This document shows, piece by piece, positions 1 to 64,000 of a DNA stretch of 64,000 nt (positions are counted from its first letter, which is position 1; each line of letters begins with the position of its first letter). A program made the position numbers and the translations under genes. Under the pieces are notes generated by a model, which did not search any database, had not been told where the DNA came from, and saw only the letters and a program-made list of their open reading frames with translations. Source of the DNA: an uncultured Nostoc sp. (GTDB lineage: Bacteria > Cyanobacteriota > Cyanobacteriia > Cyanobacteriales > Nostocaceae); the NCBI RefSeq assembly GCF_937863485.1, contig NZ_CALMFY010000046.1:42214-106213 (forward strand), given 5' to 3'.

Positions 1-452
1 GGGACAAAAGTGTCGATAAATGCTCCTGTTTGCCCGTTGTAGCGTAGAACACTATTACTTGTGCGGCTGTTAATACTGGTAACGTAGAGATTGCTGTCAG
101 GTCCAAAAACCAAGTCTTCAGGTGAATCTAGTCCACCACTACCGGAAGGAACAAAGGTACTAATGAAATTCCCTGTTTTTCCGTCGTAACGTTGGACGTT
201 ACCGCTCAAAATACTACTAACATACAAATTATTATCGGGTCCAATAGTTAAGCCAGTGGGTCCCTGTAGTCCGCCACTACCGGAAGGAACGAAGTCATCA
301 ATGAATTCTCCCGTTTTTTCGTCGTAGCGCAGAACGGAGTTATTATTAAAACTCCCGACTAAAAGTGCTGCATCAGCTCTTGGGGCTATCCACCCTAGTA
401 ATGCAAAGCTTATTAGTGGGAGGCTGATATAACAAAAGTTGAAAAATCTCAT
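1..452 (-). CDS. secreted beta-propeller (NHL/SMP-30-like) protein, 5' part only
   Basis: The reading frame is open from an ATG at 450-452 to the left edge of the window, so the C-terminus is missing. The first ~28 residues form a signal peptide (MRFFNF..., a hydrophobic stretch, then ADA before ALLVGSF), so the product is exported. The rest consists of repeats of about 40 residues, each with a VLRYD-K-TG-FI-D/T-FVPSGSGGL core followed by a GPDxNLYV strand, the pattern of NHL or SMP-30-type propeller blades. The repeats are also visible in the DNA: a stretch around 136-158 recurs around 272-294. Function and ligand cannot be read from this fragment; cyanobacterial relatives often end in a PEP-CTERM sorting signal, which would lie outside the window. 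Confidence 0.75.
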   Translation of the reverse strand, partial: MRFFNFCYISLPLISFALLGWIAPRADAALLVGSFNNNSVLRYDEKTGEFIDDFVPSGSGGLQGPTGLTIGPDNNLYVSSILSGNVQRYDGKTGNFISTFVPSGSGGLDSPEDLVFGPDSNLYVTSINSRTSNSVLRYNGQTGAFIDTFV

Positions 453-738
453 AATTTTGTTAGCTCCTACAATCATAATTACTTAATACAGTTAATCATA
501 AATTTGTAGCCTCTCATTTGTCCTGCTTCCCCTGCCTGCCTCAACGGATAAATTTCCTTAATCCAAGCGTATTGGTATTTACTGTGGTAATGACACAAAC
601 TTGTGCATTACAAAAACCACTCTTGGTAAAAAATATCTGCTAATCTTTCACCCAACTTCTAGCGAAAGAAAGAGTTTCAGGCTGAGTATCTCTGTAATCA
701 TGAAATGCGGACAAGTATTAACCTGCTTAATAACTGAT
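453..738. other. intergenic region, divergent promoters expected
   Basis: This gap separates the minus-strand propeller gene from the plus-strand alpha-glucosidase. It holds a 20-nt sequence at 556-575 that recurs exactly at 37171-37190, so it is a piece of a dispersed repeat. No clear -35/-10 pair was identified. Confidence 0.4.
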
Positions 739-3135
739 ATGCCGCAATATTTCGGAAAACTACCCACTACTAACCAACCTTGGACAACAGTTAGCAATGT
801 AAAAGCTGTAACCTGGGACAATAATATTATTAATTTTGACTGTGGTGACTCACGCCTTACCATCAGCGTACTTGCTCCCAATTTAATCCGTGTGCGTTTT
901 GCACAAACTGGGGAATTTATGCCTCGCCGCTCTTGGGCAGTGACGCTGGATGATGCAGAATGGGCGACAACACCTTTTGCAGTCCGGGAAACTGAAGCGA
1001 CGGTAGAAATTGAAACAGCACAGATTCGTGTGTGCGTCCAGCGAGAAAAATGTCGCATCGCCTGTTTCGATAAAGATAATCGTCCCTTTGCCCAAGATGC
1101 AGAGATGGGTATAGGTTGGCGGATGGGCGCAGTTGCAGGGTGGAAAGAAATTGCAGCCGATGAACATTTCTATGGCTTTGGTGAACGCACAGGCTTTCTA
1201 GATAAACTCAGTGAAGTAAAAACCAACTGGACAACGGATTCTTTAGATTATGATGCACTGAGTGATGAAATGTACCAGGCAATTCCATTTTTTATGGCTT
1301 TGCGCCCCCAGGTAAGCTATGGCATCTTTTTCAATACCACTTTTTGGAGTCAGTTCGATATCGGTGCTGAACAACCAGGTATTTGGAAGATGGAAACTCG
1401 TGGCGGTGAATTGGATTATTACATTATCTATGGCCCCGAACCAGCCCAAATCCTAAACACATATACTCAGCTAACTGGGAGAATGCCATTACCGCCGAAA
1501 TGGGCGCTAGGTTATCATCAATGTCGCTGGAGTTACGAATCAGAAACCGTTGTCCGGGAACTAGCAAAGGAATTTCGCCAACGCCGCATTCCCTGCGATG
1601 TCATTCACCTCGATATTGACTATATGCGGGGCTATCGGGTGTTTACTTGGAGTCCTCAGCGTTTCCCCAACGCCGCAAAACTTATTAGTGATTTAGCACA
1701 GGATGGTTTCAAAACAGTCACAATCATTGATCCTGGTGTGAAATATGAACCAGAAGGGAATTATGATGTTTTTGATCAAGGATTAGAAAACGACTATTTT
1801 GTGCGTAAAGCCGATGGTACGTTGTTCCACGGCTACGTTTGGCCTGAGAAAGCTGTTTTTCCTGACTTTTTACGTCCTGATGTGTGTAACTGGTGGGCTG
1901 ATTTACACAAAAGTCTAACTGATGTTGGTGTGGCAGGAATTTGGAATGATATGAATGAACCTGCCATCAACGATCGCCCCTTTGGTGATGAAGGTGAAAA
2001 AATTTGGTTTCCCCTAGATGCACCACAGGGGGGAGATGGGGATAATTCTCAATCCAAAATCCAAAATCGTTCGACTGAGCGAAGCCGAAGTCCAAAATCT
2101 AAAATTGATGTGACTCATACAGAAGTGCATAACTTGTATGGGTTGATGATGGCTAAAGCTTGTTATGAAGGATTGGAACGGCATCGAAGCTCTGAGCGAT
2201 CATTTGTGTTAACGCGATCGGGTTATGCTGGTGTGCAACGCTGGTCTTCTGTGTGGATGGGGGATAACCAATCGTTGTGGGAGCATTTAGAAATGTCTCT
2301 ACCGATGCTTTGCAACATGGGACTTTCGGGTGTGGGGTTTGTGGGTTGCGATATTGGCGGGTTTGCTGGTAACGCCACAGCTGAATTATTCGCTCGGTGG
2401 ATGCAGGTAGGAATGCTGTACCCAATGATGCGTGGTCACTCGGCAATGTCTACTGCTCGTCATGAACCTTGGGTATTTGGCGATCGCGTTGAAAATATCT
2501 GTCGAGAATATATTAATTTACGCTACCAATTACTTCCCTACATTTATAGTCTTTTCTGGGAAGCAGCAACAACGGGCGCACCGATTTTAAGACCCTTATT
2601 GTACCATTTCCCCAACGATCCGAAAACCTATAGCCTCTACGATCAAGTATTGCTAGGTGCGTCGCTGATGGCTGCACCAATTTACCGCCCTGGAGTTGAG
2701 CATCGATCTGTCTATTTACCCCTTGGCACTTGGTATGATTGGTGGAGTGATGAGCGTTATGAAGGCCCGATTCACATTCTTGCTCATGCACCACTAGAAA
2801 GAATGCCACTGTATGTCCGCAGCGGTGCGATCGTTCCCATGCAACCTGTCAGGCAATACGTTGAGCAAGCCCCACTCGATGAGATCAGATTACGGATTTG
2901 GTCTGGTAATAACGAATACCAGCTATTTGAAGATGATGGACAGACAAACAAGTATCAAGATAAAAGTTTTTCGCTAATAAATATAAGCGTATTTACAGAG
3001 GCAAACCAAACAGTTGTGGAAATTGGAGCGAGAGTTGGAGAATGGACAGCACCGCGTGAAGTGATTGTAGAACTTGTTGGTGTTGGAGAGCAACGTTTCC
3101 AAGATGATGGTAAGCAACGTAGCCTGCAATTCTGA
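739..3135 (+). CDS. alpha-glucosidase, glycoside hydrolase family 31
   Basis: This enzyme should hydrolyse terminal alpha-glucosidic bonds of maltose-type oligosaccharides in the cytoplasm; there is no signal peptide. The GH31 fold is clear: an N-terminal beta-sandwich domain with HFYGFGERTG, then the (beta/alpha)8 barrel. The nucleophile is the Asp of WNDMNEP (residue 404) and the acid/base is the Asp of WMGDNQS (residue 509). The RSGYAG and HSAMSTARHEPW segments are also typical. The frame is open upstream to a TTG at 601 and an ATG at 700, but MPQYFGKLP at 739 is the start I recall from related cyanobacterial proteins, so it was chosen; no strong ribosome binding site decides it. Odd feature: residues ~435-457 are low-complexity (SQSKIQNRSTERSRSPKSKI) and encoded by a dispersed repeat inserted in frame. 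A strong terminator follows the stop codon. Confidence 0.93.
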   Translation: MPQYFGKLPTTNQPWTTVSNVKAVTWDNNIINFDCGDSRLTISVLAPNLIRVRFAQTGEFMPRRSWAVTLDDAEWATTPFAVRETEATVEIETAQIRVCVQREKCRIACFDKDNRPFAQDAEMGIGWRMGAVAGWKEIAADEHFYGFGERTGFLDKLSEVKTNWTTDSLDYDALSDEMYQAIPFFMALRPQVSYGIFFNTTFWSQFDIGAEQPGIWKMETRGGELDYYIIYGPEPAQILNTYTQLTGRMPLPPKWALGYHQCRWSYESETVVRELAKEFRQRRIPCDVIHLDIDYMRGYRVFTWSPQRFPNAAKLISDLAQDGFKTVTIIDPGVKYEPEGNYDVFDQGLENDYFVRKADGTLFHGYVWPEKAVFPDFLRPDVCNWWADLHKSLTDVGVAGIWNDMNEPAINDRPFGDEGEKIWFPLDAPQGGDGDNSQSKIQNRSTERSRSPKSKIDVTHTEVHNLYGLMMAKACYEGLERHRSSERSFVLTRSGYAGVQRWSSVWMGDNQSLWEHLEMSLPMLCNMGLSGVGFVGCDIGGFAGNATAELFARWMQVGMLYPMMRGHSAMSTARHEPWVFGDRVENICREYINLRYQLLPYIYSLFWEAATTGAPILRPLLYHFPNDPKTYSLYDQVLLGASLMAAPIYRPGVEHRSVYLPLGTWYDWWSDERYEGPIHILAHAPLERMPLYVRSGAIVPMQPVRQYVEQAPLDEIRLRIWSGNNEYQLFEDDGQTNKYQDKSFSLINISVFTEANQTVVEIGARVGEWTAPREVIVELVGVGEQRFQDDGKQRSLQF
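2046..2108. repeat. dispersed repeat inserted in frame in the GH31 gene
   Basis: A run of AATCCAAAATC-type units flanks a TTCGACTGAGCGAAGCCGAA imperfect palindrome. AAATC-type units of this kind occur outside genes at 20548-20571 and 40266-40291. Here the repeat has no stop codon in the gene frame and adds about 21 residues to a surface region of the barrel. Confidence 0.7.
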
Positions 3136-3143
3136 TAGACCAC

Positions 3144-3177
3144 AAAGGTGGTTCAAAAAACCACCTTTATTTCTGAT
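3144..3177 (+). terminator. rho-independent terminator after the GH31 gene
   Basis: A perfect 10-bp stem (AAAGGTGGTT / AACCACCTTT) with a 5-nt loop starts 9 nt after the TGA and runs into ATTTCTGATTTTC. The position, stem and T-rich tail fit a terminator for the alpha-glucosidase transcript. Confidence 0.75.
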
Positions 3178-3321
3178 TTTCAATTGTCCAAGAAAAAATA
3201 TGCATAAGGGTAGATGAAAAGCAAGTCAAAGGGTAACATACAATACAAAGGGTAGAAATAGTTAAACCGTAAGAAATACGTAAATTTACTACGCTAGATA
3301 GATGCGGTTAGAGAACACTCA

Positions 3322-6300
3322 ATGTTAAATATTAACCGCTTGCGGTTGCAAGATATATTTAAAATCCCTACAAATTTACTTGTAGGAAAAGTTGCAAGTG
3401 CGATCGCTGTTTTTGTTGGCAGCTTGGTACTAGTTGGCTGGTGGTTTGGCATTGAAGTTCTCAAGCGCGGCTTCCCTGGTAGTCCGGCCACAATGAAAGT
3501 CAACACAGCGCTGTGTTTTGTGCTGTGTGGTGTGTCGCTGTGGCTGTTTTTAAGAGGAGGGGGAAACAATTCAAAATTCAAAATTCAAGTTGCGCTGGAA
3601 GCGCACCAAAGGTGCGACTCAAAATTATTTCCCCACTTCCCCACTCTTCTAATTTCTAGGGTCTGTGCAATAGCGGCTACCACAATTGCTGTGCTTACAG
3701 TCTGTGAATATCTGTTTGGCTGGAATCTTGGTATTGACGAACTGCTATCGCGTGATTCGCTAACTAGCATAGCGACATTGCATCAGGGGCGAATGGGGGT
3801 GAACACAGCAGTGAACTTTATGCTGGTGGGCGTCGCCCTACAGATTGTGGTTAATCCAAAAACCGACCGCAGTTATTGGTATGCCCAGATTATCGCTCTG
3901 ATAGCTACTTTAATTTCCTTTCAAGCGCTCATGGGCTATGCCTATAAAGTGAAAGTTCTCTACGGACTTGCCCCTTATACAACATCAATGGCCTTACACA
4001 CAGCGGTGTTGTTCAGCTTACTAGATATAGGCATTCTCTGGGCGCGACCAGAACAGGGGTTAATGAGGGTAGTTACAAGTGATACCTACGGCGGCTTACT
4101 TGCACGTCGTTTATTAATTGCCGCGATCGCAGTACCTTTTATACTGGGGTGGATAATTGTTGAAGGTCAACGGGCAGGACAATACGATCCAGCTTTTGCA
4201 GTATCGGTGTTTGCGATCGTCCTGATTGTGATTTTTACTGTTTTGATTTGGCAAAGTGCGGCGGTTATTGAACGTCTCAGCCATCAACGTGATCTTGCCC
4301 AAGAAGCACTGAGAACCTACGAAGCTAAACTGGGGAGTTTTGTTGATGCTAACGTTATCGGCATTCTGTTTGGTGACGTGTATGGCAGTATCCAGCAAGC
4401 AAACGACGAATTCTTGAGGATGATTGGTTACACGCGAGAGGATTTGTTAGCAGGCAGGCTAAGTTGGAGTAATATCACACCACCAGAGTATCTATATTTG
4501 AATGAGCGAAGTGTCGCCGAAGCACAAGGAAGCGCCAACGGTGCTTGTATGCCTTACGAGAAAGAATACATTCGTAAGGATGGTAGCCGCATCCCAGTTT
4601 TAGTTGGTTACGTGCTGCTAGGAGAAAACCGAGAAGAATCAGTAGCATTTATCCTCGACTTGAGTGAACGCAAGCAAGCAGAAGCAGAGCAACAAAAATT
4701 AGTATCGTTGGTAGAAAATAGCTCTGACTTTATCGGCATCGCCACCCTTGAGGGTGAATTACTCTACATAAATGATGCAGGTCAAAAACTGGTAGGGCTT
4801 GCAAGCCTTGATGAAGTGAGGCGAAAAGCAGTATTAGATTACGTCATGCCCAAAGACAAAGCCTATTTTCAAGAATATATACTGCCGACTGTGCTATTAC
4901 AAGGGCGCTGGCAAGGAGAATTCTGTTTTTGTCACCTCCAAACAGGTCAACCGATACCAGTTGATTACAACATCTTCACTGTTACAGACAACAACACAGG
5001 TCAGCCAATTGCCTTAGCAACTGTGACTCGCGACATTAGCGAACAAAAGCAGGCCAAGGAACAAATCTTACAACTAAACAAGGATTTACAGCGCCGCATT
5101 ACTGAGTTACAAACTTTGTTGGAGGTCATTCCCATTGGAATTGGCATTGCTGAAGATCCAAAATGCCAAAATATCAAGGTCAACCCTGCTTTTGCCAAGC
5201 AGTTGGGGATATCGTCAGATACAAATGCCTCCCTCAACGCTCCCAGTGACGAAAAATCGACAAGCTTTAAAATCTACCGAGAAGGAAGGGAACTGTCAGC
5301 AGAGGAACTGCCAATGCAATACTCTGCCACTCATGGTGTCGAAGTTCTGGATTGTGAACTCGATGTCGTCCATGAAAATGGAAAAATCGTCAACCTGTTG
5401 GAGTATGTTGCACCCCTGTTTGACGAAGAGGGTAAAACTAGAGGAAGCGTCGGTGCATTTTTAGATATTACGGAGCGCAAACAGGCAGAGGAAGTACTTT
5501 TAAATCAGCAAAAATGGCTGGAGGATGTGTTAAATCTGATGCCCAGACCGTTGCTGTTTATCGAACCAGGAACGGCGCGGGTAACTTTTGCCAATCGCTC
5601 TGCTGACGAATTAGCTGGGGGCGAATTTCCCAAAGGTGTACCAGCCGCAGATTATCACACAGTTTACCACTACACAGATGCAACTGGCGATCGCATCCCC
5701 AATCAGCAAATGCCAGGAGTGCGGGTTGCCCTTGGCGAACGCCTGAATGGATTGGAAGTAGACTGGCACACTCCCGGTGGTGTCCGCTCTCTACTAGTAT
5801 TTGCTGATACCCTGCCAGCAATGCACGGTCATCCAACTACCTGTATCTTGGTGTTCCAAGAGATTAGCAACCTCAAAAAGGTACAAAAAGCACTCTTGTT
5901 AGGTTACAAAAGGCTAAACCTACTATTTGATACAGCTAACGATTTACTATCGAGCCAACAACCAGTAGTACTAATCGATAGCGTCTACCGAAAACTAAAA
6001 GACCAAATTAGTTTAGATATTTACTTTAACTATTTGGTTGAGGATAACTCTCAGATATTGCAATTGGGGTCTTACAGTGGCATTTCCCAGGAGATGGCAA
6101 AGGAAATTGAGAGGTTGGCATTTGGTCAAGGGGTTTGTGGTACTGTAGCGCTCTCACGCCATCCCATAGCTGTAGAGAATGTGCAGCAATCCACTGAAGA
6201 GAAAACAGAATTGATTCGCTCTTTAGGCATTAGTGCTTATTATTCATACCCATTGATTGCTCAAGGACGGCTGTTGGGTACTCTTTCTTTTGGCAGCCGC

Positions 6301-7320
6301 ACTCTGTTAAGCTTCACCGACAATCAAAAGGGGATGATGCAAGCAGTATGCGACCAAATAGCGATCGCAATGGAACGGGCTAGTTTAATTGCTTCTTTGC
6401 AACAACAAACTGAGGAGTTGCAAGATGCTAACCGCATGAAGGATGAATTCTTAGGGATATTGTCCCACGAGTTGCGATCGCCCCTCAATGCCATCCTTGC
6501 CTGGGCGCAATTACTGCAACGAAGCAAGCTCAGTGAAACCCAAATGGCTAGGGCTACGGAGACAATTGAGCGCAATGCGAAGGCGCAAACCCAGCTAATT
6601 GAAGACCTGCTGGATGTATCACGGATGATTAGAGGTAAGTTACGCCTCAATGTTGGTAGTTGCAATTTGGTTGGGATAATTGAGTCAGCCATTGAAACTG
6701 TTAGTCTAGCCGCCCAGTCCAAGGAAATCGATTTGAGATTTTCCCTGATTCCCTCAAAAGAAACGCGAAATGCGCCACCGGGGATACTCCCCGTAGTTAC
6801 TTTCGCGCAAAATTCCGATTTGGGATTAGGAATCAATCGCGAAAATCTAGAATCTCTAGAAGCACAATCCCAAACCAATCAACACTCAAAGGATAGCAAG
6901 TTTAGCGAAAATTCTCAATTCTTAATTTCCGGGGATTTCGAGCGTTTGCAGCAAATCATCTGGAATCTGCTATCCAATGCCATCAAATTCACACCCGTAG
7001 GAGGACGGGTAGAGGTGCAATTGTCAGTAGTCACTGGTGAAGAAAAACAACAGACAACGGATAATGCCCAAATTCAGGTGATTGACACAGGCATTGGTAT
7101 CAGTCCTGACTTTCTTCCTTACGTCTTTGATTGCTTTCGTCAAGCTGATAGTTCTAACACTAGAACCTATGGTGGATTAGGACTAGGATTAGCGATCGTG
7201 CGTCATTTAGTAGAATTACATGGCGGTACTATCCATGTAGATAGTCCAGGTAAAGAGCAAGGAGCAAGGTTTACAGTCAAGCTACCACTTTTGAAAAGTC
7301 GCCCCCTCGCAGCCTCGTAG
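3322..7320 (+). CDS. membrane-anchored multi-PAS/GAF sensor histidine kinase
   Basis: Large hybrid-less sensor kinase of 1332 residues. Residues 1-325 hold about seven to eight membrane helices with a duplicated MxVNTAxxFxLxGVxL motif (around residues 54 and 155). Then come four PAS-type segments (about 332-450, 455-575, 595-715, 726-850), each but the last ending in a D-I/L-S/T-ER/EQKQA linker, and a GAF domain (about 866-1020). The HisKA domain has the phospho-accepting His 1049 in [12 protein letters not shown], and the HATPase domain has [16 protein letters not shown] and GGLGLGLAI. There is no receiver domain and no adjacent response regulator, so its partner is unknown. Odd: two low-complexity stretches (about residues 82-108 and 1146-1203) coincide with dispersed repeats inserted in frame; the second lies between the H-box and N-box. 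Confidence 0.92.
3567..3645. repeat. dispersed repeat in frame in the kinase N-terminal region
   Basis: AATTCAAAATTCAAAATTCAAG is followed by the imperfect palindrome GCGCTGGAAGCGC and ACCAAAGGTGCGAC. The reverse complement of nearly the same sequence lies in the intergenic region at 40078-40138, which shows this is a mobile or copied repeat rather than native coding sequence. Confidence 0.75.
6757..6930. repeat. low-complexity insert between kinase H-box and N-box, probably repeat-derived
   Basis: About 55 extra residues separate the [11 protein letters not shown] strand from [12 protein letters not shown]. The DNA holds a GAAACGCGAAATGCGCC...ACTTTCGCGC inverted arrangement, CGGGGATACTCCCCG, and a CTAGAATCTCTAG palindrome, then an AATTCTCAATTCTTAATT run of the type that occurs at repeat edges elsewhere in such genomes. 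Confidence 0.55.
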
Positions 7321-8176
7321 CCTCTCCTCATACCCTATTCCCTTCTTCCTAATATCAGAATTTATACAAAATTCCAAATTTTCCCCAATTACCAATTACC
7401 AAAAAGCAGTTTTTTCCTTTGCAATTTAGTGTAGGTGAATACCTGCATTAGAAAAATCTTTATATGTATATTTTTATTTCAATATGAATAATTATTTTGT
7501 ATTGGGGCGATCGCTATTTAGTAGAAGCAGCTTCAATAGGCAATGCAATGACTCCCATTAAAAAGGCTTGCTGTTTTCTACTCCATTTTTTTAGCGGTTC
7601 CCAAGTGCATAAAGTACACAAAACCTCACCCATAACCCCTCTGGGTGAGTTTGGAGAGAGGAGATACTTATTCTTTATCAAGGTGAGGTACAGCTTAACC
7701 TCACTCTTTTATTACTCTCATTAGAGAATATTTAAAACTTTGTTTCTTTATGCTTGGTTCCTAACAAGGATTTTTTGGCTTTGCTTATCAAGCGAGGCTT
7801 TGAAAAAGATTCAAGGTGAGCATTTTATTTTTCTCTCCTCAGAGACATAAAAGAGCGTTAGGAAACGCTATAAGGAGGTGACTACAGGCGGAGAGAACTT
7901 ATCCAAAACTTATTGGAAGCAACTTCCGAAATAGGCAATTTTAGAGTTGTATTTAAATTATGTAACCTGAGTTAATCCAAACAGGCTACATAAATTGTTG
8001 TTTGGGTATTATCAAAAAACTATGTTAAAAATAACACTTGTATCCCTGCTGTTAGCATGATTGTTCTGTAATATTCACGTAATTTATTCAGATAATCATG
8101 TAAAAAAAAGATGTGCATCTTCCAACTACCATAAATCTAACTAATAAGCAGTATTTGATACATTACAATACCTCCT
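7321..8176. other. 855-bp intergenic region
   Basis: No supported gene. It holds a repeat-like segment around 7620-7700 (ACCCATAACCCCTCTGGGTGAG...), a perfect 6-bp hairpin with a GNRA-like loop at 7854-7869 (AGCGTT-AGGA-AACGCT) followed by an isolated AAGGAGGTGA at 7871-7880 with no start codon at the right distance, and an AT-rich promoter-like stretch before the LuxR-type gene. Confidence 0.4.
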
Positions 8177-8791
8177 ATGATTGCTCTAACAAAGACATTA
8201 GTACAAATAGTAGCTGAACCACAACAGCTAGATAGTATTAACTTACATGAGTCGAAGCGAGCTAATTTTTTACAAGAAGTAATTGAAGGCTTAGAAGACG
8301 GTATATTAATTTTAAGCAAGGCTGGTAAAGTGATTCATGCTAATGCATCTGCTCATCGCCTTTGTTGTCAATTTAATCAAGGCAATTTTAATCATAATTT
8401 TGTACCCCCAGCCATCTGGAATCTTTGTAAATCGTTAGTCAATAGTAGGTATTTGTTTTCTGATAAACTGCTAATTCTGTCAGATGAAATTGTGCTTGAT
8501 AAGTCAAATATTTTTCGTATTAGGGTGAGATTGCTAGATTTAGATGGGTTTGAAGTGCCTTGCTTATTAGTGACCATAGAAAACCAATATGAGTCTGTGA
8601 AAAATATAGCACTCACTGAAGTTAAAAAATTTGACCTGACGCCGCGAGAAGCTGAAATTTGGTTTCTCTATAGAAGCAACTACAGCTACAAAGAAATTGC
8701 TAATAAACTTTACATCACCATCAACACCGTGAAAAAGCACATGAAAAATATTCACACCAAGCGACAAGCATCTCTTGTACTTGAAGAGTAA
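8177..8791 (+). CDS. PAS-type LuxR-family transcriptional regulator
   Basis: A 204-residue DNA-binding regulator. Residues ~33-140 resemble a small PAS sensor (LEDGILILSKAGKVIHANASAHRLC), and residues ~152-204 are a LuxR/FixJ helix-turn-helix (LTPREAEIWFLYRSNYSYKEIANKLYITINTVKKHMKNIHTK is the classical pattern). The ATG follows CCTCCT-free AT-rich DNA, so the start rests on length only. It converges with the DUF4168 gene, with 8 bp between the two stop codons. The signal sensed and the targets cannot be told. Confidence 0.88.
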   Translation: MIALTKTLVQIVAEPQQLDSINLHESKRANFLQEVIEGLEDGILILSKAGKVIHANASAHRLCCQFNQGNFNHNFVPPAIWNLCKSLVNSRYLFSDKLLILSDEIVLDKSNIFRIRVRLLDLDGFEVPCLLVTIENQYESVKNIALTEVKKFDLTPREAEIWFLYRSNYSYKEIANKLYITINTVKKHMKNIHTKRQASLVLEE

Positions 8792-8799
8792 TATCGCAA

Positions 8800-9324
8800 T
8801 CATAATTGGTTATGCAAGTTGGGGCACAATGCTGTGTCCCTACTTGTATTCGGAGCTTTTTGTAGGCATAATAAGGTATTGGAAACCTGCTGTTTTAATA
8901 AGATATTGTTATTTTGTAGTTCCATAGTAATTTTGTTGAACTGATCATTGCTCAAACCATTATCTTTGACAATTTTTTCAGAGAGAGTACAGAAATTCTT
9001 GGCGATATCTTGAGCCTTTGTTGGAAGATCCTTTATACTGTTAGGATCGTTACAAACAATCTTGGGAATTTCTCCATTGCCAATAAGTTTTTTAATTTCT
9101 TCAAAGGCATTTTGACGGGCTGGCTCGATTGCAAGCACGGCTTGAGCGTAACTGTTGATTTCAGTATTGTTGACTATTGGTGTTGGAGTTTGACCATCAG
9201 CTTTTAAACTCAATGAAAACGCGTTGGAAATCACACTCACAGTAGCGATCGCACCGAAAAAGAATGATTGGAAAAGAATTCGCTTTCGGCTAGGTCGGAA
9301 AAAGAAGTCAGAAGTTTTCTTCAT
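8800..9324 (-). CDS. DUF4168 exported protein
   Basis: The 174-residue product starts with a basic stretch and a hydrophobic helix (about residues 18-38), consistent with a signal peptide or membrane anchor. The mature part fits the cyanobacterial DUF4168 family: YAQAVLAIEPARQNAFEEIKK, a VCNDPNSI segment, then NFCTLSEKIVKDNGLSNDQFNKI. Two cysteines (VCND and NFCTL) could form a disulfide in the periplasm. The family has no established function. It is convergent with the LuxR-type regulator. Confidence 0.8.
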   Translation of the reverse strand: MKKTSDFFFRPSRKRILFQSFFFGAIATVSVISNAFSLSLKADGQTPTPIVNNTEINSYAQAVLAIEPARQNAFEEIKKLIGNGEIPKIVCNDPNSIKDLPTKAQDIAKNFCTLSEKIVKDNGLSNDQFNKITMELQNNNILLKQQVSNTLLCLQKAPNTSRDTALCPNLHNQL

Positions 9325-9433
9325 ATAGTGTGTAACACAAAACTACATCAGGGATATTATAAGGACTTGGAATTATTTTCGGAGTTGGAAGTTCCAGCTA
9401 CCGCTGAATACATCAAGCTTTTATATTTGATTG

Positions 9434-10423
9434 TTAACTTCCTCGGCATACTTGACAAAGTTCGATGACTTTAGTCTGGAGTGTTGACATTTCTGATGCT
9501 CCTTGCTTGAGGCTGACTTCTAACTCCAGTAGTAGGGGTAAGCAAGAGATTAACTGTTGCACAGAAAGCAGCCTAATTTCTTGCTGTAAGAAGTAGATCC
9601 GTTTGGGATTACCGATATCAGCAGCAATAGCGATCGCTTGTTGATTGCGCTCACCACTTTCTATCATAATCTTCACCCATACCCAGGTGCGAAATTGTCC
9701 AATTAGTGTGGCAACTATCCGTAATCCCGGTTCGGCAGCATTGATCAGATCCGCCAACGTTGTCAAAGCTTTAGCTGTATCTCCTGTTCTGATTGCTGCT
9801 GCTAATTGTAAGCTATTTTGAGTAGTATTTCTTACTAACTTCGTCACGGTATCTACATCTAAAGGCTTGTTGCTACCTTGGGCATATAACCGCAATTTCT
9901 CTATTTCATTGTAGAGTAACCGTGTATCATTTCCTACAGATTCTGCCAACAGCTGGGCAGTATTGGCAGTCAGTTTCACGCCCACAGTCTGGGCTGCTTG
10001 ATTAACAGATTGCACCAGCAATTCTGTTTTCCAAGGGGGAATGAGGGGAAATTCTCGGAATTCGGTAGCAAATTGTTTTAACAATTTCGTGGATTTAAGG
10101 CGTTCATCTGGCTTGTTGCGGCTGGTGAGCAATAAAAATGAGTTTTCGGGAATGACTGATAGCGATCGCACCAATTCTGCTAACACATTGTCTGGACAGT
10201 GTTGGCACAGAGTAGTATTTATCAGCCATACCAAGCGCCCACCAGCGCCAAAAGTGGGTGTCATCACCTGATTTAACCCCTGGATAGCAGCATCAGCTTG
10301 ATCTGGGGGAAATGAAGTGTAATTAAAACTGATCCATTGGGGATCGAGGACGCGATCGCGCAGCATAGCGATCGCCTTTTCTATGGCAAAATCATCTTCA
10401 CCCCAGTAAACATAGATTGGCAT
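9434..10423 (-). CDS. holA: DNA polymerase III subunit delta
   Basis: The 329-residue protein matches HolA, the clamp-loader subunit that opens the beta sliding clamp. It begins MPIYVYWGEDDFAIEKAI, has the QGLNQVMTPTFGAGGRLVWL and SRNKPDERLKSTKLL segments of the AAA+-like N-terminal domain, and a helical C-terminal collar domain with SLKQGA near the end. Length is usual for the family. It is transcribed alone, as is common for holA in cyanobacteria. Confidence 0.93.
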   Translation of the reverse strand: MPIYVYWGEDDFAIEKAIAMLRDRVLDPQWISFNYTSFPPDQADAAIQGLNQVMTPTFGAGGRLVWLINTTLCQHCPDNVLAELVRSLSVIPENSFLLLTSRNKPDERLKSTKLLKQFATEFREFPLIPPWKTELLVQSVNQAAQTVGVKLTANTAQLLAESVGNDTRLLYNEIEKLRLYAQGSNKPLDVDTVTKLVRNTTQNSLQLAAAIRTGDTAKALTTLADLINAAEPGLRIVATLIGQFRTWVWVKIMIESGERNQQAIAIAADIGNPKRIYFLQQEIRLLSVQQLISCLPLLLELEVSLKQGASEMSTLQTKVIELCQVCRGS

Positions 10424-10623
10424 AGATAAACCTCATTGGGCATTGAGCAAAACAGTTCCGAATTCTGAGTAAATAAGTGAAATTCCCTACTTCTTTACTC
10501 AGCACTCCCCACTCCCCACTCTCTCAACTATCACACCCAGAAACTAAATACTTTTGAAATCATTCTGTCAATCAAGGTAATTTTCCCTAAAATCTATCAA
10601 GTGAGAGCGTGAGGCTATGAAGA

Positions 10624-11412
10624 TTGGACGACAACTATCAAACTTACTTAAATCGGTTAGCACGACTGACGCTGCCAGAAGCTTACAGATCCCAAGTCCA
10701 GCATATTCAGGAATCTTCTAAATTCCAGCCACATTCTGGGTTGAGACAAGCAGCGTCCTTTCCTGGCTATACGCTAACTACCCCGCCGGCAGAAGAAGAA
10801 TCACAAAACTCTGCTTTCTATGCCAAATTACAGACTTACCAACAGGAACTTTTACAGTTGCCTGTAAACCCTAATTTGATTGTACCTGTACCTCCTGCTA
10901 GCTTCCATCTGACTTTAGCGGATTTAATTTGGGACAGTGCTTACCTTGACGCCTACGAAAAAAATCCCAATTTTGACGAGGAGTTACACTCTTGTTTAAC
11001 CGAAATATTTCAGCAATATCAACAATTGATGACAAACAGGAGTCATCTAATTCAATGGCAAATGCTGGGACTGATACTGATGCCAAGAGCTGTAGCTGTT
11101 TGTTTAGTACCTCAAGATGAACGCTGCTACGAGGAAATTATTAAATTTCGCCGAACAATTTATCAAAATCCCAAGTTAATTGCTTTGGGTATTGAGCAGC
11201 ATTATCACTTCACAGCCCATATTACATTAGCTTATTTTGGGGAGGTTTCATCTGACTTAGACCGCACAAGTTTCAGTACAATGCTTTCTGAATTGAATGA
11301 AGAATGGCTGTTGAATTTGCCAGAATTTTTGATTGATCGCGTCGAATTGCGGAAGTTTGACAATATGACACGCTATTATCGTGAACCAGACTGGCCAATT
11401 TTAAATTTTTGA
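10624..11412 (+). CDS. DUF1868-type 2H phosphoesterase-like protein
   Basis: A 262-residue soluble protein with two HxT motifs, SFHLTLADL (about residue 97) and AHITLAYFG (about residue 198), the catalytic signature of 2H phosphoesterases, and the overall pattern of the DUF1868 family. Substrate unknown; relatives act on 2',3'-cyclic or linear nucleotide phosphates. The frame has a stop at 10618-10620, so the start must be the TTG at 10624, preceded by GTGAGAGCGTGAGG. An ATG at 10617 is in another frame and is rejected. Confidence 0.75.
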   Translation: MDDNYQTYLNRLARLTLPEAYRSQVQHIQESSKFQPHSGLRQAASFPGYTLTTPPAEEESQNSAFYAKLQTYQQELLQLPVNPNLIVPVPPASFHLTLADLIWDSAYLDAYEKNPNFDEELHSCLTEIFQQYQQLMTNRSHLIQWQMLGLILMPRAVAVCLVPQDERCYEEIIKFRRTIYQNPKLIALGIEQHYHFTAHITLAYFGEVSSDLDRTSFSTMLSELNEEWLLNLPEFLIDRVELRKFDNMTRYYREPDWPILNF

Positions 11413-11719
11413 CCTGATTCGCGGATCATCTTCACAATAAACGTAAGAATGTAAGAATTCAGCATTCAGGAGTCAGGATTTATCAGGAGTTTAGTATGAT
11501 CGGTATATTCATTCATCAAATATTCTCCTGATTCTTTAACTATTCGGACTCCTGAATTCTAACTTCTGAATTATTTAACATTAAGTAAGTAGGCAAGAAT
11601 AAATCAAATTATGTTACCCAATGTAAAATTAATTAAATTGGCTTGTATTAAGCGGTTCTAGTCCCTAGTTAATTGAGATGGTAGCTGGATTTATGCCATG
11701 CTGTACTAGTTTTTTTATA
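11413..11719. repeat. intergenic inverted repeat
   Basis: GAATTCAGCATTCAGGAGTCAGG (about 11455-11478) and its degenerate reverse complement (GACTCCTGAATTCTAACTTCTGAAT, about 11548-11573) bracket ~70 bp. This resembles the small dispersed inverted-repeat elements common in Nostoc. No gene is seen in the gap. Confidence 0.55.
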
Positions 11720-12505
11720 TCAAAATTCTGGTTGTTTATAAACGAGGTAAACAGCTTCTAAAAATACATCAGGTGTAACAGCTTCTGGTAGCTTTTCTAA
11801 ATTAATAATAGTTTGAACTTGCTCGGCTAACTTTAGAGATAGTGAAGCTCTTGCCTTTAATGACATTGCACCACGTCGCTGTAAATACTCACGAATAACA
11901 GCAAAATCATCGGGTAACAATTGCGATAAATCGGCAATTTCTACTAACTGCTGATTGAGTACCTTTGCCTGTTCTGAAATTGTCAATGTCGCAGATGCAG
12001 TAGGTGTTTGTGCTTGAATCACAATTGTGCCAGCTGCTAAATCACCCAAACGCTTTTCGCGACGGCCCAACATAATTAAAAAAGCGCCTATAAATAAAGT
12101 CTCATCAAAGGGTCGGAGTAAAGCACGTAGCGTTGCTTGTTGTAGCCCGATGAGTCTACCGTCATCTCGAACCACGCGAATTTTAGCAAACCGTTTACCA
12201 GGGGTTTGCCCAAACCATAAGGTTTCAAAAAATACAAAATAGCTGATATAAATTGCAAAGGCGATAATGAAGAAGATTGCTAATAACCAAACTCCTAAAT
12301 TTTTGCCATTAGTAAAAAAGTCTTCAACAAAATTTAATAGTTGCGTCGATAAGACGCTCCAAGCAAGGACAAACAGAAGCAAGGTTACAATCAAGATTGT
12401 ATAATCAATCAGCAGTGCTAAAGCTCGATTGCCGATTCCCGCTAAGGTGAATTCCAACTCTACACTTTCTGGAGTCTGGAATGTGATGCGATTAAAAAAG
12501 CGCAT
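11720..12505 (-). CDS. RDD family integral membrane protein
   Basis: The 261-residue protein has an RDD domain: GIGNRALALLIDYTILIV in helix 1, a middle helix, and FGQTPGKRFAKIRVVRDDG plus LRALLRPFDE, followed by a cytoplasmic C-terminal tail of about 100 residues. RDD proteins are membrane proteins of mostly unknown transport or anchoring function. It lies 45 bp after another membrane-protein gene on the same strand and near a divergent SpoIIM/DUF95 gene; RDD and SpoIIM domains are frequent genomic neighbours, so these three may form one membrane assembly. Confidence 0.88.
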   Translation of the reverse strand: MRFFNRITFQTPESVELEFTLAGIGNRALALLIDYTILIVTLLLFVLAWSVLSTQLLNFVEDFFTNGKNLGVWLLAIFFIIAFAIYISYFVFFETLWFGQTPGKRFAKIRVVRDDGRLIGLQQATLRALLRPFDETLFIGAFLIMLGRREKRLGDLAAGTIVIQAQTPTASATLTISEQAKVLNQQLVEIADLSQLLPDDFAVIREYLQRRGAMSLKARASLSLKLAEQVQTIINLEKLPEAVTPDVFLEAVYLVYKQPEF

Positions 12506-12550
12506 ATTTTAACTAATTGAAAATTAATAGAGTTGAATTAACGTATTGAG

Positions 12551-13396
12551 TTAACGAAAATCTTGTAAGGGAGGTTCTCGTAACTGCAAACCTAAACCCT
12601 CACGCCGAGTCCGCAAGTCCAAGTATAAAACAGCTTTTAGTGCTTGCCAGAATGGCATTACTAAAACTCCACCTATTAAGCTGCCGATCAAAGAAATAAC
12701 ATACACAATCCAGTAAATAATAGTACCTTGCTCAAGCTTTATGAGGAATAAACTAGGTATATAGTTTAATACAAACATTAACGGTAGTGTAACTAAAAAA
12801 GCAACTAAAACAATGCCCTGAATGCGAAGTACCGAGGCTTTAGTTAACTCCCAACTTCTAGCAACACTTTCGCTACCATTAATATTTTCCTCAACTGCTA
12901 GTGGTACTTCAGCTACTACCCAACGAGAGTAGAACCAGGTTAGTCCCAACACCACAATTACTGTAAAAATTATTGCCAATGTAGTTACGACTATAACGCC
13001 TGTACTAGCACCAAATATCCTTCCTAATACTACTCCCAGCAAGCCAGCCAAGATACCAGCTGCGATCGCTAGTCCAAAATAAATTAAAAGTATTGATATT
13101 CCTACCTGAAAACCAACTCTTAAAAATGACCACAGACGCTGATTAACATGGCTGCTGGCAGCTTGGACACTTTCAGGTTGGTAAATCAATTCTCCAAAAG
13201 CCAAGCGTGAAATTAGTCCAGAAATAGCTGCATATTTTGCCCAGCCATAGATCGGAACTATAATCCACAAGTGAGCAATTAAAGCCAGTTTCAGATAAGT
13301 CTTCAGATGAGAACGATACAATCGCACCGCAGCACTGACAACATTTCCTACACTCAGTGGTTGTATCTGACCGGGAGATCCAAAATTTTCAGACAT
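12551..13396 (-). CDS. multi-pass membrane protein, YciC/glycerophosphodiesterase-membrane-domain-like
   Basis: A 281-residue protein with about six hydrophobic helices. The N-terminal pattern LSVGNVVSAAVRLYRSHLKTYLKLAL and the WxFYSRWVVAEVPLAVEENINGSESVARSWELTK segment are shared with DUF975/YciC-like membrane proteins. It is probably co-transcribed with the RDD gene 45 bp downstream. The biochemical role is not known. Confidence 0.75.
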   Translation of the reverse strand: MSENFGSPGQIQPLSVGNVVSAAVRLYRSHLKTYLKLALIAHLWIIVPIYGWAKYAAISGLISRLAFGELIYQPESVQAASSHVNQRLWSFLRVGFQVGISILLIYFGLAIAAGILAGLLGVVLGRIFGASTGVIVVTTLAIIFTVIVVLGLTWFYSRWVVAEVPLAVEENINGSESVARSWELTKASVLRIQGIVLVAFLVTLPLMFVLNYIPSLFLIKLEQGTIIYWIVYVISLIGSLIGGVLVMPFWQALKAVLYLDLRTRREGLGLQLREPPLQDFR

Positions 13397-13476
13397 AATG
13401 GCAACTTTCCCTTGAAAGTACGGAGATGAATTTGAGGATATTTTAAGCTAAGTTAAACTCAGTGTTCCCAAAATTC

Positions 13477-14430
13477 ATGAATATTCAACGTTGGATTGCG
13501 CGACGAGAACCGAATTGGCAGCGTTTGGATGCCCTATTAAAGCAGATAGAAAAAAAAGGGCTAAAGTCCCTACAAGCAGCAGAAATTAGAGAGTTAGCGA
13601 GTTTATATCGTTCAGTAGCAGCAGATTTAGCTCGTGCCCGTACCCAGCAAATCAGCAATACTTTGATACAAAGTTTACAATCTTTAACAACTCGTGCCTA
13701 TACGCAGATTTACCAAGGTTCGCGGCGACAGGAATGGCAGGCAATCTTAGAATTTTACTATTGGGGATTACCATCTGTAGTCCAGAAAACATTTGCATAT
13801 ATTGCTACTGCAACGGCGCTGTTTCTACTGGGGGCAGTAGTAGCTTGGTGGTATTCCTGGCAAAATCCTAGCTTTATGTCGTTGATAGTACCTGAAAGTT
13901 TGATTACCAAGGTGCGAGATGAGCATAAATTGTGGATGGGGTCAATTGTTGGCGTTGAACCTCTGGCATCCAGCGGTATCATGATCAATAATCTGTCGGT
14001 ATCTTTTGGTGCTACTGCTGGTGGGATCACGGCTGGAGCATATACAGCCTACTTGATGGTCTTTAATGGCTTATTGATTGGTGCTGTTGGTACTTTGGTG
14101 GGTCAAAATAATCTGGCTTATCCTTTTTGGGCGTTTGTGTTTCCGCATGGTTCTTTGGAATTACCCGCCATCTTTTTTGCTGGGGGTGCAGGATTTTTAT
14201 TAGCAAGAGCAATTTTATTTCCTGGTAAATATCGCCGTGGTGATGCACTGAAATTCTATGGTTTTCAAGCAGTGCAGCTAATATTTGGGATTGTACCAAT
14301 GTTAGTTATTGCTGGTGCGATCGAAGGCTTTTTTTCACCTAATCCCAGCGTACCTGAGCCGATTAAATATTTTACAGGAATAGGATTATTTATACTTTTG
14401 GTGCTGTATTGTAGCCGCAAGCAAACATGA
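13477..14430 (+). CDS. SpoIIM/DUF95 family membrane protein
   Basis: The N-terminal helical region (RELASLYRSVAADLARART) followed by five or so membrane helices, including NNLSVSFGATAGGITAGAYTAYLMVFNGLLIGAVG and FWAFVFPHGSLELPAIFFAGGAGF, identifies a stage II sporulation protein M (DUF95) family member. Cyanobacteria do not sporulate, so this is a general membrane role. The frame extends to a GTG at 13462, but MNIQRWIARREPNWQRL at 13477 is the more natural start. It is divergent from the YciC-like and RDD genes. Confidence 0.88.
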   Translation: MNIQRWIARREPNWQRLDALLKQIEKKGLKSLQAAEIRELASLYRSVAADLARARTQQISNTLIQSLQSLTTRAYTQIYQGSRRQEWQAILEFYYWGLPSVVQKTFAYIATATALFLLGAVVAWWYSWQNPSFMSLIVPESLITKVRDEHKLWMGSIVGVEPLASSGIMINNLSVSFGATAGGITAGAYTAYLMVFNGLLIGAVGTLVGQNNLAYPFWAFVFPHGSLELPAIFFAGGAGFLLARAILFPGKYRRGDALKFYGFQAVQLIFGIVPMLVIAGAIEGFFSPNPSVPEPIKYFTGIGLFILLVLYCSRKQT

Positions 14431-14563
14431 AATAACTTAAATAGCGGCGGATTGGTGAATTTAAAAAATATTTTAGAATAAGGTAAATACTTTTAAGTTA
14501 AGACTTCACAAGTTAGGATTTAACTATGTAAAACAATTATCATAAGTTGGAGCTAGGATAATC

Positions 14564-15133
14564 ATGGTACAAACACCAAATAAAATATTGACTTTAGAAG
14601 AGTTTCTCGCACTACCAGAAACTAAACCGTATTGCGAGTACATCGACGGTAAAATAATTCCAAAACCTCTGCCTCAAGGTAAACATAGCACTATTCAAGG
14701 AGAACTCTGTCCCACAATCAATTCTGTTGTCAAAGTACAAAAAATGGGTTGGGCTTTTGCAGAATTACGTTGCACTTTTGCAGGACGTTCTATAGTTCCC
14801 GATGTCGCTGTATTCTCTTGGGAAAGGCTTCTTGTAGACGAAAATGGTGATATTGCCAATACATTTGTCGCAGCACCCGACTGGATAATCGAAATTCTCT
14901 CTCCTGAACAAAGCCATACAAAAGTTACAAAAAAAATTTTACATGCTCTCAATCACGGGACTCAAATGGGTTGGTTAATTGACCCTGATGAGCGATTCAT
15001 TGCTGTTTATCCTGCGGGACAACAACCTTTACCTTTTGAGGAAATTGAGTCTGTTTTGCCAGTACCAGAGTTCTGTCAGGGGTTACAGTTGACGGTAGGT
15101 GATATTTTTGGGTGGTTAAAGGTGATTGTGTAA
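14564..15133 (+). CDS. Uma2 family endonuclease (DUF820)
   Basis: A 189-residue protein of the PD-(D/E)XK-like Uma2 family, greatly expanded in cyanobacteria. Visible family motifs are LTLEEFLALPETKPYCEYIDGK, the PDVAVF acidic strand (about residue 86) and WIIEILSPEQSHTKVTKKI with the catalytic E and K. Relatives are linked to transposon-type or defence nucleases, but no target is known. The ATG at 14564 follows GGAGCTAGGA. Confidence 0.9.
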   Translation: MVQTPNKILTLEEFLALPETKPYCEYIDGKIIPKPLPQGKHSTIQGELCPTINSVVKVQKMGWAFAELRCTFAGRSIVPDVAVFSWERLLVDENGDIANTFVAAPDWIIEILSPEQSHTKVTKKILHALNHGTQMGWLIDPDERFIAVYPAGQQPLPFEEIESVLPVPEFCQGLQLTVGDIFGWLKVIV

Positions 15134-15177
15134 CAAATATTTCGTTCAAGCCAACCTACCATTCTTGCACTGAAAAT

Positions 15178-15867
15178 ATGCCAAAACGCATCATCACCGA
15201 ACTATCAGATGAACAAGAAGCAATGCTTCCTATCTATAGAGACAAGTGGCGATCAATACAAATATCAACTGAATCAATTGAGCAAGAAAAAGTCACAGCA
15301 ATAATCAAAGCTGCTTATGCGGTGAGTGATTATCCTGAGCCTGAGATATTATTCTATAGCAGTCCTATGACGGCAATTGAGAAGATTCTTACTATTGAGA
15401 ACTTTAAGGCGTATTTAGGGCGCAATATCCACATCAAATTCTTTAAAAGAGTAGTAGATCACCTTCTACATGGAATAAGGCAACAACTTGACGAGCATCT
15501 CTTTATCAGGTTGCGGAACCAAGTTCAACACCCTGAATTTCCGTACTACTCAACTGAGAGTTATCCACTAGTTTCATACTTTCCGTATACAGGAAGATGT
15601 CTTGAACATCAACTAATTGCTGATCTCGACAAGCTTGAACTTGAATTTAGTGAGATTTCATACTTTACAGACCACCTGAATAGACCAGCAGGATGGGCAA
15701 TTTGGGGTTGTATGTTAGATTTTTGTATCTCAGTTCTTAATATTCAACACGACAAGAAAAAATGGAATGCACTTCAAGAGTTGATGCAACATTGTGGTTT
15801 TATATTCCAATTTGAAAAGGTTTGTATAGTCTGCGATCGCCCTTGTAAGTTGTCTTTTGACGAATAA
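15178..15867 (+). CDS. DUF6745-like protein, 5' part of an interrupted gene
   Basis: The protein begins MPKRIITELSDEQEAMLPIYRDKWRSI and continues with AYAVSDYPEPEILFYSSP, then a Q/L-rich middle and WAIWGCMLDFCISVLNIQHDKKKWNALQELMQHCGFIFQFEKVCIVCDRPCKLSFDE. I recall this pattern from a cyanobacterial family (DUF6745-like) in which the last motif is followed directly by an xNRLHAEGEPAIQFADGYSLY-type segment. Here a TAA stands at that point and the matching downstream residues are still present in the same frame, so the gene looks recently broken. The start is ATG 15178; an ORF start at 15112 would overlap the Uma2 gene. Function unknown. Confidence 0.6.
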   Translation: MPKRIITELSDEQEAMLPIYRDKWRSIQISTESIEQEKVTAIIKAAYAVSDYPEPEILFYSSPMTAIEKILTIENFKAYLGRNIHIKFFKRVVDHLLHGIRQQLDEHLFIRLRNQVQHPEFPYYSTESYPLVSYFPYTGRCLEHQLIADLDKLELEFSEISYFTDHLNRPAGWAIWGCMLDFCISVLNIQHDKKKWNALQELMQHCGFIFQFEKVCIVCDRPCKLSFDE

Positions 15868-16002
15868 AATATGCTCCATGCTGAAGGGGAATCTGCCCTT
15901 CAATTTACTGATGGCTATAGTGTTTATGCTTGCCACGGAAGACATCCTTATGAAGAAAATCGAGAGCGATGTTATGAGGAGCAAGTGCCTGATTCTATGT
16001 AG
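15868..16002 (+). pseudogene. in-frame continuation of the DUF6745-like gene after a nonsense codon
   Basis: Directly after the TAA at 15865-15867 the same frame reads NMLHAEGESALQFTDGYSVY, then CHGRHPYEENRERCYEE and a TAG at 16000-16002. The LHAEGES-LQF-DGYS block is what the family has after CDRP-KLSFD. A C-to-T change of CAA to TAA would explain the interruption. The rest of the family's C-terminus is absent, so there is also a truncation. Confidence 0.6.
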
Positions 16003-16212
16003 ATGCACAGCCTAACAACGAATGATTTAGAATTGCTACTCAACTCCAGTGACTCACCGCTCAACACATATTTTTATCTCTTTTCTACTGAAATGATAAT
16101 TTTAAAATTGCGTATTTTATTAATTTTTAATTATTAAAAACAAACTTAAATTTTTCATCATCATATTTTTAGTAATCTAATCTAATTAATCAAATATAGA
16201 TAAGTAACAAAT

Positions 16213-16279
16213 TGTTTTAAAGTAAATTTTAAACATAGATTAATTTTTTGTTTATCAGTTATTAAATAAAATTTAACCA
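16213..16279 (+). promoter_or_regulatory. candidate Pho box upstream of pstS
   Basis: Cyanobacterial Pho boxes are 8-bp TTAAC-like repeats spaced 11 bp apart and bound by the phosphate regulator PhoB/SphR. At 16250-16279 three such units occur with exact 11-bp spacing (GTTTATCA, ATTAAATA, TTTAACCA); the last fits best. Just upstream TTAA cores at 16217, 16229 and 16240 give a second, looser series. The surrounding DNA is AT-rich, so chance matches are possible. Confidence 0.4.
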
Positions 16280-16345
16280 TAAAAAATGTAGCCTAATTTA
16301 AGGCTGGAATTACAGCAGGAAAATATTCCTTTAATCAGAGGTAAT

Positions 16346-17389
16346 ATGATTTTTTCGACCACCATCTTGAATCGTGTCGTTGCTACTTCAGTGGTGACAA
16401 CTTCTGTTGCGCTCAGTCCATTTTTTGGTGTGATCGCACAAGCTGAAACTCTGAATGGTGCAGGAGCAACTTTTCCGGCTCCGCTTTACGAACGCTATGC
16501 TCGTGAAGTTAAGAAGAAATATCCAGACTTGAAAATTAACTACCAAGCAATTGGTAGTGGTGGTGGTATTCGTCAAGTCACTGCTGGAACTGTTGACTTT
16601 GGTGGTAGTGATGCTGCAATGAAAGATGATGAAATCGCTAAAGTCAAGAACGGTGTAATCTTAGTACCCACAGCAGGCGGTGCCGTTTCTGTGGTTTACA
16701 ATCTTCCAGGCGTTAATGATCTTAAATTGTCCCGCAGTACATTACCAGCAATTTTCTCAGGTCAAATTACCAAATGGAATGACGCAAAAATTAAAGCTGA
16801 TAATCCGGGTGTCAATCTACCAAATCAATCAATTAAATTTGTTGTTCGCGCCGATGGTAGCGGTACAACTTTCATTTTTACTAACCACTTAAGTGCTACC
16901 AGCGGTTATTTTAAAGGCAGAGTTGGAACTAACACTGCTCCAAAATGGAATCTGCCAAATGTCCTCAAAGGCAAAGGCAACCCAGGCGTAGCCGCCTTAG
17001 TATCTCGTACTCCTGGTTCTATCGGTTATGTTGAATATGCATACGCGATCAAAAACAATTTGAAATCAGCATTGGTACAAAATAAGAGAGGAGAATTTGT
17101 TGCTCCTTCTTTAGAATCTGCGAATGCAGCTTTGTCAACTGTCACTTTCCCAAACAACTACCGCGTTTTTGTAGGAGATCCAGGACAAGGTTATCCTATC
17201 GTAGGTCTTACCTGGATTATGGTTTACAAACAGTATGCTAATGCTTCTAAAGCTGATGCTATTAAGAAATTGATTAATTGGGTATTGAAAGACGGTCAAC
17301 AATATAACGATGACCTCAACTACACCAAGATTCCATCTGATGTGGCAAATCGTGTACTTCAGACAGTGAATAGCTCTGTCAAACCTTAA
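16346..17389 (+). CDS. pstS: phosphate ABC transporter substrate-binding protein
   Basis: The 347-residue protein is the periplasmic phosphate-binding protein of the high-affinity Pst system. A signal peptide (residues 1-31, ending AQA before ETLNGAGATFPAPLY) lacks a lipobox cysteine. Phosphate-contacting motifs are visible: GAGATFPAPL, GSGGGIRQVTAGTVDFGGSDA and RADGSGTTFIFTNHLS. The ATG at 16346 is preceded by AGAGGTAAT. It heads the pst cluster, and a candidate Pho box lies 70-130 bp upstream. Confidence 0.96.
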   Translation: MIFSTTILNRVVATSVVTTSVALSPFFGVIAQAETLNGAGATFPAPLYERYAREVKKKYPDLKINYQAIGSGGGIRQVTAGTVDFGGSDAAMKDDEIAKVKNGVILVPTAGGAVSVVYNLPGVNDLKLSRSTLPAIFSGQITKWNDAKIKADNPGVNLPNQSIKFVVRADGSGTTFIFTNHLSATSGYFKGRVGTNTAPKWNLPNVLKGKGNPGVAALVSRTPGSIGYVEYAYAIKNNLKSALVQNKRGEFVAPSLESANAALSTVTFPNNYRVFVGDPGQGYPIVGLTWIMVYKQYANASKADAIKKLINWVLKDGQQYNDDLNYTKIPSDVANRVLQTVNSSVKP

Positions 17390-17414
17390 TTCGCAATCTT
17401 ATTACTTTCCTCTC

Positions 17415-17514
17415 CTAGAGCATCGATTCGTAATCCTAGAAGAACTTCTCCCCCAACCCTACAAGAGTTGGAGGCTGGGGGGTTAGGTTTTTGATTACTG
17501 AATCGATGGTCTAG
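17415..17514. repeat. nested inverted-repeat element between pstS and pstC
   Basis: The arms CTAGAGCATCGATTCGTAATC (first 20 nt from 17415) and GATTACTGAATCGATGGTCTAG (from 17493) are near-perfect reverse complements. Between them lies a CTCCCCCAACCC / GGGGGGTTAGG hairpin with a T-run. The whole looks like a ~100-bp MITE-type insertion. The internal hairpin with TTTTTG could also attenuate transcription from pstS into pstCAB. Confidence 0.6.
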
Positions 17515-17541
17515 TAAGGTGAGTTGACAACTCACCTACTA
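17512..17541 (+). promoter_or_regulatory. hairpin in the pstC leader
   Basis: TAGTAAGGTGAGTT pairs with AACTCACCTACTA, leaving a 3-4 nt loop and one bulged A. It ends 31 bp before the pstC start codon. It may be an mRNA stabilising or processing stem between the highly expressed pstS and the rest of the cluster. Confidence 0.4.
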
Positions 17542-17572
17542 ATAAGAAAAAAATCTATTTTATTGATTTGTA

Positions 17573-18574
17573 ATGGCAAATTCATCGGAACCAGCCGACA
17601 GCAATTCATCAGATAATTTAAATCTAAGCGATGAAAATTTCAATCTAACAGCTATCAGCGGCACAAATCTCTGGTTTGACCAAAGTTTTACACGGTTAGT
17701 ATACTTTTTTGCCGTGATTACCGTTGCAGTGCTATTTTTGATGAGTTGGGTAATTTTACACGAAGCTTTACCAGCCATTAAGCAGTTTGGACTGGGGTTT
17801 TTGTGGGACCAAAATTGGGATACAGGTAATCAGATTTTTGGTGCATTACCCTATATTTATGGAACTTTGATAAGTAGTGCGATCGCTATTTTATTCGCTG
17901 TCCCAGTAGGAATAGCAGTAGCCTTAGTCACGAGGGAAAATTTCTTAGCTTCATCGCTACGAACAACTTTAGCATTTGTTGTTGAATTAATTGCAGCAAT
18001 TCCCAGTGTCATTATTGGTTTGTGGGCGATTTTTGTCTTTATTCCAGTTCTAGAACCTCTACAAAAGTGGCTAGCCAGTACTTTTAAATGGATACCACTG
18101 TTTAATACAGAAGACCCTTCTGGGACTAATATGTTGACTGCTGGAATTATTCTAGCCATCATGATTTTGCCTACAATGGCAGCAATTACTCGTGATGTTT
18201 TAATGGCTATCCCTAAAGAATTACGTAGTGCATCTATGGCTTTGGGTAGCACCCGTTGGGAAACAATTTTTCGGCTCTTGCTACCAGCAGGATTTTCTGG
18301 AATCGTGAGTGCAGCAATGCTCGCCTTAGGACGCGCTCTGGGTGAAACAATGGCTGTCACTATGGTGATTGGTAACTCTGCTCAAATCAGTGCTTCTTTA
18401 CTCGATCCAGCTTATACAATTCCCTCTGTATTAGCTAATGAATTTGCCGAAGCTGAACCGGGATTGCATATAGGCGCTTTAAGCTATTTGGGATTGATTT
18501 TATTTGGGTTGACTCTAGCTGTAAATGTTGGCGCTGTACTCTTGGTAAAATGGTTTATGAGGAAAAATATATAA
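17573..18574 (+). CDS. pstC: phosphate ABC transporter permease PstC
   Basis: A 333-residue inner-membrane permease with six hydrophobic helices and the binding-protein-dependent transport signature in the EAA loop (PKELRSASMALGSTRWETIFRLLLPAGFSGI, about residues 212-242), where the ATPase docks. A cytoplasmic N-terminal extension of about 45 residues precedes the first helix, as in other PstC proteins. It forms the channel with PstA. It sits 183 bp after pstS, the gap being filled by inverted repeats, and 74 bp before pstA. Confidence 0.95.
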   Translation: MANSSEPADSNSSDNLNLSDENFNLTAISGTNLWFDQSFTRLVYFFAVITVAVLFLMSWVILHEALPAIKQFGLGFLWDQNWDTGNQIFGALPYIYGTLISSAIAILFAVPVGIAVALVTRENFLASSLRTTLAFVVELIAAIPSVIIGLWAIFVFIPVLEPLQKWLASTFKWIPLFNTEDPSGTNMLTAGIILAIMILPTMAAITRDVLMAIPKELRSASMALGSTRWETIFRLLLPAGFSGIVSAAMLALGRALGETMAVTMVIGNSAQISASLLDPAYTIPSVLANEFAEAEPGLHIGALSYLGLILFGLTLAVNVGAVLLVKWFMRKNI

Positions 18575-18648
18575 CACTATTTCAGTTTAAGTTTGCCACA
18601 AATACTTCAGTATAGTAAGACGTTTATCAATCAAAATTTGTAAACAAT

Positions 18649-19530
18649 ATGAGTGGTTACATCCAGTCAGAAACTGATGAATCCCTGGCGACAGAATTAT
18701 GCAGTCCTCTGCCAACAGAACGAGTAATATTTACTTATGCAATGAATGCGATCGCCTTTGGTTTGACAGGTCTAGCACTCATTCCTTTAATATCAATTTT
18801 GTGGGAAATTCTTGTCCGGGGAATATCTGGACTTAAATCAGATATGTTTGTCAAAGCAGTGATTGACAATGGTTTTGGAAATGCCATCCTGGGAACCATA
18901 ATCATGGTGGTAATTGGTTCACTTTTAAGCATCCCCACAGGGATAATGACAGGAATTTTTTTGGCGGAATTTAGTGAAACCAATCCAATTGCTGGTATTG
19001 TTCGTTTTATCACCAGGATTCTTACAGGCGTACCTTCAATTGTTATAGGCGTATTCGCTTACGGTGTGATAGTTTTGCTAACTAAAGGATTTAGTGCGAT
19101 CGCAGGTGGTTTTGCTTTAGCCGTGATTATGCTACCTGTGATTATACTGACAACAGAAGAATCTTTAAAACTGATTCCCACATCTGGACGCCTCGCCTCT
19201 GCTGCTTTAGGCGGAACTCGTTTCCAAACTACCTTTCGCATCGTTGTTACTGCTGCAATTCCCGGAATTACTACAGGCATTTTATTAGCTGTAGCTCGTG
19301 CTGCTGGTGAAACAGCACCTTTAATTTTTACTGCTTTATTTAGTCTAGATTGGTCAGAAGGATTGTTAAGTCCAACAGCTTCCTTACCAGTATTAATTTT
19401 TAACCTCTACAACGATCCAGACCCACAAAAAAGCCAATTAGTATGGACTACTTCTATAGTTCTACTCGGCTTAATTTTATGTGTCAGTATTCTCTCTCGC
19501 TTAGTTATTAGCCAAAGAAGAATAAAGTAA
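18649..19530 (+). CDS. pstA: phosphate ABC transporter permease PstA
   Basis: The 293-residue partner of PstC. Six membrane helices are visible and the EAA-type loop reads [47 protein letters not shown] and [16 protein letters not shown] are PstA family motifs. It lies between pstC and pstB (37 bp gap), consistent with one transcription unit. Confidence 0.95.
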
Positions 19531-19567
19531 AAATAAATTTTGGTTTTGTTTTGCAGCTTGGGCAAGT

Positions 19568-20347
19568 ATGAATAACCTAATTCCAGCTATCAAAGTTAAA
19601 AATATCAGCTTTTACTATGGCACAACAAAAGCAATTGAAAAGGTGTCAATAGATATTTATCAAAATCAAGTAACAGCAATTATTGGTCCTAGTGGTTGTG
19701 GTAAATCTACCTTCATCAAAATTCTTAATCGCATTAGTGAATTAGAAGGGCCTGTGAAAGTTGAAGGGGATGTAGAATTTTTTGGTCAAAATATTTATGC
19801 TCCTCGTGTCAACATCAATCGGTTACGCCGCCAAATTGGTATGGTGTTCCAAAAACCGAATCCTTTTCCTATAAGTATTTACGAAAATGTTGCCTACGGT
19901 ATGAGAATAGCAGGCAGGTATTCAAAATTAAAATTAGATGAAATCGTCGAATCTGCACTTCACAGCGCTGCTCTTTGGGATGAAGTGAAAGATAAGCTGG
20001 ATAAATCAGCTTTATGGCTTTCTGGTGGTCAACAACAAAGATTATGTATTGCCCGTGCTTTAGCAGTCAAGCCAAAAGTTCTGCTGATGGATGAGCCTTG
20101 CTCGGCTCTTGACCCCATCGCTACCATGAAAGTTGAGGAACTGCTCCATAGTTTGCAGTCTGAGTTGACAATTGCGATCGTTACCCACAATATGCAGCAA
20201 GCCGCTCGCGTTTCTGATTTTACGGCTTTTTTTAGCACCGATGAAAGTCGCATTGGTCAAATGATTGAATTTGGTGCTACAGAGCAAATCTTTAACAACC
20301 CACTAGACCCCCGCACCCGCGATTACATTTCAGGGCGTTTCGGTTAA
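19568..20347 (+). CDS. pstB: phosphate ABC transporter ATP-binding protein
   Basis: The 259-residue ATPase that powers PstCA. All nucleotide-binding motifs are intact: Walker [10 protein letters not shown] (residues 40-48), Q-loop [10 protein letters not shown] with Gln 95, signature LSGGQQQR, Walker [14 protein letters not shown] and the switch His in IVTHNMQQ. It follows pstA by 37 bp. A paralogue 530 bp downstream shares long identical DNA stretches with it. Confidence 0.95.
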
Positions 20348-20877
20348 GATATGTCCTAGCGTGACTCAATGATTTTTGTCAAACTATCTGATATCAGAGG
20401 CTACTCATTAAAGTGTAGTTTTAAAGTGTGGTTTTTAAAATCATTCATATTTGGTCTTTCCTGTCAATGCGTAAGTCCTACTAAAATTATTTATTCAGAG
20501 TAACCACCTAAAGAGTAGGAACGCGCAAAATACAGGCATGGGGTCAATCTAAAATCTAAAATCCAAAATTGTTTGACTACCCATGAAGGGTATATGATAT
20601 TAATATTTTTATTTCTACATAGCTATTTTAAGTCGAACCAACCCGAATCCTTTTTATAGGAAAGGATAGTATATAGGTCAAGGTGCGAAAGGTAGGTATA
20701 AAAAGTCTGTAAAAGAGAAATTTTAGGATACAGTTTTAATACAAATACTAACAGTTTATCTGCTGTATAGCTACGTAATTTCCATGAACATCTCCTTTTG
20801 GGAGTAACATAGTGAAACAGCGGCGCTGATTTCTACTGCTTTGCTTCGTCAAGTTTTGTTTCACACGTTTTAGGAAT
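20348..20877. other. 530-bp gap between the two pstB genes
   Basis: No gene. It contains an AATCTAAAATCTAAAATCC-type repeat at 20548-20571, shared in type with repeats at 2046 and 40266, and AT-rich DNA that could hold a separate promoter for the second pstB. I did not find a convincing Pho box. Confidence 0.4.
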
Positions 20878-21657
20878 ATGAGTAAACTAATTCCAGCCAT
20901 TAGAGTCAAAAACTTCAGCTTATATTACGACACTCAAAAGATAGTTGGAGGCGTGTCAATGGATATTTACCAAAACCAAGTCACGGCAATTATTGGTTCT
21001 AGTGGTTGTGGTAAATCTACTTTTCTTAAATCGTTAAATCGCATGAGTGAATTAGAAGGAGAAGTGAGGGTTGAAGGAAAAGTAGAATTTTTTGGACAGA
21101 GTATTTATGAGCGTCGTGTCAACATCAATCGCTTACGTCGCCAAGTTAGTATGATTTTTCCCAAGCCAAATCTTTTTCCCATGAGCGTTTACGATAATGT
21201 CGCCTATGGGGTGAAATTAATTGGATGGCATCCGAAAGTAGAATTAGATGGGATTGTTGAATCTGCCATCAAGGCTGCTGAACTTTGGGATGAGGTAAAA
21301 AATAAACTGCACAAATCTGCTTTAGAGCTTTCTGGCGGTCAACAACAAAGATTATGTATTGCCCGTGCTTTAGCAGTCAAACCGAACGTTCTGTTGATGG
21401 ATGAACCTTGTTCAGGTCTTGATCCTGTTGGTAGCATGAAAATTGAGCATCTGATCCATAACTTGCGCTCTGAGTTGACAATTGTGATTGTTACTCACAA
21501 TATGCAGCAAGTTCCTCGCCTATCTGATTTTACGGCTTTCTTTTGTAGTAATGAAAATCGCATTACTCAAATGGTTGAATTTGGTACTACAAATAAAATC
21601 TTTACTAACCCTGTGGATTCTCGCACCCGCGACTACGTTTTCCCCCGCATCAATTGA
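20878..21657 (+). CDS. pstB: second PstB-like ATP-binding protein with altered Q-loop
   Basis: A 259-residue paralogue of the preceding PstB, colinear without gaps. Walker A GSSGCGKST, signature LSGGQQQR, Walker [13 protein letters not shown] and the switch His (VTHNMQQ) are intact. The Q-loop reads MIFPKPNLFP: the conserved glutamine at residue 95 is proline (CCC at 21160-21162). That glutamine normally couples ATP-site closure to the permease, so this copy may be impaired or specialised. Several cyanobacteria carry more than one pstB. The stretch TCTGGNGGTCAACAACAAAG onward is nearly identical in both copies for about 55 bp, suggesting gene conversion or recent duplication. Confidence 0.9.
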   Translation: MSKLIPAIRVKNFSLYYDTQKIVGGVSMDIYQNQVTAIIGSSGCGKSTFLKSLNRMSELEGEVRVEGKVEFFGQSIYERRVNINRLRRQVSMIFPKPNLFPMSVYDNVAYGVKLIGWHPKVELDGIVESAIKAAELWDEVKNKLHKSALELSGGQQQRLCIARALAVKPNVLLMDEPCSGLDPVGSMKIEHLIHNLRSELTIVIVTHNMQQVPRLSDFTAFFCSNENRITQMVEFGTTNKIFTNPVDSRTRDYVFPRIN

Positions 21658-21841
21658 AGTGTTTCTTAAATTTTAGCTATTTAGAGGGCTACGACATAAT
21701 GCAAGCGTAAATTAAGGTTGAATTTAATTTCTGCTTGCTTTGAGTTTATCTTGTGTTGGGCAATATAAACTGAAGTTTACAGTATTTTTTGATACTATAT
21801 ACTTAAAAACAGTATTTGCTTTAGACTACCTGAATCAAAAG

Positions 21842-22210
21842 ATGAAATGTCCCCGGTGCGAATCTACTTTATATCGTAAAAATGGTCGTAGGAATGACAA
21901 GCAGAATTACCTCTGCAAAAATTGCGGTAAACAATTTCTTGAGCCTGCATTCCCTCGTTCCCTGGAAAGTGACTTGCTTGCTAACAGCAACGGGCATCCT
22001 AAAATATCTATACCTGAAACTAGAGAACTTTCTTTAGTAAAAAACCTATTAGAAGAAAAAGTTACAGAGAAAAGCCTTAGCTCTTTTAGTTTTACATTAG
22101 CTGAAGAACTGCTGCAAACTATATTATCGCCTGATTGGCTAGAATCTGCTGTATTCAGTCAATTGATCCAAAAATTTCAACAAAAAACTGAAATTCAACA
22201 TCAATTATAA
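21842..22210 (+). CDS. IS1-type zinc-ribbon protein, possibly N-terminal part of the NYN protein
   Basis: The 122-residue product starts MKCPRCESTLYRKNGRRNDKQNYLCKNCGKQF, a four-cysteine zinc ribbon of the type found in IS1 InsA and related DNA-binding proteins. A helical region follows (LAEELLQTILSPDWLESAVFSQLIQKFQQK). The frame ends with QHQL-TAA at 22208-22210 and then continues open in the same frame into the NYN protein (TGISLLLLDAENL). The frame is open upstream to 21740, but MKCPRC is the natural start. It may be a separate small protein or the first half of one broken or recoded gene. Confidence 0.65.
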   Translation: MKCPRCESTLYRKNGRRNDKQNYLCKNCGKQFLEPAFPRSLESDLLANSNGHPKISIPETRELSLVKNLLEEKVTEKSLSSFSFTLAEELLQTILSPDWLESAVFSQLIQKFQQKTEIQHQL

Positions 22211-22231
22211 ACAGGAATCTCCCTTCTACTT

Positions 22232-23128
22232 TTGGATGCGGAAAACTTAAAATTAGATATTAATTCACAATTATTTTTAGCCAGTATTTGTAAATATCCT
22301 CTCCAAGCTAAAATCGCATTTGCTAACTGGAGAAATCAAAGTATTGGTAAACAAGATATTGAACTATATAACCGTGGCTATCAACTTGTCCATGTGCCTG
22401 AGGGTAAGGACAGTGCTGATGCAAAAATGATCGCACTTGGTGCTTGTATTTTACGCTCTTATCCAACAGCTAAAGAAATCTTGGTCTGTTCTAGCGATGG
22501 AATTTTGATCCACCTCTGTAACGAACTCCAAAATCAAGGATTAATTGTCTATTGGGTACGTAGACAAGGACAAAATTTGCATATAGAAAACCGGAATACC
22601 GGCAAATTAACTCATTATTCCTTATCAATGGCAACAGAAGTTCCATCCTTTGAAAAAGTGGTTGAGCAAATTCAAGATTTAATTAAAAACGAACAAGATT
22701 CAATCAATGCTCGATTACACAGTTTAGCGGCTATTGCTAGTTTATTTCAAGAAAGATGCAATATCAATATCAACTATAATCAAAAGCAGCCACAAATTGA
22801 GGAAATAATTTCTCTTCCAGAAGAGTTATCTCCAAAATCTATTCAACAGGAAAAACAAGAAGATTTTGCTAAAATTTCTGATGGAAAAACATTAGATAAA
22901 TTTCTCTTGAAAATAATTCAAGATATCCAAATAAATTCTCCTACAGCTAAATTATCTGTGTCCAAGCTAGGTACAGAGATACAGAAAATAACTGGAGAAT
23001 CTCCTAATTCAATTATTAAAAAATTAAAGTTAGGTTCCAATTTTACCAAATATCTAGAATCATCTCCCACATTTACATTAAAGGCGAGTGGCAAGGAATA
23101 TGAGGTAACGCCGCTACTCTGCAAGTAA
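22232..23128 (+). CDS. NYN domain ribonuclease-like protein with C-terminal LOTUS/OST-HTH-like domain
   Basis: The NYN fold (PIN-like RNase, as in LabA and MARF1) is seen in LLLLDAENLKLDI, VHVPEGKDSADAKMIALGA and AKEILVCSSDGILIHLCNEL, which carry the conserved acidic residues that bind metal. Residues ~235-298 (LSVSKLGTEIQKITGESPNSIIKKLKLGSNFTKYLES-P-FTL) resemble an OST-HTH/LOTUS RNA-binding domain. A likely role is RNA cleavage or RNA-directed regulation. The first start codon after the preceding TAA is the TTG at 22232, with a weak AGGA at 22213; the strand LLLL before DAEN, essential for the fold, begins before or at it. This supports the view that the native protein began further upstream, with the zinc ribbon. 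Confidence 0.8.
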   Translation: MDAENLKLDINSQLFLASICKYPLQAKIAFANWRNQSIGKQDIELYNRGYQLVHVPEGKDSADAKMIALGACILRSYPTAKEILVCSSDGILIHLCNELQNQGLIVYWVRRQGQNLHIENRNTGKLTHYSLSMATEVPSFEKVVEQIQDLIKNEQDSINARLHSLAAIASLFQERCNININYNQKQPQIEEIISLPEELSPKSIQQEKQEDFAKISDGKTLDKFLLKIIQDIQINSPTAKLSVSKLGTEIQKITGESPNSIIKKLKLGSNFTKYLESSPTFTLKASGKEYEVTPLLCK

Positions 23129-23208
23129 ATACTTTCTGAATGTCTACGTACAACCTGAGCTGTAATTCAGTATTATGTAAAAAGATGTAAATAAATGTAA
23201 ATAATACG

Positions 23209-23913
23209 ATGCAGGATAAAGTCGTTGTTATTGTCGGTGCTACTGGTGGTATTGGTTCAGCATTAACACACAAACTTGCGCCCACCGGAGTCCGGTTGAT
23301 ACTGGCTGCCAGAGATGCAGTTCGTTTAATAACACTGGCCGCTGATTTACCAGGGCAAGTTTTGACCGTTCCCACCGATATTACTGACCCCCAACAAGTA
23401 GACAGTTTGATAAAAAAGACCGTTGCTGAGTTTGGTCAAATCGATATTTTGGTGAATGCAGCTGGCGCTGGTATACTCAAGCCTTACAACAGCCTGGAAC
23501 CTGCTGATTTAGACAAGATGCTAGATGTCAACTTAAAAGGCAGCTTTTACACCACTCAGGCGGCTGCTGAAGAGATGCAAAAGCGCAAGTCTGGTGACAT
23601 CTGTAATTTAGTAGGAATTCTGGGCAAGCATTCGATGGCAATGGCAGCGGCTTATTCTGCTTCTAAGTTTGGTGTTGTCGGTTTCAGTAAATGCATGGCA
23701 GAGGAACTCAAGCGTTTTGGTATCAAGTTCACGCTATTCTACTTTGGTGGGGTAGATTCTCCTTTCTGGGATAACGTGAACTTAAAAGTAGACCGAAAAA
23801 AAATGCTTAGTCCTGAAACTGCTGCCAATGCAATTTTTTTTGCCCTTTCTGCCGAACCGCAAGCTGTGCCAATGGAAATTAACATTCAACCTGATAGTCA
23901 TCTGTTCTTTTAG
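23209..23913 (+). CDS. short-chain dehydrogenase/reductase family protein
   Basis: A 234-residue Rossmann protein. The cofactor motif is GATGGIG (residues 10-16), followed by the NAAG motif at 83-86 and the YSASK active site with Tyr 149 and Lys 153. The catalytic serine, expected 13 residues before the tyrosine, is Gly 136 (NLVGILG). The substrate is unknown; an unusual active site could mean altered or lost activity. RBS weak; ATG 23209 fits family N-termini. It is 106 bp upstream of hppD, same strand. Confidence 0.88.
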   Translation: MQDKVVVIVGATGGIGSALTHKLAPTGVRLILAARDAVRLITLAADLPGQVLTVPTDITDPQQVDSLIKKTVAEFGQIDILVNAAGAGILKPYNSLEPADLDKMLDVNLKGSFYTTQAAAEEMQKRKSGDICNLVGILGKHSMAMAAAYSASKFGVVGFSKCMAEELKRFGIKFTLFYFGGVDSPFWDNVNLKVDRKKMLSPETAANAIFFALSAEPQAVPMEINIQPDSHLFF

Positions 23914-24019
23914 AGTGGGAGTACGTCTACATAATTCTTGCCTGGTAAAGACATGAAAATCTAGCAAAAAAGGCAAAATTTACAGACATATAAGCTGTTA
24001 TGCTTGATTTTCAGTATTT

Positions 24020-25114
24020 ATGAAAATTGATCACGTTCATTTCTATGTAGAAGACGCCAAAGTATGGCGGGATTGGTTTGTACACCATCTTGGTTTTCAA
24101 GCAGTAGCCAAGAGCCTCAGTTCGTTTCACACTTGTACAGAAGTGGTGAAAAGTGGTTCTGTCTGCTTTTTTCTATCTTCACCACTGTTACCCACAAGTC
24201 CAGTAGCTGAGTTTTTACTTCAATATCCACCTGGTGTGGCAGATGTTGCTTTTGCTGTCGAAGATGTTGAAAGCGCGATCGCACTAGCTCAAATGCACGG
24301 TGCTACAATCTTACAACCCATCCAGGAACGTCAGGTAGGTACGGCATTCATCAAGTGTGGCAAAATTGCCGCCTGGGGTGGACTGACTCATACGTTGATC
24401 GAAAGGCGCTGTCCAGAAGTAGGAATAGACGACACAAAGAAAGAACTCTCGGTGTTCCCGTGTCCCTGTGTCCCCGTGTCCTCTTCAATTACCGCCATAG
24501 ACCACATAGTGTTAAACGTGGCAGTTGGTGAATTGGAACGTGCCGTCGCTTGGTACGAAAACATTTTAGATTTTCAACCCCAGCAGGCATTTAAAATTAA
24601 AACCGATCGCTCTGGTTTACATAGCCAGGTGATGGTTTCGCGCAACGCTCTAGTCCAATTGCCAATTAATGAACCAGCTTCCAGTAATTCCCAAATTCAG
24701 GAGTTTCTCGATGTTAACCGGGGGCCAGGAATTCAACATATTGCCTTGCGGACGATTAATCTTGTGAGCGCGATCGCTAAATTTCGTGCTAGTGGTTTAT
24801 CCTTACTCTCAGTTCCCCAAAGCTACTACTCCCAGCTAAAACAGCGTCCAGGACTCACCCTATCACCTCTAGAACTGGAAGCGATCGCTCAACAGGAAAT
24901 TCTGGTGGACTGGCAAGAATATCTTCCCGTAGAGGCACAACAAACCGCGCCTTTACTACTGCAAATTTTCACCCAGCCCATTTTTGAACAGCCGACATTT
25001 TTCTTTGAGTTTATTGAGCGCCGTTTGCAAGCTAAAGGTTTTGGTGAAGGTAACTTTCGCGCCTTATTTGAAGCTATTGAAAGCGAACAAATCAAACGCG
25101 GTACCCTGCAATGA
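24020..25114 (+). CDS. hppD: 4-hydroxyphenylpyruvate dioxygenase
   Basis: The 364-residue enzyme converts 4-hydroxyphenylpyruvate to homogentisate, the entry to tocopherol (and, in plants, plastoquinone) synthesis. It has two vicinal-oxygen-chelate halves. Iron ligands are the His of AIDHIVLNV, the His of IQHIALRT and the Glu of FFEFIERR. The C-terminal GFGEGNFRALFEAIESEQIKRGTL is characteristic. Odd: between the halves (about residues 135-155) is a low-complexity ELSVFPCPCVPVSSS stretch encoded by GTGTCCC-type tandem units, apparently an in-frame repeat insertion in the inter-domain linker. The stop codon overlaps by one base the ATG of a GNAT remnant. Confidence 0.94.
   Translation: MKIDHVHFYVEDAKVWRDWFVHHLGFQAVAKSLSSFHTCTEVVKSGSVCFFLSSPLLPTSPVAEFLLQYPPGVADVAFAVEDVESAIALAQMHGATILQPIQERQVGTAFIKCGKIAAWGGLTHTLIERRCPEVGIDDTKKELSVFPCPCVPVSSSITAIDHIVLNVAVGELERAVAWYENILDFQPQQAFKIKTDRSGLHSQVMVSRNALVQLPINEPASSNSQIQEFLDVNRGPGIQHIALRTINLVSAIAKFRASGLSLLSVPQSYYSQLKQRPGLTLSPLELEAIAQQEILVDWQEYLPVEAQQTAPLLLQIFTQPIFEQPTFFFEFIERRLQAKGFGEGNFRALFEAIESEQIKRGTLQ
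24450..24484. repeat. GTGTCCC-type tandem repeat inside hppD
   Basis: Five imperfect GTGTYCC units (GTGTTCCC, GTGTCCCT, GTGTCCCC, GTGTCC) run in frame through the linker of HppD and encode a cysteine- and proline-rich stretch without known function. Confidence 0.6.
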
Positions 25115-25254
25115 TGCCTGAGTACAAAATACCAATTGAAATTCAGCCAGACTCCAAACAAGTTGATTTTGTAGACAAGCAACTTCAGGATTTCAATGTA
25201 GGCAAGATTGGAGATTAGCAATATACGCCACTGTTTCTATTACTTCATGAGTGA
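25114..25254 (+). pseudogene. N-terminal remnant of a GNAT acetyltransferase
   Basis: The frame reads MPEYKIPIEIQPDSKQVDFV, then DKQLQDFNVGKIGD, TAG, QYTPLFLLLHE and TGA. I recognise the pattern N-terminal to the first strand of cyanobacterial GNAT acetyltransferases (IPIEI-P--KQVDFV--QL--FN----GD-QY-PL-ILLRDE). A stop at 25216-25218 interrupts it, and after HE everything is missing, including the acetyl-CoA binding core. It starts on the hppD stop codon (TGATG). Confidence 0.55.
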
Positions 25255-25375
25255 GGCTGCCATATATGCCGTTATGACTCGTATTATGCTACGTCGTCTA
25301 GTCGTCTAAAGATTTACTTTATAAATGGTCTCTAATGATAAAGAATTTAAAGTTATTGGAGAGGAGACAAATATA

Positions 25376-25924
25376 ATGGACAGACTTGATTTGCGGGCTG
25401 AAATTATCCCTGGAGTTTCCGCAGCAGGATTTAGCATTGGACAACATCTTTCATCAATACCTGATCTTAGTGAGCCTAATCTGGTTGTCAATCTCCAAGA
25501 AGAAAGAGAGAAGAGAGAAAAAGGATTGAAATCAATTAATATCAACGAAGCTTTATCTAAGTCGGATGGCTGGATCTGTCAGAAAATCTGCTCAGATTCT
25601 GAGAAGTTAGATGGACATAAAGTTTTCTATTATAAAGATAGGGTTGTATTACTGCATTTTAATTCGGATGATATTCTCTTCGTTATTTTTGTTTTTGAGG
25701 GCTACCAAGGAAAGTTTTTTGATAAATTTGAAATCGGCTCTAAGGTTTCGGATATAAACGAGTATTTTGAGCTTGAATATGATAGCGGAGATGAAATGCA
25801 TTATCCTTCTGAATCATCTCATGTTAAAGGTATTGCCTTCTATGGTGCAGAAGAATCTTTAGAAGATAATGCTGAACAAAAAATCATAGGTTTTTGCGTA
25901 CATAACTGGAGTTTACAGGTATAG
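25376..25924 (+). CDS. hypothetical protein
   Basis: Not recognised. The 182-residue acidic, soluble product begins MDRLDLRAEIIPGVSAAGFSIGQHLSSI; such an I-PG-S--G--IG-xL motif occurs in uncharacterised proteins of polymorphic-toxin immunity and stress neighbourhoods, but this is not enough to assign a role. The frame is open from ATG 25325, yet the ATG at 25376 has a strong GGAGAGGAGA ribosome binding site 11 nt upstream and is preferred. It is low in GC relative to neighbours, which fits acquired DNA. No toxin gene is adjacent. Confidence 0.65.
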   Translation: MDRLDLRAEIIPGVSAAGFSIGQHLSSIPDLSEPNLVVNLQEEREKREKGLKSININEALSKSDGWICQKICSDSEKLDGHKVFYYKDRVVLLHFNSDDILFVIFVFEGYQGKFFDKFEIGSKVSDINEYFELEYDSGDEMHYPSESSHVKGIAFYGAEESLEDNAEQKIIGFCVHNWSLQV

Positions 25925-26091
25925 ATATGAGCGTAGGGTAAGCTGATGAAAGGAATTATCTGCTCGATCCGAGGGGTAATCGTCGATAGTTTCTTAAAAA
26001 GAGTTTACAAAAAACCTTAGCTAGACTTGATCCTCTCGAAAAATAGCCATATATCTGAGATAATTTTAATAAAAATTAACATTTTGCGCCG

Positions 26092-26784
26092 ATGCTAAGA
26101 CTTATTACTGACTTCGACGGCCCAATTATTGATGTTTCCGAACGGTACTACCGTGTTTATCAATTCTGTTTGGAGAAAACCCGTCGTCCAGACCAAGTAG
26201 TGCAAGAACTTCCGAAAGCGGAATTTTGGCAGTTAAAGCGATCGCGTGTTCCCGAAAAACAAATCGCCTTAAATTCAGGGTTAGATGAAGCCCAAGCACA
26301 AGAATTTGCCCAGTTGCGGCGGCAAACTGTGCATACAGAACCTTACTTTCATTATGATACTCTCGCGCCTGGTGCTGTGGATGCACTGTTAAAAATTCAA
26401 CAAGCTGGAATTGATTTGGCAGTTATGACCATGCGCCGATTTCGAGAACTAGATTATGCCTTTCAAAAACACGATTTAGGCAGATTTTTCCCGGAAAATC
26501 GTTGTTATTGCCTGAGTAACGACTACGTAAAAACTCGTGATATTGAAGATAAGCCTTTGTTAATGGCTAGGGCTTTAGAAGAACTGCCCCCCGCCACTGA
26601 TATCTGGATGGTGGGAGATACCGAAGCCGACATCACCGCTGCTAAAAATTATGGTATTAAGGTGATGGCTGTAGAATCTGGCATCCGCGATCGCACCCAA
26701 TTGGAACTTTACCACCCCGACTTAATCGTTAAGGATTTCAGCGCTGCTGTAGATTTAGTCCTAAAACCTAAACACCTTGTCTAG
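26092..26784 (+). CDS. HAD superfamily hydrolase
   Basis: A 230-residue phosphatase-like protein. Motif I is DFDGPIID (residues 7-14) with the nucleophilic Asp, motif II AVMTMR carries Thr, and motif III/IV is DKP...IWMVGDTEADITAAKNYG with the metal-binding acidic residues. The helical cap lies between residues 18 and 100. The substrate is not predictable; cyanobacterial relatives are annotated as general HAD hydrolases. Confidence 0.88.
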   Translation: MLRLITDFDGPIIDVSERYYRVYQFCLEKTRRPDQVVQELPKAEFWQLKRSRVPEKQIALNSGLDEAQAQEFAQLRRQTVHTEPYFHYDTLAPGAVDALLKIQQAGIDLAVMTMRRFRELDYAFQKHDLGRFFPENRCYCLSNDYVKTRDIEDKPLLMARALEELPPATDIWMVGDTEADITAAKNYGIKVMAVESGIRDRTQLELYHPDLIVKDFSAAVDLVLKPKHLV

Positions 26785-26955
26785 AAAGGCTGTGTAGCTG
26801 CAACAGATTGAATTAATCGGCATTCGTTTATTGTCTTTCTTTTTGCATCAATCTCAATTATGCCAATTACTCCCCAGGAAATAAATTCCCTCTCTTATAG
26901 CTAAATAGTCTTTTTGGGTTTCAACTTCCGGGTTTTCAGCCAACATTCTTAAAAC

Positions 26956-27110
26956 TTAATCAACGTGAGTTTAACAAACTTCTCCCTGCCTTGAACTTTA
27001 GTTCAAGTCTGTCGCTCTGGGAGTCGGAGAGGGATAGGTTTTGCGTAGTAAAACCTCTTAGAGGTCTTTTGATTCGACTGATGTGACCAGTCAAACTCAC
27101 GTTAATCAGC
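26956..27110. repeat. MITE-like repeat, family 'ACGTGAGTT', copy 1
   Basis: ATCAACGTGAGTTT at the left and AAACTCACGTTAAT at the right form terminal inverted repeats. The interior has CTCCCTG, TTGAACTTTAGTTCAA, a CTCTGGGAGTCGGAGAG hairpin, and GTTTTGCGTAGTAAAACCTCTTA. The same modules, in the same order, are found in reverse at 50752-50872 and partly at 55228-55297. The rest of the 26785-27229 gap shows no gene. Confidence 0.7.
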
Positions 27111-27229
27111 ATTCAGGTTGCCAATTAAAGTAGGAGTCAGCATACCTATTCTGACTCCTGACTTTCTTATTTAAGAAGAACACACATAAACCACGTCTTC
27201 TTTATAGAAATTTGCTTGCAGGTAGCGGT

Positions 27230-27856
27230 TTAGCGGAGAAAGCTACTAACCAACCACAACAATATAAACGTCACTACAGTAGAGAACTGATTTATTCCCA
27301 GACTGATAAATGAGATTTGTGGTAACAGCCAGCTAGCAACTAGTCCCCCAGCGATTAAGCCAATTATTAAACTGACCAGGGTGAACAAAACTGCTCGGCC
27401 AAATTTACCTTCCTTGCGATTGAGAAAGTAAATACTGGTGCCTACCCCAACCACCAATGCTAACTGCAAAACCTGATCGCCTCCCTCTGGGTAAAACACA
27501 CTAATAGAACTCAAACCAAGAAACCAAGCTCCTGGTAAGAGTATATCCGCAGGCGTTGGCTGATCCAGCATCCGTTGCAGCCATGCAGGTGACTGCTGAC
27601 GAGGGGTTGGACTTTCTTTAGGAGGCGATTGCACTCGCAACTCTGGAAACCGGATACGCTCAGGGACTTTGATTTTACCTTCCTGGCGCATCCGTAAGCG
27701 ATCCATTAAAATCGCATCGTAAGCTGCTTCAATTACTTCTAAATGCTTGGCATCGCCATTATGCTGCTCGAATAGGCGATTACGAGCATCCTGAATTTCA
27801 TCGAAGCTAGCCTCTTCTGATACCCCAAGTTTTTCGTAGGGATTTTGATCGCTCAT
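27230..27856 (-). CDS. CPP1-like family membrane protein
   Basis: The N-terminus (NPYEKLGVSEEASFDEIQDARNRLFEQH) is a degenerate J-domain without HPD; then comes a charged linker with PPKESPTPRQQSPAW and three to four membrane helices in the C-terminal half. This matches the CPP1-like (chaperone-like protein of POR1) family of cyanobacteria and chloroplasts, which in plants stabilises protochlorophyllide oxidoreductase. In cyanobacteria the role is unproven. Length of 208 residues is usual. Confidence 0.88.
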   Translation of the reverse strand: MSDQNPYEKLGVSEEASFDEIQDARNRLFEQHNGDAKHLEVIEAAYDAILMDRLRMRQEGKIKVPERIRFPELRVQSPPKESPTPRQQSPAWLQRMLDQPTPADILLPGAWFLGLSSISVFYPEGGDQVLQLALVVGVGTSIYFLNRKEGKFGRAVLFTLVSLIIGLIAGGLVASWLLPQISFISLGINQFSTVVTFILLWLVSSFLR

Positions 27857-28498
27857 GGGAGTTTGTTACTTCAGCCTCAGTCAGCGGCAGTCTTTTGTCG
27901 AAGAAAAAAACGGCTTTAGGTTTTGTTTTAATCGAAACTAAAGTCTTGACCTATTTTATGCCCTACCAGGATAGTAGCACGGGTTAGTTTGATTGACTTT
28001 GTAATTTCAACTATAGTTACTTTAACATATCGCTATAACTCCGTGTATACCCTCATGTCGTTGTCCAGTTCTGGCTCTAATCTAGAATTTGAACGGAGAG
28101 TACCTAAAACATATAGTTTTTATGAAAAAATCAACTTTACTGTTTCAGATTTGGCAACTTACTGTGCCCTAATAGAGTTTTTTTAATTATACTGAATAAT
28201 CGCTTGTGGTATATATCCACAATATCGATTTAAAATTGAAACGTTTTAAGTTACCACCTAACTGGGATCAAGAAGGTGTCTTGGTGTCAAGAACTGTTGC
28301 GGCTAAAGTCAGAGCGCCTATATACTGTGGCTAACACAAGTTTCGCGTTCTTATTGCCCACAATCCTGATTAGAGTATTTATTTTTGAATGATCAGGATT
28401 ATAATGCCGTAGCCATGTAGATTCTTAGTTAGTCCAAAAGTGGCAACTGCGTTTTTACGCAACCCTCTTGTTAATCTTACGTATATTTGTGCAAAGTA
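27857..28498. other. 640-bp intergenic region with divergent promoters
   Basis: No supported gene; a 65-codon frame at 27989-28186 has no coding character. The stretch upstream of the response regulator is AT-rich with no distinct operator that I can see. Confidence 0.4.
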
Positions 28499-29224
28499 AT
28501 GGTCATGGCTCCTGCCAAGATTCTTGTAGTTGACGACGACCCTGCGGTTCGGAATTTAATCCAACGCTTTTTGATTAAGCAGAACTATCAGGTAGAGGCT
28601 GCCGAAGATGGAAAGACAGCCTTATCTCTATTTGAGCAATTTAACCCGGATTTGGTAATTCTGGATGTTAATTTACCAGATGTAACTGGGTTTAACCTCT
28701 GCCAAGAGATGCAAAGTCGTAATGGTGTTTTTGTTCTGATGTTGACTAGCCGTGCTGACGAAGCTGACAAAATTCGCGGCTTTTCTAAAGGTGCTGACGA
28801 CTATCTCACCAAGCCTTTTGGGCTAGGAGAGCTAGAAGTCAGAGTCGGAGCTATTTTGAGGCGTCAACGAGTGATAACTAATGCCGAGCAGAAACGCTTG
28901 GTATTTGAAAAACTGATGATTGATCCGGTGCGACGAGAGGTGGCACTTAATAACCAACCAGTACCCTTAACTGCTCTGGAATTTGACTTGTTGCATTTTT
29001 TAGCCAGTCATCCAGGTCGAGTTTGGCGGCGTGCAGAACTAATCCAAGAGGTGTGGGACTATGAATATGTCGGCGACCAGCGGGTTGTAGATGTCCATAT
29101 CGGCCAAATTCGCAAAAAGATTGAAATTGATGCTAGTCAGCCAGCATTAATTCAAACTGTACGTGGTGTAGGGTATAAGTTTGAATCTCCTCCTCACTCC
29201 CAGCACTTGGAAGCCAAGTCCTGA
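28499..29224 (+). CDS. OmpR-family response regulator
   Basis: The receiver domain has DDDP near the start, the phospho-acceptor Asp in LVILDVNLPD and the Lys in LTKPFG; the C-terminal winged helix includes PLTALEFDLLHFLASHPGRVWRRAELIQEVW and VVDVHIGQIRKKIE...IQTVRGVGYKFE. It binds DNA as a phosphorylated dimer. There is no adjacent kinase, so the partner is unknown; it is not the canonical RpaA or RpaB sequence. The frame is open to a TTG at 28487, but ATG 28499 (or 28505) is the better start. Confidence 0.9.
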   Translation: MVMAPAKILVVDDDPAVRNLIQRFLIKQNYQVEAAEDGKTALSLFEQFNPDLVILDVNLPDVTGFNLCQEMQSRNGVFVLMLTSRADEADKIRGFSKGADDYLTKPFGLGELEVRVGAILRRQRVITNAEQKRLVFEKLMIDPVRREVALNNQPVPLTALEFDLLHFLASHPGRVWRRAELIQEVWDYEYVGDQRVVDVHIGQIRKKIEIDASQPALIQTVRGVGYKFESPPHSQHLEAKS

Positions 29225-29793
29225 GTTTATAGTCTAGAGTTTTTTAACTCTTGACTGTTGACTCTTGGGCGAGGAATTAGTGAATTATCTTTGACTTTAG
29301 TAAAAGACAAATTTAGACAATCAAAATAGGGAGATATTCCTCAAATACAGACCAGTCCGTTATTTGAGATATTTCTTTATCCGTTTAAGACAGTGGACAG
29401 GTGAGAGAGTCCACTGGAAAATATTTCTTTGCATTTGACCGTTTTGGTAGATATAACGGTGCTTAGGTTGGAGTTCGTAGAGGCGCATAGCTATGCGCCC
29501 GCGCCCCTACAAACGTGTTTGTATCCAAAAGAAAACCGTTAGATAATAAGTACTAACGGTTAGCTAATATACTCAAGTCTTGCCTCAATTCTAAATCTTG
29601 CGCTATTACCAATAAGTTTTAGCAATAGGAGAAACTATTGGAACCTTTTTAAGGATCAGAATCTACTGATCTTTTTTGTTGTAATATTGCCCCGATATGC
29701 TCGATCGCTATTGGGTCAAAATCCCATTGATGGCGCACGGTTTGCGTGCCTTTATTAGGGCATGAGCCAGAATAACGCCCTTTATACCAGTAC
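29225..29793. other. 570-bp intergenic region
   Basis: No gene. It holds a palindromic GGCGCATAGCTATGCGCCC repeat (29484-29502) and a terminator-like hairpin at 29654-29677. The stretch between could encode a small RNA, but nothing else supports one. Confidence 0.4.
29654..29677 (+). terminator. candidate terminator (orphan)
   Basis: GATCAG-AATCTA-CTGATC is followed immediately by six T. It is 430 bp beyond the response regulator stop, so it might end an untranslated RNA rather than that mRNA. Confidence 0.5.
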
Positions 29794-30048
29794 CTATGGG
29801 GTGTCTAGTAGATTAGCGGTTGCGGGTGAATCGATGCTGGGCATTTCTACTGAGGAGTGGTGGAACAAAGTTTCCAGATAGACTCGGGCAGCACGGCGAT
29901 CGCTATCTCCATTTTGGAGTAAAAACAATGACAACGCCGCCGTCAATACCCTGTTTTCATCCCAATCGGGATGGGTTTCTAAGTAGGTTTTTAAGGATTC
30001 GTGGAGTGTTTCGGGAATTTCTGTAAAGATGCTAACCGTTGCTTTCAT
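29794..30048 (-). CDS. DUF2811 protein
   Basis: The 84-residue protein MKATVSIFTEIPETLHESLK, with YLETHPDWDENRVLTAALSLFLLQN and RRAARVYLETLF, matches the small cyanobacterial DUF2811 family. The predicted fold is helical and ribbon-helix-helix-like, so a DNA-binding role is possible but unproven. A ribosome binding site AGGAGGAAA (on the minus strand, about 30056-30064) supports the ATG at 30046-30048. Confidence 0.85.
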   Translation of the reverse strand: MKATVSIFTEIPETLHESLKTYLETHPDWDENRVLTAALSLFLLQNGDSDRRAARVYLETLFHHSSVEMPSIDSPATANLLDTP

Positions 30049-30520
30049 GAGATTTTCCTCCTATGAGGATAATCAAGAGGGACAAGTTGCTTGCGGTGAA
30101 ACGGCCTAAAGCTACCTCACACGCTCTTTCGCTAGCCCGACAATCTGCGCCTACATCTCAGGTAATATATTTTACACATTTGATACCAACGGTTGAACGG
30201 ACTACAAAAGCAAGCCGAATCATTGTGCGCTAAGAGGGGGTGGGTTTGTCAATGCTGCGAAATGTTAAAAGCCATTGTATAAAAAATAAATGCGAACGGA
30301 ATAATCAGCTTTAGAGTCTATTTTTTGTTACTTTACTTTACAAAAACTCAGTCCTTGAAGTTCCTTGCCACAGTTAATTAACAATCCCCAGCAAGACGGC
30401 AAGAAGCCCATTAGTTCGTAGAAGACCTGTGGAAAACTGCTAAAATCCCTGTGGAAACCCTGTGGAATGAGTCAGGAAAATTGCTGCAAATGATAAGAAT
30501 TACCAAAATGTCACAAAACT
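30049..30520. other. 470-bp intergenic region
   Basis: No gene. The right-hand part holds three closely spaced TGTGGAA motifs listed separately. Confidence 0.4.
30428..30469 (+). repeat. cluster of three DnaA-box-like TGTGGAAxx motifs
   Basis: TGTGGAAAA (30428-30436), TGTGGAAAC (30450-30458) and TGTGGAATG (30461-30469) lie in one orientation with starts 22 and 11 bp apart. The first equals the reverse complement of TTTTCCACA, a cyanobacterial DnaA box. Whether DnaA binds here is untested; the spacing of one helical turn favours a protein-binding array over chance. Confidence 0.4.
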
Positions 30521-31792
30521 ATGACATTTAAGCTCATGAAATTAACTTCTCAATCTCAGCTATCATCGTGGCTGCCCTCGATACATCCCCAGATATGGAT
30601 TTTCGCAATTGGTAGATTTTTCTCGGAAGTTGGCACTGGCTTTACCGTGTTTTACGCCCCAATCTTTTATGTCAATCAAGTTGGTTTATCTGCAACTAGT
30701 GTCGGGCTAGCCTTGGGTAGCGCCTCGATTTCCGGCATTGTCGGGCGGATTGTAGGTGGTTCTTTGGCTGATTCTGGAGAATGGGGACGCCGCCGCACTT
30801 TGTTGCTAGCGACGGCGATTTCAGCAATTGGTTCTTTAGTTTTAGCTGCAACCAGTAATTTTACTATTTTGGTAATTGGTAGCTTGATTAGCGGTTTAGG
30901 GATAGGTTTCTATTGGCCGGCGGCTGAAGCTGTTGTTGCTGACGCCAGCCAGATTGACAATCGCCGGGAAACTTTTGCGATCGCCCGACTAGCAGATAAT
31001 CTTGGGTTAGCTATAGGAATTGTGCTTGCTGGGTTTTTAATCGCGATAATTGGCAGTTATCGCTGGCTATTTGTCATTGATGCCATCTCTTTTATGGTAT
31101 TTTTTGGGGTTGTCTATGTGGGAATTAATCAAACAGAACAACAGCAGATGGGGGAATCTGAAAAGACACAATATTTTGCTTCTTGGATGACAGTATTAAG
31201 CGATCGCCGCTTCCTTGTCTACATAGCAGTTAATATATTCTTCACAATCTATATTTCTCAAATCCATAGCACCCTCCCGCTTTACTTCAAAAACTTTGTG
31301 ATCAAAAGTACTACCGAAGGATTTGCTCAAACTACGATTAGCGTTCTATTTGCTTGGCATCTGGTGCTAGCGATCATTTGTCAATTGCCTGTTACCACTG
31401 CCTTAAAACGCTGTTCTCACACACTCGCACTTACTGTATCTGCTATTTTGTGGGCAATAGGTTTTGGCCTGATTTGGGTAAGCGGTACTGCCCCATCTCA
31501 TAATCTGGTTTGGGTAGCATTGGCATTGGGAGTATTTGCTGTTGCGATTGTTTCTTATACCCCATCTGCTGCCTCTTTAGTCACTGAGTTAGCCCCTGAA
31601 AATCAACGCGGCGTTTATTTCTCTATCAACGCTGTCTGCTGGGGTGTTGGCTATTTTATTGGTCATCCTTTGGGTGGATGGGCATTAGATCAACCGCGAA
31701 TTATTACTAATAGTTTCTGGCTAGGCTTTTCTTTGAGTGTGGCGATCGTCGTGGTAATTTTACAGTACCTGAATCGAATTTGGGCTGATTAA
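30521..31792 (+). CDS. major facilitator superfamily transporter
   Basis: A 423-residue protein with twelve hydrophobic helices and the MFS loop 2-3 motif GRIVGGSLADSGEWGRRRT. The central loop (about residues 195-220, EQQQMGESEKTQ) is cytoplasmic. The pattern is that of drug/metabolite exporters (MdtG/YdhP-like), but the substrate is not predictable. The start may also be ATG 30536. It converges on hisIE. Confidence 0.88.
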   Translation: MTFKLMKLTSQSQLSSWLPSIHPQIWIFAIGRFFSEVGTGFTVFYAPIFYVNQVGLSATSVGLALGSASISGIVGRIVGGSLADSGEWGRRRTLLLATAISAIGSLVLAATSNFTILVIGSLISGLGIGFYWPAAEAVVADASQIDNRRETFAIARLADNLGLAIGIVLAGFLIAIIGSYRWLFVIDAISFMVFFGVVYVGINQTEQQQMGESEKTQYFASWMTVLSDRRFLVYIAVNIFFTIYISQIHSTLPLYFKNFVIKSTTEGFAQTTISVLFAWHLVLAIICQLPVTTALKRCSHTLALTVSAILWAIGFGLIWVSGTAPSHNLVWVALALGVFAVAIVSYTPSAASLVTELAPENQRGVYFSINAVCWGVGYFIGHPLGGWALDQPRIITNSFWLGFSLSVAIVVVILQYLNRIWAD

Positions 31793-31833
31793 AAGCTTCA
31801 TTCCACCCACGGTAAAATGACTTATTATTCCCT

Positions 31834-32484
31834 CTATTGACGACGTTCTTGGAGCTTGCGATACACAGATTTTAAATCAACTTGATGGTGAGCTAAGGCA
31901 ACCAAAGTATGATACAGCAAATCAGCCACTTCACCTGCGATCGCATCTGCTTCATCATCCTTAAAGGCCATTACCACCTCAGCGGTTTCCTCACCGATCT
32001 TTTTCAAAATTTTGTTATCACCACCTGCTAATAACTTACAGGTATAAGAACTTTCAGTAGGATTGTCGCGGCGATCGCATATTATTTGAAACAATTGCGA
32101 CAATGTATCTCCTGGTGGTGGGGCAATTTTCCCTTCTATTTGGTGAAAGCAACTGCGTTCTCCAGTATGGCAGGCAACATCTCCTAATTGCTCTACTCCT
32201 ATGAGTACCGCATCACTATCACAGTCATAACGGATACTTTGGACTTTCTGAATATGTCCAGAAGTCGCCCCCTTGTGCCACAATTCTTGCCGGGAACGGC
32301 TCCAAAACCAAGTTTCTTCAGTTTCCAAAGTCTTTTTTAACGACTCCTGATTCATCCACGCCATCATCAGAACAGTACCATCCAAATAATCTTGGACAAT
32401 TGCAGGTACTAGACCGCGTTCATCGTAGCGAATTTCCTCAGTAGGGATGGCGTAATGCAGCGATCGCGAATCGTTAGAAGACAT
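31834..32484 (-). CDS. hisIE: bifunctional phosphoribosyl-AMP cyclohydrolase / phosphoribosyl-ATP pyrophosphatase
   Basis: The 216-residue fusion catalyses the second and third steps of histidine synthesis. HisI occupies residues ~20-115 with [33 protein letters not shown] and CHTGERSCF (zinc cysteines). HisE occupies ~120-216 with [26 protein letters not shown] and [13 protein letters not shown]. Length and order are the usual ones. It is a stand-alone gene, as his genes are scattered in cyanobacteria. Confidence 0.96.
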
Positions 32485-32579
32485 ACCAGCTAATTTGCTC
32501 TAATGAGAATAATTCATGGATTTACGATACCATTCTGAATAGGGCAGCTGGCATGTTTTTTTAAATTTAACTATCTTAT

Positions 32580-32774
32580 CTAGCTTTCAACAAAAGCATT
32601 CCGTTCCATAGCAGACTGCATCTTTACAGCACTCAACGCGACTTTGTGAGCTTTTGAGGCTTCGCCATACCAATGGATCGCCGAGTTAAAAGCTGCTCGG
32701 TAAAGATCCTGGTATGCTTCAGATAATCGAGTTTGAACATCTAAAGGCAAATCTTTATTCGACTTGTATAACAT
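32580..32774 (-). CDS. ChaB family protein
   Basis: A 64-residue protein with DLPLDVQTRLSEAYQDLYRAAFNSAIHWY, which is the ChaB core (LP--V---L---AQ-IY--AFN-A). ChaB is named for a cation-transport regulator in E. coli, but the mechanism is not established. In Nostoc, small ChaB-like proteins of this type are common. Confidence 0.75.
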   Translation of the reverse strand: MLYKSNKDLPLDVQTRLSEAYQDLYRAAFNSAIHWYGEASKAHKVALSAVKMQSAMERNAFVES

Positions 32775-32879
32775 ATTATTATTTTTCTATTCAGCTAATT
32801 TTACAGGATAGAAATTCTAAGCAGTTTTTGACACTATCCTAAGATAGAGCTTTTTATTGCCCACTGTTAGGAGAGAACC

Positions 32880-34178
32880 TTGGTAAATACCACAATTAAA
32901 ACAACAAAATCACAAGAAGTTTTTGCCGCTGCTCAAAACCTTATGCCAGGAGGAGTCAGTTCTCCAGTTCGTGCCTTTAAATCTGTAGGCGGACAACCCA
33001 TTGTTTTTGAGCGTGTTAAAGGCGCATATGTTTGGGATGTAGATGGCAACCAATACATAGACTATGTAGGCACCTGGGGGCCAGCTATTTGCGGTCATGC
33101 TCATCCAGAAGTAATTGCCGCGTTGCATGAAGCTTTAGAAAAAGGCACAAGTTTCGGTGCTCCCTCAGTACTAGAAAATGTTTTGGCAGAAATGGTCATC
33201 AATGCCGTTCCTAGCATCGAAATGGTCAGATTTGTCAACTCTGGAACTGAAGCCTGTATGGGGGTTTTGCGGCTGATGCGGGCTTTCACCAACCGAGACA
33301 AAATCATCAAGTTTGAAGGCTGCTATCACGGACACGCCGATACGTTTCTAGTGAAGGCAGGTTCTGGGGTTGCCACACTTGGCTTGCCAGACTCACCAGG
33401 AGTTCCTAAATCGGCAACTAGCACCACTCTAACCGCGCCTTTCAATGACCTAGAAGCAGTTAAAGCCTTGTTTGAAGAAAACCGCGACGAGATTGCTGGT
33501 GTCATTCTTGAGCCAGTCGTCGGCAATGCTGGGTTTATTGCACCTGATGCTGGCTTCCTAGAAGGATTACGGGAACTGACTCACGAGCATGGAGCCTTAT
33601 TGGTATTTGACGAGGTGATGACAGGCTTCCGCATTGCTTACGGTGGCGCTCAGGAAAAATTTGGCGTCACTCCCGATTTAACAACCTTGGGTAAGGTGAT
33701 TGGTGGTGGTTTGCCAGTAGGAGCCTATGGTGGTCGCCGGGATATTATGTCAATGGTTGCGCCCGCCGGTCCTGTATATCAAGCTGGAACTCTTTCAGGT
33801 AATCCCCTGGCGATGACTGCTGGCATTAAGACTTTAGAACTGCTGCAAAAGCCTGGTACTTACGAGTATCTTGACCGGATTACTAAAAAGCTAGCAGATG
33901 GTTTACTGCAAATTGCCAAAGAAAATGGTCATGCGGCTTGCAGCGGTCAAATCAGCGCGATGTTCGGCTTATTTTTTACCTCTGGCCCAGTTCATAACTA
34001 CGAAGATGCAAAAAAGTCTGATACAGCCAAATTCGGACGCTTTCATCGTGCTATGTTAGAGCATGGTGTTTACTTAGCACCCTCTCAGTTTGAAGCTGGG
34101 TTTACGTCTTTTGCTCACACCGAAGAGGATATTGATCAGACTTTAGCAGTAGCACGGGATGTAATGTCGAGCCTGTAA
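32880..34178 (+). CDS. hemL: glutamate-1-semialdehyde 2,1-aminomutase
   Basis: The 432-residue PLP enzyme converts glutamate-1-semialdehyde into 5-aminolevulinate, the first committed intermediate of chlorophyll, haem and bilin synthesis. Visible motifs are [36 protein letters not shown] and the PLP-binding Lys 272 in [16 protein letters not shown]. The start is a TTG with GGAGAG 5-10 nt upstream; no ATG fits, and the N-terminus [11 protein letters not shown] is the usual one in Nostoc. It appears monocistronic. Confidence 0.96.
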
Positions 34179-34808
34179 GCTGTTAAGGAATTTTAAAATA
34201 AAAGAGTATGCAGTGACCTCTTGTGGGATGGGCAAGATGCCCATCCCACAAAATGGATGATTATATTGGAAATCCCTTTTTTAAGCGAGTTGGACAAAAG
34301 TAAGTGGGGGAGATTCTGTGACTCACTCTAAAGCCTTATTTGCAGAACTTTCAGCAGTCAATGGTGTTCACTTATCTTGCGCCGTCGGGGATCAAATAAA
34401 TTTTTTAACGAATCTGCCCTGTACCGTCATCACTCAAGTAAGGTCACATCTTTGTCATAATTTCGCAATGGCTTTGTCAATACGATATGCAATATTAAAC
34501 CTACATAAGTATATTGATGTTAACAAGGCAGGATTAATTGCCTTTTACAGTTCTCGAAATTCCCCTCATACCCCATAGTTTACAAAAATTAACGCGCAAG
34601 AAGGCTCTCACTTTCATGGTGAGGGTTTTGCTTATAGATACTTAGATTATCCGTAGGGTAAGCCATTTTTTCTGAGTCAAGGTTGGAGCTAACTTTAAAA
34701 AATATACCAATTATGCTGTAGCTTGCATGGCAAGGCTTACCAGAGGATAAAAAACTGCCAGAAGTATTGTGAAAAAAAAGATGGTTCGACCCTTGAAGGA
34801 GCTATGAA
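34179..34808. other. 630-bp intergenic region
   Basis: Holds a GATGGGCAAGATGCCCATCCC repeat (about 34226-34247) and a hairpin at 34605-34630. A GTG-started 86-codon frame at 34318-34578 lacks coding character and is not called. Confidence 0.4.
34605..34630 (+). terminator. candidate rho-independent terminator
   Basis: CTCTCAC-TTTCATG-GTGAGGG (one G-T pair) followed by TTTTG. It lies between hemL and the deacetylase gene, far from the hemL stop. Confidence 0.4.
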
Positions 34809-35717
34809 GTGGAGGAAAATAAGTCATTTTTTAGTCTGCAAAAAATATTAATTACGTTGCTTGTCTTGAGTGCCAGTTTGAGTGCTAGCACGATGATGCT
34901 TATCAAGTCAAGCTCCTCTGAGGCTGAAAGTACAAAGAATACAAATGTAAACAATCTACCAGTCAAGGTTGGAACTCAGCAGCAGATTGAAGAACTAAAA
35001 GCCACGATGCTTAACAGTTGGCAGCAACTAGCACAAATAAAGGGTTTCTCCTATGCTGTGCCACTACGTTTTCAAGGAGCAATAGTTGAGTCGGCAAAAC
35101 TCACTCCCGAACAAAAAGTAATTGCTCTCACCTTTGATGATGGGCCATGGCCTGAGAGTACCGCGCAAGTACTGGATATTCTCAAAAAAAATCAGATCAA
35201 AGGGACATTTTTCCTCATTGGGCAAAACGTGAAGAATTATCCAGGCTTAGTAAAGCGGGAGATTGCTGAAGGTCACGTAATTGGTAACCATACTTGGCAT
35301 CATTGGTATCAATTCTTTAATCCCCAAGCAGCTGCCTATGAAATTAACCACACAGCAGACCTGATTTATCAAGTGACAGGGATTAAAACAAATTTGTTTC
35401 GACCACCAGGGGGAATCATGCATAATGGGGTAGCTGCTTACGCTAGAAATAGCAAATATGCCATCATTCTCTGGTCATCTGACTCTGTAGACTACTCGCG
35501 TCCTGCTGTACCAAAATTAATTAATAATGTATTCAGGAAGGCCAAACCAGGTGGGATTGTGCTGATGCATGATGGTGGTGGTAATCGCTCTAAAACTGTG
35601 CAAGCTTTACCAGAAATTATTGCAAACTTTCGGAAACAGGGCTATAGCTTTGTTACTATCCCTGAACTTTTAGAAATGCAAGATAAAGATCAAAGGCTGA
35701 TTGCAAACAAAAAGTAA
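34809..35717 (+). CDS. exported polysaccharide deacetylase (NodB domain)
   Basis: The N-terminal hydrophobic helix (residues ~10-30) anchors or exports the 302-residue protein. The NodB domain shows motif 1 TFDDGPW (catalytic Asp and metal Asp), motif 2 GNHTWHH (metal His pair), motif 3 RPPGG, and the C-terminal IVLMHDGGG with catalytic His. Expected activity is N-deacetylation of a cell-wall or extracellular polysaccharide, such as peptidoglycan. The start is GTG 34809 with GGAG in AAGGAGCTATGAA upstream; ATG 34804 is out of frame. Confidence 0.9.
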   Translation: MEENKSFFSLQKILITLLVLSASLSASTMMLIKSSSSEAESTKNTNVNNLPVKVGTQQQIEELKATMLNSWQQLAQIKGFSYAVPLRFQGAIVESAKLTPEQKVIALTFDDGPWPESTAQVLDILKKNQIKGTFFLIGQNVKNYPGLVKREIAEGHVIGNHTWHHWYQFFNPQAAAYEINHTADLIYQVTGIKTNLFRPPGGIMHNGVAAYARNSKYAIILWSSDSVDYSRPAVPKLINNVFRKAKPGGIVLMHDGGGNRSKTVQALPEIIANFRKQGYSFVTIPELLEMQDKDQRLIANKK

Positions 35718-35850
35718 TTGTTATTTCGATGGAAATCAGTGGCTCTATGAATCGCCACTTGGCAACAAAAAACAAGTTTAATTTTTCTGGCGATTTGTAG
35801 GTTTTTTGTCTAAACTCAACTAAGAATAAGGTCTACCACTCAGGGAAATT

Positions 35851-36153
35851 ATGAATAAAATTCTCATGGGTTTGCTTTGCGGCTCTAGCTTTTTTGCATT
35901 GACGCTCCTAACTGTTAATCCAGCTTTTGCAAAAGAGCTTTCTCCTCAGGATTTAACCTCTCCTAAGTTGAACTCGGCCCAGACGCAGACAGTTAATACA
36001 TCTGTAAGTAAAAAATCCCCCGAATTTCCATCAATCAAATCTACTCAATCACTCGAGGAGCTTGCTATACAGAAGTTTGGCTGTGACTGCCCTGGCTGTC
36101 AAGCTCGTGTAAGTCAGATGGTATTACAAGGTAGTTTCCCTCAGCCTCAATAA
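35851..36153 (+). CDS. small secreted protein with C-terminal CxCxxC motif, copy 1
   Basis: The 100-residue protein has a signal peptide (MNKILMGLLCGSSFFALTLL, ending AFA before KELSPQDL), a Ser/Thr/Pro-rich linker and a C-terminal FGCDCPGCQARVSQMVLQG segment. The three cysteines could bind a metal or an Fe-S cluster or form disulfides. It is one of two tandem paralogues. I do not recognise a named family; cyanobacterial proteins with this tail are uncharacterised. Confidence 0.8.
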   Translation: MNKILMGLLCGSSFFALTLLTVNPAFAKELSPQDLTSPKLNSAQTQTVNTSVSKKSPEFPSIKSTQSLEELAIQKFGCDCPGCQARVSQMVLQGSFPQPQ

Positions 36154-36267
36154 AACTGGTGTCTGAGATGACATTACGACAGATATTGATATTGAGAATT
36201 TTTATAGCGATTTATAATTTTTCGTCTAAGCTCAACTTAAAGATCAAGTCTACTACTGGTGTAAATC

Positions 36268-36570
36268 ATGAATAAAATTGTCATGTTTTTGCTTTGCGGC
36301 TCTAGCTTTTTTGCATTGACGCTCCTAACTGTTAATCCAGCTTTTGCTAAGAAGCTTTCTCCTCAAGATTTAGCCAATCCTACCTTAACACCCACTGACA
36401 CACAGACAGTTGCTGCACCTGTTTCACAAGAATATCCCCAATACCCATCAATACATGCTAATGAAAGAGTTAAACAGCTTGCCATGCAGATGTTTGGCTG
36501 TGCCTGCGCCAGCTGTCAAGCTAGGGCAAGTCAGATGATACTACAAGGTAGTCTACCTATACCTCAGTGA
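36268..36570 (+). CDS. small secreted protein with C-terminal CxCxxC motif, copy 2
   Basis: Paralogue of the preceding gene with the same length. The signal peptide is almost identical (SSFFALTLLTVNPAFAK), the linker has diverged, and the tail FGCACASCQARASQMILQG keeps all three cysteines. The upstream DNA (GTCTAAGCTCAACTTAAAGATCAAGTCTAC) also resembles that before copy 1, so the duplicated unit is about 415 bp and includes the promoter region. Confidence 0.8.
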   Translation: MNKIVMFLLCGSSFFALTLLTVNPAFAKKLSPQDLANPTLTPTDTQTVAAPVSQEYPQYPSIHANERVKQLAMQMFGCACASCQARASQMILQGSLPIPQ

Positions 36571-37370
36571 TTTAGATTAGGGACTCAGCCAATTGTAGTC
36601 ACTTGCTGCTTTGAGGTTTTAATTAGCTAAGAACCTAGCTGAACGATGAACTATTTCTGGTTTCGTTAAAATTCCTTGTGTGGGACTAAAAAACTTACCT
36701 TTGAAAGCCTTTTTTAAGGGAAAAGTAGAGGGGATCAAATCTTATCCGAACTATATTGCAGGAACTTATAGGCGGGGCTGACTTTTCATGGCATGGAGAA
36801 AAACCAACGATAAACCTAACCCCCTAAGCCTTTTCCCTACAAGCAGGGCTGTTTCATTCCCCAAAAGCTCTGATTTACAAGCGTCTAAGTCAAAAAAAAT
36901 CAGGTGATTAAAAAATCTGATTGGACAATAAAATGGCGATGCCAACTATACAAGATGCTTCTCTACCACAGGCTACGCCAACGCCAACGCACTGAAATTT
37001 GCTTGTTGAGACGGTAATTTATCTTTTTGCTACTTCCCTAAATTTCTCGCCGATGCTGTTGACAAAATCCCTGCTTCTCTACAAGGTGAGAGGACAATAC
37101 GCTTGGGTTAGCGTCAAAAACCATAAACCGCGTAGGTTGGGTTTCGTTCCTCAACCCAATCTACGATTCTCCTTAATCCAAGCGTATTGGGTGAGAGGAA
37201 TGGAAGTGAGGTTTTCTATATCCTGTGAAAAGTTAGGTAGGCACGGTTACCAATTTAACTCACCTTTATTACAAAAAAAACCGTTCAAAATTAACATCTG
37301 AACGGAATTTTTACGTATTAATACTTGATGCCAGTCTAGTTCTGTTACTGGCTATACTTGTACTTAAAAA
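36571..37370. other. 800-bp intergenic region
   Basis: No supported gene. It contains degenerate AACCCCCTAAGCC...repeat DNA near 36818-36870 and an inverted-repeat element at 37094-37190. A 100-codon frame at 36999-37301 runs through that element and is not coding. Confidence 0.4.
37094..37190. repeat. MITE-like element with arms related to the repeat at 556-575
   Basis: The left arm ACAATACGCTTGGGTTA and right arm CCTTAATCCAAGCGTATTGG are inverted; between them is an internal hairpin GTAGGTTGGG...CAACCCAATCTAC. The right arm is identical over 20 nt to 556-575, where only that arm is present. Confidence 0.6.
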
Positions 37371-38228
37371 TTACAAGTCAGGAGGCAAAATCACCTGATC
37401 AATTGCGTGGATTACACCGTTACTGCCTGTGATATCTGCCTGTGTCACTTTAGCATCATTGACAGTTACACCGGTAGCAGGATCAACCTTAACGTTGATT
37501 ATGCCGCCTTCAAGGCTTTTAACTTCGCCAGACTTTAAATCAGTGGACAATATCTTACCAGGTACTACATGGTAAGTTAAAATCTTCATCAATACTTCTT
37601 TGTTACCTGGCTTTAACAATTCTTGCAAGGCATCTGGTGGCAACTTAGCAAAAGCTGCATCTGTGGGTGCAAAAATAGTTAAGTTATCTTTGCCTTGCAA
37701 AGCTCCAGTCAATCCTGCTGCTTTCAAAGCCTTGGTTAAGGTGGTAAAAGAAGCGTTTGACTCTGCCAACGCTAACAAGTTTTTGCCTTGATTGTCACTT
37801 GCCCCTGGACCTGGTGGAGTTGGAGTAGGTGTCTCAGTAGATGGTACTTGTGTTGGTGGTGTGGTAGGTTGAGATTCTGGGATAGTGCGCGGGGTACGGG
37901 GTGTAGGTTCACTAGGTGTAGCGTTACCACCACGGTTATAGGGAGGCTCGTTGAAAATACTTGGTCTGGGATTTGTTACACCACTTGTCTGCGCTACTTG
38001 TTTGCGTTTGGTATTGCCTTTTTCTGTTTCGGAAGCAGCCTCAGCAGGTGTGTATTGAGCGTTTACTTGAAGGCGTTGACCCTGGTTATATGGGGCTTCG
38101 TTGAAAATACTAGGGTTAGGATTTAGCGCCAATTTCGCATCAGATGGTAAAGTAATAAGAAGGCTGAAACTAGTGAATCCTGCTATACCTGTCAACGCGG
38201 TCAGCAATTTGCTGTAATTCGTCTTCAT
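37371..38228 (-). CDS. secreted fasciclin (FAS1) domain protein
   Basis: The 285-residue product has a signal peptide (residues ~1-31), a low-complexity Pro/Thr-rich linker, and a C-terminal FAS1 domain (about 155-285: LTIFAPTDAAFAKLP and LTYHVVPGKIL are the two conserved FAS1 motifs, ending NGVIHAIDQVILPPDL). Such domains mediate adhesion. Two copies of an NPxPSIFNExPYN motif (after the signal peptide and before the linker) are a notable internal repeat. ATG 38228 was chosen over in-frame starts up to 38261 because it begins the signal peptide directly. Confidence 0.9.
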   Translation of the reverse strand: MKTNYSKLLTALTGIAGFTSFSLLITLPSDAKLALNPNPSIFNEAPYNQGQRLQVNAQYTPAEAASETEKGNTKRKQVAQTSGVTNPRPSIFNEPPYNRGGNATPSEPTPRTPRTIPESQPTTPPTQVPSTETPTPTPPGPGASDNQGKNLLALAESNASFTTLTKALKAAGLTGALQGKDNLTIFAPTDAAFAKLPPDALQELLKPGNKEVLMKILTYHVVPGKILSTDLKSGEVKSLEGGIINVKVDPATGVTVNDAKVTQADITGSNGVIHAIDQVILPPDL

Positions 38229-39226
38229 AAATTTTGTTTGTCTTTTTTGTCTATACATCACATAAAGATTTATAACATTTTGCTATGCACAAAATCTAAC
38301 TTGAGAGGGAAGTAAGATTTTTCTCCAGGATAACTTGTGTTGATTAGGTTAAATATCTAACCTCGACTCACGCTTGACAACTACTAAATATACTTACCAT
38401 ATATTTCATGTAAATTGAGCAGATTTTCTGCATTACACCAAAAGGAGTTAAAAAGCCTTACTTGGTGTAGCGTAAACTCTAAGAACGTGGAAAAATATCA
38501 TATTTACAAGTTATAAGTTATAACATCCTCTGAAAAATACTCTACTTAAAAGCAAATTTATATACAAAGTTGTACGCAAGTTAATAGTTGATTCAAAAAT
38601 CCGGAATTCTTTATGGATAAGGCTATAATGTCGAAATTAATCATTAATTACTCAGCAAAAGTAGAGAAATTAAGTACCCAGTACAGCTTTGCTTAAATTC
38701 AGCTACCATGTCAATTAACAAGACTTAGAACAAAATCCCTTGTTAAAGCTAGGTAAGCTTCCGCCATAGCCATAGTGTACTAGATATTTTAACGTAGGCT
38801 AAAAGTGACGAAAATTAAAGTAACTGCTGAAGACTCATACCAATTCTTTGTGAGCTTGCACAGAATATCAAACTATAAAATCTTTGTAGAGCAAGAGTTA
38901 TGAGTATGAATATCCAATACATCTTCACATGAAATTGGGATCACGACTGAGCGGTTAGGTTTATTTATGTATGCCGAATTAAATTATTTAATTATTTGAT
39001 ATTTTAATCATTTAGAAAATAATATTTTTTAAATCGATAATCTTGCCAAAAATCAGGTAAGTAGTAGTAAAAAATTAAATATACATATTAATTTCACTCG
39101 CAATCACATAAATAATTTTGCGTAACCACTTATAAGTTCAATCCTAATGTCAAGAAAAATTACTTTAACTAAAGATACAATTACAATTGTAAAGTTAAAA
39201 AGTTGACCAGTTACAAGGTATACAAC
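38229..39226. other. 1-kb AT-rich intergenic region
   Basis: No ORF of note. The only structure I see is ACACCAA (38435-38441) pairing with TTGGTGT (38462-38468) across a 20-nt loop. The region must hold promoters for the divergent fasciclin and GST genes. Confidence 0.4.
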
Positions 39227-40021
39227 ATGCTTGAATTATACCAATGGGAACTCTCTCAATACTCAGAGAAAGTGCGCCTAATTCTAGATTTTAAAGGATT
39301 AGATTACCGCAAAATAGAGGTTACACCTGGAATTGGACAAGTAGAACTGTTCCGGCTGACTGGCCAGAAACAAGTCCCAGTATTAAAGGATCGTAATAAA
39401 TATATTGCGGATTCTACGAAAATAGCTAAGTATTTAGACTTAGAGTATCCCGATCGCCCAATAATACCGCAAGATCCCAAAAAACGGGGTTTAACTTTAT
39501 TAATAGAAGAATGGGCTGATGAGTCCATAGGTATCAAAGGTCGCAAAGCACTATTTGCTGCATTAAGTCAAGATCAAAATTTCCGCAAGTCTTTATTACC
39601 CACCTCAACACCAGATATATTTAAAAGTTTGGTTCAAGGAGTACCTAGTGACTTTTTGGCGCTGTTGGGTGTTGGGGTAGGTTATAGCCCAGATGTAATC
39701 CAGTCAGCGATCGCATCCTTAAAACAAGACTTAGAAGCGGTAACGTTATTATTGGCAGATAGTCCTTATTTAACAGGAGATGAGCCGACTTTAGCTGACT
39801 TGGCAGTAGCTAGCTTATCAATATTGCTCAAGTTCCCCTCTGGGCCCTATCTGGATTTACCAGCTTCTATTAGAGGTAAAGGATTGCCAATTTTTGCAGA
39901 GAATATAGATTATGAACCATTTTTCACTTGGCGCGATCGCCTTTATGCCCAATTCCGCAAACCATTAATCATTACCACTCCACCAACGGGAAGTGCGCCA
40001 ACTTCGATTCAGATTGATTAA
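39227..40021 (+). CDS. glutathione S-transferase family protein
   Basis: A 264-residue protein with a thioredoxin-like N-terminal GST domain (MLELYQWELSQYSEKVRLILDFKG, then KQVPVL with the cis-Pro and ADSTKIAKYLD) and a helical C-terminal domain with LTGDEPTLADLAVASL. The position equivalent to a catalytic Cys/Ser carries Ser. The substrate is unknown. ATG 39227 was preferred over the upstream frame start at 39203 because AAGG lies at proper distance and the family begins with this strand. Confidence 0.87.
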   Translation: MLELYQWELSQYSEKVRLILDFKGLDYRKIEVTPGIGQVELFRLTGQKQVPVLKDRNKYIADSTKIAKYLDLEYPDRPIIPQDPKKRGLTLLIEEWADESIGIKGRKALFAALSQDQNFRKSLLPTSTPDIFKSLVQGVPSDFLALLGVGVGYSPDVIQSAIASLKQDLEAVTLLLADSPYLTGDEPTLADLAVASLSILLKFPSGPYLDLPASIRGKGLPIFAENIDYEPFFTWRDRLYAQFRKPLIITTPPTGSAPTSIQID

Positions 40022-40379
40022 GTAATTGGGTATTGGGCATTAGTTATTCCCTCACACTCAGCACTCCAAACTCTGCCAATTTTAGATTTTAGGTCGTACC
40101 TTTGGTGCGCTAGAAGCGCAACTTGGATTTTGGTGAAGCAGCGCAGTCTTCCCCCATGAGTGACTGCACCAAGCCGTTCGTGCAGCGTCTCCCCTTCTCC
40201 CAAAGGGAGAGGCTAGCGCCTGCCGTAGGATGCCCAAAGGGCTGTAGGGAGAAGGGATTGAAGAAAAAATCTAAAATCTAAAATCTAAAATTGAATGAGT
40301 CCTAATTTATTCGCAACTTTTGCCCTATCCAATTAAAATTCAACATAAGATAGCGCACCACAATCATGTAATTAACTAG
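40022..40379. repeat. intergenic block of dispersed repeats
   Basis: 40078-40138 is the reverse complement of the repeat found in frame in the kinase gene at 3567-3645. A palindromic CTCCCCTTCTCCC...GGGAGAAGGG segment (about 40189-40254) and AAAATCTAAAATCTAAAATC units (40266-40291) follow. No gene. Confidence 0.7.
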
Positions 40380-42110
40380 ATGAATTCGGTACAGCCATTA
40401 GGTTCGGTTATTCAAGGTTCTCTAACTGAAGGTTTAGAAGTACGATTGCATCCTGACATTTCTGTGGAAGATATGCGGGTGGGTAAGTTTCTTGTTGTGC
40501 AAGGGATGCGATCGCGCTTTTTTTGTATGCTGACAGATGTAGCATTGGGAGCTGCTAATGCACGAATTATTGCTAATCCACCCAATTGGGAAGATACTTT
40601 TTTACGAGATGTTTTAGCCGGAAGTGGTACATACGGTACTATCAACCTTGCGCCGATGTTGATGTTCACTCCCGAAACTGAAGAATCTTTCTCCCCCACA
40701 AATGGCAAATCGGTAAATCCCTTTCTTCCATCGGTGACGGGTTTGGCTTCATTTGTGCCACAAACCAGTACTACTATGGAATTGTTGCCTGTTAAAACTA
40801 TTCCTAGCCACTTTAGTCAAGTTTACGAAGCAAGTGTTGACGATTTTCGCCGGGTATTTGGTTGGGAAGATGACCCCCAAAGGCGCAATTTTTCCATCGG
40901 CAAACCTTTGGATATGGATGTGCCAGTTTGCATCGATTTGAATCGCTTTGTGGAACGCAGTAATGGGGTTTTTGGGAAATCTGGTACTGGTAAATCCTTT
41001 CTAACACGGCTACTTTTAGCTGGTGTTATCCGTAAAAGTGCGGCAGTAAATTTGATTTTTGATATGCACTCTGAGTATGGCTGGGAAGCCGTTGCAGAAG
41101 GTAAGAACGTAAATACTGTTAAAGGTTTAAAACAACTTTTTCCCAGTAAGGTGGAAGTTTACACCCTCGACCCGGAATCGACAAAGCGTCGAGGTGTGCG
41201 TGATGCTCAAGAACTTTATTTGAGCTATGAGCAAATAGAAGTTGAAGATATTAAGTTATGTAGTCGAGATTTAGGACTCTCTGATGCAGCCTTGGATAAC
41301 GCCAATATTCTATATAGCGAGTTTGGCAAGTCCTGGATTGTCCAGTTGCTGAATATGACTAACGAAGAAATTGAGATGTTCTGCGACGAGAAGCGCGGAC
41401 ACAAAGGCTCGATTATGGCATTGCAGCGCAAACTCTTGCGGATGGATAGTTTGAAGTATATGCGAGCGGTTTGCCCTCAGAATTACATTAGTAAAATTGT
41501 GCAATGCCTGGAATCTGGGAAGAATGTTGTGATAGAATTTGGTTCCCAGTCAAATATGCTCTCTTATATGTTGGTGACAAATATGATCACCCGACGGATT
41601 CACGAGCATTACGTCAAAAAAGCAGATAAATTCCTGCAAAGCAAAAATCCTTGCGATCGCCCGACGCCATTGATGATTACCATTGAAGAGGCGCACCGTT
41701 TCCTTGACCCAGGAGTGGTACAAAGCACGATTTTTGGAACTATCGCCCGTGAACTGCGGAAATATTTTGTCACACTTTTGGTAGTTGATCAACGCCCATC
41801 AGGAATAGATAATGAAGTTATGTCCCAGATTGGGACTCGCATTACTGCTTTGCTAAATGATGAAAAAGACATTGACGCAATTTTTACAGGTGTGTCTGGT
41901 GGTAGTGGGCTGCGATCGGTGTTGGCAAAGTTAGACTCTAAGCAACAAGCCTTAATTTTGGGTCATGCCGTTCCGATGCCGGTAGTAGTGCGTACCCGTC
42001 CTTACGACGCAACTTTTTACGAAGAAATTGGTGAGCCAGCCTGGGAAGAAAAACCTGATGCAGAAGTCTTTGCCGCTGCTGAACTAGCCAAAGCTGACCT
42101 GGGATTCTAG
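40380..42110 (+). CDS. HerA-like ATPase (DUF87/HAS-barrel)
   Basis: The 576-residue protein has an N-terminal HAS-barrel-like domain (about 1-150) followed by a FtsK/HerA-type motor. Walker A is GKSGTGKS (Lys 205), a conserved FDMHSEYGWEA follows, Walker B is MITIEEAHRFLDP, and the sensor/arginine region is VTLLVVDQRPSGID...GTRITALL. HerA proteins pump or translocate DNA, in archaea with NurA nuclease; no NurA-like gene is adjacent. Widely conserved in cyanobacteria, probable housekeeping role in DNA repair or segregation. Confidence 0.88.
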   Translation: MNSVQPLGSVIQGSLTEGLEVRLHPDISVEDMRVGKFLVVQGMRSRFFCMLTDVALGAANARIIANPPNWEDTFLRDVLAGSGTYGTINLAPMLMFTPETEESFSPTNGKSVNPFLPSVTGLASFVPQTSTTMELLPVKTIPSHFSQVYEASVDDFRRVFGWEDDPQRRNFSIGKPLDMDVPVCIDLNRFVERSNGVFGKSGTGKSFLTRLLLAGVIRKSAAVNLIFDMHSEYGWEAVAEGKNVNTVKGLKQLFPSKVEVYTLDPESTKRRGVRDAQELYLSYEQIEVEDIKLCSRDLGLSDAALDNANILYSEFGKSWIVQLLNMTNEEIEMFCDEKRGHKGSIMALQRKLLRMDSLKYMRAVCPQNYISKIVQCLESGKNVVIEFGSQSNMLSYMLVTNMITRRIHEHYVKKADKFLQSKNPCDRPTPLMITIEEAHRFLDPGVVQSTIFGTIARELRKYFVTLLVVDQRPSGIDNEVMSQIGTRITALLNDEKDIDAIFTGVSGGSGLRSVLAKLDSKQQALILGHAVPMPVVVRTRPYDATFYEEIGEPAWEEKPDAEVFAAAELAKADLGF

Positions 42111-42684
42111 ATAGTTATTTGCCATTGCTCATTGGTCATTAGTCTTGAGTTATTCTCTTCCAATGCCCAATGAATGCCCCAATTCGTAACATCCCTCCAT
42201 CCTCACAGCCAATTAAGTTCGGTTATCCGGCTACTGTTTGGCAACAGAAGAGGGGTTTTTGGCGTCACTATAGATGTAGTAAGTAATTTCAAGGAATTTT
42301 AAATTTATTCTCGCAAACGATTACTTTTGAATTATAATTAGACGCTTTATCTGAAGATACTTTACTATCCGCCTGATTTATCGTATTATAAAGGTAACTA
42401 GAACTCATACCGACTTCGGATTTTCCAGTTACTATCAGTAACTGCCAGTAACTGCCCAAAAGAAGAATTCTCTAAAACAACTAGCGTGCTTATTATAAGA
42501 GATTGAAAATTTAGGGGAGGTAGGGGAACCTATCATTGGGGGCTTGCCGTCTTAACAACGGCTGTATCGATTGATAATTGCTTTTGGTAGCTCCCGATAT
42601 TTCGTGATAGATGTACTACCTTTCTCCAATAAATTTTAGTAAAAAAACATACATTGTGTTTACGGAGTAGAGGATAACACACGA
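42111..42684. other. 570-bp region upstream of the sigma factor gene
   Basis: No gene. A GTAACTAGAA...CAGTAACTGCCAGTAACTGCC tandem motif lies at about 42437-42461. Probably the sigma gene's long leader and promoter. Confidence 0.4.
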
Positions 42685-43668
42685 ATGCCTACTGTCAACA
42701 CCCAAACGGAAAATCTTAACACCAAATTCACGGCTGATATGGTGCGAACCTATCTGCGGGAAATTGGGCGTGTACCACTGCTAACCCGTGAACAAGAAAT
42801 TGTCTATGGGAAGCAGGTGCAACAAATGATGAAGTTCATCGACGCCAAGGAAGCTTTGGCGAAGAAGCTGCACCGCGAACCGAATATGTCAGAGTGGGCT
42901 GACCAGGTTCAAGAATCGGAAACTGAGGTACAACAAACGGTGGCGCAAGGTAAGCGGGCAAAGCAAAAAATGATCGAAGCGAATTTGCGCTTGGTCGTTG
43001 CTATTGCCAAGAAGTACCAAAAGCGGAATATGGAATTTCTGGATTTAATCCAGGAAGGAACACTAGGATTAGAGCGGGGTGTGGAGAAATTTGACCCAAT
43101 GAGGGGTTATAAGTTCTCAACTTACGCTTACTGGTGGATTCGCCAAGCGATTACTCGAGCGATCGCCCAACAAGGTCGCACCATTCGGTTACCGATCCAT
43201 ATTACCGAGAAACTGAATAAAATCAAGAAAGTACAGCGTGAGTTGGCTCAAACCTTGGGGAGATCGCCCACTCCAGCCGAAATTGCCAAAGAACTGGAAC
43301 TAGAACCTGCTCAGATCCGCGAGTATCTGAACATGGCCCGTCAACCAGTGTCTTTGGATGTTAAAGTTGGCGATAACCAGGATACTGAGTTGCAAGAAAT
43401 GCTCGAAGATGGCGGCCCATCGCCAGAGTATTACACCAACCAGGAATTCTTACGCCAAGACTTGAATAACCTGCTAGCAGAACTAACCCCGCAACAGCGA
43501 GAAGTTTTAGCACTACGCTTTGGTTTAGAAGATGGTAATGAAATGTCATTGGCGAAAGTGGGTGAGAGATTGAATCTCAGCCGTGAACGTGTCCGCCAGT
43601 TAGAGCATCAAGCTTTGGCTCATCTGCGTCGCCGTCGTGCCAATGTTCAAGAATACGTTGCTAGCTAG
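42685..43668 (+). CDS. group 2 RNA polymerase sigma factor (SigB/C/D type)
   Basis: The 327-residue protein has sigma-70 regions 1.2 ([20 protein letters not shown]), 2 ([26 protein letters not shown] and [16 protein letters not shown]), 3 and 4 ([46 protein letters not shown]) but no long region 1.1, so it is a non-essential group 2 factor. Such factors act in carbon, nitrogen or stress responses in Nostoc; which paralogue this is cannot be decided without alignment. Confidence 0.92.
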
Positions 43669-43671
43669 AAC

Positions 43672-43697
43672 TAGAGACGCGGAATTTCGCGTCTCTA
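43672..43697 (+). terminator. perfect palindrome after the sigma gene
   Basis: TAGAGACGCG-GAATTT-CGCGTCTCTA is a perfect 10-bp stem 4 nt after the stop codon. No T-run follows, so it may end or stabilise the mRNA. The GAGACGCG...CGCGTCTC pattern is also a widespread cyanobacterial dispersed repeat. Confidence 0.5.
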
Positions 43698-43904
43698 CAC
43701 CATCTTGGTGACGCGCCTCTTAAATTCAGGGGGCGATTTTTTTATGCTGACAACCAGGAAAAATATTTGGATTTGACGCGATAGGGACGCACAGTTAATT
43801 AAATAAAAACTTTAATTTTTGACAGTTTTATTTTTTGGAGAATAGTAATATAAGTCGTTAAACAGCGTCCACCTTGAAAACTGTAGTTCTTTCCGTATGA
43901 AAAG

Positions 43905-44010
43905 AAAAAACCCTCATCCCCCAGCCCCTTCTCCCAATATTGGGAGAAGGGGAGCCGGAAAGAAGTCCCTCTCCCAAGTAGGGGGAGAGGGATTTAGGGT
44001 GAGGGCAAAA
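43905..44010. repeat. CCCTCACCCC/CTCTCCC double-hairpin repeat, copy 1
   Basis: Two GC-rich hairpins (CCCCTTCTCCC-AATATT-GGGAGAAGGGG and CCCTCTCCC...GGGGGAGAGGG) are nested inside CCCTCATCCC/GGGTGAGGG arms. The same element occurs in the opposite orientation at 50996-51085. Confidence 0.75.
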
Positions 44011-44122
44011 ACTACGGTTCTCAATATAGATGAGGTTTAACAAAGTCTTTGACAATTAAAACTTGGTTATTATTTAAGTAAGTTATAGAGAAGTTAGTTA
44101 GTTTTTTAACAGGAGAAGTAGG

Positions 44123-44824
44123 GTGCTTAACAACTTTTATCAGTTCTTATCTCCCCGTCAGTGGGGAATTTCTCTCGCAGGCTTAGGCTTACTTCTTGGT
44201 TTGGGCTTTATAGGCAAGCAGACTCAAGTAGTACCGATTAGAGATTCGCCATTATCATCGGCTCAGATTCAGAAAAGCTCCGAAACCTCTCTATTGTCGC
44301 AGCTAAGAATAGTTAGAGAGCAGAGAAGTCAGCTAAAAAGGGCTGCTGGAGAGAGAGATTTTTTTATGCATAAGAGCGGAAAAACCTTCCCTACAACCAC
44401 AGCATCGGTTCCAGGTTCTCAAGAAGCCACAAAAGGCGCAGAAATTTTACCAAAAGCGAATTTTCCTGTAAAAGATGGGATTTATCTCTATGGCCAATCC
44501 CCAAAACCAAACCAGGTTGGTCAAGGTTACATCATATTTGAAAAGCAGCAGGGCAAGGTAACTGGTGCATTGTATATGCCCAACTCAGAGTTTAATTGTT
44601 TTCAGGGTACACTCAACCAGTCAGGAGAGTTGGCGATGACGGTTAATGGTTCGTCAAATGAAGCCAGTTCTACTCAGTCGAATCAGGTAGCTGCAAGCAG
44701 TAGACTGCCTCAAGTCAGTGAAGATGAGTTCAGCAATTATCCTTACTCAGTGGCTCTGCAAGACTTTTATCAGTTAAATTCCATCACAGCTAGCGATCGC
44801 CGCACATTACAAATGTGTAAATAA
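44123..44824 (+). CDS. hypothetical protein with N-terminal membrane anchor
   Basis: The 233-residue protein has one hydrophobic helix (residues ~15-31) and a mostly hydrophilic exterior with KANFPVKDGIYLYGQSPKPNQVGQGYIIFEKQQGKVTGALYMPNSEFNCFQG, a conserved core in cyanobacterial proteins of unknown function. The start is GTG with AGGAGAAG 7 nt upstream. Convergent with cobO. Confidence 0.75.
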   Translation: MLNNFYQFLSPRQWGISLAGLGLLLGLGFIGKQTQVVPIRDSPLSSAQIQKSSETSLLSQLRIVREQRSQLKRAAGERDFFMHKSGKTFPTTTASVPGSQEATKGAEILPKANFPVKDGIYLYGQSPKPNQVGQGYIIFEKQQGKVTGALYMPNSEFNCFQGTLNQSGELAMTVNGSSNEASSTQSNQVAASSRLPQVSEDEFSNYPYSVALQDFYQLNSITASDRRTLQMCK

Positions 44825-44832
44825 TCTCCAAC

Positions 44833-45510
44833 TTAATACTCAATTCCTGGTTGCGCCTTAACGCCTTGATCGCGGAAAGGGTGCTTAATTAGGGTCATTT
44901 CGGTTACGAGGTCAGCACGCTCAATTAAACCAGCTGGTGCGCCTCTACCTGTGAGAATAACGTGCTTGTTAGCTGGTTTTTCTGCCAAACCCGCTAAAAC
45001 GTCCTCTAATGGTAAATAAGCCATTTTGAGGGCAATATTAATTTCATCTAACAACACCAAATGGAAGTCTGGGTTGCGAATATATTCTAATGATTTTTGC
45101 CAAGCGGCGCTAGCTTTATCGAGGTCGCGATCGCGGTCTTGAGTTTCCCAGGTAAAGCCTTCGCCCATTGCGTGAAATTCTAACTGGTCTTCCCAATAGC
45201 TGAAAACCCTTTTTTCAGAAGGTTCCCAGCTTCCTTTGAGAAATTGGACGATCGCTACTTTATACCCGTGACCAAGCGATCGTAACACCATCCCCAAAGC
45301 CGCAGTAGTTTTACCCTTACCGTTACCAGTATTTACAATAATTAACCCTTTTTCTGGTACAGCTTGTGCTATTCGCTGATCCTGCACTTCCTTACGCCGC
45401 TGCATCTTTTTGCGGTACTGTTCATCAGTCAGAGATGAAGACATTACCTGATCAATCAAGCGCCCAATTTCTGGATCTTGGTTTAATTCTTGTGGTGTAT
45501 CGTTTTTCAT
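44833..45510 (-). CDS. cobO: cob(I)yrinic acid a,c-diamide adenosyltransferase
   Basis: The 225-residue enzyme adenosylates corrinoids in vitamin B12 synthesis or salvage (CobO/BtuR/CobA). It has the P-loop NTGNGKGKTTAALG (about residues 60-73), FLKGSWEPSE, LVLLDEINIALKM and HVILTGRGAP motifs. ATG 45510 is used; a TTG one codon earlier is also possible. An N-terminal extension of ~50 residues with a basic helix is usual in cyanobacteria. Confidence 0.93.
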   Translation of the reverse strand: MKNDTPQELNQDPEIGRLIDQVMSSSLTDEQYRKKMQRRKEVQDQRIAQAVPEKGLIIVNTGNGKGKTTAALGMVLRSLGHGYKVAIVQFLKGSWEPSEKRVFSYWEDQLEFHAMGEGFTWETQDRDRDLDKASAAWQKSLEYIRNPDFHLVLLDEINIALKMAYLPLEDVLAGLAEKPANKHVILTGRGAPAGLIERADLVTEMTLIKHPFRDQGVKAQPGIEY

Positions 45511-46009
45511 CAACTTTGTCTAGAAATAACTGTTAAAAGTGTTGAGAATGAACAAAAATCGTCTCACTTATCGAATTTCACTTAAATCACTTGATTAGAA
45601 ATGTCCTGTAAGTTTTCATGCAAAATATTAATAGTATGTTAGCTTTATTAACATGATTTGCAGACAAGTATGTAAGTCCATATAATATACAAACTAAACT
45701 TATAATTTGAGTTTACTATAGCAATTATAAATGAATTGTAAAATTACTCGTTAAGGCAGTGAAACAGGGAATAGAAAATAAAGATGTATAAATTTTCTTT
45801 ATTTGTTACAAATGAAATAGGACTGCTATTTGTGGTAGTAGTATGTTTCCAGCTTCTACAATAAGGGAACTATAAGAAATAAATTATCCAATTTATTCAT
45901 GTAACATTATTATCTGATTATTCTGCCCTAGCCTCCTCAGCCTCCCCAGCTTCAACAGTGATGGGGTATTTATTTGGAAATCCCTAATTGCTATATTATT
46001 ATATTAAAT
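45511..46009. repeat. intergenic region with a repeat flanking the HNH gene (copy A)
   Basis: 45717-45838 (TATAGCAATTATAAATGA..., ending AATAGGACTGCTATTTGTGG) is homologous over about 115 bp to 47267-47387 on the other side of the HNH gene, in the same orientation. No gene in this gap. Confidence 0.65.
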
Positions 46010-47140
46010 TTATAACAATGTAAAGAGCTTTTCGTTAATGTGATGTCTTGTTATAGTCAGTACATTGCCATATCCAAAAGATCCTTTTATTGCATAAGCA
46101 TAACTAAAAATAAGAACATCTTCCACACCATCATTGTTAAAATCTGCACGTAGTAACTCCGAGAGAATTTGCCCCATTTGATTATGTTCTATATGAATAG
46201 AGTGCTGTGTTACTTTTTTAATTTTAACTAATCCCTCATCAACCCAATCTTGAACACTTTTTCCACTAGCAATAGCAATTATGTTTTCCTCGTTATCTTC
46301 TGATGAGGATGATAGCGAAGCAAGTATAGAAATAGGTAAAAAGTTTAAATCTACTAATCCAATTCTAGGATTACTAATATAACTTTCTTGCGGGACTCTG
46401 GCCTTAGATAAAGATTCAACAATATCACAAGTTTGATTAAATTTACTTTCAACTTTCATAGCATAAGTAGTCAGAGCATAAAATCCTAGTTTTTTCGCTT
46501 CAAAAAATTCTTGACAAGTTTTAATATAAACTGTTTCCTTAGCATTATTAACTAACTCTAAACCTTCCTCAATAGAAGCTCCAAAATCAACTGACAATTC
46601 TACCAAGTCATCAAAAAAGCTATGATTAATATAACCACTTATAATTCGCTCATTAAAATGCAACTCATTAAGGAGGTAAAATTGTTCATCATTACTCAAA
46701 CCTTCTAAATATTTAATAGCCTCTTGAGAAGAAAATATACCTATTTCTATTGCAGCCTTTAATAGAAGCAACAGTTCTTCTTTCGCTATATACTTATTAA
46801 ATCTTTGTTCATACTTTAAGACTTTTTCATAATGTCTCTGTGCTATTTCTAAATAATATCTTGCATTACTTTCGCTGTAAATTAATCCACCTTTTTGTAA
46901 ATTAATTCTACTTCTTACTGGAAGCCAGTTATAGTAACTATTAATATCAAAATTTTCTTTTAAACCATAATGAGCTTTCAAATGTTCTAGTTCTTCAGAA
47001 TTGTTTAGTAATTTTTCTGGAAGAATATGATCAATATGTAACTGCTCAAAAGATATGGGTTCACCTGAAATAGCACATCGCTTGTTATAGGCTTGCCAAA
47101 GAGCTACTCTTTGAGCAGTTGAAAATTTATGTTTACCCAT
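46010..47140 (-). CDS. HNH endonuclease domain protein with calcium-site-like C-terminal segment
   Basis: Residues ~20-85 form an HNH nuclease domain: LHIDHILPEKLL (His 35, Asp 37, His 38), YYNWLPV (Asn 71) and SRINLQKGG (Asn 80). The middle is helical and unrecognised. The end (RADFNNDGVEDVLIFSYAYAIKGSFGYGNVLTITR) has a DxNxDGxxD loop, typical of calcium-binding repeats in proteins with a -GTFG-G---LTR tail. The 376-residue product is AT-rich and lies between two direct repeats, so it looks acquired. It may be a defence or mobile-element nuclease; no methyltransferase or partner is adjacent. Confidence 0.78.
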   Translation of the reverse strand: MGKHKFSTAQRVALWQAYNKRCAISGEPISFEQLHIDHILPEKLLNNSEELEHLKAHYGLKENFDINSYYNWLPVRSRINLQKGGLIYSESNARYYLEIAQRHYEKVLKYEQRFNKYIAKEELLLLLKAAIEIGIFSSQEAIKYLEGLSNDEQFYLLNELHFNERIISGYINHSFFDDLVELSVDFGASIEEGLELVNNAKETVYIKTCQEFFEAKKLGFYALTTYAMKVESKFNQTCDIVESLSKARVPQESYISNPRIGLVDLNFLPISILASLSSSSEDNEENIIAIASGKSVQDWVDEGLVKIKKVTQHSIHIEHNQMGQILSELLRADFNNDGVEDVLIFSYAYAIKGSFGYGNVLTITRHHINEKLFTLL

Positions 47141-47589
47141 ACTTTTATTTACTTTTTAATTAATGAGATAAATCAAGCTTTGAATATAAAGTCTTTTTAA
47201 AACTTGATCACTTACCATCCTACCAAAGTAAGAAACTTCAAGACTATGAATTAGACAAGTACGAATGTATAGTAATTCTAAATGAGTTGTGAATTTACTT
47301 GTTGAAGCAGGGAATAGGAGACAGAAAATAATAATCTCCAAATTTACTTAGTTTTTTAACAAATTAAATAGGACTGTGATATTACTGTTTTAAATAATTT
47401 AATATGTTTATTAAAGCCCTTTACCAGTCAAATTTTATCATTCTCTTGTTTGGTACAGTCATGAGTTAGATTAGCAACTCAGGGTGATGCCTATGGCGGA
47501 CAAGTACGCTATTGCATTCTTGGAAATGTCTCACCTATACTATTTGGCTTAACTGTCAGGGATGTAGTCTGATGTCGAGAATTGTGCCT
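47141..47589. repeat. intergenic region with repeat flanking the HNH gene (copy B)
   Basis: 47267-47387 (TATAGTAATTCTAAATGAG..., ending AATAGGACTGTGATATTACTG) pairs with copy A. Similarity extends to a GACAAGTA motif just upstream of both. No gene otherwise. Confidence 0.65.
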
Positions 47590-48045
47590 TTATGGATGCT
47601 GTTGTGTCCATTTTTCCCATAAAGGGCGCACATCCTCTGGTTGTCCATCATAGTTGAGCAATTGGTCTGAAATTATCACCCATGATTGAGCACTCTGTGT
47701 CCAGATATTACCCACTGGGCGTAACCAACTTGTATCATCTAACGTTCCAGCTTTGACGTTGATAGTATTTGAGTTGTAAGTCCGTTCATGGAACAATCGC
47801 GTTCCGCAGTCGCCACAGAACAGGTTATTTACTTCACGTCCGCTATCATTTTTCCGAGTCCAAGCTTTCGGTTTTCCCTGAACAATCACAACAGCATCTC
47901 GTGATACAGTAAGAGACATTCCAAAGGCACTAGAAGATTGTTTCTGACACTCCTTACAGTGGCATAGATAGAGGGTTAACGGTTGGGCATGAATTTCGTA
48001 ACGAATCTGCCCACATTGACAACCTCCAGTATATGGAAGATTCAC
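47590..48045 (-). CDS. GFA/CENP-V family protein
   Basis: A 151-residue protein with the zinc ligands of the glutathione-dependent formaldehyde-activating family: GGCQCGQIRYE, LCHCKECQKQSSSAFG and FCGDCGTRLF. The substrate is not known; many members are not true formaldehyde enzymes. Confidence 0.9.
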   Translation of the reverse strand: MNLPYTGGCQCGQIRYEIHAQPLTLYLCHCKECQKQSSSAFGMSLTVSRDAVVIVQGKPKAWTRKNDSGREVNNLFCGDCGTRLFHERTYNSNTINVKAGTLDDTSWLRPVGNIWTQSAQSWVIISDQLLNYDGQPEDVRPLWEKWTQQHP

Positions 48046-48193
48046 AGGTTTTATCTCCTTACAATTGATATTGCTTGATTGTAGCGAAAGCTATCTCAAT
48101 CTTGAAGCTGGTTGTAAGAAACACAATTAACTCATAAGCTTCTCCAATGTTGCTTGAACTCCACTTGGGTAAAATCGACTACTTACAAATCCC

Positions 48194-49462
48194 TCATTCT
48201 TCATCTTCATCCGATTCATCATCCTCACTCCAATACTGTTGAGGTGCATTTCCGTAAACTTCTAAAATCTTTGGTTTTTTGATTTTGTTATTAGGTGGAT
48301 TAATTGCTTCTAACTGCACATCAAATTTCCAGTTGTCACCAAAATCATAAAGATAGGTCATTTTAGTACCTGGTTCTAGAGACAAATCACCAATCTGCAC
48401 TTGGTCGGCAAATGGGGGTGTTTCCATATAGGGATGACCAATTTTGATTATGCGACCAAAACGGTCTTTATAACTAAACTCATATAAATGGTCGTAGTCA
48501 AAGTCAAAAGCATCGATTATTGTCTCTGCTAGCCAGCCTAATGGTTTTTTCGCTGGTATGGCAATACGTCGCCAAGCCTGATAAATAGATACTTTAAAAA
48601 TATAAATACCATCAGTGAAGCCTTGCTTTGGAACAAATAAATTATATTTCCATTCTGCAAAAAATGGTTGAAAATGTGACTGTAATTTTCCAAAATTTAC
48701 ATTTAAATCATCCTGTAATTCTCCTCGTATCCCCAGCGGAAATAGTAATTGGAATAGAGCATCACCAAAGGGCAAGCGTTGTAAACTAGCAATGCGCCAC
48801 CCCTTGCCTTCTTGTGGTTTCCCATGCTTAATAGATAACAATCCAAATAACTCTAACAGGGCAACGTTATGCAGACCAGGGTAATAACTAATATCATGTT
48901 GATCTTCATATTTAGGAAATTTAAAACCTTTATCTGGGACGCGCGGCCAAAGTTGAATGCATTTAAATAAATTACCGAATGAGTCTTGATGCTCACCCAA
49001 AATTTCGTTATTTCCCCAAATCAACCAGGCTTCTAATAAGTTGAAATAGCGTTCTGTTGGGTTGAGATTTGACCATGATTCTAAGGTGGCTGCGTCTAAT
49101 ACTAAAACCTCCTTCTTACCTTGGGATCTAATTTTGGCTATCCCAGAACTGCGTAATAACAGATATAGTCCATTGATGTAGGGGTATGATTTTTGTACAG
49201 GGCGTTTGAGTTTAGTTTCAATTGGGTGACTTAACTGAGAATTTAGTTCTGATAGTACTTTCAGTGGGAGAAGGTTATTAACACTACTAACTTCCACTCC
49301 ATTTGGTTGCAAGAAATCTATCAGAGTTTGAAAGTCATGCAGAATTGTACCGGGTTGATTTTGATCAATACTGAGTTCTTGTAAGAGTTGTTTTTGTGAC
49401 TCTGTTAAGGAAGGTAGTTCAAGATTGAGTGTGCGTTCTAGCCGCGCAAATCTATCTTCCAT
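48194..49462 (-). CDS. pRiA4b ORF-3-like protein
   Basis: The 422-residue protein ends in the plasmid pRiA4b ORF-3 domain (about residues 275-395: IYIFKVSIYQAWRRIAIPAKKPLGWLAETIIDAFDFDYDHLYEFSYKDRFGR, then LSLEPGTKMTYLYDFGDNWKFDVQLEAI) with an N-terminal helical region. The C-terminal tail is strongly acidic (EDDESDEDEE). The domain is common on mobile elements, with unknown activity. Stand-alone here. Confidence 0.88.
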   Translation of the reverse strand: MEDRFARLERTLNLELPSLTESQKQLLQELSIDQNQPGTILHDFQTLIDFLQPNGVEVSSVNNLLPLKVLSELNSQLSHPIETKLKRPVQKSYPYINGLYLLLRSSGIAKIRSQGKKEVLVLDAATLESWSNLNPTERYFNLLEAWLIWGNNEILGEHQDSFGNLFKCIQLWPRVPDKGFKFPKYEDQHDISYYPGLHNVALLELFGLLSIKHGKPQEGKGWRIASLQRLPFGDALFQLLFPLGIRGELQDDLNVNFGKLQSHFQPFFAEWKYNLFVPKQGFTDGIYIFKVSIYQAWRRIAIPAKKPLGWLAETIIDAFDFDYDHLYEFSYKDRFGRIIKIGHPYMETPPFADQVQIGDLSLEPGTKMTYLYDFGDNWKFDVQLEAINPPNNKIKKPKILEVYGNAPQQYWSEDDESDEDEE

Positions 49463-49657
49463 AAATAAAAATTTTAAATTCTAAATTCACAATTTAACCT
49501 TCCGTAAAACCCTGTTCTCTTTATACTATGACTACAGAAGTTCTCCTAATAAACCTTGACCCGCTAAGTGTCACAGTAGGTCTATCAAGACCGTAAGCTT
49601 AATGAGATGTGAATGATAATATTTTCACCTTCTAGTTGACAATCCCAGGAATTTGAT

Positions 49658-50194
49658 ATGAATAGTAACACTCGTCTACAGATGATTTTAGCTGATACAC
49701 CTATTGATACAGTATTAAGAGCGATCGCTCAACTAAATCTACCTAACTGGTGGTTAGCCGGGGGTGCAGTCAGAAACACTGTTTGGGCTTCAATTTTTGG
49801 CAATGGCTGTGGATTAGGTATTAAAGATTTTGATATTGCATTCTTTGATATAGAAGGGAATCGTTCCCAAGAACTAGCAGCAAAGGCGACTCTTACAGAA
49901 CAATTTCCTGATGACGAGTTTGATGTCAAAAATCAAGCTAGTTTTGCTCGTTGGCGTCTTGGTAGCAGACCCTACACTAGTACAGAGGATGGCATCACAA
50001 ATTGGCTGCACACTGCTACTGCTGTGGGAGTTCGACTAGATGCACAAGGTCAATGGCAATTTTTTACTCCTTACGGGTTGGATGACCTGTTTAGTGGCAT
50101 TATTCGACCGACGCCAGCACATACTCATAACCTAGAGGCTTATAACAAGGCATCTGGGTTTTTACAAAAGTGTCCTTATCTGCGGTTGGCGTAA
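49658..50194 (+). CDS. DUF925-type nucleotidyltransferase-like protein
   Basis: A 178-residue protein with WWLAGGAVRNTVW and KDFDIAFFD, the GG...DxD pattern of the nucleotidyltransferase fold, as in the DUF925 family. The acceptor is unknown. Confidence 0.85.
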   Translation: MNSNTRLQMILADTPIDTVLRAIAQLNLPNWWLAGGAVRNTVWASIFGNGCGLGIKDFDIAFFDIEGNRSQELAAKATLTEQFPDDEFDVKNQASFARWRLGSRPYTSTEDGITNWLHTATAVGVRLDAQGQWQFFTPYGLDDLFSGIIRPTPAHTHNLEAYNKASGFLQKCPYLRLA

Positions 50195-50294
50195 AAGTTA
50201 CAGTTGGATTATAGCCAAATATACCTCGCTTAAAGTAGTAATCGCTCAGACATGAATTTTCAAACAAGCTCTAAGCGTTAGCAAAGCTGTAAAA

Positions 50295-50714
50295 TCATTC
50301 TTTATTCTGTTTGATGCGTGAATAAAGAAGTTCGCGATCGCTCTGGGGATTTACAATTAAGCATGGACTATTACCGGCACTTCCATTACTAACAATAACG
50401 ACAGTAATACCCATCCGGGGACAAACGCCTAAACAACTGGTGCTAACAACCCGAAATTCACCCCATAATCCCTCAAACTTTAAACGAGATTTTAACCAAT
50501 TCTCTAATTCTTCGGAAGCCGTTGAGCCTGACTGCTCGTTTGCACATTGTGAACACACAAGCACCAAACCAGACTCCCATCGGGGAGAAACACTCTTGAT
50601 AGATGTGTCTAACGGGCGAGAATTTATTAGGGGCGATGGTTGCTCAGAATTGGATGAAAACCTCTTGAGAATACGTTGGAGTAATGCTTTAATCCGCTGA
50701 ATCAGTTTGTTCAT
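50295..50714 (-). CDS. thioredoxin-like [2Fe-2S] ferredoxin domain protein
   Basis: The 139-residue protein has a basic N-terminal ~40 residues and a C-terminal thioredoxin-like ferredoxin domain with four cysteines, LVCSQCANE and SCLGVCPRMG, the cluster ligands. It could donate electrons or sense redox state; there is no adjacent partner. Confidence 0.82.
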   Translation of the reverse strand: MNKLIQRIKALLQRILKRFSSNSEQPSPLINSRPLDTSIKSVSPRWESGLVLVCSQCANEQSGSTASEELENWLKSRLKFEGLWGEFRVVSTSCLGVCPRMGITVVIVSNGSAGNSPCLIVNPQSDRELLYSRIKQNKE

Positions 50715-50751
50715 GGATGACCCTACCTATTTATCTGAATAACGTAAACTG

Positions 50752-50872
50752 AATCAAAAAACCTTTAAGAGGTTTTACTACGCAAAACCGTCCCTCTGTG
50801 AGTCCCAAAGGGAGAGACTTGAAATAAAGTTCCAGACAGGGAGGGGTTCGTCGAACTCACGTTGAACAGGAT
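50752..50872. repeat. MITE-like repeat, family 'ACGTGAGTT', copy 2 (inverted)
   Basis: The reverse complement reads TTCAACGTGAGTTCGACGAA, then CTCCCTGTCTGGAACTTTATTTC, TCTCCCTTTGGGACTCACAGAGG and GGTTTTGCGTAGTAAAACCT, the same module order as copy 1 at 26956-27110. Confidence 0.7.
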
Positions 50873-50995
50873 AGTGTAAATTTCCCCTTTAGTCTGTTCT
50901 GGTAGATCATCTAGTTTCAGCAAGAATCAGCGCTTCTAAGCAATTTGCTGCAAGTATGCAATTAGCCAATAGACTTCTTGCATGAATCAAAAGCC

Positions 50996-51085
50996 CTCAC
51001 CCTAAATCCCTCTCCCAAGCTTGGGAGAGGGACTTTGAAATTGGCTCCCCTTCTCCCAATTTTGGGAGAAGGGGTTGGGGGATGT
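50996..51085. repeat. double-hairpin repeat, copy 2 (inverted)
   Basis: CCCTCACCCTAAATCCCTCTCCC...GGGAGAGGG and CCCCTTCTCCC...GGGAGAAGGGG are the reverse of the element at 43905-44010. Confidence 0.75.
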
Positions 51086-51338
51086 AGCTCGCTTCCCGCA
51101 GGGTGGGCGAATTTTGCATTTGTGCAAGAGGTCTAATATAGTTCAGTTAAGCATTTCTTCCTTCTCTTTCTTCTCTTCCTTTGCGTTCTTCTCTACGTTC
51201 GCGCAGCGTGTCGCAGACAGACGCTCTTGCTAGCTTGCTTCTCCGTAGGAGTATGCGCCCTTCTCTACGAGACGCTGCGCGTTGGCGGAAGCCTCTCGCA
51301 GAGATGGCGGTTCGTTAAAAAATTGACTTTGATAAAGA

Positions 51339-51477
51339 CAGGACTTACGCAATAACTCTCTGAAACTCTTATTCCTTTGTGTCCTTTGCGTCCTTCTCTA
51401 CGAGACGCTGCGCGTAGCTTGCTTCTCCGTAGGAGTATGCGGTTCGTTTTATCTTGATTTTGCGTAAGTCCTGATTC
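51339..51477. repeat. inverted-repeat element with CAGGACTTACGCAA ends
   Basis: CAGGACTTACGCAA near 51339 and TTTGCGTAAGTCCTG near 51462 are exact inverted arms bracketing about 110 bp; an extra TTGCGTAAGTCCTGA sits at 51541. Such ends are typical of small non-autonomous elements in Nostoc. Confidence 0.6.
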
Positions 51478-51648
51478 CTATGTTTATTGTCTAGTTGCTT
51501 GGCGCGCGGCGCGGTGTAGCCGCGCCATTGCTTGTGACAGTTGCGTAAGTCCTGATATTTTGCGATCGCTCTTGCTAATCCATCTGCGCCATTTGCACGC
51601 GGACATAGCGATCGCAATTAACGTGTAAAGTTTTAATCAGTACCATTT

Positions 51649-51682
51649 ATCCCACGCTCCCCTTGCGGGTAAAGCGTGGGAT
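51649..51682 (-). terminator. hairpin downstream of the alpha-amylase gene
   Basis: ATCCCACGCT and AGCGTGGGAT form a perfect 10-bp stem 27 nt past the minus-strand stop codon. No T-run follows, so it could be a processing stem or a repeat rather than a true terminator. Confidence 0.4.
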
Positions 51683-51708
51683 GAATACGGATTAAGCTAA
51701 AACCCCGA

Positions 51709-53187
51709 CTACGACTGTGGAACCCACACAGAAACTGAACCAGCACTGCATCGAAAATCAGCCCAGCCCTCATTATTCGTTGTGACGGGTTCACTAATAT
51801 GTTCAGTGATGTCAATGTAAGTGCTGTTGGGTTGCCCAACTTCCATCCACTTAGTCCCCTCTCCCCCATTACTCAGAACAACCGCCATACCGCCGGGGTG
51901 TTCTTCATCTCCTAAGCGTGTCCAGCCGATTGTATTAGCGTGGTCGAAGTAATCGTATTGGTCGCCATAGGCATAGGTTTGACGAGCGTACAAAAATTTA
52001 TCAATTATCCATTGATGGCTATCGAGCCAAATCTCATACTCATTACCATCTGGGGCTTTATCCTTGTAATTAGCACCATAGTAATCCGCATAGAAGATAC
52101 AGGGATAACCCTCACTTCGCAGTAGGATCAACGCATAAGCCAACGGTTTAAACCAGCTTTCTACTACAGACTCCAACGACTGCAAGGGTTGAGAATCATG
52201 ATTCTCTACTAAGGTGACGGCTAAAGTAGGTTGTTGTTGCACCAAAGTGTTATCAAATATCTGCCGCATATCGTAGTCACTGCCTTGTGTGCTGGCAGCG
52301 CTAAAGTTATAGTGCAATGGCGCATCAAACAACATCACATTGCCTTCGGTAATGTTAAGGAAATGGTGGAGCGCTTCAACTTCATAAGACCAATATTCAC
52401 CAACGGCAAACAGATCGCGACCTGCCTTTTGGCGACAGTGAATCAGCCATTCTGGGAAAAAGCCAGCTCTAACGTGTTTAACGGCATCAAAACGAAAGCC
52501 ATCTATACCAGTGGTTTCTACAAACCACTCACCCCAGCGATTCAACTCCTCGCGAACTTCTGGACTTTCCATATCCAGATCGCATCCCATGAGATAGTCG
52601 AAAGCGCCTTTTTCCAGGTCAACGTTGTCGTCAAAATGTTTATCTTTAAACAGATAAACTGCGTTCTCACCTTCGTTGTAAATATTGTAATCAACTGCGT
52701 CGAAATGCCACCAGTGCCATTCCATATCGGAGTATTTGCCTTGGCGACCTGGGAAGGTAAAGTGAGTCCACACTTTAATCTTTTGCATCTCACCGATCGC
52801 CTGGTTGCGATCGTCTGGACTATAGGGCGTTGCTTCCACCTCTTCTTCTACGTCTGCACCTAATTTGTGGTTCAAGACAACATCAGCATACACTCGAACG
52901 CCAGCAGCTTTTGCCGCCTTGACAGCAGCGATATATTCGTCTTTTGTGCCGTACTTTGTCCGAACCGAGCCTTTCTGGTCAAACTCGCCTAGATCATACA
53001 TATCGTAGACCCCGTAGCCGACATCAGAGCTACCCCCTATTCCTTTATAAGCTGGGGGTAGCCAAACAGATGTAACACCTGCATCAGCTAACTCTTGGAC
53101 TTTCTGTTTGAACTCATTCCAAAGATTGCCATCTGGAGGGATATACCAATGGAAGTACTGCATCATTACACCATTCAATTGAGCCAT
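51709..53187 (-). CDS. cytoplasmic alpha-amylase, GH13
   Basis: The 492-residue enzyme starts MAQLNGVMMQYFHWYIPPDGNLW, the N-terminus of cytoplasmic GH13_5-type amylases (no signal peptide). Conserved regions: DVVLNHKLGAD, GFRFDAVKH (nucleophile Asp), FAVGEYWS (acid/base Glu) and VENHDSQPLQ (third carboxylate). A C-terminal beta domain ends in VSVWVPQS. Expected role: endo-hydrolysis of glycogen or maltodextrins; the GH31 enzyme at the left of the window could act on its products. ATG 53187 follows AGAGGGAT. Confidence 0.93.
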   Translation of the reverse strand: MAQLNGVMMQYFHWYIPPDGNLWNEFKQKVQELADAGVTSVWLPPAYKGIGGSSDVGYGVYDMYDLGEFDQKGSVRTKYGTKDEYIAAVKAAKAAGVRVYADVVLNHKLGADVEEEVEATPYSPDDRNQAIGEMQKIKVWTHFTFPGRQGKYSDMEWHWWHFDAVDYNIYNEGENAVYLFKDKHFDDNVDLEKGAFDYLMGCDLDMESPEVREELNRWGEWFVETTGIDGFRFDAVKHVRAGFFPEWLIHCRQKAGRDLFAVGEYWSYEVEALHHFLNITEGNVMLFDAPLHYNFSAASTQGSDYDMRQIFDNTLVQQQPTLAVTLVENHDSQPLQSLESVVESWFKPLAYALILLRSEGYPCIFYADYYGANYKDKAPDGNEYEIWLDSHQWIIDKFLYARQTYAYGDQYDYFDHANTIGWTRLGDEEHPGGMAVVLSNGGEGTKWMEVGQPNSTYIDITEHISEPVTTNNEGWADFRCSAGSVSVWVPQS

Positions 53188-53298
53188 TTGTATCCCTCTA
53201 GTCAAATATACGATGAATTTTTATTCTTCCCACGAAAATTATACTTGAAGTTTTGTTTGATGTTTCTAAATAGAAAAAAAGTCCACTAAAAACTGTGA

Positions 53299-53925
53299 TC
53301 AACTCATATTGTTTTCTTCTGTGGATGACAGTTCTTCAGCCAGGTTTTTCTGGAGTGCTTCTAATACTGCGATCGGGTCAGCAGCTTGCCGCATCGATTC
53401 AGCTTCCGAATCATGCCGATTGATCACATCAGGCAAATCGTTACGGAGTTCTTCTAATAGAGCAATAATCTTGGCTATTTTTTGCTCAGAGAGCAAGTTA
53501 AGCTGTAGCATCAGTTGCGCCCGCTGTTCGGCAAAGTTTTCTTGGCGAGTTTGTCGCACCAGCACTCCGGTTGAAATCACCAATGCAGCTGCGTCTAAGC
53601 CTTGACCTGACCAGCTAAACGCGGGCAGGTTGAATGGCAAAAAGCCATCAAAAAAACTGCCAAAAATCCACAGAGCCAGTATGACTAGCAAACTATACAT
53701 AAATGTCGATCGCCCAAAGAATGTCGCGATCGCTTCTAGTATCCGCTGGTGGGCGGGAATATCTCGAACTTCCTGGCTATGAAGTAAACTAATCGCTTCA
53801 ATATTTTTTGCAATCGGGTCTGGTAATGGAACCGTGATCACTTGATTTCGAGAAGCTTTCTCTTTGTGTTCGTTAGCACCTGAACTGAAGTGTTTGTTGG
53901 CTGTGTCGTCTGCCTTGTGCGTCAT
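53299..53925 (-). CDS. DUF1003 membrane protein
   Basis: A 208-residue protein with two central helices (FMYSLLVILALWIFGSFF and LDAAALVISTGVLV) flanked by cytoplasmic segments; RQTRQENFAEQRAQLMLQLNLLSEQKIAKIIALLEELRNDLP is the DUF1003 core. Function unknown. ATG 53925 is preceded by CAGGAGTTGCAGC, which favours it over the frame start at 54009. Confidence 0.88.
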   Translation of the reverse strand: MTHKADDTANKHFSSGANEHKEKASRNQVITVPLPDPIAKNIEAISLLHSQEVRDIPAHQRILEAIATFFGRSTFMYSLLVILALWIFGSFFDGFLPFNLPAFSWSGQGLDAAALVISTGVLVRQTRQENFAEQRAQLMLQLNLLSEQKIAKIIALLEELRNDLPDVINRHDSEAESMRQAADPIAVLEALQKNLAEELSSTEENNMS

Positions 53926-54386
53926 GCTGCAACTCCTGAATCTGGATGTTACTCGATTATTACTTATCTTTTGATGCTGTTGGCAAGGGGTAAATTGTTT
54001 TACAACCAAAATGGTGTTGCTACTGCTTTGGGCAGTAAATCACAATTCACAACAATAAATAGAGCGATCGCTTTTGCATTGCTCAATACTGGTATGAATC
54101 GTTAATGTATATACGTAAAATTTTCTGTCTCTACAAGGGTTTTGGTTACACAACTAAGTACAGCATTTCATTAATTTATAGCGAATTAAATTTGGCAATA
54201 CCCTGCAATGCCAATGCGTCGGCTTGCATTGTTAATGTCTAGCGTAGGCGTAGCCCGCCGTAGGCATCGCTCAAGGTCAATTTGAATAAAGGTCTGTTGT
54301 GACATGTTATTTACCTCTTAGAATACTAAATTAGTTTTCTAGCATTATGTAAATGTAAGGCTAAAAACACTGTGTGGAAGATAATT

Positions 54387-55223
54387 ATGAATCAACAACT
54401 TGATCTAAATGAATACAAGCAACAAATTGCGGATCTATACAGTTGCAGAGGTCAAACTTATGATCAGGGCGATTGGCATCCTCGAATTGCTCATCGTCTG
54501 GTTGAACATGCACAAATTAGCCAAGGACAGCATGTTTTAGACATTGCAACGGGGACAGGGATGGTGGCGATTGAAGCAGCACAGCTTATCGGTTTTGCAG
54601 GTCGAGTTGTGGGAGTGGACATTTCAACTGGGATGCTTGAGCAGGCAAAACGCAAGATTGAGGCGTTGGGGCTGAATAATATTGAGCTTGTACTTGCGGA
54701 TGCTGAGAAACTGAACTTTCCAGCCCACAGTTTTGATGTTATCCTATGTTCCTCAGCCCTGATTTGGATGGCTGACGTTTCTGCGGCATTATGCCATTGG
54801 CATCAATTGCTCAAACCTGGTGGGCTAATTGGCTTTCATGCATTCGCAGACACCGCTTTTGTGGGAGGGGTAACTATGCAAAAAGTTGCCCAAAAGTATG
54901 GCGTTTCACTTGCATTCAGTAAACCGACAGGCACTATTGAAAAGTGCCATGACCTACTAAAAACAGCAGGGTTTGAGGCGATTGAAATTAAGTCTGAGCA
55001 AGACGGTAGTTATATTAGCTTACAACAGGCAAAGCAGATGTGGTCTGGAGGTTCTCATCCAGCACCGGGACAATTTCCACATCCCATGAAGCAACTCTCA
55101 TCTGGGCAGTTGGAGAAACTTGAGGCGGAATTTGAAGCAGAATTGGCAGTATTAGTGACACAAGAAGGCATTTGGAACGATATCACAACTTTTTATACCT
55201 TTGGTCGCAAGCCAATAGACTAA
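54387..55223 (+). CDS. class I SAM-dependent methyltransferase
   Basis: A 278-residue methyltransferase of the UbiE/MenG type. Motif I VLDIATGTGMVAIEAA, the acidic end of strand 2 in VVGVDISTGMLEQAK, the ADAEKLNFPAHSFDVILCS motif II and LKPGGLIGFHAF motif III are clear. The substrate is not known. ATG 54387 was preferred to GTG 54372. Confidence 0.9.
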   Translation: MNQQLDLNEYKQQIADLYSCRGQTYDQGDWHPRIAHRLVEHAQISQGQHVLDIATGTGMVAIEAAQLIGFAGRVVGVDISTGMLEQAKRKIEALGLNNIELVLADAEKLNFPAHSFDVILCSSALIWMADVSAALCHWHQLLKPGGLIGFHAFADTAFVGGVTMQKVAQKYGVSLAFSKPTGTIEKCHDLLKTAGFEAIEIKSEQDGSYISLQQAKQMWSGGSHPAPGQFPHPMKQLSSGQLEKLEAEFEAELAVLVTQEGIWNDITTFYTFGRKPID

Positions 55224-55227
55224 TACA

Positions 55228-55297
55228 CGTGAGTTCGATTAACCTCTCCCTGATTTGAACTTTAGTTGAAATCTTTCCCTCTCTGAGTTGGCTACCG
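55228..55297. repeat. MITE-like repeat, family 'ACGTGAGTT', partial copy 3
   Basis: ACACGTGAGTTCGATTAACC, CTCTCCCTGATTTGAACTTTAGTTGAAATC and TTTCCCTCTCTGAGTTGG match the left half of copies 1 and 2; the right half is missing. Confidence 0.6.
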
Positions 55298-55332
55298 TGT
55301 ACACACCTCAAATTATCGTTTAGTGAAAAAAC

Positions 55333-55379
55333 TTGACAGCGAAGTGCTTTGATAGTATATTTGTACTATCAAAGCACTT
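55333..55379 (+). promoter_or_regulatory. sigma70-type promoter overlapped by a 16-bp perfect inverted repeat
   Basis: TTGACA (55333-55338) and TATATT (55356-55361) are separated by 17 bp, an ideal vegetative promoter. The perfect arms AAGTGCTTTGATAGTA (55342-55357) and TACTATCAAAGCACTT (55364-55379), with a 6-bp centre, cover the spacer, the -10 and the expected start site. This is the layout of a strong repressible promoter: a dimeric repressor on the palindrome would block RNA polymerase. It points to the KTSC gene 58 bp downstream. Confidence 0.65.
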
Positions 55380-55436
55380 AAGTGTTGCATAAAACTTTAA
55401 CACTCCCGACTACGCAAACAGGACAACACAAAATAA

Positions 55437-55865
55437 ATGAAGCTATCTAAGGTAGACTTGAGCAGTTTAGTAGCGATCGCTCACTGTGATGGATACTTGC
55501 AGTTGTTGCTCGATCAAGGCGACGAACTAGAGTTTTTGGAAATTCCGGCACCGATACAAGCTTATGAAGGATTGCAAGAACTGAACGAAGCTATCGCTGA
55601 AACGACCGCACTACCCTTTGAAGAAGAACCAATTGTCATGCTACCAGTTGTCTCTTCAATGGCTATGGCTGTAGGCTACGATCGCAACGAACATATTTTG
55701 CAAGTTGAGTTTCAAAGTGGATCTGTTTATCAGTACTTAGGCGTAGACGAGGATACTTGGGAAGATTTACATTCCTCTGACTCAGTTGGCAGCTTTTTCA
55801 ATCAAGAGATTAAAGGTAGATATGACTGCGATCGTCTAGATAATGCAGATTATACTATTGATTAA
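55437..55865 (+). CDS. KTSC domain protein
   Basis: The 142-residue protein has a KTSC domain at the C-terminus (about residues 75-138: VSSMAMAVGYDRNEHILQVEFQSGSVYQYLGVDEDTWEDLHSSDSVGSFFNQEIKGRYDC). The N-terminal half (LVAIAHCDGYLQLLLDQGDELEFLEIPAP) is a second small beta-rich unit. KTSC domains are found on lysyl-tRNA synthetases and phage or mobile proteins, with unclear function. It lies alone behind the palindromic promoter. Confidence 0.85.
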   Translation: MKLSKVDLSSLVAIAHCDGYLQLLLDQGDELEFLEIPAPIQAYEGLQELNEAIAETTALPFEEEPIVMLPVVSSMAMAVGYDRNEHILQVEFQSGSVYQYLGVDEDTWEDLHSSDSVGSFFNQEIKGRYDCDRLDNADYTID

Positions 55866-56127
55866 TAATTGGATATAGGGTTTTCAATAATTCTTGTGTT
55901 GTCTAGGGTTTGGGTAAAAAGGCTTGGAATTCATTAACTAGAGCAATTGGCGTTGGGCATTGCCACCAATATCTCAAATGTGCATCACATAGGCTTTTGT
56001 GGGTAATGCCTACCTGACAATTTGTGGTCTAATCTATTGGAAAAGCATTAGCAAGAGCAAATACATATACACCAGTAGCGTTTTGTTCAGAGACAATAGA
56101 AAAAGCCTACATAATATCAACGCAGTT
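55866..56127. other. intergenic region before moaE
   Basis: No gene. The moaE frame is open leftward to 55999 but without family similarity, so that part is treated as leader. Confidence 0.5.
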
Positions 56128-56613
56128 ATGACGACTACACTTGCCTCTGCTGTTAAACCAAGAGCCGAAGATAGTTTTGCCATTAGCTTTGCACCATTGT
56201 CTCTTGAAGAAATCTATGCCAAGTCTGACGATCCAGCCAACGGTGCTGTGGTTATGATGAGTGGCGTGGTTCGCAATCAAACTGATGGTAAACCTGTGGT
56301 TGCTCTAGAGTATCAAGCTTACGAACCGATGGCATTGCAGATATTTTATCAAATTGCTGCTGATATTCGCTTATCTACGTCTAATGTGAATCGGGTAGTG
56401 ATTCATCATCGCACCGGACGTTTGCAAGTTGGAGAAATTAGCGTTTTAGTCGCGGTGGGTTGTCCTCATCGGAGGGAGGCGTTTGAAGCTTGCCAGTATG
56501 CTATTGATAGTCTTAAACATAATGCCCCGATTTGGAAAAAAGAGCATTGGCAAGATGGTTCTAGCAGCTGGGTGAGTATTGGCGCTTGTGAAACATCAAC
56601 AGAAAATTGTTAA
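56128..56613 (+). CDS. moaE: molybdopterin synthase catalytic subunit
   Basis: The 161-residue protein transfers sulfur, with MoaD, to cyclic pyranopterin to make molybdopterin. Motifs: GAVVMMSGVVRNQTDGKPVVALEYQAY, VIHHRTGRLQVGEISVLVAVGCPHRREAFEAC and the active-site lysines in NAPIWKKEHWQDGSSSW. Start ATG 56128 matches family length; moaD is not adjacent. Confidence 0.93.
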   Translation: MTTTLASAVKPRAEDSFAISFAPLSLEEIYAKSDDPANGAVVMMSGVVRNQTDGKPVVALEYQAYEPMALQIFYQIAADIRLSTSNVNRVVIHHRTGRLQVGEISVLVAVGCPHRREAFEACQYAIDSLKHNAPIWKKEHWQDGSSSWVSIGACETSTENC

Positions 56614-57321
56614 GATTTCTGAGATTATTGAACACGCAGCAATTCATCCAGCAATTAGCAAACTATGATGTGTGCTGCGCTAGTTGCTGGATGACATTTC
56701 TTTAACCTACGTTTATGAGGGATGCCCCATTCATAGATCCATTTGCAGATAAAAGCTGGGCAGAATTGCTTGGCTTAGGATTGGTGAGTCTTGAATTGCC
56801 CGTTAAGTGTCGCCTATTGTTGTTCTTGCGCCGCGCACCACCCGCCATCTCGTATTAAATGCATTCATAAGCTTAATGCAATGATTGCTGCACTGATTTA
56901 AGCAATACTTATAGATGGCAGAGCATTTGTTGCAAAGTATGAAGCATTTGGAGCAATTACTTATACAATTGCTGCAAACGCTTAAACATTTATTATGAAT
57001 GCTCTTGCATTAGCTGCAAAGTATGAAGCATTTGGAGCAATTACTTATACAATTGCTGCAAACGCTTAAACATTTATTATAAATGCTCTTGCATTAGCTG
57101 CAAACGTTCAAATTTTGACAACCAGCGTTTGAATTTTAGTAATAACTGTTTGGTTAGTAGTTAGTGATCATGGGTTGAAAAAACTGAATGTGAAGCGATT
57201 TTGTGCAGCATTCTGGCAGACATGACATTGCGATCGCCACTACCATTCAATGTGAGAATCTTGTCAGCGATCGCAGATTCTCTTATAGAGATAGTACTAT
57301 AGTCGTCGGTGAAAAGGTGAT
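56614..57321. other. 700-bp intergenic region
   Basis: Contains an 84-bp tandem repeat (next entry) and a 47-codon frame at 56715-56858 that I do not recognise. No supported gene. Confidence 0.4.
56921..57113. repeat. 84-bp tandem direct repeat, about 2.3 copies
   Basis: TGCAAAGTATGAAGCATTTG occurs at 56931 and again at 57015, and TGCAAACG at 57099 starts a third unit, all 84 bp apart. The first two units are almost identical, differing at positions such as ATTATG/ATTATA before AATGCTCTTGCATTAGC. The unit is itself rich in GCAAxx/TTGC inverted pieces. The unit length is divisible by three, but every frame has stops. Confidence 0.85.
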
Positions 57322-58602
57322 TTAAGAATGGCTCCTAAGCGGTAATTTTATCTGGAACGTCGAGCCTTTACCTTCATTGCTCATTACATAAATGTGACCG
57401 CCATGAGCCTGGACAATTTGTTGAGCGATCGCCAATCCTAACCCAAATCCGCCGTTTTCTCTTGCCCGTTCTGTATCAACTCGGTAGAAGCGATCAAAAA
57501 TGTGAGGTAAATCTGCCTCTGGAATGCCAATTCCGGTATCGATCACCTGAATCACGACTCGATCTGAGTGAGGTTCTAAGCGTAACCAGACTGTTCCCCC
57601 AGACGGAGTATATTTGCAGGCGTTGTTGAGCAAGTTTTCGACTGCTTGGCGCAGCAAATCGGGGTCAGCCCACAACTCAATTTGTTGTTCTGGTAAATGG
57701 CTGATCAAGTTGAGCGACTCTTTTGCAGCAACAGTAGTGTAATGAACAACTAAATTCTCCAGCAAGCTATTCAGATTTACCTTTTTGAGAGATTCTGGAG
57801 TTAATTGTCCTTGATGCCGAGCCAATAGCAGTAGGTTATTAACTAAGGTACTCATCAACTTTGCGCTATCGATGATATTCTCCAGTGAGGGATGGATCTG
57901 GGGACGGTCTGCCGCCATTAGTAGCCCGACTTGGGCATTGGTTAAAATCGCAGACAGGGGCGATCGCAACTCATGAGAAGCATCTGATGTAAAGCGTTGC
58001 AGTTGGTTATAGGCTTGCTGAACAGGCTGCATGGCTATGCCACCGAGTACCCAACCTGTAAGTCCAATTAACCCCAATGCTACAGGTACAGCCAGCGTCA
58101 ACATTAACTGAAATTGTCTGAGATCGTTTTGAGTTTCTGTCAGCGGGATAGCAACTTGTAGATAACCGATGACCGAATTTCCTCCTTGAACAGGCAGGGT
58201 GACTTGACGCAGCCAAAGCAGTTTGTCTGTAAATGGGTCAACGGACTTAATCGTGAGAAACCCAGATGCCGTTTGTAACTGTTCTAGAGGTGGACTACCA
58301 AAAAACCGCTTGAGTTTGCCATTTGGGTCATACCAGCGAACATAGACTAGTTCAATATCAGCGGGATGAGAACCACTACCCAATAGTGGTATATTGCTCA
58401 GATCGACTTGTTTGTGTCCCTGGTGTAGTCGATACTGCGAACTGGCTGCCATTAACTCTGCTCTTTTATAAAGCAGTTGATCTAATGCTTTGAGCTTGTC
58501 TTTAACCTCAAGGTGATAAATTACCCCAGCAAAGAGAATGAGAATGCACCCCATTGAAAGGGTAAACCAACGAGCTAAGTTACGACGACTGCGGTTAAAC
58601 AC
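57322..58602 (-). CDS. rppB: two-component sensor histidine kinase RppB
   Basis: The 426-residue kinase has two membrane helices (about 13-30 and 167-190) enclosing a periplasmic sensor region, then HisKA with [15 protein letters not shown] and a HATPase domain with NNACKYTPSG, DTGIGIPEADLPHIFDRF and GGFGLGLAIAQQIV. It pairs with the response regulator encoded 270 bp upstream on the same strand. In Synechocystis the homologous pair is RppB/RppA (NrsS/NrsR), sensing redox or nickel. Confidence 0.85.
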   Translation of the reverse strand: MFNRSRRNLARWFTLSMGCILILFAGVIYHLEVKDKLKALDQLLYKRAELMAASSQYRLHQGHKQVDLSNIPLLGSGSHPADIELVYVRWYDPNGKLKRFFGSPPLEQLQTASGFLTIKSVDPFTDKLLWLRQVTLPVQGGNSVIGYLQVAIPLTETQNDLRQFQLMLTLAVPVALGLIGLTGWVLGGIAMQPVQQAYNQLQRFTSDASHELRSPLSAILTNAQVGLLMAADRPQIHPSLENIIDSAKLMSTLVNNLLLLARHQGQLTPESLKKVNLNSLLENLVVHYTTVAAKESLNLISHLPEQQIELWADPDLLRQAVENLLNNACKYTPSGGTVWLRLEPHSDRVVIQVIDTGIGIPEADLPHIFDRFYRVDTERARENGGFGLGLAIAQQIVQAHGGHIYVMSNEGKGSTFQIKLPLRSHS

Positions 58603-58873
58603 AATTTATGCTAATTCGTAATTCGTAATTCTTATAGCGGTTCCCATTCAGATGCGGTACAACATTATATCGCCAGGTGTAGGCGCACGGCAGTGCCTAT
58701 TGGTGTCAACTTAAGCAAAATAAATACTCCTTTAAAACCTCGTTTCCAGCCAGAGGCTGGAAATGCACCTCATTGCGGTGCCGCCAGTCTTGAGGCGGAG
58801 CCTCCCATTAGGCATTCCCAGTCAGAGACTGGGAACGAGACCGAAGAATTCTCCAAGCCAGAATTATTAAATC
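58603..58873. repeat. hairpin repeats between rppA and rppB
   Basis: TTTCCAGCCAGAGGCTGGAAA (58746-58766), GTCTTGAGGCGGAGCCTCC and ATTCCCAGTCAGAGACTGGGAAC (58815-58837) are three consecutive hairpins of a dispersed repeat family. They split the two-gene operon and may act on its read-through. Confidence 0.65.
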
Positions 58874-59557
58874 TCAAGATGCTTCTGGAGGGTTGAGGCG
58901 ATAGCCCATACCATAGACAGTTTCAATCCAATCGGCTACTGCTAATATTTGCAAACGTTGGCGAAGTTTACGAACTAGAACGGTGATTGCATTGCTCTCT
59001 GGCTCTGTACCCCACTCCCATACAGCTTGCTCAATCTGGTTACGAGTGAGGATTTGGCGGGGATGACGCATGAAGTATTCTAGCAACTGAAATTCCTGGC
59101 TAGAAAGCGAGACAGTTGCTCCAAGTCGCTCCAAAATCAGCGTGTCGAGATGAAGTTCCAGGTCTGCCAAGCGGAGGGTGTCTCCTTGCCAAAGAGGCGA
59201 TCGCCTCCCCAATGCCCGCACCCGTGCCATGAACTCCATAATATCAATTGGTTTGACTAGATAATCATCTGCTCCTGCATCTAATCCAGTTATTTTATCA
59301 GGTGTGGTATCTTTGGCTGTAATCATTAAGACGGGAGCGGTTTTCCCGGCAGCCCGATATTGTTGACACAGACTTACCCCACTAATCCGAGGTAACATCC
59401 AATCCAAAATCAACAAGTCATATTCTTTTTCAGCCAAAAGCCATTGAGCGGTTTCACCATCCTTGACACCATCAACGTTGTGTCCAGCCTGGGAGAGAAC
59501 CGTTTGCAGCGGCATTAATTGCTTCGGATCATCCTCGACCAGTAAGATTCTCATCAC
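58874..59557 (-). CDS. rppA: two-component response regulator RppA
   Basis: The 227-residue OmpR-type regulator: MRILLVEDDPKQLMPLQTVLSQAGHNVDGV, phospho-acceptor Asp in LLILDWMLPRISG, Lys in DYLVKPID, and a winged helix with LSSQEFQLLEYFMRHPRQILTRNQIEQAVWEWG and VLVRKLRQRL...ETVYGMGYRLNPP. The sequence is the typical RppA of Nostocales. Start: second Met (residue 2 by the longest frame) is also possible. Probable operon with rppB. Confidence 0.9.
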   Translation of the reverse strand: MMRILLVEDDPKQLMPLQTVLSQAGHNVDGVKDGETAQWLLAEKEYDLLILDWMLPRISGVSLCQQYRAAGKTAPVLMITAKDTTPDKITGLDAGADDYLVKPIDIMEFMARVRALGRRSPLWQGDTLRLADLELHLDTLILERLGATVSLSSQEFQLLEYFMRHPRQILTRNQIEQAVWEWGTEPESNAITVLVRKLRQRLQILAVADWIETVYGMGYRLNPPEAS

Positions 59558-59765
59558 CTTTGTGCAATTGAGCTTATTAATAATAATGCATTCAAGTAAT
59601 GTGAACTTCTTTCATCAGTCAGAATGAATGTGTGATTACAGCAGAATTCAAGTATTTGAACCACATCTGTCGTAAGGGCACAGCAATGCTGTGCCCCTAC
59701 CGCATGGTATATTTACCTGAAAATAGCTGTAAGTATAACCTGGCAAAATCAGAGGCAAGTGTAGT

Positions 59766-60152
59766 GTGTGGCGGATTAGCAAAAGTTGGCTGCGAGGACT
59801 GGGATTAGAGTTTTGGTTGCCTCTGCCACTGGTGGCGGTTGTGTTTTGGCTGAGTTGTAGTTTCCTGGCTGCTCAACAGTTAAGCCAATCCTACTCTACA
59901 GAGACAAAACTTCAGTCAGATACCCAACTGGAAGCACGGCTATCAGTCAACGTATTGCTGATTAACGCTGCTGTCAATCGAACTCAGAAAATTACTCAGG
60001 TTGAAGTGGAAACAGCAGACCCCATCCTGAAGCGATTGGAATTAGAACTTCCAACGATAGAATTTAGCCAGATAGAAGCGACAATTGCCGAAGAACTAGG
60101 GCTACCTCGTCAGGATGTTAGAAAGTTAGTACGCTATGAAGTTGTGGACTAA
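59766..60152 (+). CDS. small membrane-anchored protein next to rppAB
   Basis: A 128-residue product with one N-terminal helix (LPLPLVAVVFWLSCSFLAAQQL, residues ~18-40) and a soluble tail containing a predicted helix (IEATIAEELGLPRQDVRKLVRYEVVD). The GTG start at 59766 lacks an ATG alternative. It is divergent from rppA, so it may be controlled by that system. No known function. Confidence 0.7.
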   Translation: MWRISKSWLRGLGLEFWLPLPLVAVVFWLSCSFLAAQQLSQSYSTETKLQSDTQLEARLSVNVLLINAAVNRTQKITQVEVETADPILKRLELELPTIEFSQIEATIAEELGLPRQDVRKLVRYEVVD

Positions 60153-60193
60153 TATTGATGGTATTTCAGGCTAGGAGGAAATAAAAAAGTAAC

Positions 60194-60239
60194 AAAGCCC
60201 GCCTGTCAACAACCGTAAAACTCCTAACAAGCAGGCTTT
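60194..60239 (-). terminator. candidate terminator for the retron transcript
   Basis: On the minus strand AAAGCCTGC pairs with GCGGGCTTT (one G-U pair) across a 28-nt loop, then GTTACTTTTTTATTT follows. It lies 25 nt past the reverse transcriptase stop codon. Confidence 0.45.
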
Positions 60240-60263
60240 CTGTAATTAATGCTGCTTATAATT

Positions 60264-62048
60264 TTATTTTCGTAATTCTTCTGCGTAATATTTAACAATC
60301 TTTTCTATAATTATAAATACTTCTTCAAAAGCCCCGAATTCAAAATTATCAAATTTTTCTTTTTTATTGAATATATTATCAGCAAAGTCGTTTTTACTTA
60401 GTGCTACTTTCTCATTGTTTTTATCAAACACATCTTGATCTATAATTTTTAATTCCTTAGATTTAAATTTATTTTTATCTACACACGTAAAATCATCATT
60501 AAGATGTCTCCCACTTTCCGAATGGAATTCATTGCTTAGAAACAATCTTCGCCCATTAATATCTTGTCTTTGGATTTCATTATCTTGATAGTAGTGTTCA
60601 ATACATATTTCTTTGTGATCGCAACGATGTTGAGGAATTGGTAAGGCAAACGAATACATTCCATTTTTCCAATCTTTAAATCCTAAACTCTCATCATCTA
60701 TCTGTCTAGTTATAGTAGGTTCGTCTCTATCAAAAATTGCAATCATAGGTTGCTGGTGTTTTGTCTTACATAATTGTTTACACATTGCCAGCAATTCGCT
60801 GCTACCTTGTTTTTGCGGATCTAAATCATCTTTCAACTCAATTTGGAAGTCAAATTTTTTACCTTGATGTTCTAACCATTTTAGAGCAGAATTGAGATGT
60901 TTTATATCAGTCTTACCTTCAGTCCATATAGTAGCTTTGATAGAAGATTTATTTTGATTTTCCCATAAATTATAAACATTCAGTTTTTCATCACTCACTA
61001 ATTCAGGGGCAAGTCGTTTCAACCATCTTAAAAAGTTTAAGTATATTTGGTCGTCTTTACCTCTAACTGTGCCAACAAACTCAATCTTACTTTTAAGAAT
61101 ATATTGAAATGATTTTTGTTTTTTTTGATAGGAAGATTTATTATCAAATTGCTTCCAAAATTCAGCTTGAGCATTATCAAGCCCATATTTTTCCCAAGCA
61201 TGAAGCATTGCACGAATTTGACGAATATATTTACGTTTTACATTAAGTTTTTTATTAACTGTTATACCAGTAACTTCTTGATGTCTATATTTACTGTATA
61301 ATCTCGATTTAGATTCATTAACAATAAAGCCATTATCCTCAATTGTTTTTTTGAGATCATCACTTAGAATTAACTTTTCTGCTTCTTCTGAAAACCAAGC
61401 TAAATGTCCAGGAAATTTTGGTCTAGAAGTTGAAAATGTGATGTCATCAGCATACCTCGTATAAATACAGTGATACTTTTTCGCAAGACGTTGTAGCTGA
61501 GAATCCAACCTAGCTGAAATCATATTTGAGACAATTGGCGATGTCGGAGCACCCTGCGGTAGCTTATTTTCATGACAACATATTTGAGCTAATACTGTTG
61601 CAATTTCCTCTGTACAATTATATGGAGATGCCATGAAAAGACCGCGAACTCTACCAAAATTGATAGAAGAGAAAAAATCTTTAATATCTAAATTTAGAAC
61701 ATAACGCTGTCGAAGATGTTGTTTAGCATTTGTCACGATACTCTTACCAGTAACAAAGCCCTGCGTTGAAGGTTTAGGTTGATATACACATTTCAAAACT
61801 TGATTTAGCTTTCGCTGAATAATTTTTAAGCATGTATGCGGAACAGAAATAGTTCTATATTCCCCCGTTTTTTTCGGTATTTGAAATGTTGTGTACGCCT
61901 TGTCACGAGGATAAATGTATAAATGATATCTTAACTGATAATCACTAATTTCCAACAAACTAGCGATATGTTTACGTGTTTTTAGTTGAGAAAAGCGTTC
62001 TTTTAATTCTTCTTCTGTTAGACTTAAATTAATAGTACCCATGCTCAT
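60264..62048 (-). CDS. retron reverse transcriptase fused to a TOPRIM domain (Ec67/Eco2-like)
   Basis: A 594-residue protein. Residues ~40-320 are a retron-type reverse transcriptase: NAKQH at 107-111 (retron NAxxH motif), LNLDIKDFF with catalytic Asp 121, LPQGAPTSPIVSN, YTRYADDITFS with YADD at 199-202, and VTGITVN at 259-265 (VTG motif that recognises the msr). Residues ~370-450 are a TOPRIM nuclease-like domain: TIWTEGKTDIKHLNSAL (Glu 377) and IAIFDRDEP (439-443). The extreme C-terminus is charged and unrecognised. A single RT-TOPRIM chain of this size is the layout of retron Ec67 (Eco2), an anti-phage system in which the TOPRIM part is the toxic effector. The frame is open to 62090, but that part overlaps the retron RNA arm a2; ATG 62048 or 62042 is the likely start. 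No separate effector gene is adjacent. Confidence 0.9.
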   Translation of the reverse strand: MSMGTINLSLTEEELKERFSQLKTRKHIASLLEISDYQLRYHLYIYPRDKAYTTFQIPKKTGEYRTISVPHTCLKIIQRKLNQVLKCVYQPKPSTQGFVTGKSIVTNAKQHLRQRYVLNLDIKDFFSSINFGRVRGLFMASPYNCTEEIATVLAQICCHENKLPQGAPTSPIVSNMISARLDSQLQRLAKKYHCIYTRYADDITFSTSRPKFPGHLAWFSEEAEKLILSDDLKKTIEDNGFIVNESKSRLYSKYRHQEVTGITVNKKLNVKRKYIRQIRAMLHAWEKYGLDNAQAEFWKQFDNKSSYQKKQKSFQYILKSKIEFVGTVRGKDDQIYLNFLRWLKRLAPELVSDEKLNVYNLWENQNKSSIKATIWTEGKTDIKHLNSALKWLEHQGKKFDFQIELKDDLDPQKQGSSELLAMCKQLCKTKHQQPMIAIFDRDEPTITRQIDDESLGFKDWKNGMYSFALPIPQHRCDHKEICIEHYYQDNEIQRQDINGRRLFLSNEFHSESGRHLNDDFTCVDKNKFKSKELKIIDQDVFDKNNEKVALSKNDFADNIFNKKEKFDNFEFGAFEEVFIIIEKIVKYYAEELRK

Positions 62049-62062
62049 CAAAATTACATAGG

Positions 62063-62216
62063 AAGGTTGGACACTCGCAAGATATTCCAACTTACTGCCC
62101 AGGCGATAACCCTGAAAGCAACAAAAGCGAATTCAAGGCACATACGGTGACCTTTAAGAATATGCCGCCGCAGGATCAACAGCGGAAATCAATAGTTTTT
62201 GCGAATATCCAACCTT
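62063..62216 (-). ncRNA. retron msr-msd non-coding RNA
   Basis: On the minus strand the arm AAGGTTGGATATTCGCAA (62216-62199) is complementary to TTGCGAGTGTCCAACCTT (62080-62063) over all 18 positions, with two G-U pairs. This is the a1/a2 arrangement that brackets every retron RNA, located directly before the RT start. Between the arms are a CCGC-TGTTGATCCT-GCGG hairpin (msr-like), AAGG...CCTT and CAGG-GTTATCG-CCTG hairpins. Total about 154 nt. A UUUAGC motif lies just outside a1 (62217-62222). The branch guanosine and exact msd ends cannot be fixed from sequence alone. Confidence 0.8.
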
Positions 62217-62220
62217 GCTA

Positions 62221-62248
62221 AATTTAACACAAATACTGAAAATCACAA
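62221..62248 (-). promoter_or_regulatory. candidate retron promoter
   Basis: On the minus strand TTGTGA (62248-62243) and TAAATT (62226-62221) are 16 bp apart, which would start transcription a few bases before arm a1. Matches to consensus are partial. Confidence 0.35.
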
Positions 62249-62253
62249 TACAA

Positions 62254-62442
62254 TTACTTTGAAAATTGATTAGTCCTGATTTGAGCGATGCGTTCCGCTT
62301 TGGTTTTCAATGTTTGGTTCATGGCTTCAAACCCTTGGTGAACATCGATATTTAATCGACGAGCCAGCAGAGGCAGCAGTAAGCCGTGGAAAGATTCTTG
62401 CTGAATGAACCGAACGCGATCGCTTGCTAACGGCTCAATCAT
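62254..62442 (-). pseudogene. C-terminal remnant of an SRPBCC/polyketide-cyclase-like protein
   Basis: The 62-residue frame (MIEPLASDRVRFIQQESFHGLLLPLL, then GFEAMNQTLKTKAERI) equals the last third of SRPBCC proteins, with the F-G-L-P and GFEAMNQALK-RAE patterns. The first two thirds are absent upstream, where only repeats lie. It is probably a 5'-truncated, non-functional remnant, ending 37 bp before the retron RNA. Confidence 0.6.
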
Positions 62443-62779
62443 AAAGCTATCTAATTAATTATATTTACCTACTTATAAAACGTAATTGCATTAGCGCAAC
62501 CTTTACAAGTGTCATTGCGTTAGCGCAGCGTTAGCCAGACCTTGAGCGTCATTGCAAATTGGTTTAATCACTTTTCGTTCACATTCATCAGTAATCCTGG
62601 AATACAAGGGTATGAGGGAACTGTGTAGTAAATCCGACAAATTTTATTGCTCTTGTTTATGGCAGTCGTTCTTACTCCACGATTCCTGCTCACACTGCAA
62701 ACTATAGTTTTTTACTACTTTGAGATTGCTAACGCTGAGTTTTAAACTTACTTATTTTTAGAGGAGATGTTGCGCTCAA
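62443..62779. other. intergenic region
   Basis: Two GTCATTGCGTTAGCGCA/GCGTCATTGCAA-type repeat pieces at about 62487-62562. No gene. Confidence 0.4.
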
Positions 62780-63319
62780 ATGAATTTCAATCAAGTTAAA
62801 CATGGTATCGGCATCATTTCTACCCGTGAGGCTGCAACACAGGTAGTTGATGAACTCAGAGCAATTGACTTTCCGATGCAGAAAATTTCTGTATTCGCTA
62901 CAGACTCTGAACACCAATTGCACGAGGATGCTAATGCAGATAAACATCCCATAACTCCGATCGAAGGTGCCAAAGCAGGCGCAATTACAGGAGGAACAAC
63001 CGGAGGATTCTTGGCACTCACAGCCGGACTTGGCGTATTAGTTATTCCCGGTTTCGGGCCGGCGTTAGCGGTTGAATCTGTGCTGGCTACGCTGCTGGCG
63101 GGTGGAGGGAGTGCGATCTTTGGCAGTGTATATGGTGCGTTTCAAGGTTGGTTTGCTCCCGAAAGGCAAGTTAGACTTTATCACCCATCCACATCCCCAG
63201 AAGAATTTTTGGTGAAGGTAGAGGGAACAGTGGATGAAATCCGGCAAGTAGAATCAATTCTCCGTTACTGGGGTGTGCGAGAGTGGCGTGTTTATGAACT
63301 TAGCAAAAGATTTTCATAA
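62780..63319 (+). CDS. glycine-zipper stress-type protein
   Basis: A 179-residue protein with an N-terminal alpha/beta part (GIISTREAATQVVDELRAIDFPMQKISVFATD) of the type in general stress or YflT-like proteins, then a glycine-rich hydrophobic centre (AGAITGGTTGGFLALTAGLGVLVIPGFGPALA) that may insert into membranes, and a C-terminal RQVESILRYWGVREWRVYEL. Function unknown. ATG 62780 has GAGGAG 10 nt upstream. Confidence 0.78.
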   Translation: MNFNQVKHGIGIISTREAATQVVDELRAIDFPMQKISVFATDSEHQLHEDANADKHPITPIEGAKAGAITGGTTGGFLALTAGLGVLVIPGFGPALAVESVLATLLAGGGSAIFGSVYGAFQGWFAPERQVRLYHPSTSPEEFLVKVEGTVDEIRQVESILRYWGVREWRVYELSKRFS

Positions 63320-63362
63320 ATAACGCTTTCAAGAAAACGGTTATTTTAATTTGGAGACGGAG

Positions 63363-64000
63363 ATGGCAACAAATACGATCGCAAAAAATTCTTTTCCCCA
63401 GACAACAAAAGATTTAGAGAACTATGAATGGCATACTCTGGCTGAACAGCAGATTGTAAAAACGTTAGCCAGTCATCCAGAAGCAGGTTTGACCCATGAA
63501 GAAGCTGCGACGCGGCATCAACAGATGGGTGCAAATCAACTGACTGGTAAGGGTGGAAAAAGTCCTTGGCTACGATTTCTAGAGCAATTTAATCAACCAC
63601 TACTATATATTTTGCTAACGGCGGGAGTAGTGACGCTGCTGCTTCAAGATTGGATAGATGCAGGCGTAATTTTTGCTGTCACACTGATTAATGTCATAAT
63701 TGGCTACATTCAAGAATCGAAAGCAGAAGGGGCGATCGCTGCTCTATCCAAAGCTGTCACTACCGAAGCAACTGTGATTCGCAATGGTCAAAAAACTCGT
63801 CTGGCTTCGACTGAGCTTGTTCCGGGTGACTTGGTACTGCTGGCATCTGGGGATAAAGTGCCTGCGGATCTGCGGTTGTTAAGTGTGCGTGGGTTGCAAG
63901 TTGACGAATCTGCCTTAACAGGCGAATCCGTTCCGGTGGAGAAAGTAACCCATTTGTTGGATGTCGAGACACCGTTAGCCGAACGAAGCAATATGGCATA
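63363..64000 (+). CDS. P-type cation-transporting ATPase, N-terminal part
   Basis: The frame MATNTIAKNSFPQTTKDLENYEWHTL..., open to the window's right edge, has a cation-ATPase N-terminal domain (AEQQIVKTLASHPEAGLTHEEAATRHQQMGANQL), the first two membrane helices (LLYILLTAGVVTLLLQ and GVIFAVTLINVIIGYIQE), and the actuator domain (VTTEATVIRNGQ..., LVPGDLVLLASGDKVPADLRLL, SALTGESVPVEK with TGE). This suggests a PacL/SERCA-like P2 ATPase for Ca2+ or other cations. A ribosome binding site GGAGACGGAG precedes the ATG. The 43-bp gap to the preceding gene suggests co-transcription. C-terminal domains lie outside the window. Confidence 0.9.
   Translation, partial: MATNTIAKNSFPQTTKDLENYEWHTLAEQQIVKTLASHPEAGLTHEEAATRHQQMGANQLTGKGGKSPWLRFLEQFNQPLLYILLTAGVVTLLLQDWIDAGVIFAVTLINVIIGYIQESKAEGAIAALSKAVTTEATVIRNGQKTRLASTELVPGDLVLLASGDKVPADLRLLSVRGLQVDESALTGESVPVEKVTHLLDVETPLAERSNMA

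Follow-up and report, generated by a model that had tools for sequence, protein, structure and literature searches.

Bacterial proteins that combine an LK-nuclease (NYN/DUF88) with OST-HTH (LOTUS) domains were described by Anantharaman, Zhang and Aravind in 2010 (PMC2848206). The passages of that paper that deal with this pairing report no conserved neighborhood with known RNA-processing systems and propose stand-alone RNA degradation; they also mention proteins in which the LK-nuclease is fused to Zn-knuckles, as well as the nuclease and OST-HTH layout of Limkain b1 (PMC2848206). Within Nostoc, Npun_R1332 of Nostoc punctiforme is presented as an NYN protein encoded next to ribonuclease 3 (PMC7660261). 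Among the literature matches listed, no title or abstract opening named the gene that is the subject of this report.

The gene resembles the described LK-nuclease and OST-HTH proteins in its order of parts, a PIN/NYN-type nuclease followed by OST-HTH, of which those proteins carry one or more. It differs from them, as they are presented in the relevant passages of PMC2848206, in that its intact Nostoc relatives add an N-terminal IS1-type zinc ribbon rather than a Zn-knuckle, and in that the copy in the genome studied here is interrupted. Npun_R1332 is likewise a Nostoc NYN-domain protein but is described as lying beside ribonuclease 3 (PMC7660261), a setting other than the pstB-SDR one of the present gene. 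We have filed the gene with the LK-nuclease and OST-HTH kind, with an IS1-type ribbon added, because of its NYN profile match and its LOTUS fold. Our reading of the locus, to which we assign a probability of roughly 80%, is that a single zinc ribbon-NYN-LOTUS gene on the chromosome has recently been inactivated here, and that its intact relatives are likely to be stand-alone RNases.

One reading frame interrupted by a single TAA

Coordinates are positions in the window, the whole 64,000-nt stretch of DNA analyzed, which comes from contig C46 of an uncultured Nostoc sp. (genome G000, a 7.5 Mb draft assembly of 250 contigs). Reading frame 1 from 21842 to 23128 gave 122 codons, a TAA at 22208-22210, seven sense codons, a TTG at 22232, and then an open frame as far as the TAA at 23126-23128, confirming the arrangement recorded in the first-pass annotation, namely two ORFs in one frame with only a TAA and seven sense codons between them. 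The two parts jointly match single proteins of relatives end to end, and the 3' part has a single match within the genome. The features of the locus are as follows.

21842-22210, plus strand: 5' part of the broken gene, 122 codons and the TAA, with a conserved MKCP start (M1 invariant in 32 rows of alignment A2)
21848-21943, plus strand: IS1/IS1595-type zinc ribbon, residues 3-34, with Cys 3, 6, 25, and 28 (NCBIfam NF050000 on the G090 copy; the Cys residues are present in the window copy)
22076-22186, plus strand: predicted helical stretch, residues 79-115 (AlphaFold2 model of L058, low confidence, pLDDT blocks 32-65)
22208-22210, plus strand: in-frame TAA, codon 123 (29 of 39 aligned copies, among them that of G090, have GAA)
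22211-23128, plus strand: 3' part of the broken gene, 305 codons and the stop (ORF reading)
22211-22633, plus strand: NYN (PIN-like) domain, residues 124-264, with Asp132, Glu134, Asp172, Asp193, and Asp219 (Pfam PF01936, MARF1 fold match, residue conservation)
22217-22237, plus strand: predicted first NYN strand, residues 126-132, the last being Asp132 (L058 model; Asp132 from the codon alignment)
22232-22234, plus strand: TTG, residue 131, the first standard in-frame start codon past the stop (sequence)
22877-23122, plus strand: LOTUS/OST-HTH-like winged helix, residues 346-427 (Tejas LOTUS fold match; Pfam OST-HTH only at E 0.15)

The first NYN strand had been proposed to begin in the gap between the two ORFs, and its predicted position in the model of an intact relative agrees with this. 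Two features of the interrupted copy count against its inactivation: the rest of the frame contains no second internal stop, and the four Cys residues and the acidic residues at 132, 134, 172, 193, and 219 have all been kept.

Domains by profile and predicted fold

On the intact copy of the nearest relative (G090), the zinc-ribbon model NF050000 scored 48.1 bits against a cut-off of 28. The IS1 transposase model (NF033558) was rejected as an identity for the protein, as it reached 32.2 bits against a full-length cut-off of 100 and covered residues 3-36 only. The ribbon itself (about residues 1-40) matches many short frames in the genus, often in many alike copies, with 17 equal-score places in G178, a pattern to be expected of the first ORFs of IS1-type transposases.

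The NYN profile PF01936 matched the 3' part in the window at 34 bits (gathering cut-off 24.2, E 5.1e-8) and matched 37 of 37 rows of alignment A1 at E 0.05. Asp132, Glu134, Asp172, Asp193, and Asp219 are invariant in all of these rows, and we take the four aspartates to be the catalytic acids of a PIN-like active site. The OST-HTH/LOTUS profile PF12872, by comparison, fell below its gathering cut-off of 23.8, with 12.4 bits for the window copy (E 0.15) and 13.4 for that of G090, and only six of the 37 A1 rows matched it at E 0.05 (best 3.5e-4).

An AlphaFold2 model of the intact relative L058 had a mean pLDDT of 69 and a pTM of 0.40; the linkers were poor, the ribbon blocks ranged from 57 to 78, the NYN blocks were mostly at 70-90 with one at 59, and the C-terminal domain was at 70-89. 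Residues 346-427 of this model matched the Tejas LOTUS domain with Z 10.5 (rmsd 1.9, 70 aligned), followed by TDRD5 (9.6), TDRD7 (9.4), and then an ORC winged helix (6.6). The modeled NYN part resembles that of the eukaryotic protein MARF1 (Limkain b1), with Z 12.7, rmsd 3.5, and 134 aligned residues against the mouse MARF1 NYN domain; Can2 and Csm6 chains follow at Z 9-10, so that the margin of MARF1 over unrelated folds is modest. Unlike in MARF1, Pfam scans of the window and G090 copies gave no RRM match, and the LOTUS fold matches are to Tejas, TDRD5, and TDRD7, with one LOTUS domain in the L058 model. Foldseek returned two matches at E 0.001 or better, the MARF1 NYN domain and 2qip. When A2 was used as a profile against PDB sequences, neither an NYN nor a LOTUS chain came up; the two matches, both weak, were to an RNA polymerase subunit and a zinc-finger protein. 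The zinc ribbon-NYN-LOTUS set that had been recognized from the sequence thus stands, the first two domains by profile and the third by predicted fold though below the Pfam cut-off.

Three relatives gave no match at E 0.1 to the PADLOC defense models, a library that reflects the knowledge of 2023. A promoter and terminator scan, at best a rough pattern match, was kept out of the evidence. We infer that the intact relatives are most likely stand-alone RNases, in which RNA would be bound by the LOTUS domain, and possibly by the zinc ribbon as well, and cleaved by the NYN domain, which carries the invariant acidic residues. Intact copies in sequenced strains could be used for testing what bacterial NYN-LOTUS proteins cut.

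Intact and broken copies in the genus and family

Using the full-length G090 protein as the query, we obtained some match in every one of 53 genomes of the genus. The search for full-length fused homologues that had been suggested for this gene found a single uninterrupted frame in 41 of them, including G090, running across the site of the stop, and the ORF pair is accordingly not a chance arrangement. Ten genomes, G000 among them, contain a broken copy or a remnant. The G194 copy has a TAA at codon 348; those of G187 and G190 are frameshifted, in G190 close to codon 123; the G185 copy combines a TAA at codon 123 with further stops, indels, and an inserted stretch; the G193 copy is without about its first 150-165 codons; and G195, G196, G213, and G184 retain remnants. 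A contig end truncates the G192 copy, and in G212 no copy was found with the G090 query apart from a 40-residue zinc-ribbon match. The inserted stretch in G185 (copy at L117 about 4517-5965) is, by look only, a candidate dispersed repeat.

In a tree of 49 rows, from which the remnants of G195, G196, G213, and G184 were omitted because the region used is absent in them, the six broken rows fall on six separate branches and need six changes, at least four of which are forced by well-supported branches. G000 pairs with G090 (support 100/98). The same gene has therefore been broken repeatedly in related species, at a fixed place in the genome, which is ordinary loss of function. With intact relatives and repeated decay on record, and no pattern of homologues that are always two proteins with this junction, the earlier proposal of one native gene with a nonsense change is upheld. 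The frequent loss of this conserved cyanobacterial NYN-LOTUS gene within the genus indicates that it is dispensable under many conditions.

Some of the broken relatives may nevertheless be assembly errors, which counts against our reading: the pstB gene beside the frameshifted G187 copy (L118 about 5850-6615) is itself split between two frames, and the G187 frameshifts may be assembly base errors.

Beyond the genus, 128 of the 192 genomes in a family sample matched the 3' part at E 0.001. By alignment, relatives in other family genomes include a ribbonless form with a helical or short N-terminus, an NYN domain, and one or two LOTUS-like stretches, while in an Okeania relative the ribbon and the NYN domain are followed by a longer tail with two matches to the LOTUS part. 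The ribbonless form is also found interrupted, by a TAA in G091 and by a TGA and a TAG in G014.

Codon 123 and the age of the stop

The G090 copy, 96% identical, has an open frame with GAA at codon 123. For the codon comparison, which required continuous coverage from about residue 3 to residue 415, 55 copies were kept, 39 of them distinct once duplicates were merged; G185, G187, and G190 did not have this coverage and are absent from it. Codon 123 is GAA in 29 of the 39, GAT in four, AAA in three, GAG in one, CAA in one, and TAA in G000 only. The relatives, G090 included, therefore point to GAA as the ancestral codon and not to the CAA that the first-pass annotation had assumed. The TAA would have arisen by a single G-to-T change in a glutamate codon immediately ahead of the NYN domain, leaving the cell with, at most, a zinc-ribbon fragment of 122 residues that lacks the nuclease. 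We infer loss of function in this strain; what had looked like a possible case of recoding becomes an ordinary nonsense mutation.

G000 and G090 differ by 15 synonymous and 15 nonsynonymous changes (dN/dS 0.26). When these were polarized against the other copies, eight nonsynonymous and eight synonymous changes plus the stop fell on the G000 side and six and seven, respectively, on the G090 side, with one synonymous change undecided. Among intact copies, the 551 pairs with dS under 0.6 had a median dN/dS of 0.32. By these values the gene is under moderate constraint, with no measurable relaxation after the stop, and the stop is thus either young or an error. We consider it most likely that the gene is dispensable and that it acquired the nonsense mutation recently.

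Were it an error, the gene of the organism would be intact and the TAA would be a wrong base introduced by sequencing or assembly. The lone lesion, the lack of any sign of relaxed selection, and the draft state of the assembly all fit this explanation, but isolated wrong bases inside contigs are uncommon in short-read assemblies and broken copies are frequent across the genus, and on balance we regard an error as unlikely.

The junction between the zinc ribbon and the NYN domain

The stop sits at a domain boundary and is followed by a TTG 21 bases further on; codon 123 is likewise TAA in G185, and G190 is frameshifted close to it. These observations speak for a gene that works in two pieces, with coupled re-initiation yielding two products, one with the zinc ribbon and the other with NYN and LOTUS. 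A protein started at the TTG, however, would omit residues 123-130 and with them most of the predicted NYN strand, and a working split gene is unlikely for this reason. Moreover, the lone AGGA (22213-22216) in the 22 bases upstream of the TTG stands 15 bases away from it, and past the TTG the frame has no GTG before residue 185 and no ATG before residue 196. The TTG also behaves as an ordinary Leu codon, being TTG in 30 of the 39 copies and TTA in nine, and the G185 copy is broken further on as well. We consider a two-piece gene very improbable.

Programmed read-through of the TAA, giving the full-length protein at a low level, would account for a frame that is open and conserved past the stop. 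The sister copy in G090, however, is without the stop, and among the copies read at codon 123 only the decayed G185 copy shares it, which makes this explanation barely credible. Neither read-through nor re-initiation, both of which had been raised for this locus, has support, in view of the position of the AGGA and the loss of most of the NYN strand.

A broader form of these ideas is that, in several Nostoc lineages, breaks between the ribbon and the NYN domain at codon 123 or adjoining it, as in G000, G185, and G190, are selected rather than random, the halves being made apart or joined by regulated read-through. The same-codon TAA of G185 lies on another branch and, together with the nearby frameshift in G190, means that the boundary has been hit more often than one might expect, which counts against our reading. 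In the G090 copy, a single base change would turn 177 of 427 codons into a stop, by 220 routes in all, of which 44 are G-to-T changes; by rough reckoning, two given lesions would coincide in the same codon with odds of about 1/44 to 1/177. Given these odds, and the frameshifts, further stops, and insert that mark the G185 copy as decayed, we rejected its TAA as a sign of function. A selected break is highly doubtful, and recent inactivation of a single gene remains our preferred reading.

Genomic setting

In a survey of 44 named-genome loci (L031-L074), with identity limits for the markers of 70% for SDR, 60% for pstB, and 50% for the HPPD-like gene and weaker matches left out, 30 loci had pstB on one side of the gene and SDR plus the HPPD-like gene on the other. 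Of the other 14, some run into contig ends, and others, chiefly from more distant genera, have one marker or none. pstB adjoins all nine of the broken copies fetched, and SDR lies on the opposite side in eight; in the ninth, G193, SDR was not found in the stretch examined, where the contig ends soon past the gene. At least one of the pstB, SDR, and HPPD-like markers is beside the ribbonless form in seven of the nine loci fetched.

G108 (L122 3100-5919, minus strand) has two adjacent NYN-LOTUS genes near pstB, one of the zinc-ribbon type and the other with a helical N-terminus, and other genera have one form only near the same markers. This distribution suggests an old tandem pair with differential loss.

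The window contains two pstB-like genes in tandem (19568-20347 and 20878-21657). Only the second is present in the 19 kb of G090 compared, and its G090 version shares about 72% protein identity with the first. The stretch from about 14.6 to 20.4 kb of the window has no G090 counterpart save for a 97-base piece and the pstB likeness. On the other side of the broken gene, the window from about 25133 to 26039 is unaligned to G090 and contains an ORF at 25325-25924.
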